This document shows, one piece after another, positions 1 through 42,692 of a stretch of 42,692 bases of DNA (its first letter is position 1; each line of letters starts with the position of its first letter). This DNA is from a virus. The position numbers and the translations under genes are program-made. The stretch is taken from positions 1 to 42,692 of IMG/VR virus record IMGVR_UViG_3300008262_000107; one strand, given 5' to 3'. Under the pieces are notes generated by a model that searched no databases, was not told the DNA's origin, and saw nothing but the letters and a program-made list of their open reading frames with translations.

Positions 1-41
1 ATATTTTATATAGAAAATTATAGGTTTAATTTTCATATTAT

Positions 42-50
42 ATATTTATT
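42..50 (+). promoter_or_regulatory. ATATTTATT late-promoter-like element, first copy
   Basis: ATATTTATT runs directly into TATAATTAATTC. The same ATATTTAT(A/T) core recurs before most transcription units in this window. Here it lies far (about 150 bases) from the scaffold start codon, and a small hairpin follows it, so it may drive a long leader or belong to the upstream unit. Promoter function is inferred from recurrence and position only. Confidence 0.35.
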
Positions 51-57
51 TATAATT

Positions 58-83
58 AATTCACCTATAATGTGAATTTTTAT
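58..83 (+). terminator. weak hairpin with T-run, possible terminator
   Basis: AATTCAC, a 7-base loop, then GTGAATT leads into TTTTTA. The stem is 7 bp and AT-rich, weaker than the other terminators here. It could end the operon to the left of the window or be a leader structure for the scaffold gene. The remaining leader to base 203 holds no ORF that I can support. Confidence 0.3.
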
Positions 84-203
84 TAAAAAGTTGGTTAATG
101 AATACCCTTTATTAAGTGGTGACCGAACAACCGACCTACTAACAACCCACATTGGAATTCTCCTAATAATTTCACGGATTAAAAAACAAAAGGAAGGTCA
201 AAA

Positions 204-1301
204 ATGGCAAATTCAAAATTATTGAAAGAAGCTATTGCTGATGCTAAAGCCGTTAGAGAAACTGCTATTGCAAACGCCAAAATCGCCTTAGAAGAAGCAT
301 TTGCTCCAAAATTACAAGCTGTATTATCCAAGAGACTCCAACAAGAAATGGAAGACGAGGAAGAAGCAGATGTAAACGAAGAGTATTCAGATGGAAGTGA
401 AGCTCCAACTACAAACGCATCTAATATCGGTGGTGGTGAAAACAAAAAACCAGCAGATTCAGCTAATAGCTCATCAGGTTTAGCAAAAACAAACCCTGAT
501 ACTGATGTTGAAACCTCAAGTGTAGGCGAAGAAGACGATAATGTCGATGTCGTTTCAGAAGGTGAAGACGAAGAAGTACCAGGTGAAGAACCATCTTACA
601 TCGAAGAAGAGGAAGAACTCGAAGAAGAGGAAGAACTCGAAGATGAGATGGATTTAGAAGCAATCATCAGAGAACTTGAAGGTGAACTTGAAGAAGAAGA
701 TGGTGAAGACGAAATGCACGAAGAAGATTCTGAAGAAGAAGCTCCAGTAGCTGAAGAAGAGGAAGACGTGTATGAAGAAGAAGAGGAAGAAATTGGGTCT
801 GAAGACGAAATGAATTCAGAAGAATTAGATCTTGATGAAATCCTCAGAGAAATGGGATACGGAGATGATGAAGAAGTTTCTGAAGAAGAAGGTGAAGAAG
901 AAGAAAAATTCGAAGCCTACAAGGAAGAAAAAGAAGCTGAATTAGAAGAAGCTTATAGCGTAATCAAATCATTGAAGAAGACTATTAACGAAGTAAACTT
1001 GTTGAATGCAAAATTACTTTTCACTAACAAATTATTCCGTGCTTATGATTTAACAAACGAACAAAAACACAAAGTTGTTGAAACATTAGACAGAACTGGT
1101 AATGTTAGAGAAGTAAAATTAGTATTCTCTACTTTAGCTGAATCACTTAAAATGAGTGGTACATCTAAAAAAGTAAAACAAACCAAATTAACCGAATCAT
1201 TTGCATCTAAACCAACTGCTTCTACTGCACCTAAAAAACAAATTATTGCAGAAAGTAATGGATTAGCTGAAAGATTCAAACAATTAGCAAATATTAAATA
1301 A
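204..1301 (+). CDS. Prohead core scaffold protein, gp22-like, very acidic
   Basis: The 365-residue protein sits directly before the major capsid gene, where T4-like phages encode the internal prohead scaffold (gp22). The N-terminus (about 1-45) is Ala/Lys-rich helix. Residues about 48-240 are dominated by Glu and Asp with two similar helices (MDLEAIIRELEGE and LDLDEILREMGYG). Residues about 240-320 form a Lys/Glu coiled coil with EVNLLNAKLLFTNKLFR, a pattern I associate with T4-like core proteins. The tail (about 320-365) is basic and Ser/Thr/Lys-rich. AAGGAAGG at 190-197 is a strong Shine-Dalgarno site 6 bases before the ATG, supporting this start. Scaffolds of this type act inside the prohead and are cleaved by the phage prohead protease, which is not in the window. 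T4 gp22 is shorter (269 residues), the excess here being the acidic stretch. The assignment rests on position and composition. Confidence 0.72.
   Translation: MANSKLLKEAIADAKAVRETAIANAKIALEEAFAPKLQAVLSKRLQQEMEDEEEADVNEEYSDGSEAPTTNASNIGGGENKKPADSANSSSGLAKTNPDTDVETSSVGEEDDNVDVVSEGEDEEVPGEEPSYIEEEEELEEEEELEDEMDLEAIIRELEGELEEEDGEDEMHEEDSEEEAPVAEEEEDVYEEEEEEIGSEDEMNSEELDLDEILREMGYGDDEEVSEEEGEEEEKFEAYKEEKEAELEEAYSVIKSLKKTINEVNLLNAKLLFTNKLFRAYDLTNEQKHKVVETLDRTGNVREVKLVFSTLAESLKMSGTSKKVKQTKLTESFASKPTASTAPKKQIIAESNGLAERFKQLANIK
603..638 (+). repeat. 18-bp tandem repeat, two copies, in the scaffold acidic region
   Basis: GAAGAAGAGGAAGAACTC is repeated exactly twice in frame and encodes two copies of EEEEEL. 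This kind of repeat can expand or contract by slippage and may explain length variation of the acidic region between relatives. Confidence 0.9.
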
Positions 1302-1325
1302 CAAAACATTAGGAGAAAAAATAAA

Positions 1326-2942
1326 ATGGCAAATTTTGATTTATCTAAACTAATGGAAGGCAAAAACCCACAGCAGGTAATGTTGGCTGAAACACGTCAA
1401 TTACAAAACAAATGGGCTAAAACTGGTCTTCTTGAAGGTTTAAAAAGCAGAGAGCAATCTCAAATCGCAGTATTGTTGGAAAACCAAGCAAAACAATTGC
1501 TTGACGAAGCAACTGCTACCGGAACCTCCGCAGGTTCTGAAGAATGGAGTGGTGTAGCCCTTCCATTGGTAAGAAGAATCTTTGGTGAAATTGCAGCGAA
1601 AGAATTCGTTTCAGTTCAACCAATGAACCTTCCTTCTGGTCTAATTTTCTATCTAGACTTTAAATATGGTACTGCCGTAAACGGTAACCCTTCATTCAAT
1701 GGTAAGTCATTGTTCGGTGGTAACGGTATCTCTACATTCAATAGTGATTTCGGTAGAACTAAAGCTGCTGTAAACGGTCTTTATGGTGATGGTAGATTCG
1801 CTTATACTATCAACGAATCCGCTGCAACTATCGCTTCTGGTTCTTACACTGTTGCAACTGCATCTTGGTTAGAAGTTGGATTTGATGCTTCTTTGTCATC
1901 TTCAGTAGCTAACTCTACTTTGGCTAAAATTACTATCCCTCAAGGTGGTTCTTTTACTTCTGCTGATTTAGAAGGTGTTAAAGCATTCTACATCTCTTCA
2001 TCTGCATTCTCTGCAGCTGATACATTCTATCCAGCTCACTCGGATATCTCTGGAACTTCTGCAGTATTCTTTGCAAAAGTAACTTCTTTGACTAACGCTA
2101 CTTCTTCAATTGCTATCACTTATGCTAAGCAGCCAACTGCTAACACAAGAGGTGATTTCGAAGATGCTAATCCAACTGAACCAGCTACCGATTTAGGTAT
2201 TCCTGAAGTTGATTTGGAACTTCGTTCTGAAGCCATCGTTGCTAAGACTCGTAAGTTGAAGGCAGTATGGACTCCTGAATTGGCTCAAGATTTGAACGCT
2301 TACCACTCAATCGATGCTGAAGCTGAATTGACTTCAATGTTGTCTGAATACATCTCTTTGGAAATCGACCTTGAAATCCTTGATATGTTGAAGGCTAACG
2401 CATTGACTACTGAATACTGGTCAGCAACTTTGGGTGAAGAGTGGAATGGTTCTACTTGGGTAGCTGGAACTAACGCTGCAGCTTACACTAAGAACACTTG
2501 GTTCCAAACTTTGGGTGCTAAGTTGAACAAAGTATCTAACAAGATTCACCAATTAACTCTTAGAGGTGGTGCAAACTTCGTAGTTGTATCTCCAGACGTT
2601 GCTACTATCTTGGAATCAATCCCAGGATTCGTTGTAAATGCTGATAAAGATGCTTTACAATTTGCAGCTGGTGTTTCTCAAGTAGGTGCTATGGCAAACA
2701 GATACACTGTTTACAAGAACCCATACATGACATCTAACGAAATCTTGTTAGGTTTCAAAGGTTCTAACTTCCTTGAGACTGGTGCTGTATATGCTCCTTA
2801 TGTTCCATTGATTATGACACCTTTAGTGTACGATCCAACTAACTTTACTCCACGTAGAGGTGTGATGACTCGTTACGCTAAGAAGATGGTTCGTCCTGAA
2901 TTCTATGGCAAGATTTATGTTAAAGATTTAGCTTTAGTATAA
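1326..2942 (+). CDS. Major capsid protein, gp23-like
   Basis: The 538-residue protein is close in length to T4 gp23 (521 residues), the hexamer subunit of the head shell. The conserved stretch VALPLVRRIFGEIAAKEFVS followed by VQPM (about residues 77-100) is the gp23 signature around the start of the mature protein. The first ~65 residues are helical and probably the propeptide removed by the prohead protease; candidate cleavage sites lie near LLE (50-52) or LLDE (58-61), which is inference. Later segments such as TRKLKAVWTPELAQDLNAYH and the C-terminal TRYAKKMVRPEFYGKIYVKD also fit the family. AGGAG at about 1311-1315 is a strong Shine-Dalgarno site. Codon choice (many AAC, TTC, CGT) differs from the AAT/TTT-rich fibre genes, as expected for the most abundant virion protein. 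A strong terminator follows, so scaffold and capsid form one short unit. Confidence 0.93.
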   Translation: MANFDLSKLMEGKNPQQVMLAETRQLQNKWAKTGLLEGLKSREQSQIAVLLENQAKQLLDEATATGTSAGSEEWSGVALPLVRRIFGEIAAKEFVSVQPMNLPSGLIFYLDFKYGTAVNGNPSFNGKSLFGGNGISTFNSDFGRTKAAVNGLYGDGRFAYTINESAATIASGSYTVATASWLEVGFDASLSSSVANSTLAKITIPQGGSFTSADLEGVKAFYISSSAFSAADTFYPAHSDISGTSAVFFAKVTSLTNATSSIAITYAKQPTANTRGDFEDANPTEPATDLGIPEVDLELRSEAIVAKTRKLKAVWTPELAQDLNAYHSIDAEAELTSMLSEYISLEIDLEILDMLKANALTTEYWSATLGEEWNGSTWVAGTNAAAYTKNTWFQTLGAKLNKVSNKIHQLTLRGGANFVVVSPDVATILESIPGFVVNADKDALQFAAGVSQVGAMANRYTVYKNPYMTSNEILLGFKGSNFLETGAVYAPYVPLIMTPLVYDPTNFTPRRGVMTRYAKKMVRPEFYGKIYVKDLALV

Positions 2943-2974
2943 TCTAATTAGAGTAAAGAGTATGAGTAAAAATT

Positions 2975-3001
2975 GGGAGAACGAAAGTTCTCCCTTTTTT
3001 A
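2975..3001 (+). terminator. Rho-independent terminator after the capsid gene
   Basis: GGGAGAAC, a GAAA tetraloop, then GTTCTCCC forms a perfect 8-bp stem followed by at least seven T. It lies 33 bases after the capsid stop codon and would isolate the scaffold-capsid unit. Confidence 0.93.
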
Positions 3002-3011
3002 TTTCTATTTG

Positions 3012-3020
3012 ATATTTATA
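3012..3020 (+). promoter_or_regulatory. ATATTTATA late-promoter-like element
   Basis: The element falls between the capsid terminator and the ATG at 3042, 21 bases before the start codon. A transcript of the next gene must begin in this short gap if the terminator works. Promoter role inferred. Confidence 0.5.
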
Positions 3021-3041
3021 CATAAATAATAATTAAAAACT

Positions 3042-3497
3042 ATGATAATAGATGGACTTTCGTGGCATCAGTTTTCCAACTTACCACATATCGCTTCATT
3101 ACCTCTCAATAGACAATTAATCGAGTATGAAATTTATAATCAAAATTTGATACACGAGGTAATGATGATTCAGCAACAACAACAATTGTTGTATCCAAAT
3201 GTACCAAGTGCTGCAGGTGCAGGTGGACGTTTAGTAGAACAAATCGTTGAAAATCACATTGAATTTGTGGTGGATACTACTGATTACGATAATTTTCAAA
3301 TAGATATAACTACTAATTCAGAAATAACTATTACAATCAATTGGGGAGATGAGCAGACCGAAGAAGTGACACTTAACGGTAATGATACATACTATCACAC
3401 ATATAGTCCATCTGGCACAGGAATAGAATATACGGCAAGAGTTGAATTTAGTGATCCAACCAAAGTTATTGAACTTGATTTCCAAGGTAACGATTAA
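3042..3497 (+). CDS. PKD-like domain protein, possible head decoration protein
   Basis: The 151-residue protein has a Gln-rich N-terminal helix (about 1-55, including QQQQQLLYPNV) and a beta-sandwich region (about 68-150) with INWGDEQTEEVTLNG and YYHTY, resembling the WGDG...H-Y pattern of PKD domains. It ends in KVIELDFQGND, which reads like the first strand of a leucine-rich repeat. The LRR gene begins only 13 bases later in another frame, so the two may be halves of an ancestral PKD-LRR protein or a coupled pair. The N-terminal MIIDGLSWHQFSNLPHIASL could be the virion-binding part. No signal peptide is evident. Position right after the capsid gene suggests an outer-head or accessory structural role. 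No clear Shine-Dalgarno site precedes the ATG. Function is not established. Confidence 0.6.
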   Translation: MIIDGLSWHQFSNLPHIASLPLNRQLIEYEIYNQNLIHEVMMIQQQQQLLYPNVPSAAGAGGRLVEQIVENHIEFVVDTTDYDNFQIDITTNSEITITINWGDEQTEEVTLNGNDTYYHTYSPSGTGIEYTARVEFSDPTKVIELDFQGND

Positions 3498-3510
3498 AAA
3501 TTAAAATAAT

Positions 3511-4374
3511 ATGGGAGCACAAATAACAGCCATAACAGGCTTACAAAACCTGACAAACTTACAAGATTTTCGTGCAGATTGGAACGCATTGGAAACAATT
3601 GATTTATCAGGATTAACTAACTTAACTTATTTAGATGTTAGTGATTGTGATGAATTGGGCAGTACTGGTGTAAAATCAATGAACGTAACAGGTTGTACTG
3701 CATTGGAATCACTCTACATTGATGATAATGATTTTTCAGCAGGATTTCCTGACCTATCATCTTGTACATCATTACAATATTTTGATGCTGACCAATGTGG
3801 GATATCAGGTTCACTTAATTTATCTAACCTTCCTGCATTAAAAGGATTTGATTTATATGGCAATGGGGAATTGACAGAAGTAATTATATCATCAACACAA
3901 CCATTGGGTGATGGAAACAATTTAAACTTTGCGGCATGTTCACTTACTCAAACTGCATTGGATAATATTCTACAACAATTAGCAAGTAGTTCGGTTTCTA
4001 ATGGGTATATAGATTTTTCACAAGATGGGGGAGGAAATAATGCCCTTCCAAGTTTAGAAAGAGGAATTCCTGCATTGGCAACTATGGTTGATAATAAAGG
4101 ATGGTCTCTTCAGGCAGAGTCATATTCCGAAACAAAAACTACAACAGATATTTATGGAACATCAGGTGAAGCATGTACTGCATTGACAAATAACCAAACT
4201 ATTGGTTTATATGTATATACTGGAACAAATGTTGAAGTTGGAAATCGTATATTTACCGATAGTAGATTACATTACCCTGTAACAGATGGATTTATTGGAA
4301 ATGTTAATGATGGATTATACTATCAAGTATCCGGTAGTAACGGATTAATTGTAGCATCTGGTTCTTGTGTATAA
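3511..4374 (+). CDS. Leucine-rich-repeat protein, probable virion surface protein
   Basis: Residues about 5-130 carry successive leucine-rich repeats (ITGLQNLTNLQDFRADWNAL, IDLSGLTNLTYLDVSDCDEL and others), a curved binding scaffold used for protein or glycan recognition. A second region (about 195-287) begins YSETKTTTDIYGTSGEACTA and ends in GLIVASGSCV, likely a small beta domain. The ATG has no Shine-Dalgarno site and lies 13 bases after the stop of the PKD-like gene, so translation probably depends on ribosomes finishing that gene. Reading back in its own frame meets a TAA at 3502-3504, so the ORF cannot extend upstream. A terminator follows at once. Surface decoration is inferred from the domain type and position; a moron-type accessory protein is also possible. 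Confidence 0.62.
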   Translation: MGAQITAITGLQNLTNLQDFRADWNALETIDLSGLTNLTYLDVSDCDELGSTGVKSMNVTGCTALESLYIDDNDFSAGFPDLSSCTSLQYFDADQCGISGSLNLSNLPALKGFDLYGNGELTEVIISSTQPLGDGNNLNFAACSLTQTALDNILQQLASSSVSNGYIDFSQDGGGNNALPSLERGIPALATMVDNKGWSLQAESYSETKTTTDIYGTSGEACTALTNNQTIGLYVYTGTNVEVGNRIFTDSRLHYPVTDGFIGNVNDGLYYQVSGSNGLIVASGSCV

Positions 4375-4382
4375 ATAAAATA

Positions 4383-4411
4383 AAAACCTCTACAATAGTA
4401 GGGGTTTTTTT
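4383..4411 (+). terminator. Rho-independent terminator after the LRR gene
   Basis: AAAACCTCTAC, loop AATA, then GTAGGGGTTTT pairs over 11 bp with a single U-G wobble, followed by a T-run. Confidence 0.9.
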
Positions 4412-4479
4412 ATGTCCCTAACTTATTGATAATCAGTTAGAAAATTTTTTAATATTTTTTACATATCATTTGGAATTAC

Positions 4480-4539
4480 GAAAACTTTTTTGTAAATTAG
4501 TATTGTAATAAGAATTCAACCCTAAACCCCTTAAATGTT
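4480..4539 (+). promoter_or_regulatory. Leader copy A (promoter/5' UTR) of the small-gene cluster
   Basis: GAAAACTTTTTTGTAAATTA is followed by TAATAAG and an untranslated stretch ending CCCTAAACCCCTTAAATGTT just before the ATG. The same architecture occurs before the next gene (4778-4828), which suggests a shared promoter plus leader module. The C-rich CCCTAAACCCC has no Shine-Dalgarno character. The bases from 4412 to 4479 are AT-rich with nothing further recognised. Confidence 0.4.
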
Positions 4540-4755
4540 ATGTATAATTACCGAACCCTCACCAAATCTCAACTTATTGAATTGGTAAATGGAATTGAAT
4601 CTACCCTTTCTTCAACAATTACCTCAGCCGAATCAGAGGCTAAGAACTATTCTACCGAAATTCCTTCTCAACTTGCTTTTGAAGTTGGATATTTCAAAGG
4701 TTCGGTTAAAACCGTACTTTCTTTGATTGAAGATTACAAAAATTGTTCGAAATAA
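4540..4755 (+). CDS. Small hypothetical protein (71 residues)
   Basis: This is a short soluble helical protein with a Ser/Thr-rich centre (STLSSTITSAESEAKNYSTE) and a hydrophobic C-terminal helix (VGYFKGSVKTVLSLIEDY). No family is recognised. It opens a run of five small genes between the head and neck modules, the usual site for accessory genes. The leader is a near copy of that of the following gene. No Shine-Dalgarno site is visible. The coding call rests on clean spacing, a dedicated leader and plausible composition. Confidence 0.6.
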   Translation: MYNYRTLTKSQLIELVNGIESTLSSTITSAESEAKNYSTEIPSQLAFEVGYFKGSVKTVLSLIEDYKNCSK

Positions 4756-4777
4756 TTGATAAAACAGTAGGATATAT

Positions 4778-4828
4778 GAAATCTTTTTCGTATATTTACT
4801 TTATATTAAACCTTAAACCCTTAACATT
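4778..4828 (+). promoter_or_regulatory. Leader copy B (promoter/5' UTR), paralogous to 4480-4539
   Basis: GAAATCTTTTTCGTATATTT aligns with the start of leader A, and AAACCTTAAACCCTTAACAT matches its end, both finishing a few bases before an ATG. The central part (TACTTTATATT) is AT-rich and could hold a -10-like element. Confidence 0.4.
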
Positions 4829-5059
4829 ATGAATTTTTCTCCCGAAACTCTCTCAAAAATCGAATCCGAATTCGGTTCATTCAACATCGACCAAGTGGTG
4901 GGTGGTTCTAATGCTAATTTTTTACGATTTGGTTATTGGAAACGAGTTAATCATTCCAAACTTCAAGAAATCGTTGGTAATCAAGTAGTAATCGTAGAAG
5001 ATGACTTAGACGATGATGATTGTGGTACTTTATACTCTTATAAATTTTATACTAAATAA
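4829..5059 (+). CDS. Small hypothetical protein (76 residues), acidic patch
   Basis: The protein starts MNFSPETLSKIESEFGSFNI, has an aromatic centre (FLRFGYWKRVNH) and an acidic patch (VEDDLDDDDCG) near the end. No family is recognised. It is probably cytoplasmic and soluble. It is preceded by leader copy B and followed after 4 bases by the next gene, so it likely shares a transcript with the two downstream genes. Confidence 0.6.
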   Translation: MNFSPETLSKIESEFGSFNIDQVVGGSNANFLRFGYWKRVNHSKLQEIVGNQVVIVEDDLDDDDCGTLYSYKFYTK

Positions 5060-5063
5060 AAAT

Positions 5064-5315
5064 ATGGAAATTGTTAATCAATATCAATCAGCAGCAAAAG
5101 AGTTTGCTTTAGAATATGAGGTAACTAATCCTCATATCATTAATATCATCGCATCAGTAATGATGACTAGAGATGGTCAAGGCCTTCAAGGAGGTAGTTT
5201 CGTACAATCAGTAGTAGATAATGACTTGTGGGGTGCCATTTCACGAGCAGATAATCAATGTATGAATAATCTCCAAGTAATTGTGGCAGCAAATCAGTAT
5301 TCTTATCTTAATTAA
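5064..5315 (+). CDS. Small hypothetical protein (83 residues)
   Basis: I chose the ATG at 5064 rather than an in-frame ATG at 5013, because 5013 would overlap the preceding gene by 47 bases while 5064 lies 4 bases after its stop. The product begins MEIVNQYQSAAKEFALEYEV and is mixed alpha/beta with no membrane segment. The middle (MMTRDGQGLQGGSFVQSVVD) is Gly/Gln-rich. Function unknown; part of the small accessory cluster. Confidence 0.6.
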   Translation: MEIVNQYQSAAKEFALEYEVTNPHIINIIASVMMTRDGQGLQGGSFVQSVVDNDLWGAISRADNQCMNNLQVIVAANQYSYLN

Positions 5316-5321
5316 TCAAAA

Positions 5322-5585
5322 ATGACAAACGAAGTTGCAGAATCTAATCTCAATAAATGGTTTTGGTTATTTAAATACAAGATGGTAGATGAATATCCCG
5401 AGTATCATAGAACTTTTGATTATATAGTAAGTAATTCAGATGATAATGGTGTTTTATACGAAGTAATGGAGTTTGCACATAGACACTTGGAAGTAGATTC
5501 CGAATTAAAAGGTGGATTTGATAATTTAAATATCACCGATTATCTCCATGCAATCGATTATGGGTTTATGGAATGGGTTGAATAA
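5322..5585 (+). CDS. Small hypothetical acidic protein (87 residues)
   Basis: The product is rich in Asp, Glu, Tyr and Trp (NLNKWFWLFKYKMVDEYPEY, DYLHAIDYGFMEWVE) and helical in character. It starts 6 bases after the previous stop and has no Shine-Dalgarno site, which suggests read-on expression from the same transcript. No family is recognised. Confidence 0.58.
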   Translation: MTNEVAESNLNKWFWLFKYKMVDEYPEYHRTFDYIVSNSDDNGVLYEVMEFAHRHLEVDSELKGGFDNLNITDYLHAIDYGFMEWVE

Positions 5586-5606
5586 TTCGTAAAACATTTT
5601 TGGTAT

Positions 5607-5615
5607 ATATTTATT
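5607..5615 (+). promoter_or_regulatory. ATATTTATT late-promoter-like element
   Basis: The preceding bases (AAAACATTTTTGGTAT) resemble the start of leaders A and B. The element is 24 bases before the ATG at 5640. Promoter role inferred. Confidence 0.45.
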
Positions 5616-5639
5616 AGTAAATTAATAGGAATATACCAA

Positions 5640-5993
5640 ATGGAAGATTTAATATCAGTATTATTACATTCAGTTAATCAAGTTCACATTTTCCACTTAC
5701 AAACCAAATCTTTTGCAGAACATAATGCATTAGGTGGATATTACGAATCAATTGGTGGAATAGCCGATGGACTTGCAGAGTCATATCAAGGTAAATATGG
5801 TATTCTAAAATATAAAAATGTCTCAAAGATTGAACAATACGAATCCAAAGAACAAGTAATTGAATATTTTAATAAAATCCTAAAAATAATTGAAAAAACA
5901 AGACCAATAAAAGATGCGTTTATAGATAATACGGTTCAAGAAGTTGAATCTCTAATTTATTCAACCCTATATAAACTAAAATACTTAAACTAA
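5640..5993 (+). CDS. Possible Dps/ferritin-like small protein (117 residues)
   Basis: The product is an all-helical 117-residue protein with HIFHLQTKSFAEHNALGGYY then IADGLAESYQGKYG. Residues H28, D43 and E47 have the spacing of His63, Asp78 and Glu82 in the E. coli Dps ferroxidase site; H16 or H19 could serve as the first histidine. I recall similar short ferritin-like proteins of unknown function in T4-like phages but cannot verify a hit. It is shorter than Dps (about 167 residues) and Dps Asp67 is replaced (G32), so iron oxidation is unproven. AGGA upstream could act as a Shine-Dalgarno site, and a late-type element precedes it. It is followed by a strong terminator. Confidence 0.5.
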   Translation: MEDLISVLLHSVNQVHIFHLQTKSFAEHNALGGYYESIGGIADGLAESYQGKYGILKYKNVSKIEQYESKEQVIEYFNKILKIIEKTRPIKDAFIDNTVQEVESLIYSTLYKLKYLN

Positions 5994-6021
5994 TACCATT
6001 TTTTTATCTTGGTACTTTTAC

Positions 6022-6050
6022 AAAGGGAGTGATTTTCACTCCCTTTTTTT
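6022..6050 (+). terminator. Rho-independent terminator before the neck genes
   Basis: AAAGGGAGTG, loop ATTTT, then CACTCCCTTT is a perfect 10-bp stem followed by a T-run. It closes the accessory cluster. Confidence 0.93.
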
Positions 6051-6057
6051 GTTGTTT

Positions 6058-6066
6058 ATATTTATA
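6058..6066 (+). promoter_or_regulatory. ATATTTATA late-promoter-like element
   Basis: Placed directly after a strong terminator and 32 bases before the neck gene start, with TATAAT four bases downstream. This is one of the clearest cases because new transcription must begin here. Confidence 0.55.
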
Positions 6067-6098
6067 GGTGTATAATTGTATAAAAGAGGAAAGTAAAT

Positions 6099-7247
6099 AT
6101 GTCTCAAGCAAGAATTTGGACAGGCTCGGCCACATTCATCACTGGTTCATCAACTCCATTTGGTATTTATGATTCTGATTCTGAATTTAGAACTGAAGCA
6201 CCAAAAGTTGCATCTTGGTGTGCTAAAAGATTAGGCTATCCTATTATTGATATTGAATTAGAGGGTGAAAACTTTTTTGCTGTATTCGAAGAGGCTGTTT
6301 CTGAATATTCTGCTCAAGTAAATCAATTTAATATCCGAAATAATCTCGGAGCATTACAAGGTAGACCAACTGGTACAAATTATACTGGAAAACAAGTAAA
6401 TGGCTCAGAATTAAATAATGTAATTGAAATTTCCCAAGCGTATGGAAACCAAGCAGGTGTTGGTGGTAGAAGTGATATAAAATCAGGTTCTATCAGTATG
6501 TTCGAGGGGGTGCAAGATTATGATTTACAAGCTTTTGCTGATGAAGTTGAAGGTGGTGAAAGAATATCAGTAACTAGAGTATTTTATGAAGCAACTCCAG
6601 CAATTAATAGATTCTTTGATCCGTATTCAGTATCAGGTCAAGGTACACTAAACTTAATTGATGAATTTGGATTTGGTTCATTCTCACCTGCAGCACAATT
6701 CATTTTGATGCCTCTTTATGAAGATATGTTGAGAATTCAAGCGATTGAATTCAATGACCAATTCAGAAAATCTGCACATACATTTAATATTGTAAATAAT
6801 AAATTAAAAATATTCCCACTACCAACTTCAAATTACGAACTTTGGTTTGAGTATTATGTAGATACTGAATTTAGAGAAGGTGCAACCGTTGTTAGAAATA
6901 ATGTAATGTCTGATTACTCTAACATTGAGTATAATTTTGCAACTTACTCACAAATTAACGATGTCGGTAAACAATGGATTAGAAAATACACTCTTGCACT
7001 TGCAAAAGAAATGTTGGGTGCAATTAGAGAGAAATATAATACAGTTCCAATTCCTGGTTCCGAAGTTTCTTTAGATGGTGCAGCTTTAAGAGCAGAAGCA
7101 CAAACTGAAAAAGATAATTTGGTTACTCAATTAAGAGAAAACTTGGAAGAGGTAAGTAGAAAAACAAGAATGTCTAATGAGGCAGAAATAGTTGAACAGC
7201 AACAAAAAATTATAGGTAAAGTACCATTAGCTATTTATATAGGATAA
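6099..7247 (+). CDS. Neck / head-completion protein, gp13-like
   Basis: The 382-residue protein likely forms part of the collar joining the portal to the tail. The N-terminal region after a variable start (EFRTEAPKVASWCAKRLGYP) and a middle stretch with NNKLKIFPLPTSNYELWFEY fit connector proteins. The C-terminal helix GKQWIRKYTLALAKEMLGAI followed by REKYNTVPIPGSEVSLDG is the pattern I recognise from gp13-type proteins of T4-like phages. T4 gp13 is 309 residues, so this one is moderately longer. AGAGGAAAG before the ATG is a fair Shine-Dalgarno site. It heads an operon with gp14- and gp15-like genes in the T4 order 13-14-15. A role in sealing the filled head is known for the family. Confidence 0.72.
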   Translation: MSQARIWTGSATFITGSSTPFGIYDSDSEFRTEAPKVASWCAKRLGYPIIDIELEGENFFAVFEEAVSEYSAQVNQFNIRNNLGALQGRPTGTNYTGKQVNGSELNNVIEISQAYGNQAGVGGRSDIKSGSISMFEGVQDYDLQAFADEVEGGERISVTRVFYEATPAINRFFDPYSVSGQGTLNLIDEFGFGSFSPAAQFILMPLYEDMLRIQAIEFNDQFRKSAHTFNIVNNKLKIFPLPTSNYELWFEYYVDTEFREGATVVRNNVMSDYSNIEYNFATYSQINDVGKQWIRKYTLALAKEMLGAIREKYNTVPIPGSEVSLDGAALRAEAQTEKDNLVTQLRENLEEVSRKTRMSNEAEIVEQQQKIIGKVPLAIYIG

Positions 7248-7253
7248 TAAAAT

Positions 7254-7811
7254 ATGCCAAAGTTTTTAAACGCAAGAGATTTAGATTTTATTAAATCAAT
7301 CGCTGAAGAAGTGGTTGATTATGTAGTGGAACAGGCTATTACTTTATTCAAAGTATCAGTTGGTGAAACTAAAACTAATCTATATGGAGAATCGTTGGGT
7401 AAAGTTTGGCATGCACCTGCTAATTTAATGGCTATTGTAGATAGAGAATTACCCGGAGTTAATTACGAAGGAGAAGCCGGTGCAGATAGGGTTCAAACTG
7501 CAGAATTTAGATTTAATATAATGAGATTACGAACCGAAACCTTACCACGATTAAGAGACATTAATGGAACTTTAATTCCAGTAGGTGCAATTCAAAACTC
7601 ACAATTCGGGTATCCTGAAATCGGTGATGTTATTTTATTTGACCAGAGTTATTATGAAATTGATAATATACGAAGAACTGCATTAATCGGTGGTTCTCCA
7701 ACCGTTTTTAATAAAACAACAAATGAGTTTGAAGATGCTAGAATGTTTTTAATTGCATCATGTCACATGGTAAGAAGAACACAAGTACAAATAGAGGATA
7801 GAATTTACTAA
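7254..7811 (+). CDS. Neck protein, gp14-like
   Basis: The 185-residue protein contains NLYGESLGKVWHAPANLMAI (about residues 41-60), the LYGES region I associate with gp14-type neck proteins, and a C-terminal half with GYPEIGDVILFDQSYYEIDN. T4 gp14 is 256 residues, so this is a compact form. It should join the gp13-like ring at the head-tail junction. AGGA 9 bases before the ATG can act as a Shine-Dalgarno site. The stop codon shares one base with the next start (TAATG), indicating coupling with the gp15-like gene. Confidence 0.66.
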   Translation: MPKFLNARDLDFIKSIAEEVVDYVVEQAITLFKVSVGETKTNLYGESLGKVWHAPANLMAIVDRELPGVNYEGEAGADRVQTAEFRFNIMRLRTETLPRLRDINGTLIPVGAIQNSQFGYPEIGDVILFDQSYYEIDNIRRTALIGGSPTVFNKTTNEFEDARMFLIASCHMVRRTQVQIEDRIY

Positions 7812-8950
7812 TGAGTATAGACCCGTTAAAAAGAATCCCCAAAAGAGAAGAACAACTTAAAACCGAACCAAAAAATCATAAAGGTATTAAGTTGTATGAT
7901 ATTGATTCTGCAATTGCTGAACACATGATAGATACTGTCATGCCTACGGTTGAGGTAATGGGTGAAAAGGTAAAGGTACCTGTTGTATATGGTAATCCTG
8001 AAAGATGGAAAGCCATAAAAAAAGATGGATTTTTAAGAGATAGAAATGGTCAAGTTCAAATTCCAATTTGTGTTTTTAAAAGAAATTCGGTAGCGAGAGA
8101 TGAGTCAGGTGCAATTTCCATGAATCGTAATTTATTTTATACAGCGGTATCACAATACTCTAAAAAACACAAATACGATAGGTTTTCACAAATGACTTCG
8201 GCAAGAAGACCAGTGGATATGTATAATGTAACAATACCTGATTATGTTACTATTACTTATGAAGTAAATGTTTGGACTGATTTTACCGAACACATGAATA
8301 AAATTGTAGAGGCATTTCAATATGCAACTGATGAATACTGGGGAGATAAAAATGGGTTTAAATTTAGAGTAAAAATCGATTCATTTGATAATACTACTGA
8401 TGTTGGTGAAGGTACACAACGAATTGTTCGAACAACGTTTACTATGTTAGTAGATGCATATCTTTTACCTGAAAAATTTGATAATGAATCGACTACACGA
8501 AAAGAAATTTCTCCAAAAAAGATTGTCTGGGCAGGAGAAACTGATTTGACAGGTACTAATATGAATTTAAGTAAACAAAGTTTGTATACTGAATACTCTG
8601 ATATTATTGATTTTATGTCTATTCGTGGTTCACAAGAGGCAACTTTTGTAGATGCAGATACAATTAAATTAACTAATGTTGAATTACCAAAATTACCACC
8701 TGAATTAATCGGTTCATTTGATAATGACCAGTGGTTTAGAATTTATATAAATGGTGTATTAATTCCACCTACAAAATATTCTTATACCGGTTCGTACAAT
8801 ACTGATGAAATTTATTTTAATTTTAACACCGGTTCATTGCAAGAAGGTGGAACATATCCAACCGATTTGATTACTACAATTAATGATTTAGGTTATATTT
8901 TGGAATCTACTGATGAAATTGGTGTAACTGGAAAGTTTATTGAATTATGA
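7811..8950 (+). CDS. Tail completion / sheath terminator, gp15-like, with C-terminal LNG module
   Basis: The N-terminal ~240 residues contain KVPVVYGNPERWKAIKKDGF and LRDRNGQVQIPICVFKRNSV, a pattern of gp15-type proteins that cap the finished tail and dock to the neck. T4 gp15 is 272 residues; here 379, because of an extra ~110-residue C-terminal part. That part ends in a beta module, WFRIYINGVLIPPTKYSY then DEIGVTGKFIEL, which resembles the whole or end of the next two small genes. The start overlaps the gp14-like stop by one base and the end overlaps the next start (ATGA), so all are translated together. The tail-completion role is from family knowledge; the extension role is unknown. Confidence 0.68.
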   Translation: MSIDPLKRIPKREEQLKTEPKNHKGIKLYDIDSAIAEHMIDTVMPTVEVMGEKVKVPVVYGNPERWKAIKKDGFLRDRNGQVQIPICVFKRNSVARDESGAISMNRNLFYTAVSQYSKKHKYDRFSQMTSARRPVDMYNVTIPDYVTITYEVNVWTDFTEHMNKIVEAFQYATDEYWGDKNGFKFRVKIDSFDNTTDVGEGTQRIVRTTFTMLVDAYLLPEKFDNESTTRKEISPKKIVWAGETDLTGTNMNLSKQSLYTEYSDIIDFMSIRGSQEATFVDADTIKLTNVELPKLPPELIGSFDNDQWFRIYINGVLIPPTKYSYTGSYNTDEIYFNFNTGSLQEGGTYPTDLITTINDLGYILESTDEIGVTGKFIEL

Positions 8951-9273
8951 TAAATGAATTAAATAAAATATTAAAACAAGTTCACGAACCAGATGAATAT
9001 ACTCTGATTCCACATAACCTTTCACATCCTTCATATTGGATTTGGAAACTTCCAAATGTAAAAATGAAAGATTTAAATATAAATTTAAGACCATTTAGGA
9101 AAGAACACTCTCGTTTTGATATATTTATTAATGGTCAATTTATATTAGAAAGAGATTATATATTTGAGCAAGTTAATAATGATTTTCATGTATTTTTCAT
9201 AAAAGAAAATTTTGAATATCAATTGGAAGATACTGATGATATAAAATTAGAGGGAGACGTTGATACTATATGA
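8947..9273 (+). CDS. Small LNG-module structural protein (108 residues)
   Basis: ATGA overlap with the gp15-like gene gives strong evidence of coupled translation. The C-terminal half, RFDIFINGQFILERDYIFEQ through DTDDIKLEGDVDTI, aligns with the C-terminal extension of the gp15-like protein and with the end of the next protein. The N-terminal half is Pro/His/Trp-rich (IPHNLSHPSYWIWKLPNV). Such F-x-N-G beta modules are common at attachment points in phage fibre proteins. A collar or adaptor role is inferred. Confidence 0.6.
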   Translation: MINELNKILKQVHEPDEYTLIPHNLSHPSYWIWKLPNVKMKDLNINLRPFRKEHSRFDIFINGQFILERDYIFEQVNNDFHVFFIKENFEYQLEDTDDIKLEGDVDTI

Positions 9274-9635
9274 TAAAACGAAAACCAAATGTGATAGTTC
9301 CTTTTAATGATAAATTGAGAGCAAAAAATTTAGTGTTAGAAGTTATTAATGATTCATGGATTTATCAACATACTCCTGATTCAATTTCTTTGAATGGTGA
9401 TATATTTACATTAACTTTTTTGGATAAAAAATTTGTATTCGAAGAAATTAAAGTTGATAGTTTATCAGATTATGTTGATGTATTTTTACAAGGATTAAAA
9501 AGAACATCAGACCAATATAGTGTTATAGATAATGGTTCCAATATAGTAATAACATTCAACCAACCAATAACATTGAGACCGGATTTGATAACGGCATCAG
9601 ATTTCTTTATAAAAGGAAAAATAGTAAGTAGATAA
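9270..9635 (+). CDS. Small LNG-module structural protein (121 residues)
   Basis: The start overlaps the preceding stop (ATGA). The N-terminal ~60 residues (NVIVPFNDKLRAKNLVLEVI) are beta-rich and unfamiliar. The C-terminal half, YVDVFLQGLKRTSDQYSVID through DFFIKGKIVSR, matches the module in the two preceding genes. It is the last neck-linked gene before the first fibre, so it may be a fibre-attachment adaptor. That is inference from position and fold-like pattern. Confidence 0.6.
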   Translation: MIKRKPNVIVPFNDKLRAKNLVLEVINDSWIYQHTPDSISLNGDIFTLTFLDKKFVFEEIKVDSLSDYVDVFLQGLKRTSDQYSVIDNGSNIVITFNQPITLRPDLITASDFFIKGKIVSR

Positions 9636-9666
9636 CAAAAAAATAAAAAACATAGGAAAAAAAATT

Positions 9667-12600
9667 ATGAGCACAATTAGAGTAGACAGAATTACTCCTT
9701 ACCAATCAGGTTCGGTAGCAATCGAAGGGTTAAATATAACAAATTTAACAATTGACGGAACATTAACAGCATCCCTACAACAAGGTTATGTATGGGTAGG
9801 TGGTAGTGGTAATGTATCTACATTAGCCCCTACTTCTTCATTTGGAGGAGGTGGTGGTGGAAGTGATATCACTGCTCTAAATGCATTTACTCAATCTGCC
9901 GATGGTAGATTAGATAATTTAGAATTAACTTCATCTTCTTTACAAACTGAAGTAAACGCTATTAAATTATTTACACAATCTGCTGATGCAATACTGGTTA
10001 GTTTAGAATTAGCAACTGCTTCTTTAGAAGGACAAGTTAGTTCTTTAAATTCATTTACTTCTTCACAAGAAGACCTAAATGTAACCTTTGCAACAACTGG
10101 TTCAAATACATTTGTTGGAAACCAAGTTATTAGTGGTTCGTTAACCATTAGTGGTTCATCTACTTTTAGAAACATTGGTCCAACTATACTATCAGGTTCA
10201 GTTGATATAAGTGGAAGTATTAATTCCGATGGATATGAATTAGCAGCATCATCAACATCAACTATACCTGCGTTGAATTCTACATTCAATTTAAATTTAT
10301 CAGGTTCAGGTGAATATGGTGGAGATAATTTTATTAAGAAAACATTGGTGTTGGGTGATGGTAAGATATTAATTGCTGGTAGATTTCAAAGCATTGATGG
10401 ACATACCACAAATGATATAGCTAGATTAAACTCAAATGGTACAATAGATACATCATTTACTTCTCCAATCTTTGGAGATGTATTTGGTGGTGGAGATTAT
10501 TATGGTTATATAAATACATTTGTTACTCAATCTGATAATAAAATTGTAGTAGGCGGTAATTTTATAGAGGTTAGTGGTAGTACACGAGAAGGAATTGCAA
10601 GATTAAATGCTAATGGTACATTAGATACTACATTTGCAGCTCAGTCTTGGGGTTCATTTGGGGAAGTAAGGGATATTGTAATTCAAAATGATGATAAAAT
10701 AGTTTGTGTAGGTTATTTTACATCAGGAAGTAGACGAATAAATACTGATGGTACTCTTGATACTTCTTTTAATGTAAGTACTGGAAGCAATAACCCTTCT
10801 TTTTTTAATACTGATAATTTTCATTCAGTTGCATTATTGAATAGTGGTTCCGAGCAAGCAATTTTAATTGGTGGTTCATTTACACAATGGGGTTCATTAG
10901 CTGATTACGATTTTCTTGTAAAACTTAACCCTAATGGTGCTTTAGATTCAGGATTTGCTGGTACTAATTTAGATATAACTACCGGTGATAGTTTAGATAA
11001 AATCAAAAAAATTAAAGTAACCGATGCTTACTCCCCAGGTGATAATGGTTATATCTATATTGCTGGTAGATTTAAAGATACTAGAACAGGACCAAATGTT
11101 AGGAATGCTGGATTTGCAAGATTAACAACCGCGGATGAAGGAGATGGTGTTGGTGCATTTGATAGTGGATTTAGAACATATATAAGTGGTTCAGATCAAA
11201 ATCTACCGGGTGTATCTGTGTATGTAAATGATTTTGATTTCTACGATAGTGATAAAATCCTATTAGGTGGTAACTTTATCACCTTTGGTATTCCTGGCTA
11301 CTCTACTACATCCGCTAACAGATTTGCAATAATAAGTCAAAATACTGGTAATCTCATAAGTGGATGGGCTGCTTCTGGTAGTGCATCTACATATAATTTA
11401 AATACCGGTAGTGTAAATTCGGTAACACTTTTACCAAATGATAATGTTTTAGTAGGTGGTACATTTACTAGTGCTAGTTCCCCTCAAACTGCAAGAGAAG
11501 GATTGGCAAGTTTAAAACTAACTGGATTCGGTAATGTAACAACAACAACTGATTACTCAATCACTGCAGATACCAATCAACTATTGATTAGCTCATCTAA
11601 TACATACTTTAGTGGAGATATAACTGCATCAACAATTAGTGGTTCATTCATGGGTGATGGTAGTGGATTAACTAATCTTGTTTTACCAAGTGGAGTAATT
11701 TCTGGTTCATCTCAATTAACAACATCTCTTGATTCTCGTTATCTAAATGTAAGTGGTGAAGGAACTATTTCTGGTTCATTTACTGGTTCATTTGTTGGAG
11801 ATGGTAGTGGATTGACAGGAGTTGGTTCAAGTTTACCGAGCGATATTCTTTCTTCTTCAGTAACAAACTTTACTGATTATTCACAATCAGTAGATACACG
11901 AATAGGTAGTATAGTAACTGGAACTGGATTTGCAACCACCGGTTCAAATACATTTGTTGGAAACCAAATAGTAACTGGTTCATTAACACTTTCTTCTTCT
12001 AACTCAGTAGATTTAAGAGTAGTAGGTGATTCTGTATTAAGTGGTTCACTTACCGTAACTGGTTCAATAACAGTACCTGGTTCAGGTTCATTAGTAAATT
12101 TTGTAGCCAACCCGTCTACCATGAGGTCTATAAGAGGAAATGGTGCAGGATTATTTAACATAGTAGAACAATCAGATGGTAATATGACATTTACCGTATC
12201 CAAAATAGGTACAGGTGACTTGACTGGAGCAATCACTTCAAATATATCTGGTTCTACAATCAATGGTTCATTTAGTGATAATACTACCACAACCAGTGGT
12301 GCAGGTAGAGGTGCAAGATTGAGAGGTTTTATATCAGGTGGCGTTGTTACAAGTGTTCAGATAGATACTTCAAATAGTAGTCTTGGATATGAAGAATATG
12401 GCCAACCTGCAAGTAGACAAGGTATAGGGTATAAAGCTGGAGATACATTAACAATAGCTCAATCACTCAATCAAGCATCTGGTTCATTGACAATAACTCT
12501 TAGACAACAGGATATTGATACTTATTTTGGTATTGACCCGAGAGTTTCTTTTGATTACAAACAATATGGTATACTGACAACTAGAGCAGGTATCATAAGT

Positions 12601-13089
12601 TCTGGTAGTATCTCAGTTGGTGCAGGTGTGAATACTCTAGGTGGTATTTACGGTAATAGTATAGCTGCAGGTACTGATGTGAATGTAACATCGGATTATT
12701 CAATTGCTGTTGGACGAGATTTGTATAATGATAATAGTACTGCATACGCAAACGCAACCTTTGGAATGCACCATAGTTCAAGTAATTATGCACAAACCAT
12801 CGTTGGTATCGCGAGTAGATTAGATGATACAGGAGAAGGTGCGTTTGTAGTTGGTAATGGCACAACTAGTTTTGGTGATGAACCTGATACTAGAAGTAAC
12901 TTATTAGTTGCACAAGGAAATAAAGTACAAATAACCGGTTCACTTGATGTGAGTGGTAATGGATATGTAATATTATCTAAAGTATCTGCTTCTTACAATT
13001 ACGCTGATGATACGGCTGCACAAGCAGGTGGAGTTCCATTGGGAGGTTTATATCACACATCTGGTTCAGTTAAAATTAGACTAGTATAA
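9667..13089 (+). CDS. Large tail fibre with delta-60 repeat domain (1140 residues)
   Basis: The N-terminus MSTIRVDRITPYQSGSVAIE is a probable fibre anchor. Residues about 70-210 have shaft repeats of the type FTQSADGRLDNLELTSSSLQ and TTGSNTFVGNQVISGSLTIS. Residues about 215-620 hold repeats with DGKILIAGRF...IARLNSNGTIDTSF, matching delta-60 (DUF5122-type) repeats that form a beta-propeller-like domain. The shaft resumes at about 625-780 (FVGDGSGLTGV, VISGSSQLTTSLDSRY). The C-terminal third is a globular region ending GGLYHTSGSVKIRLV. A weak AGGA lies before the ATG. Fibre function (host binding or a structural extension of the tail) is well supported by repeats and neighbours; the ligand is unknown. 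Confidence 0.8.
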   Translation: MSTIRVDRITPYQSGSVAIEGLNITNLTIDGTLTASLQQGYVWVGGSGNVSTLAPTSSFGGGGGGSDITALNAFTQSADGRLDNLELTSSSLQTEVNAIKLFTQSADAILVSLELATASLEGQVSSLNSFTSSQEDLNVTFATTGSNTFVGNQVISGSLTISGSSTFRNIGPTILSGSVDISGSINSDGYELAASSTSTIPALNSTFNLNLSGSGEYGGDNFIKKTLVLGDGKILIAGRFQSIDGHTTNDIARLNSNGTIDTSFTSPIFGDVFGGGDYYGYINTFVTQSDNKIVVGGNFIEVSGSTREGIARLNANGTLDTTFAAQSWGSFGEVRDIVIQNDDKIVCVGYFTSGSRRINTDGTLDTSFNVSTGSNNPSFFNTDNFHSVALLNSGSEQAILIGGSFTQWGSLADYDFLVKLNPNGALDSGFAGTNLDITTGDSLDKIKKIKVTDAYSPGDNGYIYIAGRFKDTRTGPNVRNAGFARLTTADEGDGVGAFDSGFRTYISGSDQNLPGVSVYVNDFDFYDSDKILLGGNFITFGIPGYSTTSANRFAIISQNTGNLISGWAASGSASTYNLNTGSVNSVTLLPNDNVLVGGTFTSASSPQTAREGLASLKLTGFGNVTTTTDYSITADTNQLLISSSNTYFSGDITASTISGSFMGDGSGLTNLVLPSGVISGSSQLTTSLDSRYLNVSGEGTISGSFTGSFVGDGSGLTGVGSSLPSDILSSSVTNFTDYSQSVDTRIGSIVTGTGFATTGSNTFVGNQIVTGSLTLSSSNSVDLRVVGDSVLSGSLTVTGSITVPGSGSLVNFVANPSTMRSIRGNGAGLFNIVEQSDGNMTFTVSKIGTGDLTGAITSNISGSTINGSFSDNTTTTSGAGRGARLRGFISGGVVTSVQIDTSNSSLGYEEYGQPASRQGIGYKAGDTLTIAQSLNQASGSLTITLRQQDIDTYFGIDPRVSFDYKQYGILTTRAGIISSGSISVGAGVNTLGGIYGNSIAAGTDVNVTSDYSIAVGRDLYNDNSTAYANATFGMHHSSSNYAQTIVGIASRLDDTGEGAFVVGNGTTSFGDEPDTRSNLLVAQGNKVQITGSLDVSGNGYVILSKVSASYNYADDTAAQAGGVPLGGLYHTSGSVKIRLV

Positions 13090-13135
13090 AAAATATAATA
13101 AATAATTTATATAAAAGTAAATAGAAATACAATAG

Positions 13136-13807
13136 ATGGCAACATTAATTCAAAGTAAACAAATACAAGGTGTAGTAACCGCTTCAGTTATTGAAGGTGA
13201 ATTTTTAGTTTCAGGTTCACTTGTAACTTCAGGTTCTATATTTGTAGATGGAGATATCACCGCATCGGGAGTAGTAAAAGGTGCATTTATTGAGGGTGAT
13301 GGTTCTCGTTTGACTGGTGTTACCGCAGAGGGTACTGGTATCAATATAGTGAGTGGCAACATAGATTTCGTTGCCACTCAATTTGATTTTAGTGGTTCGG
13401 GTATTAGTATTTCTGCAATAAATTCGAATACTGCATCAATTAGTATTAAGAGTGGGTATGAAGAAGGTGGTTTATTTAGAACATATTCAACATATAACAC
13501 ATTATTATCATCATCGGTTTCAAATTTCTCCGATGGACAAATTGTTTATGTTGTAAGTAATAATACATTATACCAAGCGGATATTACATACGCTGATATG
13601 ATTACAACATTTACCGATACTATTGTTTGGAATTCTTATACATTTGCAATTGGTGATTCTTCGGTAGATGGTGGAAATGGATTATCAAAATCAGTATTAT
13701 CAGGAGTAACAACTTTAACATTAGATACTGGCTCTAATCATTTTCAACGAGGAGTTGAATTTGTAATTTCATCAGGTTCTTATATTATAGATTCGGGTTT
13801 AATTTAA
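13136..13807 (+). CDS. Short fibre-related protein (223 residues)
   Basis: The N-terminal half has shaft-type sequence (ITASGVVKGAFIEGDGSRLT) like the large fibres; the C-terminal half (about 115-223) is a small globular domain with NTLYQADITYADMITTFTDT and a terminal beta region (FVISSGSYIIDSGLI). It may be a short fibre, a fibre cap or a link protein. There is no Shine-Dalgarno site, only ACAATAG before the ATG. It is separated from the next fibre gene by the longest leader in the cluster. Confidence 0.68.
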   Translation: MATLIQSKQIQGVVTASVIEGEFLVSGSLVTSGSIFVDGDITASGVVKGAFIEGDGSRLTGVTAEGTGINIVSGNIDFVATQFDFSGSGISISAINSNTASISIKSGYEEGGLFRTYSTYNTLLSSSVSNFSDGQIVYVVSNNTLYQADITYADMITTFTDTIVWNSYTFAIGDSSVDGGNGLSKSVLSGVTTLTLDTGSNHFQRGVEFVISSGSYIIDSGLI

Positions 13808-13821
13808 TCATTTTAAAGATA

Positions 13822-13830
13822 ATATTTATA
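13822..13830 (+). promoter_or_regulatory. ATATTTATA late-promoter-like element
   Basis: Located 15 bases after the short fibre gene and about 100 bases before the next start codon; the leader contains the interrupted palindrome at 13836-13865. Promoter role inferred. Confidence 0.42.
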
Positions 13831-13835
13831 TAGAA

Positions 13836-13865
13836 AATTTAGGTACTATATAGTACTTATAAATT
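13836..13865 (+). other. Interrupted palindrome in the fibre-gene leader
   Basis: A perfect 14-base palindrome GTACTATATAGTAC (13843-13856) is flanked by AATTTA and TAAATT arms. It could be a protein-binding operator or form a hairpin at the 5' end of the fibre transcript. No T-run follows, so it is not a normal terminator. Confidence 0.55.
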
Positions 13866-13932
13866 AGGCAAATGTCCTGTTTAACTAATAAAGGTTTTCG
13901 TTGTAACAAACTAAAAAAACAAAAAACAAACT

Positions 13933-15873
13933 ATGGCACAAATTATTAAACACAGAAGAGGTTCGTTAGAATCTATCGGTGCAGCAACCAAACGTGCTGG
14001 AGAATTGTTAGTTGTTACTGGTTCATCAGGAATCACTGCCGCAAATGGAAATTCAATTCTATTCGTTGGTATCGATGGTTCAACTGCTACTCCTGCTAAC
14101 AAAGTTCTTCAAGGAACTACTGTACCAAATTTAACTGGTGCTTCTTACGATACTTCAGTAGATGGTATTCCATTTTACGATACTTCTGCACAAAAATTAT
14201 ATATTTTAAATAAAGGTGGTAATGTAGAAGTAAAAGCTACAGCACAAACTAATGGAACTGGAATTGTTTCAGGTTCTTCTCAAGTAACTGCTTTATTACC
14301 GGCTGGAACCGTTTCAGGTTCATCACAAGTTAATGCCGATTCGATTACCAATTTTGATACAAATGTAAAAGATAAGTTAAATGCAGATGGTGTAATCTCT
14401 GGTTCATCACAAGTATCTTATGTTGGGTTATCTAACATCCCTGCAGGAATTGTTTCTTCATCAGCCCAAATTGATGCGTTATTTAATTTAGATGGTGTTG
14501 TTTCATCTTCTGCTCAAGTAAAAGATTTATTACCAGCAGGAACTGTCTCTGGTTCATCACAAGTATCTTATGTTGGGTTATCTAACATCCCTGCAGGAAT
14601 TGTTTCATCATCAGCCCAAATTGATGCTCTATTTAATATTGAAGGTGTTGTTTCATCTTCTGCTCAAGTAAAAGATTTATTACCAGCAGGAACTGTCTCT
14701 GGTTCAATTCAAGTATTGGGTGGAACTGGAATTGTATCGGGTTCATCACAAGTTGTAACTTTATTACTTAATCAAGCTACTGATTTTGGTACTGGTAGAC
14801 TTTCTGCCGATTCAATTGGTAATGCAGATGGAACTTCTACAATTACTGGTTCATTTGTAGGTAATGGTTCTCAATTGACAGGTTTAGTAACTGCTCTTAA
14901 AATAAGTGGTTCTAATGGTTCAAATGATTCAGTAGATTTACTAACTGATGTATTAACAATTACTGGTAGTGGTATTGTAACTGCTATTGTAACTAATAAT
15001 ACACTTACCCTTTCTGCCGTAAATTCATCTACAACACAAAAAGGTGTTGCATCATTCGATTCTGATGATTTTTCAGTTTCAACTGGTAATGTTTCTATCA
15101 AGGCTAATGGTGTAAGAGCTGCAAACCTTAATGCCGATGTTGCAGGTACTGGTTTATCTTTGGATGGTGTTGATAACTCACTTGAAGTTGATTATGGTTC
15201 CACTTCAGGAACTGCAGTAGAAGGTAACACTAACTTAACTATTCAAGGTACTGCAAACGAGATTCAAATCTCAAGTGGTTCAGTAACTTTAGGTGCTGGT
15301 GGTACAGTAACAATCGGATTACCTGATTCAGTTACAATAGCAACTGCATCTATTCAAAATAACTTATCTGTTGGAAATAACTTGACAGTTGTTGGTAACT
15401 TGTATGTGCAAGGTTCTACTACAACGGTAGATTCAACTACAATCCAATTAGGTGATAATATCCTTGAATTGAATGGTTCAGGTGCTGCAAATGGTGGTTT
15501 ATTGGTTAAAGATGCAACTATTCCTAACACAGTTTCAGGTTCATTATTGTGGGATTCTAGTAATGATTATTGGAAAGGTGGAGCATTAGGTTCAGAAAAA
15601 CAATTTGCAAGATTTAACGCAACTCCAACTTCAGCTTCAGTTCAAGTAATCGGAGCAAATGGATTATTGGTCGATTCTGATATTACCGATGATGGTGTTG
15701 TTGTTACAATAACTACTGATTTGATTATTAATGGATTAACTGCTAATTCATTCCTAGTAGCAAATGGCACTAAAGAACTTACTTCAGTTGCACCTTCAAA
15801 CACAGGTGATTTAATTCAATGGAATGGTTCTTCATTCGTGGCATCAAACACTATCGATGGTGGTACATTCTAA
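13933..15873 (+). CDS. Tail fibre with Mtd-like anchor and tandem 50-residue repeats (646 residues)
   Basis: The N-terminus MAQIIKHRRGSLESIGAATK through AGELLVVTGSSG resembles the basic, Gly-Glu-Leu anchor found at the start of three other fibre genes here and in major-tropism-determinant-type proteins. Residues about 110-280 are shaft repeats with VSGSSQV and VSSSAQVKDLLPAG, including two near-identical 50-residue units. Later comes LYVQGSTTTVDSTTIQLGDN, a beta domain shared with the fibres at 16033 and 25392, and a C-terminal region with VASNTIDGGTF. It starts without a Shine-Dalgarno site in an A-rich leader and ends at a terminator. It probably forms trimers as other phage fibres do (family knowledge). 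Confidence 0.78.
   Translation: MAQIIKHRRGSLESIGAATKRAGELLVVTGSSGITAANGNSILFVGIDGSTATPANKVLQGTTVPNLTGASYDTSVDGIPFYDTSAQKLYILNKGGNVEVKATAQTNGTGIVSGSSQVTALLPAGTVSGSSQVNADSITNFDTNVKDKLNADGVISGSSQVSYVGLSNIPAGIVSSSAQIDALFNLDGVVSSSAQVKDLLPAGTVSGSSQVSYVGLSNIPAGIVSSSAQIDALFNIEGVVSSSAQVKDLLPAGTVSGSIQVLGGTGIVSGSSQVVTLLLNQATDFGTGRLSADSIGNADGTSTITGSFVGNGSQLTGLVTALKISGSNGSNDSVDLLTDVLTITGSGIVTAIVTNNTLTLSAVNSSTTQKGVASFDSDDFSVSTGNVSIKANGVRAANLNADVAGTGLSLDGVDNSLEVDYGSTSGTAVEGNTNLTIQGTANEIQISSGSVTLGAGGTVTIGLPDSVTIATASIQNNLSVGNNLTVVGNLYVQGSTTTVDSTTIQLGDNILELNGSGAANGGLLVKDATIPNTVSGSLLWDSSNDYWKGGALGSEKQFARFNATPTSASVQVIGANGLLVDSDITDDGVVVTITTDLIINGLTANSFLVANGTKELTSVAPSNTGDLIQWNGSSFVASNTIDGGTF
14401..14700 (+). repeat. 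150-bp tandem repeat, two copies, in the fibre gene
   Basis: Copies at 14401-14550 and 14551-14700 are nearly identical; a partial third start follows at 14701. Each encodes a 50-residue shaft unit holding SYVGLSNIPAGIVSSSAQID. The unit just before (14317-14400, 84 bp) matches the 84-bp repeat of the fibre gene at 20473. Confidence 0.9.
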
Positions 15874-15892
15874 TTAGAATATATTTAAATTT

Positions 15893-15926
15893 AAAAATCC
15901 CCTTCCTCTTGGTTGGGGATTTTTTT
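15893..15926 (+). terminator. Rho-independent terminator inside the fibre cluster
   Basis: AAAAATCCCC and GGGGATTTTT form a 10-bp stem around a 12-base loop that itself can pair CC with GG, followed by further T. Confidence 0.88.
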
Positions 15927-15997
15927 ATACTTTTTATTTTCTTATACTTATATAAGAGAAGTTATACACATTTCAAAAGAAATTATTAAATAAACAT

Positions 15998-16006
15998 ATA
16001 TTTATA
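15998..16006 (+). promoter_or_regulatory. ATATTTATA late-promoter-like element
   Basis: Located between a terminator and the largest fibre gene, 26 bases before its ATG. Promoter role inferred. Confidence 0.52.
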
Positions 16007-16032
16007 GATAAATTAAATGGAAATCTAAATAG

Positions 16033-19000
16033 ATGGCTGCAATACTACAATTAAGAAGAGGAACAACTCCAAGTACAACCATATCCGAACCATATTTTAA
16101 TACAAGTTTAAATACTTTGCAACTCGGTACTGGTGCGAGTACAATAACTCTTGTAAAATTAGGTTCAAATACTGGTAATATCACATTAACTGGAAATTTA
16201 AGTATCAATGGCGGTATTTCAGGGTCAACCCTTGATATTACTGGTAACGCCAAAATAGATGGTAATGTTCAAATTGGTGGAAATATTATTTTAGGTACTG
16301 GTTCGAACGATATTATTACCGTAAATGCACCATTTACTGGTTCACTTATACCACAAGAAGATGCACAAGATGATTTAGGTTCTATTACTAAACGATTTAA
16401 CGAACTTCATGTAGTTTCTGCATCAATAGATAGTATTTCCTTACCAGGAAGTGGTATTTTATCATCTTCAAATGAAAATTTTACAACTTTTTCGCAATCA
16501 GTTGATTCTCGTTTAGATAATTTACAATTATTTACTTCTTCACAAGAAGATTTAAACCAAACTTTTGCAACTACCGGTTCAAATGTATTTAGTGGGTCAC
16601 AAACTATAACTGGTTCCATAACCGTAACCGAAACCCTTAAATCACAAGTATATATCAATCCAAAAACTTTAAATGGATTCACGGTTCCTGATGGACATAA
16701 CGCAATGTTGGTAGGGCCAGTTGATATTAATGGTAGTGTGACACTTGAAGGCGATAGTAGTTTACTAATTTTAGATAAAATAACTCTTCCTGATGGTTTA
16801 TTATCATCATCTACAACCGATTTTGATACTTTTTCATCATCTTTAGATGATAAATTTGCAACTCTTGGTTCAAACACATTTATTGGTGACCAAACTATAA
16901 CTGGTTCCATTTTTATGAGTGGTTCTACTCATCAAGTTGGAAATGTATTTCTAAGTGGTTCCCTAACAGTGAGTGGTTCATCCACTTTTACAAATATAGG
17001 TCTGACAGTATTATCAGGTTCTACACTTGTGAGTGGTTCTACTTTCCAAACCGGTAGTATAGATGTTAATGGTGATGTAATTGCAGATAATTTACAAATA
17101 AGAGGAACTAATCGTTTAATAACTGCAGATTCAGACCAATTAATAGTAAGTTCAAGTACTACTTACTTTAGTGGTGATGTTAATGTATTTGGTAGTGTAA
17201 CTGCTTCAGTATTTAGTGGTTCATTTGTTGGTACATTGCCTTCACAAGATGGAAGATTAGATAATCTGGAATTATTTACATCTTCACAAGAAGATTTAAA
17301 CCAAACTTTCGCTACTACTGGTTCAAATATCTTTATTGGTACTGAAAGAATTGTTGGTAATTTAACCGTGACTGGTAGTATTTTTGCTAATACAAAAAAT
17401 CACACATTATCCACTTCTGGTTCAGAACTTACAATATCAAATCGTACGGCCCAATTATCAGTACAACCATCAGGTTCCTTAAATTTCGGTACGCTAACAT
17501 TAATTGATAATGATGATTCATTATCTACTGCTCTTTTATTTGCATCAACAATTCGTATTGGTCAATCATCTATAACTGATAATATTTTTATTGGTAATAA
17601 TAATTCTAATACTACAATCACAGGTAATGTAAATTTTGATAATGATATAACGGCATCGCAATCTATAACTGCTTCGTATTTTGTAGGTGATGGTAGTGGT
17701 TTGATAAATGTTACTGCAGGAGATGTAGAATTTGAAAACATTTTAAATAAACCTACTTTAGTATCAGGTTCAGCCCAAATTGATGTAAATAATACTCAAA
17801 ATTTCACAACTTTTTCATCTTCAGTAGATGGTAGATTAGATACTTTAGAAAATTCATTCTCAACATCAGTAGATTCTCGTTTAGATAGTATTGAAGCATA
17901 TACATCTTCATTGAAAACTGCTATTGATGTAACTGGCCAAAACTTAACAATATATGGTGATTTAACGGTACAAGGTAATACAACAACATTAAATACAACC
18001 GAATTAATAATTGAAGATAAAGTTTTATCACTTGCATCTGGTTCCACAACTTCTGCACAAGCAGATGGAGCTGGATTATACATTTCGGGTGCAAATGCTT
18101 CGATTTTATGGAATGATTCTCAAACTTTATTAGAAATAAATCAAAAAGTATCATCTTCAGTAGGATTCAAAGGGGATGGTTCTGAATTAACCGGTGTAAC
18201 TGCGGCAGATGTAGAGTTTGAAAACATTCTAAATAAACCAACTTTAGTTTCTGGTTCATCACAAGTTACATCTTCATTAGATTTTAGATATTTAGAAATT
18301 AATGGAGATAATGTTTTTAGCGGTTCATCTCAAATTGATATTACACAAACTACCGGATATACTACTTTTTCAGGTTCATTTGGAAATAGATTAACAAGTT
18401 TAGAATTAGATTCTGCATCCCAAGATATTAGAATATCTAATTTAGAAACAGTAAGTGGTTCACAAGATGTTAGATTATCTAATTTAGAATCATTTACATC
18501 TTCTCAAGATGCCAAAAATTCTGCATTAGGAACTTATACATCTTCTATTGATGATAAATTTGATGTATTACAAACTTATACACAATCAATTAATGATGAT
18601 TTAAGTTCTTTGCACTCTTATACTCAATCGAATGATGCCAAATTTAGTGCATTAGGTACATATACTGCATCAGTAGATACTAAATTTAGTAATTTAGAAT
18701 CATATACTGCATCAGTTGATGATAAATTCGATGTATTACAAACTTACACTCAATCGATTGATGCTGATTTAAATTCTTTACATTTGTATACTCAATCAAA
18801 TGATACAAATATATCAAATTTATATAATTCGGCATCTCAATACCAATCTTTCTCACAATCTATTGATTCTACAATAAAAAATAAATTAAATGTAGAAGGT
18901 GTAGTATCATCATCAACTGATACATCCACAATAGATTTCTCAATTACAAATGGTGTAATTAGTGGTAATGTAATCGGTGGAGTAATATCTGGGTCATCAC

Positions 19001-20457
19001 AAGTAACACAATCTTTGGATTCAAGATACGAAGTATCAGGTTCAGTTGCTGATTTGGTTGGTATTTACCAAGTTTCTGGTTCATTAGGTTCTGCTGCATG
19101 GTATAATGTAACAACTTCATTGGATGTTAATTTGGATACAGCTAGTCTAAATGATAATATACTTTTATCTGCAGGAGCAACTAAAAGATTTATTGTCCAT
19201 GTGTTGGATAATGTAATCAATCCGGCAGACATTACTTCTGTTACGGCAGGAGATGGTTTAGACGGGGGTGGTAATTCAGGTGATGTAACATTGACACTTG
19301 ATACTGCATCTGGTCATTTTACCGATGGAGTAGATTCAGCAATAACACCTTTTAGTTCATCAGTATCCGCATCTTTAGCTGGGTTAGCATCAGCTTCTGG
19401 TTATATCAATTATGTAACAAATAGTATAGAACAATTAACTGGAATAGAAGTGGCAGATTTTGATAATAATGTGGCGGTGACATTTATTGGTGGAACTTTG
19501 AAATTTATTTTCGGTACACCTGCAGTACCTTCATCAATCGCAGCATCTTTAAGTGGATTCTTGACAGATAGATTCAATCGTATAAACGATGAGTATACTT
19601 TAAATGGTACTTGGAATAATGGTGGGTATACACTAATCAGTGCATCCTTATATGAAGGATCTACCCTATTAAATCAAGTGGGTAGTGGTACATCAATATC
19701 GTTTACCACCACAACAAGTGGGTCACATACATATAGATTAGAATTAACCGGAAGTTCTCCATTAGATGGTAGTATATTTACAAGTTCTGCTACAACTACT
19801 GGTACAATTTCCAAATCAAATCCAGCATCTCCAACATTAACACCATCGGTGACAGTTCAATTAGGTGCATCTTCGAATCAAATCGAGCAAGGTGCAACTG
19901 GTAGTATTTCATTTACATCTTCATCTGCTGACCCATCAAATGGTTGGGATTTGGTTGAAGTTACAACAAATGTTAGTACTCCGTATCTTATTACTGGTTC
20001 TGCAACTGGTTCTTCATCAATTAGTATAATTACAAGTGCCAGCTATGAATCTCCAATCGGTGATAATAATCCTGATCTAACAATAATAAGAACCACTACA
20101 CAAACATATAACAAAATTAGAAGTTTAAGATATGGTGCAAGTGATGCAGCTTCATTTACTGCCGGAGAATTGGAAAATTTGGCATTGTGGGATACAACTT
20201 TGGGAGGAACAATTGGAACGATTGCAAAAGGAACAACTACTGCAAGTGGACAATCGGTAACAATAAGTTGGACTGGTGATAAATACCATTATATTGTATT
20301 CAATAGTTCCTTATCTAATCTATCTAACATAACAACGAGTGGATTTGGTGTATTGGGCCAATTTAGTGTAACAACAGTTGGACAATATAAAGTTTATAAA
20401 ACAAATACTTTACAAGCAGGTGGTGCTGGAAGTAGTATAACATATACATTAACATAA
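16033..20457 (+). CDS. Largest tail fibre / receptor-binding protein (1474 residues)
   Basis: This is the longest gene in the window. The N-terminus MAAILQLRRGTTPSTTISEP is the basic anchor type. Then follow shaft repeats (NFTTFSQSVDSRLDNLQLFT and TTGSNTFIGDQTITGSIFMS variants), the beta domain LTVQGNTTTLNTTELIIEDK (about 640-720), and a coiled-coil-like run (about 800-950) of units such as FDVLQTYTQSIDADLNSLHL. The last ~350 residues lose the repeats and look globular: Ig-like strands (LNGTWNNGGYTLISASLYEG), then a terminal domain with KIRSLRYGASDAASFTAGEL and ending SSITYTLT. The terminal domain is the best candidate for the receptor-binding tip. No S74 chaperone is present, so the tip must fold unaided or with a trans-acting chaperone. 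Confidence 0.8.
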   Translation: MAAILQLRRGTTPSTTISEPYFNTSLNTLQLGTGASTITLVKLGSNTGNITLTGNLSINGGISGSTLDITGNAKIDGNVQIGGNIILGTGSNDIITVNAPFTGSLIPQEDAQDDLGSITKRFNELHVVSASIDSISLPGSGILSSSNENFTTFSQSVDSRLDNLQLFTSSQEDLNQTFATTGSNVFSGSQTITGSITVTETLKSQVYINPKTLNGFTVPDGHNAMLVGPVDINGSVTLEGDSSLLILDKITLPDGLLSSSTTDFDTFSSSLDDKFATLGSNTFIGDQTITGSIFMSGSTHQVGNVFLSGSLTVSGSSTFTNIGLTVLSGSTLVSGSTFQTGSIDVNGDVIADNLQIRGTNRLITADSDQLIVSSSTTYFSGDVNVFGSVTASVFSGSFVGTLPSQDGRLDNLELFTSSQEDLNQTFATTGSNIFIGTERIVGNLTVTGSIFANTKNHTLSTSGSELTISNRTAQLSVQPSGSLNFGTLTLIDNDDSLSTALLFASTIRIGQSSITDNIFIGNNNSNTTITGNVNFDNDITASQSITASYFVGDGSGLINVTAGDVEFENILNKPTLVSGSAQIDVNNTQNFTTFSSSVDGRLDTLENSFSTSVDSRLDSIEAYTSSLKTAIDVTGQNLTIYGDLTVQGNTTTLNTTELIIEDKVLSLASGSTTSAQADGAGLYISGANASILWNDSQTLLEINQKVSSSVGFKGDGSELTGVTAADVEFENILNKPTLVSGSSQVTSSLDFRYLEINGDNVFSGSSQIDITQTTGYTTFSGSFGNRLTSLELDSASQDIRISNLETVSGSQDVRLSNLESFTSSQDAKNSALGTYTSSIDDKFDVLQTYTQSINDDLSSLHSYTQSNDAKFSALGTYTASVDTKFSNLESYTASVDDKFDVLQTYTQSIDADLNSLHLYTQSNDTNISNLYNSASQYQSFSQSIDSTIKNKLNVEGVVSSSTDTSTIDFSITNGVISGNVIGGVISGSSQVTQSLDSRYEVSGSVADLVGIYQVSGSLGSAAWYNVTTSLDVNLDTASLNDNILLSAGATKRFIVHVLDNVINPADITSVTAGDGLDGGGNSGDVTLTLDTASGHFTDGVDSAITPFSSSVSASLAGLASASGYINYVTNSIEQLTGIEVADFDNNVAVTFIGGTLKFIFGTPAVPSSIAASLSGFLTDRFNRINDEYTLNGTWNNGGYTLISASLYEGSTLLNQVGSGTSISFTTTTSGSHTYRLELTGSSPLDGSIFTSSATTTGTISKSNPASPTLTPSVTVQLGASSNQIEQGATGSISFTSSSADPSNGWDLVEVTTNVSTPYLITGSATGSSSISIITSASYESPIGDNNPDLTIIRTTTQTYNKIRSLRYGASDAASFTAGELENLALWDTTLGGTIGTIAKGTTTASGQSVTISWTGDKYHYIVFNSSLSNLSNITTSGFGVLGQFSVTTVGQYKVYKTNTLQAGGAGSSITYTLT

Positions 20458-20472
20458 AATAGAGAATAGAAA

Positions 20473-22257
20473 ATGGCAATTATATTACCTGGTGGGTTTA
20501 ACATAACGAACAACGAACCTGTTGATGCTAGATTAACATTAGTGGATGAGAATGCTAGATATTCTCTATCATCTGCTAATGTTTATGAAGGATTAATAGT
20601 TTTTCAACAAGATAATAATACGATATGGGTGTTAACCGATACTTCAAATGTTGGAAATTCAAATGGTTGGACTCAATTACAAATAGGAAGTGTTAGTTCA
20701 AACCTACCATCAGGTGTAGTTTCGGGTTCATCTCAATTAACATCATCTTATGATTCAAGATATGTAAATGAAACTGACTTTACGGAGTTTAGTTCATCGG
20801 TAGATGATAGATTAGATTTATTAGAATCAAACTCATCTTCATTAAATAATTTATTTGAAGAAAAAGCAAGTGGAACACATACTTTAGTTTCAGGTTCATC
20901 ACAATTAACATCATCTTACGATAATAGGTATGTTACATTAGATGGTGATCAAACTATAAGTGGCACAAAAACATTTAACGATATAGTTGTTAATGGAACT
21001 GGTTCATTTGCTTACATAACTTCGGTTAGTGGTGCTGCAAAAATTATCGGTGATGCATTTATTGTTGTAAACACCGATACTCCAACCTCACGATATGCTG
21101 GTTTATCAGTATATGATTCAGGTTCTACTCTTTCAACTGCTTCATTCTACTATGATGGCGAAACTAATGATTGGGGATATGAATATAGTGGTTCAGCCGG
21201 CATAGATTATGCGGTTACTATATTTGGCCCTGAATATACAACAAAAGGAACCCCAACTTATTTAACTTCGAACAGAGTTCCAAAAGCAGTTGATAATCAT
21301 CACTTAAATGATTCTAATATTACCGATACCGGAACTTTAATAACACTTGGTTCTAATTCGGTTGTAAATGGAACATTCTATGCAACTGGAACTACATTAG
21401 TATCAGGTTCATCACAAATTTCGTATCCTAATTTATCAAATATCCCTGCCGGAATCGTATCAGGTTCATCTCAAGTAACTCCCTTACTACCAAGTGGAGT
21501 AGTATCGGGCTCATCACAAGTTTCTTATGTTGGCTTATCTAATATCCCTGCAGGAATCGTATCTGGTTCATCTCAAATAACTCCTTTATTACCAAGTGGT
21601 GTAGTATCGGGTTCTTCACAAGTTAATGCAGATTCAATCACTAACTTTGATTCAAATGTAAAAGATAAATTAAACGCAGATGGTGTAATTTCAGGTTCTT
21701 CACAAGTTAATGCAGATTCAATCACTAACTTTGATACGAATGTAAAAGATAAGTTAAACGCAGATGCAGTAGTTTCGGGTTCATCTCAAATTACAAAATC
21801 ATTACAAGATGTAACTTCAGTAGGTAATACTACTTCAACTTCTATATCAATTACAAATAACACTGCTTCAACTTCAAAAACAACTGGAGCATTAATAGTA
21901 ACAGGTGGTATTGGAACGAGTGGTGATGTATTCGCCGGTGGTGATGTTGTTGCTTATGCATCATCCGATAGAAGATTGAAAAACGAAATCACTCCAATTT
22001 CAGAACCTTTGCAAAAAATTAATCAAATAGGTGGTTATTCATTTACTTGGAACGAAGAAAAACAAAATATTTATAAAGGTAAGGATTATGGTGTAATTGC
22101 TCAAGAAATTGAAGAAATACTTCCTGAATTAGTTGGTACTCGTGAAAATGGATTCAAAGCCGTAAAATATGATAAATTAGTTTCCTTATTAATTGAAGGT
22201 ATTAAAGATTTATCAAAACAAGTTGAAGAATTAAAAGAAAAAGTAAATAACCAATAA
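20473..22257 (+). CDS. Tail fibre with C-terminal S74 self-cleaving chaperone (594 residues)
   Basis: The N-terminus (about 5-75) has a distinct anchor, GGFNITNNEPVDARLTLVDE then GLIVFQQDNNTIWVLTD. The shaft contains about nine SGSSQ units. The last 97 residues form an intramolecular chaperone/peptidase S74 domain: S497-S498-D499-R-R-L502-K503, then DYGVIAQEIEEILPELV and a terminal coiled coil. In this family the chaperone folds the fibre trimer, then cuts itself off at the Ser next to Asp, with the Lys as partner. A natural product of about 497 residues is therefore expected. It has a near relative in the gene at 22947. AGAGAA before the ATG is a weak Shine-Dalgarno site. Confidence 0.84.
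   Translation: MAIILPGGFNITNNEPVDARLTLVDENARYSLSSANVYEGLIVFQQDNNTIWVLTDTSNVGNSNGWTQLQIGSVSSNLPSGVVSGSSQLTSSYDSRYVNETDFTEFSSSVDDRLDLLESNSSSLNNLFEEKASGTHTLVSGSSQLTSSYDNRYVTLDGDQTISGTKTFNDIVVNGTGSFAYITSVSGAAKIIGDAFIVVNTDTPTSRYAGLSVYDSGSTLSTASFYYDGETNDWGYEYSGSAGIDYAVTIFGPEYTTKGTPTYLTSNRVPKAVDNHHLNDSNITDTGTLITLGSNSVVNGTFYATGTTLVSGSSQISYPNLSNIPAGIVSGSSQVTPLLPSGVVSGSSQVSYVGLSNIPAGIVSGSSQITPLLPSGVVSGSSQVNADSITNFDSNVKDKLNADGVISGSSQVNADSITNFDTNVKDKLNADAVVSGSSQITKSLQDVTSVGNTTSTSISITNNTASTSKTTGALIVTGGIGTSGDVFAGGDVVAYASSDRRLKNEITPISEPLQKINQIGGYSFTWNEEKQNIYKGKDYGVIAQEIEEILPELVGTRENGFKAVKYDKLVSLLIEGIKDLSKQVEELKEKVNNQ
21610..21777 (+). repeat. 84-bp tandem repeat, two copies, in the S74 fibre
   Basis: Copies at 21610-21693 and 21694-21777 encode a 28-residue shaft unit containing VNADSITNFD and VKDKLNADG. 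A third, slightly diverged copy is in a different fibre gene at 14317-14400, showing sharing between genes. Confidence 0.9.
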
Positions 22258-22262
22258 TATAA

Positions 22263-22907
22263 ATGGCACAAATCATACGATTAAAAAGATCAACTTCATC
22301 TGGTTCAAAACCAACAACTGGTTCATTACAAACTGGTGAAATTGCAATAAATGTGTATGATGGTAAAGCTTTTATTCGTAAAAGTGGTAGTGTAGATGAA
22401 GTAGTAGAATTTGTTACTACAAATACTCACACTGCAGTAGTGGGAAATATAAATATTTCAGGTTCTATTACTGCTTCTTATTTTGTTGGAGATGGTTCAC
22501 AACTAACTAATATAACAGTTGACCAAGCTGCAACAATTCAAAAATCATTCACAAATCAATCAACCTGGATAGTTGACCACAATCTTAACACTCAAAACGC
22601 AATTGCACAAGTTTATGATAATGATAATTATCAAATAATTCCATCAACTTTACGAATAACTGATTCTAATAATATTACAATAACTTTTGAATCGCCTCGA
22701 AGTGGGTATGTAGTTGTTGCAAAAGGTGGACATATAGTGAGTGGTTCAATTCCTTCTACTAATGTAACTGGATTATCCAATACTATTACTAATCAAGTTA
22801 ATAGTTTGGGCGTATTTAGTGGTTCTGCACAAATTACTTTAAGTGGTGATGTGACGGGTACTGCAAATGCAACCGTAATTTCACAAATAGATGGTGGTTC
22901 AATTTAA
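22263..22907 (+). CDS. Short fibre base protein with HNLN beta domain (214 residues)
   Basis: The start MAQIIRLKRSTSSGSKPTTG then LQTGEIAINVYDGKAFIRK is the basic Mtd-like anchor. Residues about 95-165 hold a beta domain, TWIVDHNLNTQNAIAQVYDN through GYVVVAKGGHIVSGS, that recurs twice in the fibre at 25392. It ends with LSGDVTGTANATVISQIDGG, a shaft-like tail with no globular tip. Since the next gene has a long shaft and tip but lacks this anchor, the two may be the proximal and distal parts of one fibre. It begins 5 bases after the previous stop. Confidence 0.72.
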   Translation: MAQIIRLKRSTSSGSKPTTGSLQTGEIAINVYDGKAFIRKSGSVDEVVEFVTTNTHTAVVGNINISGSITASYFVGDGSQLTNITVDQAATIQKSFTNQSTWIVDHNLNTQNAIAQVYDNDNYQIIPSTLRITDSNNITITFESPRSGYVVVAKGGHIVSGSIPSTNVTGLSNTITNQVNSLGVFSGSAQITLSGDVTGTANATVISQIDGGSI

Positions 22908-22913
22908 AAAGAT

Positions 22914-22922
22914 ATATTTATA
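22914..22922 (+). promoter_or_regulatory. ATATTTATA late-promoter-like element
   Basis: Lies 6 bases after the preceding stop codon and 24 bases before the next ATG, with TATAAT close downstream. No terminator precedes it, so it would act as an internal promoter. Confidence 0.45.
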
Positions 22923-22946
22923 TAGTATAATAAAGGATAAATAGAG

Positions 22947-25319
22947 ATGATAATACATAGTCCCGTAATTTCAGGTTCATTAACATTTGCAGATGGTGCA
23001 ACATTCACATTACCACCGGGTGGTATATATAGTGGGTCATTTAGTGGATCATATCAAGGAGCATCATTTACTGGTGGTACTTTTAGTGGTATAATAAATT
23101 CTACAAATGGTGTAGTTTCGGGTTCATCACAAATTACTGCAGGTTCAACTACTGGATTTGCAACAGCCGTTAAAACTCAATTAGACACTAATACCGTTGT
23201 ATCGAGTTCTGCTCAAATCAACGTAGCATCAACTACTGGTGATATTGCATTAGGAACAAGAACTTCAGGTAATTATGTTGCAACAATCACCGCAGGAAAT
23301 GGTATTCTTACATCAGGGGCAACTTCAGGTGAAGGTATAACTCATACAATTTCTGCAGGTGGTGGTGTAGTTTCGGGTTCATCTCAATTAACATCTTCTT
23401 TCGATACACGATACTTAAATACACTTGGTGATGGGGTAGTTTCGGGATCATCACAAGTTGTTTATACATCACTTTCTTCTATTCCTGCAGGAATCGTATC
23501 TGGTTCATCACAAGTTATAAGTATTTTATCATCTCTTAATACTTACACTGGTTCTAACGATACAACTAATACTACTCAAAACAATAGATTAACTTCATTA
23601 GAAACTGCCAGTGGTAGTGCAATTACCCGATTAACTGCCCTTGAAGGAGAAACTGCTAATTTAGAAGCATTTACTGGTTCAATTAACACAACCATCAAAG
23701 GACAACTTGATGCTAACACAGTCATTTCTGGTTCATCTCAAGTAAATGCTGATACAATAACTAATTTTGATGCAAATGTACTTGCTTACAATAATTCATT
23801 AGCAGTAGTTAGTGGTTCTGCTTCTTCAGTTAAAACTTTTTTATCATTAGATAATGTAACTAATGAAAGTAAGGCAACGATGTTTAGTTCACCTACCTTT
23901 ACTGGAACAGTAAGTGGTGTAACTGCAACTCATGTTGGTTTAGGAAATGTAACAAATGAAAGTAAGGCCACAATGTTTACCAGTGCAGCTCTTACTGGAA
24001 CACCAACTGCACCAACTGCCGTTGCGAATACAAACTCAACTCAAATCGCTACAACTGCATATGTTCAACAAGAATTAACCGATTTAATTGGTGGAGCTAA
24101 TGCAGCATTTGATACTTTAATTGAAATTTCTGCTTCGTTGGCAGCAGGTGATTCTACATTGAATACCTTAGTGGATGGTAAATTATCAAAATCATCTAAC
24201 TTATCCGATTTAACAAATACTTCTACTGCTAGAACCAATTTGGGAGTAGCAATTGGAACTGATGTTCAGGCATATAATGCAACACTTGCTACAGTTGCAG
24301 GTGGTACATATAGTGGTGATGATTCAATCACTACAATTGGTACTGTGACTGCTGGTAGTGTAACTGCAATTTTACCAAGTGGTACTGTTTCAGGTTCAGG
24401 ACAAATCAATGTTGCTTCTACAACTGGTGATATAGAATTGGGAACTAGAACTTCGGGTAATTATGTAGCAACAATTACTGCAGGAAATGGTATTGTTTCA
24501 AGTGGTGCAACTTCAGGTGAAGGTATAGCTCACACAATTTCTGTGGGAGGTGGTGTTATATCAGGTTCATCTCAAGTAAATCACAATACAACAACAAACT
24601 ATGTTGCAAACCAACACATTGATCATACTACCGTATCAATTACTGCTGGAAATGGTTTAACTGGTGGTGGTACAATTGCTGCAACAAGAGACCTCAATGT
24701 TGTTGGTACTGCAAATAGAATTTCTGTATCTGCTGATGCAGTTGATATTGCTTCAACTTATGTTGGACAGACTTCAATTACAACTTTAGGTACAATTGGA
24801 ACTGGTACTTGGCAAGGTTCAGTTATCGCTTCTGCATATTTAGATGCTGATACTGCTCACTTATCCGATACTCAAACATTTAGTGGAGCTAAAACATTCT
24901 CCTCTGCCGTTAATATTACAAACAACACTGCATCAACTACAATAACCACTGGTGCTCTTATAGTAACAGGTGGTGTAGGTGTAAGTGGAGCCTTGAATGT
25001 GGGTGGTGATGTTGTTGCATACGCTTCATCAGATGAACGATTAAAAGATAATATAGAAGTAATTTCAAATCCAATCCAAAAGGTACAACAATTAAAAGGT
25101 GTAACTTGGGAATGGAATGAAAATGCAGATGAATTACAACAATCTTTACCAAATGTTGGTGTAATTGCTCAAGATGTAGAGAAAGTTCTTCCACAATTAG
25201 TTCACGATAGAGAGAATGGATTTAAGGGTGTAGATTATGCCAAACTTACTGGTTTATTAATCGAGGCGATAAAAGAACAACAAAAACAAATTGATGAATT
25301 AAAATCAAAATTAGGATAA
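22947..25319 (+). CDS. Tail fibre with C-terminal S74 self-cleaving chaperone (790 residues)
   Basis: AAAGGA lies before the ATG. The N-terminus MIIHSPVISGSLTFADGATF has no basic anchor. The shaft carries SGSSQ units, a repeated STTGDIALGTRTSGNYVATI segment (two copies), and T4-like fibre motifs (GLGNVTNESKATMF, TAYVQQELTDLIGGANAAFD). The last 97 residues are an S74 domain: S694-S695-D696-E-R-L699-K700, then NVGVIAQDVEKVLPQLVHD and a terminal coiled coil. The region just before the cut (NNTASTTITTGALIVTGGVG) nearly matches that of the 20473 fibre, so these are paralogues. The expected mature size is about 694 residues. A weak terminator follows. Confidence 0.84.
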   Translation: MIIHSPVISGSLTFADGATFTLPPGGIYSGSFSGSYQGASFTGGTFSGIINSTNGVVSGSSQITAGSTTGFATAVKTQLDTNTVVSSSAQINVASTTGDIALGTRTSGNYVATITAGNGILTSGATSGEGITHTISAGGGVVSGSSQLTSSFDTRYLNTLGDGVVSGSSQVVYTSLSSIPAGIVSGSSQVISILSSLNTYTGSNDTTNTTQNNRLTSLETASGSAITRLTALEGETANLEAFTGSINTTIKGQLDANTVISGSSQVNADTITNFDANVLAYNNSLAVVSGSASSVKTFLSLDNVTNESKATMFSSPTFTGTVSGVTATHVGLGNVTNESKATMFTSAALTGTPTAPTAVANTNSTQIATTAYVQQELTDLIGGANAAFDTLIEISASLAAGDSTLNTLVDGKLSKSSNLSDLTNTSTARTNLGVAIGTDVQAYNATLATVAGGTYSGDDSITTIGTVTAGSVTAILPSGTVSGSGQINVASTTGDIELGTRTSGNYVATITAGNGIVSSGATSGEGIAHTISVGGGVISGSSQVNHNTTTNYVANQHIDHTTVSITAGNGLTGGGTIAATRDLNVVGTANRISVSADAVDIASTYVGQTSITTLGTIGTGTWQGSVIASAYLDADTAHLSDTQTFSGAKTFSSAVNITNNTASTTITTGALIVTGGVGVSGALNVGGDVVAYASSDERLKDNIEVISNPIQKVQQLKGVTWEWNENADELQQSLPNVGVIAQDVEKVLPQLVHDRENGFKGVDYAKLTGLLIEAIKEQQKQIDELKSKLG
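23501..23740 (+). repeat. About 240-bp repeat shared with the fibre gene at 25392
   Basis: The segment encodes SSQVISILSSLNTYTGSNDT through NTVISGSSQV and is nearly identical in DNA to 27176-27412. A more diverged copy is at about 26252-26500. The length and identity are enough to allow homologous recombination between the two fibre genes. Confidence 0.85.
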
Positions 25320-25321
25320 GA

Positions 25322-25360
25322 AAAAAAATTACCTTATATAAGGTATTTCTTATTTTTTTT
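25322..25360 (+). terminator. Probable terminator, short AT-rich hairpin
   Basis: The palindrome TACCTTATATAAGGTA (25330-25345) is flanked by A-run and T-run sequences and followed by a T8 tract. It is weaker than the other terminators, but its position directly after a fibre gene fits. Confidence 0.48.
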
Positions 25361-25391
25361 AATTATATAATGGAATCGGTAAACCATAGAT

Positions 25392-28172
25392 ATGGCACAA
25401 GTAGTAAAGTTAAAAAGAACAGCGGTTGAAGGTAAAGTCCCATCTACTTCCAATTTGGAGTTGGGGGAATTAGCAATTAATACATACGATGGTAGAATTT
25501 TCTTTGAAAAAGATAATGGTGCATCATCTATTGAACAAATCGTTACTACTAACTCTCAAACTACTGGCTCTATAAATATTATTGGTAATGTAACTGCTTC
25601 TATATTTTTTGGCAATATACAATCAACTAATGGTGTAGTATCTGGTTCATCCCAATTAACTGCATCTTTTGATACTCGGTATTTAAATACCAGTGGAGAT
25701 GGTGTAGTTTCGGGATCATCTCAAATTACTTATTCAGGCATATCATCAATTCCAGTAGGAATAATTTCTGGTTCATCTCAATTAACCGCTTCATACGATA
25801 CTCGTTATCTAAATACTTTAGGTGATGGAGTAGTTTCAGGTTCATCTCAAGTTGTAGGTATTTTAACATCTCTCAACTCATATACCGCTTCAAATAATAC
25901 AACCAATACTACTCAAAATACTAGATTAGATCAACTTTCAACAGCAAGTGGTAGTGCAATTGGTAGATTAAATAATTTAGAATTAATTTCTGCAAGTTTA
26001 TTAGGTGAAACTTTAAATTTAGAGTTATACACTGCCTCTAATGATACAAAATGGAGTATATTACAAAGTATAACTTCATCATTAATTACAGCAACATCTT
26101 CGTATGAACTCAGAGGTACCGGTATAATTTCCGGTTCATCCCAATTAACTGCATCTTTTGATACTCGTTATTTAAACACCCTCGGTGATGGTGTAATTTC
26201 GGGCTCTTCTCAAGTTGTTTACACATCACTTTCTTCGATTCCAGTAGGAATTGTTAGTGGTAGTTCACAAGTAGTTGGAATATTAGGTTCATTGAACTCA
26301 TACACCGCATCAAACGATACAACTAATACTACTCAAAATAGTAGATTAACTTCGTTAGAAACTGCAAGTGGTTCTGCAATCAGTAGATTAAATACTTTAG
26401 AAGTTGAAACTGCTAATTTAGAAGCATTTACTGGTTCAATTAATACAACTATTAAGGACCAATTAAATGCTAACACAGTAATTTCTGGTTCTTCTCAAGT
26501 AGTTTATACCTCACTTTCTTCCATCCCTGCAGGAATAGTTTCTGGTTCATCTCAAGTTAACGCAGATTTAATCACTAATTTTGACTCAAATGTAAAGGAA
26601 AAGTTAGATGCAGATGGAGTTTTATCAGGTTCAGTAATAAATGGCAATAAAACATTCTCAAATGATGTTACTATTAGTGGTAACTTAACGGTAAATGGTA
26701 CAACAACAACCGTAAATTCTAATACCGTAAATATTGGAGATAACATTCTTATTCTAAATTCCGATGAGACAGGAACTCCTTCTCAAAACGGTGGTATTGA
26801 AATTGAAAGAGGTACCTCTACAAATGCATCATTGATTTGGAACGAATCAATTGATCAATGGCAAGCTGGTTTAAGTGGTTCTGAAGTAAGTTTAGTAGAT
26901 GTTTCTTCTACACAAAGTCTTTTCAACAAAACCATCAATGGTGGAAATAATACTATATCCAACATTGGTAACTCATCCCTAACAAATAGTTCAATCACAA
27001 TTGCAGGTACATCAACTGCATTGGGTGGGTCTATCACTACTGCAACTATATTACAAGGAACTGGAATAGTTTCAGGTTCATCTCAAATTACTTATTCAGG
27101 AATTTCTTCTATCCCAGTAGGAATTGTCTCAGGTTCTGCTCAAGTAACACCATTACTTCCAACTGGAGTAGTTTCTGGTTCATCACAAGTTATAAGTATT
27201 TTATCATCTCTTAATACTTACACTGGTTCAAACAATACAACTAACACAACTCAAAATAATAGATTAACTTCATTAGAAACTGCCAGTGGTTCTGCTATTA
27301 CAAGATTAACTGCATTAGAAGTTGAAACTGCTAATTTAGAAGCATTTACTGGTTCAATTAATACAACTATTAAGGGTCAACTGAATGCTAATACCGTAGT
27401 TTCTGGTTCATCCCAAGTATCTTATATAGGACTTTCAAATATACCTGCGGGTATTGTTTCGGGTTCATCACAAATAACTTCTTTACTTCCAACTGGAGTA
27501 GTATCTGGGTCATCTCAAGTTATTAATTCACTTGTAAGCCAATCAGTTAATTTAGGAACTGGTGCAATAACTGCTTCATTTTTCAAAGGTGATGGTTCAC
27601 AACTTACAAATTTACCTGCTGCAGATGTATCTCAGGTTGCTACAGTAACATCCTCATTTGATAATCAATCCACAATTTCAGTAACACATAATTTCAATAC
27701 TAAAAATGTAATAATTTCAGTATATGAAAATAATGATACTCAAATTATACCATCTTCAATCACACTTACAAATAATAATACTGCAACAATAGTTTTATCT
27801 GCAAATCATAGTGGATATATTGTAGTTGCAAAAGGTGGACATATAGTTTCAGGTTCTGCAACTGATTCATCTGCATTAAATGGTCAACCTGGTTCTTATT
27901 ATTTAGATTATACCAATTTTACCAATATCCCAAGTGGAATAGTTTCAGGTTCTACTCAAATAACTAATTTAACTACTTATGCAGTGAATGTTAGTGGTAA
28001 TTCTACATACACAATCACACATAACTTAAACGAAGAATATCCAATAGTTCAAGCTTGGAATACTTCAACAAAAAGACAAGAATTACCTTCAATTATAGAA
28101 TCAACTTCAGCAAATGCTCTTGATATAACTTTTTCAGGTAATTTTTCAGGAAGAATTATAGTAAAAAAATAA
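25392..28172 (+). CDS. Tail fibre with Mtd-like anchor and two HNLN beta domains (926 residues)
   Basis: The N-terminus MAQVVKLKRTAVEGKVPSTS then LELGELAINTYDGRIFFEKD is the basic anchor shared with 22263. The shaft has about fourteen SGSSQ units, the richest in the window. The beta domain NLTVNGTTTTVNSNTVNIGD lies at about 430-510. The C-terminal ~190 residues hold two related beta domains, one with SVTHNFNTKNVIISVYENND and one, at the extreme end, with YTITHNLNEEYPIVQAWNTS and terminal GRIIVKK. No S74 chaperone is present. The start has no clear Shine-Dalgarno site. The C-terminal pair is the likely tip. Its DNA is strongly related to 22947. Confidence 0.78.
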   Translation: MAQVVKLKRTAVEGKVPSTSNLELGELAINTYDGRIFFEKDNGASSIEQIVTTNSQTTGSINIIGNVTASIFFGNIQSTNGVVSGSSQLTASFDTRYLNTSGDGVVSGSSQITYSGISSIPVGIISGSSQLTASYDTRYLNTLGDGVVSGSSQVVGILTSLNSYTASNNTTNTTQNTRLDQLSTASGSAIGRLNNLELISASLLGETLNLELYTASNDTKWSILQSITSSLITATSSYELRGTGIISGSSQLTASFDTRYLNTLGDGVISGSSQVVYTSLSSIPVGIVSGSSQVVGILGSLNSYTASNDTTNTTQNSRLTSLETASGSAISRLNTLEVETANLEAFTGSINTTIKDQLNANTVISGSSQVVYTSLSSIPAGIVSGSSQVNADLITNFDSNVKEKLDADGVLSGSVINGNKTFSNDVTISGNLTVNGTTTTVNSNTVNIGDNILILNSDETGTPSQNGGIEIERGTSTNASLIWNESIDQWQAGLSGSEVSLVDVSSTQSLFNKTINGGNNTISNIGNSSLTNSSITIAGTSTALGGSITTATILQGTGIVSGSSQITYSGISSIPVGIVSGSAQVTPLLPTGVVSGSSQVISILSSLNTYTGSNNTTNTTQNNRLTSLETASGSAITRLTALEVETANLEAFTGSINTTIKGQLNANTVVSGSSQVSYIGLSNIPAGIVSGSSQITSLLPTGVVSGSSQVINSLVSQSVNLGTGAITASFFKGDGSQLTNLPAADVSQVATVTSSFDNQSTISVTHNFNTKNVIISVYENNDTQIIPSSITLTNNNTATIVLSANHSGYIVVAKGGHIVSGSATDSSALNGQPGSYYLDYTNFTNIPSGIVSGSTQITNLTTYAVNVSGNSTYTITHNLNEEYPIVQAWNTSTKRQELPSIIESTSANALDITFSGNFSGRIIVKK
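27176..27412 (+). repeat. Partner copy of the 23501-23740 fibre repeat
   Basis: Same coding content (ISILSSLNTYTGSNNTTNTT through NTVVSGSSQV), same frame and near-identical DNA. See the copy at 23501. Confidence 0.85.
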
Positions 28173-28178
28173 AGTTAA

Positions 28179-29177
28179 ATGATATACGATGTATATTACA
28201 CAACCGGTGGAGGTCCTTGGGTAAATGCAGGAACTGATACTTGGGTAAACTTATGGATGGAATTAATTGTACCTAAATTAAAGGTAAAACCCATCCTTAT
28301 TCTCCATAGAAATAGACCAAAAGGACACGAAAATTATCAATTTCCAATAGAAGCGTATTGGCATGGTGATAATATCCAAAAAGTTGAAGAAATTTGTAGA
28401 AATGCAAGGAGAATCAACATTTTACATGGTCATTACACCCCAATGAAGGTAATCGAGGAGAATAAACACAAAATTCACTCAAATATACTTCATAATTCAG
28501 TAGACCATATCATAAAATCCCAAGTTGGAACCGATGCTTCACTTGGTTGGCACCCTTATTTGGATTCTGCATGGGAAACACAAGTAAATGAGTGGGCAAC
28601 TCACTCAATTTGGATAGGATTATACGATATTTTGATTCCAAACAAGAATATTCGTAATTTTTATGATTTTAAATGGGATTTACCACTTTCAGAATCAAAT
28701 AATTTAGGATTTGCTGCTAGATGTGAAGGTAGAAAGAATCCACACTATTTAGATGGGTTAAAATCTTATATTTTTACCAATTCAGTTGAATTTAACTCAA
28801 TTTGGAAAAATGGTGCCAAAATAGATACATCAAAATCCAAATTATATCATTACGATTCAACTTTTAAAGATAAATTCTATAATATGAATTGGGGAATTTC
28901 TCATTCTGCGTTTTCATCTGAACCATTTGGATATTCTATATTTGAAGCAGTAGATAGAGGAAAACTACCAATAATACACACAAATTGGTGTAAAGAATTG
29001 GAGTATCCATATCGAGTTTCAACTAAAAAGGAGTTTCTTGATATTTATAATAAGTTATTGGAAACCCCTTACGATGAAAAATGTTTTTGGTTTAATAAAA
29101 TCAAATCATTTATGATAATGAATTTTTCAAACAAACAAAAGTGGGTAGATGATTTACTTGATATTTATAATACATAA
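28179..29177 (+). CDS. GT4-like glycosyltransferase (332 residues)
   Basis: The fold and motifs are those of GT-B family 4 glycosyltransferases: a Gly-rich start (TTGGGPWVNAGTDTWVNLWM), a mid-protein NNLGFAARCEGRKNPHYLDG like the strand opening the second domain, and EPFGYSIFE (E248...E256), the EX7E motif that contacts the sugar-nucleotide donor. The C-terminal helix region (KQKWVDDLLDIYNT) closes the protein. No membrane segment is visible. It begins 6 bases after the large fibre gene and ends 9 bases before the Hint protein, with no promoter of its own, so it is co-expressed with late structural genes. This suggests it modifies a virion protein, perhaps the Ser/Thr/Gly-rich fibres; host-surface modification is an alternative. 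Donor and acceptor are unknown. Confidence 0.72.
   Translation: MIYDVYYTTGGGPWVNAGTDTWVNLWMELIVPKLKVKPILILHRNRPKGHENYQFPIEAYWHGDNIQKVEEICRNARRINILHGHYTPMKVIEENKHKIHSNILHNSVDHIIKSQVGTDASLGWHPYLDSAWETQVNEWATHSIWIGLYDILIPNKNIRNFYDFKWDLPLSESNNLGFAARCEGRKNPHYLDGLKSYIFTNSVEFNSIWKNGAKIDTSKSKLYHYDSTFKDKFYNMNWGISHSAFSSEPFGYSIFEAVDRGKLPIIHTNWCKELEYPYRVSTKKEFLDIYNKLLETPYDEKCFWFNKIKSFMIMNFSNKQKWVDDLLDIYNT
29161..29169 (+). promoter_or_regulatory. ATATTTATA element at the end of the glycosyltransferase gene
   Basis: Matches the element seen before other units and is 17 bases from the next ATG, but it lies inside the coding end of the previous gene (DIYNT), and the same DIYN codons give another copy at about 29041. 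A chance match is quite possible. Confidence 0.25.
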
Positions 29178-29186
29178 GGAACAAAT

Positions 29187-30452
29187 ATGCCAACACTTAC
29201 TTCAGGAGATACTCTATCACTCAATAATTTAGCAGGAGCAACTGGATTTACACAAAATTCCAATGTTTCACTTGGTAATATTCGTGGTTCTGCAGTTACA
29301 ACCGGTCTTTCGTTCTACGCTGTAGATTCAATAGATGACGTATCGGGATTTACCTATGCAGTAGAAAACACCTCCGAGACATATACATTAGGAACTACTG
29401 GAGGGGGTAGTAGATTTTCTCAAATAAGTGGTAGAGGTTCAAATGTTACTTGGGGTATCACCGGTGGTGATAAATTATCAGTTTCTGCAAATAATGGTGT
29501 TTCTGCTACTATAGCAGTAGGTAATATGACAAATGCACCTACCCAAACTGTTTTACAACCAGTATTATTACATACAGTTTCTGCAACTTTCGCAGATGGA
29601 TTCAATCAACACGCAGTTAGATATAACACTGCAAGAACAAAGACCGTTTATTCGGTGGATTCATATGATGGAAACTCAACTGCTTTATGTTTAACTATCG
29701 ATTCACCAGTAACCCTTGCAGATGGAACAATCGTAGAAGCAGGTGATTTAAATGAAGGTGATTTACTAAAAGGGTTCTCAATCGGTGGTTTAAGTGAAGA
29801 TTCAGATGGAACTTTCTTGGATTGGTCCACTAATTCGCTTTCTACTACCCCAAAAGATGTAACTATTGTTAATTTAACTTATTCTTTTGCATCTCGTTAT
29901 TATGATATTAATAATGGAGAAGTAACTGCTACTTCAGAACACCCAATGTTGGTAAAAGATTCAGTAAGTGGTGATTATCTATTCAAAGAAATGTTTAATT
30001 TAGTGGTAGGTGATAAGTTGGTTAAAGGAGATGGAACTGAAGTTGATATTACTTTAATAGAAATCGTTGAAAAAACAACCGAAATTGTCTCAATTGATGT
30101 GGAATCAGAAGATACCTATATGGTAAATGGATATATTACTCACAACAAAGGTGGTAATACACATACTGATTTACCTGCACCTGGTGCTCCGACTAGTGTT
30201 TCATACACCCAACCAAATGTAACTTGGACTGCTCCTGCATCGACTGGAACTACTGGTATTACTGCTTATGAGTGGCAATTAGCTACAACTAACACATTTA
30301 CTACTATTACACATAGTGCAGATGAATGGAGTACAAATATTGTAGAGGTACTTAGCCTTTTTGGAGGAACTCGTTTTTTCAGAGTTAGGGCAATTGATCA
30401 AGGATTAAAAGGAGCATGGTCTGCTACTATTCAAATTGATACTCCATCTTAA
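29187..30452 (+). CDS. Structural protein with intein-like Hint/BIL domain and FN3-like end (421 residues)
   Basis: Residues 1-167 are beta-rich and unfamiliar. Residues 168-320 form a Hint domain: C168 opens CLTIDSPVTLADGTIVEAGD, then VTATSEHPMLVK (the T-x-x-H block), then IVSIDVESEDTYMVNGYITH ending in H319-N320. The next residue is K321, not Cys, Ser or Thr, so normal protein splicing is unlikely; this is the layout of bacterial intein-like (BIL) domains, which cleave or ligate differently. No homing endonuclease is present (153 residues). Residues about 330-421 resemble a fibronectin type III domain (GAPTSVSYTQPNVTWTAPAS, YEWQLATT, FFRVRAIDQG). AAGGAA lies before the ATG. The gene follows the glycosyltransferase and precedes the sheath operon, suggesting a virion protein that is self-processed. 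Confidence 0.8.
   Translation: MPTLTSGDTLSLNNLAGATGFTQNSNVSLGNIRGSAVTTGLSFYAVDSIDDVSGFTYAVENTSETYTLGTTGGGSRFSQISGRGSNVTWGITGGDKLSVSANNGVSATIAVGNMTNAPTQTVLQPVLLHTVSATFADGFNQHAVRYNTARTKTVYSVDSYDGNSTALCLTIDSPVTLADGTIVEAGDLNEGDLLKGFSIGGLSEDSDGTFLDWSTNSLSTTPKDVTIVNLTYSFASRYYDINNGEVTATSEHPMLVKDSVSGDYLFKEMFNLVVGDKLVKGDGTEVDITLIEIVEKTTEIVSIDVESEDTYMVNGYITHNKGGNTHTDLPAPGAPTSVSYTQPNVTWTAPASTGTTGITAYEWQLATTNTFTTITHSADEWSTNIVEVLSLFGGTRFFRVRAIDQGLKGAWSATIQIDTPS
29688..30146 (+). other. Hint/BIL self-processing domain (C168-N320 of the 29187 gene)
   Basis: Bounds are the codons of the first Cys and the last Asn. All three diagnostic blocks (N-terminal Cys, T-x-x-H, C-terminal HN) are present and their order and length fit a mini-intein fold. 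The +1 residue is Lys. Confidence 0.78.
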
Positions 30453-30493
30453 TAAATAATCATTATTATTTTTGTTGTTTGGAGAAACCTCAT

Positions 30494-30502
30494 ATATTTA
30501 TA
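30494..30502 (+). promoter_or_regulatory. ATATTTATA late-promoter-like element
   Basis: Located in the 79-base gap after the Hint gene and 29 bases before the ATG at 30532. Promoter role inferred. Confidence 0.48.
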
Positions 30503-30531
30503 TATAAAAAATAACAACTAAATATATCAAA

Positions 30532-30813
30532 ATGATGGAACAAATCAAGTTTACACAAGAAGAAATCAATTCAATTAATCAATTAAAAACCGATGTTGAA
30601 CTCGTTTTTACTCAATTAGGACAACTTTCAGTTGAGAGAAAAAGAAGAAACGATGAAGTAGATGAAATTGAAACTCAACTATTCAAACAACATCAAGATT
30701 TAGTAGAAAAAGAACAAGAATTATTTAAAAGTTTGAATGAAAAGTATGGTGATGGTAATTATGACCCAAATACTGGCATATTTACTCCCATAAATAATCA
30801 GGTTAATCAGTAA
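30532..30813 (+). CDS. Small coiled-coil protein (93 residues)
   Basis: The protein is highly charged and almost entirely helical, with heptad-like spacing (INSINQLKTDVELVFTQLGQ, RRNDEVDEIETQLFKQHQDL), ending in a short Gly/Asn/Pro tail. No family is recognised. Its place just before the sheath gene and its own late-type element suggest a minor tail or assembly protein. A second ATG follows immediately at 30535; either may be used. Confidence 0.65.
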   Translation: MMEQIKFTQEEINSINQLKTDVELVFTQLGQLSVERKRRNDEVDEIETQLFKQHQDLVEKEQELFKSLNEKYGDGNYDPNTGIFTPINNQVNQ

Positions 30814-30840
30814 AAAAATATTCTTTACAAAAAGTAAATA

Positions 30841-30849
30841 ATATTTATA
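30841..30849 (+). promoter_or_regulatory. ATATTTATA late-promoter-like element before the sheath gene
   Basis: Lies 43 bases before the sheath ATG, in a gap with no terminator. Promoter role inferred. Confidence 0.5.
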
Positions 30850-30892
30850 TTCGTATCATTACACAATTGAAATTATAAAGGAGTAATATAAA

Positions 30893-33217
30893 ATGGCAGA
30901 AAAGATTGTATCACCTGGTGTATTTACAAGAGAAAATGACCAATCATTTTTATCTCAAGGTATTGGTGAAATCGGAGCAGCAATAATTGGACCTTTTGCT
31001 AAAGGACCTGCTTTCGTTCCAACCGTAGTAAACACCCAATCAGAATTTGAATCAATTTTCGGTACACCAGATGGTTCATACTATACTGGTTACGCGGTTC
31101 AAAATTATTTAAGAGAAGCTGGAACAGTAACTATTGTTCGTGTTGGTCATATCGGTGGATATACTCAACGAGGAACTGTTGGTATTAAAGTATCAGGTTC
31201 AAACGGAGAAAAATTAGTTGGTGTTCTAAAATCAACTCATCACTGGACAACATCAGGTAACGGTGATGCTATCACTGCTTCTATTGATGCTCAAGAATCA
31301 TCTTCTGCATTCAGTATTACACTAAGTGGTTCTGATTCTGCATATAACACAGAAATCTCTGCATCTATCCTATACACTGCTGGAAATGATTTATCAGATG
31401 TATTTGGTGGAAATCCAAGAGGTTCCAAGGGTGTTTATGTATCTCAATTTTTTGAAAATGCAGCTATATCAACATTTAATATATCATCTGGTTCAGAAGT
31501 TTCATTGGTAAGTTTAGGAGAACAAAGTTTTGTAGACCAAGATTGTTCTTATGCTTCCACTCCTTGGATTATATCACAAGAAATTTCAGGTGAAACACAT
31601 CAACTATTCCGTTTCCATACTATTGGTGATGGTACTTATGCTAATACTGAATACAAAATTTCAATTTTTAATATAAAAGCAGCAGGTGAATCAAACGCAA
31701 CTGATTATGCAACTTTCTCTATTGTAATTAGAGGTTACTCTGATACTGATAGAAGAAAATCTATTTTAGAAACTTACAACAATGTAAATTTAGATCCATT
31801 ATCTCCAAATTACATCTTAAAAGTAATTGGTGACCAAAACATCACTATTGATGAGAATGGTAAAATGACAATGAATGGTGATTATACGAATCGTTCAAGA
31901 TTGGTTAGAGTAGAAGTTTCCGAAGAAGGTTCTTTCCCAGTTACGGCAGGACCTTTCGGACACCAACCATATTATTCTCCAATAAGAGGATTAGATTCAA
32001 TCACACCTGCAGTTGTTTTCTCAACTGGTTCTGCAGATAACAATGCATCATCTACATTTAGATATTCGGGTATAGATTTGGAAACTGCAGTTGTAAGAGT
32101 AGATAATAACTACTTCTTGGCACCAATTCCAAACAATGCTAGTACTGGTTCAAATACAAGTTTCACATTTGATAATGCACCATTTAATTATTTATTGACT
32201 GGTTCAAACACTACTGATGTTGCAAAAAGACAATTTACAGTAGCATTCCAAGGTGGATTTGATGGAGTATCTCCAACTATAAAACACGCTTTGGCAAAAA
32301 ATAATGATACTGAATGGGGTTCTGGTAATTCACAAGGATTTAACTTAGCTAATCCTACAACAAGTGGTTCAATTGCTTATGTAAAAGCTATTAACGCAGT
32401 ATCTAACCCTGATGATTTTGATATCAACTTGGTAGCTGCACCTGGTGTTGTTAGAAGATTACACTCTTATGTATTCGATAAGATTGTTGATATGGTAGAA
32501 GCTAGAGAAGATGCATTCTACATTGGTGAATTGAGTGATTACGATGATTCAATTGATTTGGTAACATTGGAAGCACAAAATGTAGATTCTAACTATGTAG
32601 GTGCATACTACCCTTGGGTTAAAACAATCGATTCAAGAACAAATAAATTAACAATTGTTCCACCATCAGTATTAATGCCAGGAATTTACGCAGCCAATGA
32701 TGCTATTGCAGCAGAATGGTTCGCACCAGCTGGTTTGAATAGAGGTGGTATCACTGGAGCAGTTAGTGTATTGAATAGATTAACTCATGCTGAAAGAGAT
32801 ACTCTATATGAGAACAAAGTAAACCCAATCGCTCAATTCCCTGGAGAGGGTATCGTGGCATTTGGACAGAAAACTCTTCAAGATAGAGCATCTGCATTGG
32901 ATAGAATCAATGTAAGAAGATTGTTGATTAAAGTTAAGAAATACATTGCATCTACTTCAAGATACTTGGTATTCGAACAAAATACATCACAAACTCGTTC
33001 AAGATTCTTGAATACAGTAAATCCTTACTTGGAAGGAATCCAACAAAGACAAGGTTTATTCGCATTCAGAGTTGTAATGGATGAAACTAACAATACACCT
33101 GATGTAATTGATAGAAACATCTTGGCTGGACAGATTTTCTTACAACCAACAAGAACTGCTGAATTCATCGTGTTGGATTTCAACATCTTACCAACTGGTG
33201 CATCATTCAGTTCATAA
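30893..33217 (+). CDS. Contractile tail sheath protein, gp18-like
   Basis: The 774-residue protein is the contractile sheath subunit that drives the tube through the host envelope. The start (KIVSPGVFTRENDQSFLSQG, then GEIGAAIIGPFAKGPAFVPT) is the classic sheath N-terminus. The C-terminal third has YYPWVKTIDSRTNKLTIVPP, a segment with AAEWFAPAGLNRGGITGAVS, then VNPIAQFPGEGIVAFGQKTL and INVRRLLIKVKKYIASTSRY, all typical of gp18-like sheaths. T4 gp18 is 659 residues; the extra length is in the variable middle (about 130-480), the part exposed on the tail surface. AAGGAG before the ATG is a strong Shine-Dalgarno site. It is adjacent to the tube gene, as in other contractile tails. Confidence 0.94.
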   Translation: MAEKIVSPGVFTRENDQSFLSQGIGEIGAAIIGPFAKGPAFVPTVVNTQSEFESIFGTPDGSYYTGYAVQNYLREAGTVTIVRVGHIGGYTQRGTVGIKVSGSNGEKLVGVLKSTHHWTTSGNGDAITASIDAQESSSAFSITLSGSDSAYNTEISASILYTAGNDLSDVFGGNPRGSKGVYVSQFFENAAISTFNISSGSEVSLVSLGEQSFVDQDCSYASTPWIISQEISGETHQLFRFHTIGDGTYANTEYKISIFNIKAAGESNATDYATFSIVIRGYSDTDRRKSILETYNNVNLDPLSPNYILKVIGDQNITIDENGKMTMNGDYTNRSRLVRVEVSEEGSFPVTAGPFGHQPYYSPIRGLDSITPAVVFSTGSADNNASSTFRYSGIDLETAVVRVDNNYFLAPIPNNASTGSNTSFTFDNAPFNYLLTGSNTTDVAKRQFTVAFQGGFDGVSPTIKHALAKNNDTEWGSGNSQGFNLANPTTSGSIAYVKAINAVSNPDDFDINLVAAPGVVRRLHSYVFDKIVDMVEAREDAFYIGELSDYDDSIDLVTLEAQNVDSNYVGAYYPWVKTIDSRTNKLTIVPPSVLMPGIYAANDAIAAEWFAPAGLNRGGITGAVSVLNRLTHAERDTLYENKVNPIAQFPGEGIVAFGQKTLQDRASALDRINVRRLLIKVKKYIASTSRYLVFEQNTSQTRSRFLNTVNPYLEGIQQRQGLFAFRVVMDETNNTPDVIDRNILAGQIFLQPTRTAEFIVLDFNILPTGASFSS

Positions 33218-33237
33218 TTTAAAAAATAAAAAAAATT

Positions 33238-33246
33238 ATATTTATT
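33238..33246 (+). promoter_or_regulatory. ATATTTATT late-promoter-like element before the tube gene
   Basis: Followed two bases later by TATAAT and then AGGAGA. It would give the tube its own transcript in addition to read-through from the sheath gene. Confidence 0.5.
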
Positions 33247-33269
33247 AGTATAATAGGAGAAAATAAAAA

Positions 33270-33761
33270 ATGGCAGAAGTATTAGAATTTAACGATATGT
33301 TCTATACCAATTTCGAACCGAAGATGAAGAACCGCTTCATCTTCGAAGTAGGTGGTATTCCTTCATATTTAATAAAAGCATCTCAAAGACCTACAATTCA
33401 ATTTGAAAAGGTTACTCTGGATCACATTAACGTAAAAAGACAACTTAAAGGCAAGGGTGAGTGGCAAGATATTACAATGACTCTTTATGACCCAATTGTT
33501 CCTTCAGGAGCACAAGCGGTAATGGAGTGGATACGTTTATCTCACGAATCATTAACTGGTAGAAATGGATATGCTGATATGTATAAAAAAGATATTCAAT
33601 GTTATATGTTAGGTCCTGTGGGTGATAAAATCGAACAATGGACTCTAAAAGGAGCTTTCATTTCTCAAGCTAACTTTGGTGATTTGGATTGGGCAACTGG
33701 TACCGACCCTGCTACAATCGAATTAACAATTTCTTACGATTACGCAATCTTGGAATTCTAA
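33270..33761 (+). CDS. Tail tube protein, gp19-like
   Basis: The 163-residue protein equals T4 gp19 in length (163) and forms the hexameric rings of the inner tail tube. Recognisable parts are the start MFYTNFEPKMKNRFIFEVGG, then IPSYLIKASQRPTIQFEKVT, and the middle ITMTLYDPIVPSGAQAVMEW; the last strand ISYDYAILEF completes the tube fold. AGGAGA before the ATG is a strong Shine-Dalgarno site. A strong terminator follows, ending the sheath-tube unit. Confidence 0.92.
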   Translation: MAEVLEFNDMFYTNFEPKMKNRFIFEVGGIPSYLIKASQRPTIQFEKVTLDHINVKRQLKGKGEWQDITMTLYDPIVPSGAQAVMEWIRLSHESLTGRNGYADMYKKDIQCYMLGPVGDKIEQWTLKGAFISQANFGDLDWATGTDPATIELTISYDYAILEF

Positions 33762-33787
33762 TACATTATTTCATTTTCTTATACAAG

Positions 33788-33818
33788 AGAGTTCTCGAAA
33801 TGAGAACTCTTTTTTTTT
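33788..33818 (+). terminator. Rho-independent terminator after the tube gene
   Basis: AGAGTTCTC, loop GAAAT, GAGAACTCT makes a perfect 9-bp stem with a long T-run. Confidence 0.94.
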
Positions 33819-33836
33819 CAACTTTTTTTAATTTAT

Positions 33837-33845
33837 ATATTTATA
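33837..33845 (+). promoter_or_regulatory. ATATTTATA late-promoter-like element before the chaperone gene
   Basis: Sits between a strong terminator and the ATG at 33872 (26 bases). Transcription must restart here if the terminator is efficient. Confidence 0.54.
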
Positions 33846-33871
33846 TACAAACAACAAAATAAAGGTTTATT

Positions 33872-34627
33872 ATGGCAAATTATGATTTTCCAACCGAAGT
33901 AATTTCACTTCCATCTCAAGGATTATGTTATCCTGAATCAAATCCTCTCTCTTCTGGTCAAATAGAAATTAAATACATGACTGCAAAAGAAGAAGAAATC
34001 TTAACATCTCAAAATTTAATTAAAAAAGGTATAGTTTTAGATAAATTATTTGAATCTATTATAGTAGATAGTAAAATCAATGTTGATGATATTCTACTTG
34101 GTGATAAAAATGCTATTATGTTAGCAACTCGTATTTTGGGGTATGGACCTGAATATAATATTCAACTTACAAACAATTTAGATGAAAAAGAAGATGTAGT
34201 TGTTGATTTATCAAAAGTTCAGGTAAAAGAAGTTGATACTACTTTATTAACTCGAGAAAATAAATATAAATTTACAACATCAAATGGTAATCAATTAGAA
34301 TTTAGATTATTGACACATGGTGATGAAAAAAAGATAGATGCCGATATAAAATCACTACAAAGATTAAATAAAGGTGCTTTAGGTGCTGAATTAACAACTA
34401 GATATAGATACATGATTGTTTCTGTAAATGGTAAAACTGATACTGGTGCTATCACAAATTTTATCAACAACCAATTCTTAACTAGAGATACTAAAGCATT
34501 TAGAGAATACATTAAAAAAATACAACCAGATGTGAAAATGGAGTTTGAATATGAAGACCCCCAAACGGGAGAAAAGGAGGTACGCTCGATTCCAATGGGC
34601 GTAGGGTTTTTTTGGCCTTCCGAGTAA
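33872..34627 (+). CDS. Tail assembly chaperone / baseplate assembly protein, gp26-like (unshifted product)
   Basis: The 251-residue product starts MANYDFPTEVISLPSQGLCY and has IEIKYMTAKEEEILTSQNLI, the pattern of gp26-type (T4_baseplate) proteins. A mid-protein THGDEKKIDADIKSLQRLNK and the end IPMGVGFFWPSE follow. The position, after the tube and before the tape measure, is that of tail assembly chaperones in most contractile and siphophage tails. These coat the tape measure during assembly and are usually made in two lengths by frameshifting. Here a T7 run (34607-34613) just before the stop would allow a shift into a further 74-codon frame. AAAGG is a modest Shine-Dalgarno site. T4 gp26 is 208 residues. 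Confidence 0.78.
   Translation: MANYDFPTEVISLPSQGLCYPESNPLSSGQIEIKYMTAKEEEILTSQNLIKKGIVLDKLFESIIVDSKINVDDILLGDKNAIMLATRILGYGPEYNIQLTNNLDEKEDVVVDLSKVQVKEVDTTLLTRENKYKFTTSNGNQLEFRLLTHGDEKKIDADIKSLQRLNKGALGAELTTRYRYMIVSVNGKTDTGAITNFINNQFLTRDTKAFREYIKKIQPDVKMEFEYEDPQTGEKEVRSIPMGVGFFWPSE
34607..34613 (+). other. Candidate programmed frameshift slippery site (T7)
   Basis: The zero frame reads GTA GGG TTT TTT TGG CCT TCC GAG TAA. The downstream frame is +1 relative to it. A stop (TAG, 34602-34604) closes that frame upstream, so any shift must lie between 34605 and the TAA at 34625. Slipping +1 or -2 on the T run re-pairs Phe tRNA with TTT. An AAGGAGGT-like sequence at 34574-34581 could pair with 16S rRNA but lies farther away than in known stimulators. 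Confidence 0.6.
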
Positions 34628-34838
34628 TTATTCAATTATACTTCATAAACAAATTTTTGAATTATGTTATTTTGGTAATGGATTTACTCAAGAAGGAGTT
34701 TATCGATTACCAATACACATACGAAATTTCTACTACAAACAATTGATAGATACTAAAAAAAGAGAACAAGAAGATGTAAAACAATCTCAGAAATCTAAAT
34801 CAGCTGTAAGTGGCCCAAATGTAAATGTGAGAAGGTAA
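34614..34838 (+). CDS. Frameshift extension of the tail chaperone (T-like domain)
   Basis: This 74-codon open stretch follows the slip site and has no ATG, GTG or TTG start that would keep the domain whole. It reads GLPSNYSIILHKQIFELCYF, then GNGFTQEGVYRLPIHIRNFY, then a Lys/Glu/Gln-rich helix (YKQLIDTKKREQEDVKQSQK) and a basic end (VNVRR). The LPIHIRNFYYKQ part resembles the C-terminal, tape-measure-facing domains of long-form tail chaperones. The fusion would be about 321 residues (+1) or 322 (-2). A one-base sequencing error in the T run would give the same picture as a single long ORF, so reads should be checked. Confidence 0.7.
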   Translation, partial: GLPSNYSIILHKQIFELCYFGNGFTQEGVYRLPIHIRNFYYKQLIDTKKREQEDVKQSQKSKSAVSGPNVNVRR

Positions 34839-34858
34839 AACTCCTCACATTTTTTTTT
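34823..34858 (+). terminator. Terminator overlapping the end of the frameshift extension
   Basis: AAATGTGAG and CTCACATTT form a 9-bp stem around a 12-base loop, followed by a T-run. The left arm and the stop codon in the loop belong to the coding extension, so translation of the long form would run into the hairpin. Confidence 0.88.
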
Positions 34859-34863
34859 ATTTA

Positions 34864-34872
34864 ATATTTATT
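34864..34872 (+). promoter_or_regulatory. ATATTTATT late-promoter-like element before the tape measure unit
   Basis: Follows the terminator by a few bases, with TATAAT four bases downstream and GGAG before the ATG at 34898. Confidence 0.54.
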
Positions 34873-34897
34873 AGAGTATAATTGGAGATAAACTAAA

Positions 34898-35149
34898 ATG
34901 AAACTTACTGAAACAAAAAAAAATAAAATAAAAGAATTTATATCGAAAAAACACGATATGAAAGAAGGTGTTGTTGATTACATTTTTGGAAAAAAAATGG
35001 TTTCAAATTTAGAAAAAGATGACGATTTTTTGAAACTTGCTAGAAGTTTGGATAATGATATGGATACCCTTCGTAAAAAAGTAGAAAGAATGCAAAAAAA
35101 CGGAGAAAGAATTCCTCATACATACAAAGCTATTTTAAACATTAGATAA
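34898..35149 (+). CDS. Small basic helical protein before the tape measure (83 residues)
   Basis: A Lys-rich, helical protein (LTETKKNKIKEFISKKHDMK, then LDNDMDTLRKKVERMQKNGE). GGAG ten bases before the ATG is a fair Shine-Dalgarno site. No family is recognised. Its site between chaperone and tape measure suggests an additional tail assembly factor, which is inference from context. Confidence 0.65.
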   Translation: MKLTETKKNKIKEFISKKHDMKEGVVDYIFGKKMVSNLEKDDDFLKLARSLDNDMDTLRKKVERMQKNGERIPHTYKAILNIR

Positions 35150-35160
35150 GATTTTAAAAA

Positions 35161-37701
35161 ATGTTAAACAATTCCCAGCAACAAAGAGAAATACTAAAAT
35201 TACAAAATGAATATAATGAGGCATTAAGAGTATCTCAATCAATAGCTGGTGCAATAGTTCAAGATTTAGAAGACCAAATTAATAACACAAATGATATAAG
35301 TAGTGCTACAAAAAAATATATTCAAAATTTACAAAGTTCGGTAAAAAGTTTAGAAGATTCCGAAGATGTTCAAAAACAAATTATAAAAAATAATAAGGCA
35401 ATAAATAATCTCCAAAGAGGTATTACTGATGCAAATAGAAAAGATGTTGAACAAAGGGTAGCTGCTTTACAAATAACAAATGAAGGATTACAATTAGATT
35501 TAAAAAGATTAACCACTATACAAAAGGTAGATGATGCTGCACAAAAGTTAGGAAGTAGCATGGGTGATGCTTTTGATGGTTTAGTTGATACGTTCGATGA
35601 AATTCCCCTAGTTGGTGGTATGCTATCCAAACTTGGTAAAATGGGTTCTTCGGTTTTTAAACAACAATTAGGAGTTGCATCAAAACAATTTACTACAAAT
35701 TTTGCAAGTAATTTAGGGCAAGGTCAAGGTGTTATAACTGCTCTAAGAGGTGCAATGGGTGGTCTTTCAACTGGTGCAGCTGCAACTGCAATTGCAATTG
35801 GTGCAGTATTAATAGTAGTTGCTGCAGTAGTGGCAACAATCGCTATGGCAATAAAGAGATTCTCGGAACTTGACCAAGCAGCAAAAGCTTTTAGAGAGGA
35901 AACTGGTTTATTAGTTTCCCAAACAAGAGGAATGCAACAAAACATTCGTAATACGAATGTTGATTTCGCTAATTTAGGTGTAAGTGCCGAAAACGCAGCA
36001 AAAGCAGCAGCCGAATTTACAAATGCATTTGATGGATTACAACAACCATCTGAAGCTGTAATGGGTTCTATTTTAGTATTAAACAAGAACTTTGGAGTTT
36101 CGATAACCGAAGCAACGAAATTAAATAAAGTATTCCAAAACATTGGAGATTTAACTGCAGAACAATCTCAAGCATTAATAGGTCAAACTGTTGAAATGGC
36201 CAAATTGGCAGGTGTTTCACCTGATAAGGTTATTAAGGATATGGCGGATAATTCCGAATATGCTTACAAATACTTTGGAGGTTCGGCTGAAGAATTAAGA
36301 AATGCAGCAGTTGAAGCAGCTAAATTAGGAACCTCTATTGGAGAAGCAGGTAAAGTAGCAGATAATTTATTAGATTTTGAAAAATCTATATCATCTGAAT
36401 TAGAAGCATCTGCTATGTTAGGCCAAAATTTAAATTTTGGTAGAGCAAGACAACTAGCAGCAACCAAAGATGTACTTGGTGCTCAACAAGCTGTGGTTGA
36501 TGAGGTGATGAAGTTAGGTGATGTAACAAAACTCAATTCCTTTGAACAAGAAAAAATTGCAGAAGCAAGTAATATGACAATCGAATCTCTAGCAACTCAA
36601 CAAAAAATTAGAGAACGATTTGGAGTTTTAGATAAAGAAAATTTAGCAGCTGCATTAGCTCTTGCTGATGCGGGTAAAGATATATCCGAATTATCCGAGG
36701 CCGATTTAAAGGCACAGACCGATAAACTAGCAAAACAACAAGAGATGCAATCAGTAACCGATGCATTGAAAAATGAAGTTAGTTCTTTGAGTACTGGATT
36801 TATGGACATGATGGCTCCTCTTGGTTCAACTATTATGAATAACTTGTTAGACCAAATGAAAAATATGGGTGTAATTGTAAGACCAATAATGAAATTTTTT
36901 GGAGCGTTATTCAGTATAATTTTTGGTGTTCTTGGTGCTATGAATGATGTATTTCAGGCAGTAGTTGGGCCAATATATGCAATAGGTGGGGCGATATTAG
37001 AAATGTTAATCACACCTATTGAAAGAGTTGTAGAAAGATTACAACCATTGTTTGATAAATTTAAAGAATTAAAATCAAAAACAATGGAAGCAATAGAACC
37101 TATTATGGAGATATTTCGAAAGTTAGGTGATTTATTTGCCGCACAAGTAGATGCTGGACCAATGGGTTACTTTATAGATTTTATGGTTTGGGGAATGGGA
37201 AAAATATTTGAAGTTATTGGATTTATAGCAGAAGGTTTAGCATTTGTATTAACTCCGGTTATGGATTTTATAATGTTTTTGACAGAAGGTATTCAATCCA
37301 TATCAAGTGTTATAGATGAATATCTTATCCAACCATTAGTTAAAGCAGGAGACCTTCTTAATACCGTTTCATTTGGTACACTTGGCTCAGCTGCTCCACC
37401 AACAAATGAATCAGGTGAATCGATAAATGATGGTGTAGTCCAAAACGGACAAGTTGTATCAACTCATCCTGATGACTTCTTAATAGCAACTAAAAATCCT
37501 GCAGGATTAGCAGATTCAATGAGTGGAGGAGGTGGGGCTCCGATGGTTTCTATGGAAGGTGTCATTGCAGAATTACGAGAATTAAAAGCAGCATTTTTAG
37601 CAAATAAAGATGTATATATGGATAGTGCAAAGGTTACAAGTGTTGTAAGGAAAAAAACTGAAACGAGTACCGATAATAAATTTGGAACTCAATTTGCTTA
37701 A
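35161..37701 (+). CDS. Tail tape measure protein (846 residues)
   Basis: Tape measure proteins span the tube lumen during assembly, set tail length and often reach the host membrane during DNA entry. Evidence: position after the chaperones; a helical, Gln/Asn/Lys-rich N-terminus (about 1-170); a hydrophobic segment at about 203-230 (AAATAIAIGAVLIVVAAVVA); a long helical Ala/Glu-rich middle; and further hydrophobic stretches at about 574-617 (MKFFGALFSIIFGVLGAMND) and 669-706. The C-terminus is polar with a Gly patch (SMSGGGGAPMVS). T4 gp29 is 590 residues, so a longer tail is expected. There is no Shine-Dalgarno site; it begins 11 bases after the small gene. Confidence 0.86.
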   Translation: MLNNSQQQREILKLQNEYNEALRVSQSIAGAIVQDLEDQINNTNDISSATKKYIQNLQSSVKSLEDSEDVQKQIIKNNKAINNLQRGITDANRKDVEQRVAALQITNEGLQLDLKRLTTIQKVDDAAQKLGSSMGDAFDGLVDTFDEIPLVGGMLSKLGKMGSSVFKQQLGVASKQFTTNFASNLGQGQGVITALRGAMGGLSTGAAATAIAIGAVLIVVAAVVATIAMAIKRFSELDQAAKAFREETGLLVSQTRGMQQNIRNTNVDFANLGVSAENAAKAAAEFTNAFDGLQQPSEAVMGSILVLNKNFGVSITEATKLNKVFQNIGDLTAEQSQALIGQTVEMAKLAGVSPDKVIKDMADNSEYAYKYFGGSAEELRNAAVEAAKLGTSIGEAGKVADNLLDFEKSISSELEASAMLGQNLNFGRARQLAATKDVLGAQQAVVDEVMKLGDVTKLNSFEQEKIAEASNMTIESLATQQKIRERFGVLDKENLAAALALADAGKDISELSEADLKAQTDKLAKQQEMQSVTDALKNEVSSLSTGFMDMMAPLGSTIMNNLLDQMKNMGVIVRPIMKFFGALFSIIFGVLGAMNDVFQAVVGPIYAIGGAILEMLITPIERVVERLQPLFDKFKELKSKTMEAIEPIMEIFRKLGDLFAAQVDAGPMGYFIDFMVWGMGKIFEVIGFIAEGLAFVLTPVMDFIMFLTEGIQSISSVIDEYLIQPLVKAGDLLNTVSFGTLGSAAPPTNESGESINDGVVQNGQVVSTHPDDFLIATKNPAGLADSMSGGGGAPMVSMEGVIAELRELKAAFLANKDVYMDSAKVTSVVRKKTETSTDNKFGTQFA

Positions 37702-37705
37702 TTAG

Positions 37706-40315
37706 ATGGGAAAAACGATATTAGATTTATTTAAAGGATCAACCTTTGATACGGCTGTAGAGTCGGATAAAGATACGTTAGTTGAATTTGAAACAACTGG
37801 TATCAGACCTCGTTCTGCAGTTGAATTAAACAATCCTTTACTATATGGTAATCAATCTATTCGTATTGCCACCCGTTCTACTTCTGCAGTAGAACAAATG
37901 AAACGAGCAACCGGACTCAACCAAGTGTTGGTGGATGGTGGAGTAGTTGGTCAAGGATTGGCACAAATAACTAGTGGTGGGTTTGGTAGATTTGTATTTG
38001 GAGGACAGGTAAGTTCATTAAATCAAGCCAGAGATGGTATAAACACACGATTGGGTATTCCACAACTCACAATACCAACTTATGTAAAGAACACAGGTGA
38101 ACTACAACGAAACATAGAACCTGATACTATGATTACCATCGCTCGTATAAAAAACGATGCAACAGGAACATTATTAGGTCAATTTTTGAAACAATCAGGG
38201 GGAGGTAACCCTCAAACTATTGGAAAACAACTTTTAGGACAAGGTATATCCTTGGTAAAAGATAAAGTACGAGATTTTTTCTTGGGAGACCCATATGCAT
38301 TGGGTGCAAACACAGCACAACCTGCAAATGGAGCGTATGAGTATTCATCTCAATTTAGTTATTCTGATAAAATTCGTGTAGCTAGAGAAAGAGCACAACA
38401 ACAAAAAGATTTGGCTCCATTATTAGAGGCAACAAATGATTTTTTGATAAAAGCTTCATTAGAGAAAGAAAGATTAAAAAGAAAACTTGGTGCTGAAGCT
38501 GTAGAGATAAAAAACAAATTAAAAGGAACATCTAACGCAAGTAAAGATGCATTAGATAAAGCGGTTGAGGAACAAACTCGTAATCCAAAACCAAATCCTG
38601 ATTTTAAATATTCCGAAACTCTTGGTAATTATCGAGAAGATTATCGAGAAGCAAATACTCCTATTATCGATTTATCATTAGTATCACCAGTTTTTGGTGT
38701 AGATAGAAAAGATAATGGTGGTAGATATGGAAAAACCGAATATGGATTTTCTGATAGAAAAAATAATACTGGTGTATATTCTGCATATAACCCAACCGAA
38801 GGAAATACTTATGGAGTACTTTCAGGAAAGAAAAATACTTGGAAAACTGTATATGGATTGGATAATAGTTTTGACCTTATAAATCAATCCCCAGCAAAAA
38901 TTCGTTCTGCTGAAGAATTATCAGAAATGGAAGGAAGAGATTTAATTCCACTTTGGTTTAAATCGTTAAGAGATTCAAAAACGGTACATTTTAGAAGTTA
39001 TATCACAGGATTATCTGAATCAACTACACCTAGTTGGGAATCAAGTAATTTTTTTGGAAATCCTTACAAATTTTATACATACACTGGTGTTGAACGAAGT
39101 GTTCAGTTCGTGTTAAATGTTGTATGTTTTAATAAATTAGAATTGGCAGCTAATTGGGAAAAATTACAATTTTTAACCCAACAAACATATCCATCCTTTG
39201 CAGCAGTAGATGGTAAAAATTATGTGCAACCTCCAATTATTACATTTAGATTAGGAAATATTTATTTAAATAAAACTGGATTTATTGATTCTCTTTCTTA
39301 TAGTATTCCTGATAATAATAGTTGGGAAACTGACAGTGCTGGTTTATTATTACCAAGATATATTGAAGTATCTATGACTATTAAATTTATTGAAGATAGA
39401 AGTTCAGGAATTGCTTTATACAATTTTAGTCTTTCGGATGAGGCTGTTAATAAAATAAATGAATCAGTTACAAATGGTGTGACTCCGGTAGCAACCGAAC
39501 CTGTGCAAAATACCGATTCTCCAAACACTACAACCCCAACTCCTACTTCCACTACTTCCACACCTGCTGTACCTGCTCGTACTACTATTAATGCATCACC
39601 TTTCCAAAATGATGCAATTGCAACACAGGCTAGAGCAGATGCATTAGCAGCAACTGGAAATTTTGGAAAAAATCTTAAAATTGATAAAAATGGTAATGCA
39701 GTAACTCCACCAAGAGAGGCTGGTGTAAATAAACCACAAACTAATTTAGAAACTGGTAAAACAGAATCTACACCACAACAAGACCAAGGTGGTACAATTA
39801 CAACAAGTGATGCATTTACATCTGAATTTTTGGCTAATTTAGATCAAAGATTTACCGAGGCTAAAAAGGTATTCCCATTTGTGGATGATGATGTACTTCT
39901 TTCGTATTGGGCAGACCCAACTTATGATATAAATAGTGTAAAGAAAATATCTGAAACTAATTATTCACACTTAGTAGTTGTACCAAGTAAACACAAAGGT
40001 ACTTTATCAGTTACTTATACACAATTTATTACCGTATATTCCGATCAAATAACAGTTGTTAATTATCCAAATGCAGTTGCAACTAGATTGAATGGTGTTG
40101 ATGTAAATAAAGAATTACCGAAACCAACAAGTTCGGTTACAAAATCATCCCCGAAAACCAATAAGACTGCAAGTGAAAATATATTGCAAACACAAAAAAG
40201 AGGTTCTCAAGTAGCAGGAACAAAGAATGCAGGAAAAGTAAATGTAGCCCCAAGTACTTTCAAAGGATTCGGAGGCGGTTCCTTTGGTGGTGGTGGTGCA
40301 GGGGGTAGTTGGTAA
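37706..40315 (+). CDS. Baseplate / tube-initiator-like structural protein (869 residues)
   Basis: The N-terminal ~400 residues are polar and unfamiliar. Residues about 411-575 look like a tail-tube or LysM-type baseplate core: DLIPLWFKSLRDSKTVHFRS, PYKFYTYTGVERSVQFVLNV and GNIYLNKTGFIDSLSYSIPD. T4-like phages place the tube-initiating baseplate proteins (gp48/gp54) after the tape measure, so this is a candidate for that role. A Thr/Pro linker (TTTPTPTSTTSTPAVPAR, about 605-622) leads to a further domain (about 690-800, TSEFLANLDQRFTEAKKVFP) and a Gly-rich end (FGGGSFGGGGAGGSW). The gene starts 4 bases after the tape measure stop without a Shine-Dalgarno site, so coupling is likely. Confidence 0.55.
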   Translation: MGKTILDLFKGSTFDTAVESDKDTLVEFETTGIRPRSAVELNNPLLYGNQSIRIATRSTSAVEQMKRATGLNQVLVDGGVVGQGLAQITSGGFGRFVFGGQVSSLNQARDGINTRLGIPQLTIPTYVKNTGELQRNIEPDTMITIARIKNDATGTLLGQFLKQSGGGNPQTIGKQLLGQGISLVKDKVRDFFLGDPYALGANTAQPANGAYEYSSQFSYSDKIRVARERAQQQKDLAPLLEATNDFLIKASLEKERLKRKLGAEAVEIKNKLKGTSNASKDALDKAVEEQTRNPKPNPDFKYSETLGNYREDYREANTPIIDLSLVSPVFGVDRKDNGGRYGKTEYGFSDRKNNTGVYSAYNPTEGNTYGVLSGKKNTWKTVYGLDNSFDLINQSPAKIRSAEELSEMEGRDLIPLWFKSLRDSKTVHFRSYITGLSESTTPSWESSNFFGNPYKFYTYTGVERSVQFVLNVVCFNKLELAANWEKLQFLTQQTYPSFAAVDGKNYVQPPIITFRLGNIYLNKTGFIDSLSYSIPDNNSWETDSAGLLLPRYIEVSMTIKFIEDRSSGIALYNFSLSDEAVNKINESVTNGVTPVATEPVQNTDSPNTTTPTPTSTTSTPAVPARTTINASPFQNDAIATQARADALAATGNFGKNLKIDKNGNAVTPPREAGVNKPQTNLETGKTESTPQQDQGGTITTSDAFTSEFLANLDQRFTEAKKVFPFVDDDVLLSYWADPTYDINSVKKISETNYSHLVVVPSKHKGTLSVTYTQFITVYSDQITVVNYPNAVATRLNGVDVNKELPKPTSSVTKSSPKTNKTASENILQTQKRGSQVAGTKNAGKVNVAPSTFKGFGGGSFGGGGAGGSW

Positions 40316-40331
40316 TATAACAAAATAAATC

Positions 40332-40619
40332 ATGGCAAGTAGATACGAAAGAAATCAGATACAAAAACTAAAAGATGGCAGAGAGGTATATAGAACTAAA
40401 ATATACCCAAATATACCATTAAGAGATAGTGATATATATATCGTGACTCAGGGCGGTGATAGATTGGATACTCTTGCATATCAATACTATGGAGATCAAT
40501 CCCTATGGTGGATTATTGCAACTGCAAACAACATTCACGATGCACCATTTGCAGTACCCGATGGTACTATTTTAAGAGTTCCAAAAAATTATATAGAGAT
40601 ATTAAATAATTTCAGATAA
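40332..40619 (+). CDS. LysM-like baseplate protein, gp53/gpX-like (95 residues)
   Basis: Residues about 30-88 carry YIVTQGGDRLDTLAYQYYGD and QSLWWIIATANNIHDAPFAV, then a final PDGTILRVP, the LysM pattern found in small baseplate proteins such as T4 gp53 and P2 gpX. In virions this fold binds proteins in the baseplate rather than peptidoglycan. It lies between two larger baseplate genes, 16 bases after one and 1 base before the next. T4 gp53 is longer (196 residues), so this is closer in size to the gpX type. Confidence 0.72.
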   Translation: MASRYERNQIQKLKDGREVYRTKIYPNIPLRDSDIYIVTQGGDRLDTLAYQYYGDQSLWWIIATANNIHDAPFAVPDGTILRVPKNYIEILNNFR

Positions 40620-40620
40620 T

Positions 40621-42692
40621 ATGTTATTTCCTTTTAATTCGTATTTCAATCCAAAAATAAAAGAACTTATTCAATCAAGAGCAGGAAACAATGCAAGTGT
40701 TTCTTCATTACAAGGTTGGATGAGAATCTCATCTTCAAGTGGGTTGGTATTAGAATCAACTCCATCCGATGGAGATAATTCATTTTCACTTAGATACGGT
40801 GATACAAATAAATCAGGTAGAATTGGTACCACTTTTAGTGGAACACCAGTATTTGTAGAAGGTGATAGAGGATTTAGACCATCTCCTGTCATTGAATCTA
40901 TGGGTATTGATTTCGGTGATGGTGGATTAACACGAAAATCACAATTTCAGATTAAATGTTTTAGTTTAAAACAAGCTGAAGAATTATCCAAGTATTTTCT
41001 TGAGCCAGGATATACCGTTTTAGTAGAATTTGGTTGGAATATAGAAAAATCAATTTCACAAAAAATTAATTTAAGTCCTTGTGAAATTGCAAAGTTTAAC
41101 AGTTATGACCACTTAAAAGAAAAACAAAGTGCTTCTGGTTATACCTACGATGGATTTTTAGGGTATATTACAAATGGTGGATTCACTACCAGTACTGGTG
41201 AAACTTATATTTTAAAAGTTGAATTGACATCAATAGGTGAAGTTGCAGCTTATTTACAACAACATAGAAGTGGTGGTAAAAAAGATGATAAAAAAAATGA
41301 AGGTGGTGAACGATATGATAACAGAACAATCGAATCTACTGCCGAATCAAATGTTGGATTGGCTCTATTTATGCAAATGTATAATCGTTTACCAATGGCC
41401 AAGAAAACCGAAAGGGTCAAACAACTAATAAATGAGGTAGATAGTAGAGGAATTTCATTTATAAGTGAAGCCAATTTTATCAACATGGATGATGAAATTC
41501 GAAAAGATTTAATTGGTGAATTAGAAGATACTGCAGTAGAAACAACACAACAAGAAGGTGGTGAAGGAGAAAATTCTACATCTGGAGAGGCTGCCGTACC
41601 GGCAGGAATGCCATTGGTTAGTGAAAATTCATACATTCGTTTAGAACTTGCTTTTGAAATTTTAAACAAAGTTGCGTATGAAACAAAATCAGTTGCATCG
41701 GTTTGTGGTTCAGATGTACCAACATTTCCACTAGCAATAGAATATAGAGATACTATTTGTAGAGCACATCCACATATGTTTTCTATTGATGGTAGTAAAT
41801 TAATTATACCTAATACTTTAACTCCTGATTTTGGAATGGCTCAAGCATTATCTGCAACAACCGTTCAGCAAGTAGGACCTATATTGAATGCAGATGGAAA
41901 ACCAGAAAGAACTGTTAATTTAGAACAAAAAGATCCGGCAGGTAATTCATTTAAATTTCCACAAACAACTGCATTAGATGCATCACTTTTCCCAGCCGAT
42001 GCAGTTGCATTTACTGCAGAATCTGGTCAATGGGGGTATTTAAAAGATTTGTATGTAAATTTTGAATTTTTTATTGAAGTATTAGAAAAATCTAATTATG
42101 TTGCTAAAGATATATACTATGAAATACTAAATGGTGTTTCTGTTGCAGCAAACTCAATTTGGTATTTTGAAATAGTACAAATACCATCTCGTAGATCTGA
42201 AAATAAAGGAAGATACCAACTTGAAATAGCTGATTTAAATTTTCAAGGAAAACCCAACAAAGATGGTATAACTGGATTTTTTTCAAGTGGTATAGATTGT
42301 CCTTTTATAGATTCTCAATTTGCGTTTGAAATTCCTGCTGCAATGAAGAACATGATTATTGCTGAAAGAACTGCTGCAGAAGGTAATAGTATATCTGTCG
42401 ATTCTTCACCTGAAGGTAATTTACCAATAGAATCAGGTGCATTATTTGCTTCTAAACCAGACCCAGTTGTTGAAATAATAGCTAATTATAAAGAAGCTTT
42501 AATTAAAGAAACCCAAGACCGTACTACCCAAGATCCCAATCAGGACCCAAATAATGAACCGGCAGAAGCAGTTGATGCCGAAGAAGCGGAAAAGGAGGCA
42601 AGAAAACAAAATTATGAACTTTTCATGCAACACGCTACGGTTGTTCCTACTATAAAGGATAGAAATATTAATAGAGATGTTGCAAAAAGTAC
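40621..42692 (+). CDS. Large baseplate hub protein, partial at the 3' end
   Basis: The frame is open from the ATG at 40621 to the end of the window (690 codons) and continues beyond. The start MLFPFNSYFNPKIKELIQSR follows the LysM gene stop by one base. Residues about 100-165 contain SPVIESMGIDFGDGGLTRKS and YFLEPGYTVLVEFGWNIEKS, a beta-rich hub-like pattern. A Lys/Glu/Gly-rich stretch (about 217-235) and a Gln/Glu-rich loop (about 300-320) are probably disordered. YLKDLYVNFEFFIEVLEKSN and SIWYFEIVQIPSRRSENKGR lie at about 475-530. The far end is Glu/Lys-rich helix. Order after the tape measure fits a hub (gp27-type position), but I do not recognise the family with certainty. Confidence 0.55.
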   Translation, partial: MLFPFNSYFNPKIKELIQSRAGNNASVSSLQGWMRISSSSGLVLESTPSDGDNSFSLRYGDTNKSGRIGTTFSGTPVFVEGDRGFRPSPVIESMGIDFGDGGLTRKSQFQIKCFSLKQAEELSKYFLEPGYTVLVEFGWNIEKSISQKINLSPCEIAKFNSYDHLKEKQSASGYTYDGFLGYITNGGFTTSTGETYILKVELTSIGEVAAYLQQHRSGGKKDDKKNEGGERYDNRTIESTAESNVGLALFMQMYNRLPMAKKTERVKQLINEVDSRGISFISEANFINMDDEIRKDLIGELEDTAVETTQQEGGEGENSTSGEAAVPAGMPLVSENSYIRLELAFEILNKVAYETKSVASVCGSDVPTFPLAIEYRDTICRAHPHMFSIDGSKLIIPNTLTPDFGMAQALSATTVQQVGPILNADGKPERTVNLEQKDPAGNSFKFPQTTALDASLFPADAVAFTAESGQWGYLKDLYVNFEFFIEVLEKSNYVAKDIYYEILNGVSVAANSIWYFEIVQIPSRRSENKGRYQLEIADLNFQGKPNKDGITGFFSSGIDCPFIDSQFAFEIPAAMKNMIIAERTAAEGNSISVDSSPEGNLPIESGALFASKPDPVVEIIANYKEALIKETQDRTTQDPNQDPNNEPAEAVDAEEAEKEARKQNYELFMQHATVVPTIKDRNINRDVAKS

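Follow-up and report, generated by a model that had tools for sequence, protein, structure and literature searches.

How might a T4-like phage draw two lengths of tail assembly chaperone from a single gene? The question is raised by one locus in IMG/VR record IMGVR_UViG_3300008262_000107, of which all 42,692 nucleotides were analyzed (hereafter, the window). A gp26-like open reading frame (ORF) stops at position 34627, and the next frame is open from 34605 to 34838, giving 77 amino acids from the TAG at 34602-34604 and 70 amino acids beyond the 0-frame stop; the initial annotation had reported this stop and this open frame, and its coordinates hold in the window. We propose that one gene yields two tail assembly chaperones by +1 ribosomal frameshifting at UUU-Y, a reading to which, from the comparative data below, we would give a probability of roughly three in four. 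The features of the locus are as follows.

33270..33761, + strand: tail tube gene (gp19-like), directly upstream (PF06841, E 3e-8; PHROG_4542, E 7.2e-29)
33872..34627, + strand: short form (TAC-N, a T4 gp26-like tail assembly chaperone), 251 amino acids
34576..34580, + strand: GGAGG, a Shine-Dalgarno (SD)-like element, 26 nt before the T run
34581..34603, + strand: predicted 8-bp hairpin (34581-34588 paired with 34596-34603), ending 3 nt before the T run
34602..34604, + strand: TAG in the +1 frame, upstream limit of the putative shift
34607..34613, + strand: candidate shift site TTT TTT T (UUU-Y), a run of seven Ts (T7)
34614..34838, + strand: +1-frame extension, the predicted C-terminal part of the long form, 74 amino acids plus stop (long form, about 321 amino acids)
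34625..34627, + strand: TAA, the 0-frame stop and downstream limit of the putative shift
34898-35149: charged ORF of 83 amino acids, between chaperone and tape measure genes
35161..37701, + strand: probable tape measure gene, downstream, assigned by position and length (weak PHROG_4211 match, E 0.024)

The chaperone gene and its open downstream frame

Genes in the window run in the order tail sheath, gp19-like tube, chaperone, 83-amino-acid ORF, and an 846-amino-acid tape-measure-like protein. The chaperone gene is placed between tube and tape-measure-like genes, as in G/GT-type pairs, with a weak match for the tape measure. No tRNA genes were found in the window. A strong terminator-like hairpin with a T run (13 pairs) occupies the interval between tail tube and chaperone at 33785-33818, and SP-15 has an annotated terminator in the same gene interval. 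An inverted repeat and then a T run were also seen by eye at 34823-34858, just after the extension stop; the terminator scan has no entry there.

The initial annotation called the ORF product a gp26-like tail chaperone, an identification borne out by PHROG_150, which the short protein matches at an E value of 1.3e-9 and which also takes in T4 gp26 (E 6.7e-71) and gp51 (E 2.6e-84). The window protein has no PF12322 (T4_baseplate) match at an E value of 1 and no convincing Pfam match; among its relatives, SP-15 and LIS04 match PF12322 and immuto does not. The AlphaFold model of the short form (pLDDT 90.4, pTM 0.86) matches T4-like baseplate hub proteins in BFVD. Among solved structures, the best was 2ob9, a tail assembly chaperone from HK97, with a Z of 4.1 over 92 residues, a value too low to decide on a chaperone fold, and no PDB fold relative above it was in the results; Foldseek gave no match to the PDB at an E value of 0.001, and a PDB sequence search gave no meaningful match. 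The extension is modeled as three predicted helices (pLDDT 84.3, pTM 0.60), for which a fold search gave no significant match. Across 31 aligned extensions, the motif VYxMPxxLRxFYYKKL is conserved, with one Y, one P, and one R invariant.

A family profile search gave exactly one match in 14 of 15 phage records, a set in which 6 of the 15 are IMG/VR contigs and possibly fragments. In the fifteenth record, that of cyanophage Sf-FS3, the profile missed a known chaperone, which weakens the single-copy result because divergent second copies might escape too.

The extension was also said to have no usable start, and we agree, because the only ATG, GTG, or TTG codons in its frame past the stop are a TTG at 118 nt and a GTG at 202 nt, as read in L001, whose short protein is identical; the window shows the same codons. 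The first of these falls beyond the conserved segment GLPxxYxxxLHxQIFE. T7 runs themselves are common, with 42 on both strands of the window versus 56 expected from shuffles, which is not above chance, so the run alone is meaningless and it is the conserved layout that carries the meaning.

Conservation of the layout and of the UUU-Y site

A first set of 80 IMG/VR relatives contained 79 readable loci (the site of L012 was unreadable). In these 79, an FF or FL pair comes shortly before the 0-frame stop, past which the +1 frame is open; the commonest site sequence is TTT TTT T(GG|AC) CC, and two contigs (L044 and L045) end before the +1 frame closes. In all, 278 of 383 loci were classified, some contigs being present in more than one scan. 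The 105 left out comprise the window copy (L081), L012, the T4 and S-PM2 regions, L090, L091, and L093-L096 (phages read one by one), L098-L177 (80 loci from a cyanophage query, 20 of which were read), and L201-L215 (gp51 work). The site was readable in 273 of the 278; among the remaining 5, 3 are not covered, 1 is cut, and L088 has no FF in its last codons.

The +1 layout, in which a gp26-like ORF stops after FF or FL with the +1 frame open, occurs in 268 of the 273 readable loci, in line with the initial suggestion that the chaperone may be made in two lengths. Past the stop, 262 loci have 45 or more open codons in the +1 frame, and in 6 more that frame is still open where the contig ends; an equally long open -1 frame is found in 27 of the 273. 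When counted as distinct contexts, 199 of 203 have the layout. Known phages that share it include Flavobacterium phage immuto, Microcystis phage Mel-JY01, Bacillus SP-15, Listeria LIS04, and Streptococcus GXN1, and the huge phage LR756508 has it too. When SP-15 was used as a query of IMG/VR, it matched only itself, and a chaperone gene was not found in the S-PM2 annotation table between 85 and 134 kb. Six of the eight GTDB contigs found are named after Bacteroidota groups, the named MAG groups presumably being Bacteroidota, and the host of immuto is Flavobacterium; many phages of the +1 clade probably infect Bacteroidota. In existing annotations, the Mel-JY01 extension is a separate hypothetical gene, as is the last part of the immuto extension, and the long chaperone forms are missing.

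The initial annotation held that the TAG at 34602 and the TAA at 34625 confine the shift to about 20 bases. This interval holds across homologues: in 85 loci, the last +1-frame stop and the 0-frame stop would confine the shift to between position -2 of the FF pair and a stop at +15 to +27. Within it, all 199 distinct +1 loci have TTT followed by T or C. The seven-base sites are TTTTTTT in 151 loci, TTTCTTT in 31, TTCTTTT in 10, TTTCTAT in 4, and three others once each, and a change from UUU to UUU or UUC is the one re-pairing common to all site variants. The site reads TTTTTTT in 55 of 57 representatives, versus TTTTTT in 23 of 78 FF pairs elsewhere in the same loci, where the next base is T in 1 of 78.

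The base before the pair is constrained as well. The codon preceding FF ends in T in 0 of 57 representatives, versus 28.7 expected from amino acids and codon usage; a smaller control, in which T precedes TTTTTT pairs elsewhere in 4 of 23 cases, gives a Fisher p of 0.0065. T precedes TTTTTTT in 0 of 151 loci and the site in general in 4 of 199, each with a TTCTTTT site; on its 3' side, the run extends to an eighth T in 2 of 199. That the T run is never extended on its 5' side is new, as far as we have searched. Exclusion of this T may guard against a wrong shift because T_TTT_TTC is the -1 site of relatives; it also caps the T run on the 5' side.

Both frames bear the marks of selection. Median dN/dS in the extension, with the 0-frame overlap left out, is 0.12, and 188 of 189 pairs, which are not independent, fall below 0.5; the extension is under purifying selection. 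Across 57 representatives, the most variable codon position passes from the third base of the 0 frame upstream (1.63 bits) to the third base of the +1 frame downstream (1.59 bits), and the seven Ts and the CC at positions 9 and 10 are nearly or fully fixed. Selection in the +1 frame starts at the FF codons. At the level of sequence, the layout, the selection on both frames, and the conservation of UUU-Y are evident, and the programmed frame change appears real and widely conserved, most likely as +1 ribosomal frameshifting at UUU-Y.

Upstream signals, a proposed mechanism, and its competitors

A sequence element had been noted 26 bases upstream of the T run, and it is indeed there, as GGAGG at 34576-34580. 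In the family, GGAGG occupies -31 to -27 in 64 of 199 distinct loci, versus 20 of 34,825 same-phase control positions of the same genes, and is present in 40 of 121 representatives, versus 1.6 expected from amino acids and codon usage; any SD-like word falls between -36 and -22 in 67 of 121, versus 14.5 expected. SD-like words within 20 nt of the site are almost absent (2 of 199). Family-wide, the sequence before the site folds beyond a synonymous, GC-matched control, with Stouffer values of -10.6 for -24 to -4 and -7.2 for -27 to -1, versus +0.1 to -3.0 in five control windows.

In the window, the hairpin fills the gap from GGAGG to the 3-nt spacer; taken alone it is not significant, with 18 of 200 shuffles folding at least as well. 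The upstream hairpin shows no fixed-register covariation, the only synonymous pair of its common form being -16:-7 (z 2.6) and the highest value among 465 pairs scanned being 4.4 at -20:-10, which leaves folding energy, with its synonymous and GC-matched controls, as what argues for the hairpin. The Gram-positive phages SP-15, LIS04, and GXN1 have no hairpin signal (z +0.42, +0.55, and -0.57). GGAGG and the hairpin probably stimulate the shift, and their occurrence upstream of a +1 site is new, as far as we have searched.

Bacteroidota ribosomes hide their anti-SD, and SD sequences are said to go unused in these hosts, which would make a conserved GGAGG odd. By a strict count, SD sequences precede 3 of 23 genes in the window and 72 of 330 across representative loci; the figures are 2 of 15 for the T4 locus and 11 of 16 for the SP-15 group. 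A low count was considered as a sign of non-SD hosts and shows little, as the T4 locus scores equally low, which makes the cassette reading given below slightly less likely.

Downstream of the site, a general 3' stimulator is not clear (folding mean z -0.95 over 63 loci, 9 of them below -2), and a weaker signal appears at +25 to +51 (Stouffer -5.7, n 121, without GC control). A 7-bp hairpin after the T run in 8 loci, which were picked for a visible hairpin, has two-sided changes at 7 of 7 pairs. L052, L055, L057, L059, L061, and L073 carry a 7-bp hairpin shortly 3' of the T run, with base changes on both sides, which may be a lineage-specific 3' stimulator.

As we picture the mechanism, most ribosomes would stop at 34625 and release the 251-amino-acid short form. 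A minority would slip one base forward at UUU UUU U, where the P-site tRNA-Phe (anticodon GAA) would re-pair from UUU to a UUU or UUC one base on; GGC (34614) would then be read next, and translation would continue to 34838 to give the long form of about 321 residues, a TAC-NC protein that may be the equivalent of T4 gp51. The pair would have a G/GT-like role, in which tail tube subunits are brought to the tape measure. From sequence we infer the shift itself, its ribosomal nature, the tRNA step, the short-to-long ratio, and the G/GT-like role.

A more elaborate reading, which we regard as tentative and more apt to fail than to hold, joins these parts into a new +1 cassette of GGAGG, a hairpin, a 3-nt spacer whose last base is never U when U7 follows, and UUU-Y. 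The hairpin, folding behind the ribosome, might bring the SD-like element to within 3 nt of the first UUU, which is the RF2 spacing, or might push the ribosome forward; the base before FF and the sixth base of the pair might set +1 versus -1, and the gene family would then have switched direction in evolution.

The frame change might instead take place before translation, an alternative that the initial annotation did not raise. Under transcriptional slippage, the nascent 5' hairpin would cause RNA polymerase to drop one U of U7, and the resulting U6 transcript would encode the long form. The window hairpin stands 3 nt before T7, such hairpins are enriched in the family, and a terminator scan lists the window hairpin plus T7 as intrinsic-terminator-like; moreover, a passage in PMC5009743 describes stem-loop-driven RNA polymerase slippage at T5C5 in a Roseiflexus insertion sequence, with transcripts that lack one base. 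However, the longest T run is 3 in 36 and 4 in 10 of the 199 distinct loci, and the +1 layout persists in these. The hairpin signal is also present at short-run sites, with mean z values of -1.28 for TTTCTTT (n 13), -1.9 for TTCTTTT (n 6), and -2.67 for TTTCTAT (n 2), beside -1.01 for T7 (n 127). A hairpin that is independent of a long T run favors the ribosome, with the T7 cases not settled by this argument; slippage by the polymerase is a serious competitor, though the less likely account overall.

The initial annotation had left the direction as +1 or -2 at T7. A -2 ribosomal slip, with one extra Phe, as in phage Mu, would reach the same frame, and single-tRNA re-pairing is possible on T7; nevertheless, TTCTTTT, TTTCTTT, and TTTCTAT keep the layout and offer no UUU re-pairing two bases back, which makes this slip very unlikely. 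The +1 alternative is the one that the comparisons support, and T7 appears not to be essential, since the frame offset is kept in 199 of 203 distinct contexts and T7 is found in only 151 of 199 loci, with UUU-Y as the conserved part. That the extension is a separate gene, expressed by re-initiation or from a hidden start, is improbable. Relatives do have separate starts, namely, L188 and L193 (ATG at the stop) and Cygsa01 (TAATG), and in each of the 20 cyanophage loci read an ATG stands 5 nt past the stop, in addition to the -1 site. In the window, by contrast, the first candidate start comes after a conserved segment of the extension; 172 of 199 loci have no start in the first 15 extension codons (the other 27 have 16 ATG and 11 GTG or TTG codons), and selection in the +1 frame is already present from the FF codons. 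As for a sequencing or assembly error or a decaying gene, the site is a homopolymer, but isolates (immuto, SP-15, LIS04, GXN1, and Mel-JY01) are among the 199 contexts with the same offset, and a dN/dS of 0.12 is at odds with decay; this account is refuted, and its probability is close to nil. Ribosomal +1 frameshifting at UUU-Y is the reading that we carry forward.

Relatives with other arrangements and comparison with known systems

The exceptions to the +1 layout are L188 and L193, which have lost TTT-Y, and L198-L200, which have a -1 arrangement. L188 and L193, with sites TTC TTG T and TTC CTT T, are the only 2 of 273 loci without TTT-Y; their extensions lie in the -1 frame, each with an ATG of its own no more than 10 nt from the stop. 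An independently started gene, which the initial annotation had named as one outcome that would count against it, thus occurs in these two and only where the shift site is lost. In a tree of 56 short-form sequences, both nest inside the +1 clade, and the loss of TTT-Y together with the presence of an ATG makes them a natural experiment for a shift at TTT-Y. The same tree places gp26 and gp51 on one side of a 100/98 branch, with a long-branch warning; deep forks are weakly placed, and the +1 label requires at least two changes.

L198-L200 have T_TTT_TTC with a -1 extension, and TTT-T is found there too, so TTT-Y alone does not set direction. The same gene, at the same FF position, has a -1 extension in cyanophages, PA5oct, Atu_ph07, IC12, RL38J1, and the LR756511 group. 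Of the 29 loci read, 28 have T_TTT_TTC as their -1 site and RL38J1 has T_TTT_TTG, and T precedes the pair in 29 of 29; Cygsa01, with its TAATG instead of a -1 site, was left out of the 29. The window, whose codon before FF is GGG and whose extension is in the +1 frame, does not fit the -1 heptamer X_XXY_YYZ. A huge-phage group of L088 and L198-L200 has the gene in a -1 version at xxT TTT TTC, and L088 has a GC-rich hairpin after the site. In Sf-FS3, the downstream part is annotated separately as "baseplate hub assembly catalyst," and a GGAGG precedes the site by 11 nt.

One gene family therefore offers, at the same protein position, a +1 shift, a -1 shift, a split in which the second part is started separately, and gene duplication, which allows single-base tests of what sets shift direction. 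Sites for +1 frameshifting are known from fewer cases than -1 sites, and this family supplies about two hundred natural ones. Experiments would be best spent on the switch in direction and on the upstream cassette.

The T4 proteins gp26 and gp51, both PF12322 proteins, belong to the same family as the window protein, with gp51 adding a C-terminal extension to the gp26 domain; in T4 the two are separate genes on opposite strands, whereas the window phage has one gene and a frame change. Direct comparison of the +1 extension with gp51 by HHalign is weak (probability 1.5%, E 0.035, with 1 of 12 gp51 rows incomplete), and the long form fares little better (3.0%). The cyanophage -1 extension aligns with the gp51 C terminus at 96.6% (E 6.7e-10) and with the +1 extension at 83% (E 8.9e-6). 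Because the direct comparison is weak, the link to gp51 relies on this chain through the cyanophage extensions.

Vladimirov et al. in 2022 reportedly described T4 gp26 and gp51 as a tail assembly chaperone pair from two genes. The link that the initial annotation drew between gp26 and the gpG/gpGT strategy is supported and, as papers citing that work indicate, had been published for T4 before (Vladimirov et al. 2022). According to other sources, some T4-like phages have short and long chaperone genes instead of a frameshift (PMC10885494, citing Vladimirov 2022), T4 is the exception to the rule of frameshifted tail chaperones (PMC5009743), and poly-T -1 signals occur in T4-like TAC-N genes (PMC12846349). 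A review of the T4 tail presents gp26 and gp51 as hub assembly chaperones, with gp51 not in the particle, and mentions work that places gp26 in the hub (PMC3004832). What is already known is thus gp26 and gp51 as two-gene chaperones and the -1 sites of other T4-like phages.

Recoding at +1 has its own precedents. At the RF2 site, an SD lies about 3 nt upstream and the A site holds a stop codon. Both RF2 and Listeria phage PSA use a +1 slip of the P-site tRNA, as the window gene would in our reading; the window differs in having neither a stop codon nor CCC at the slip, its A-site codon being UGG or UUU, and an SD-like element that is 26 nt off linearly. A +1 shift is reported for structural genes of PSA, and the chaperone shift of HSTV-2 is given as very likely +1 (PMC5009743). 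The Roseiflexus IS630 slippage likewise has a hairpin 5' of a T-rich run and the loss of one base, but its run is T5C5, whereas 46 of 199 loci here have T runs of only 3 or 4. In the open-access literature, whose coverage stops short of Vladimirov 2022, we found no +1 chaperone site described for any T4-related phage. The lambda gpG/gpGT type likewise obtains both chaperone lengths from a single gene in the interval between tail tube and tape measure, and such chaperones usually shift by -1, or by -2 in Mu; a +1 version, probably at UUU-Y, in a large T4-like clade is new, as far as we have searched.
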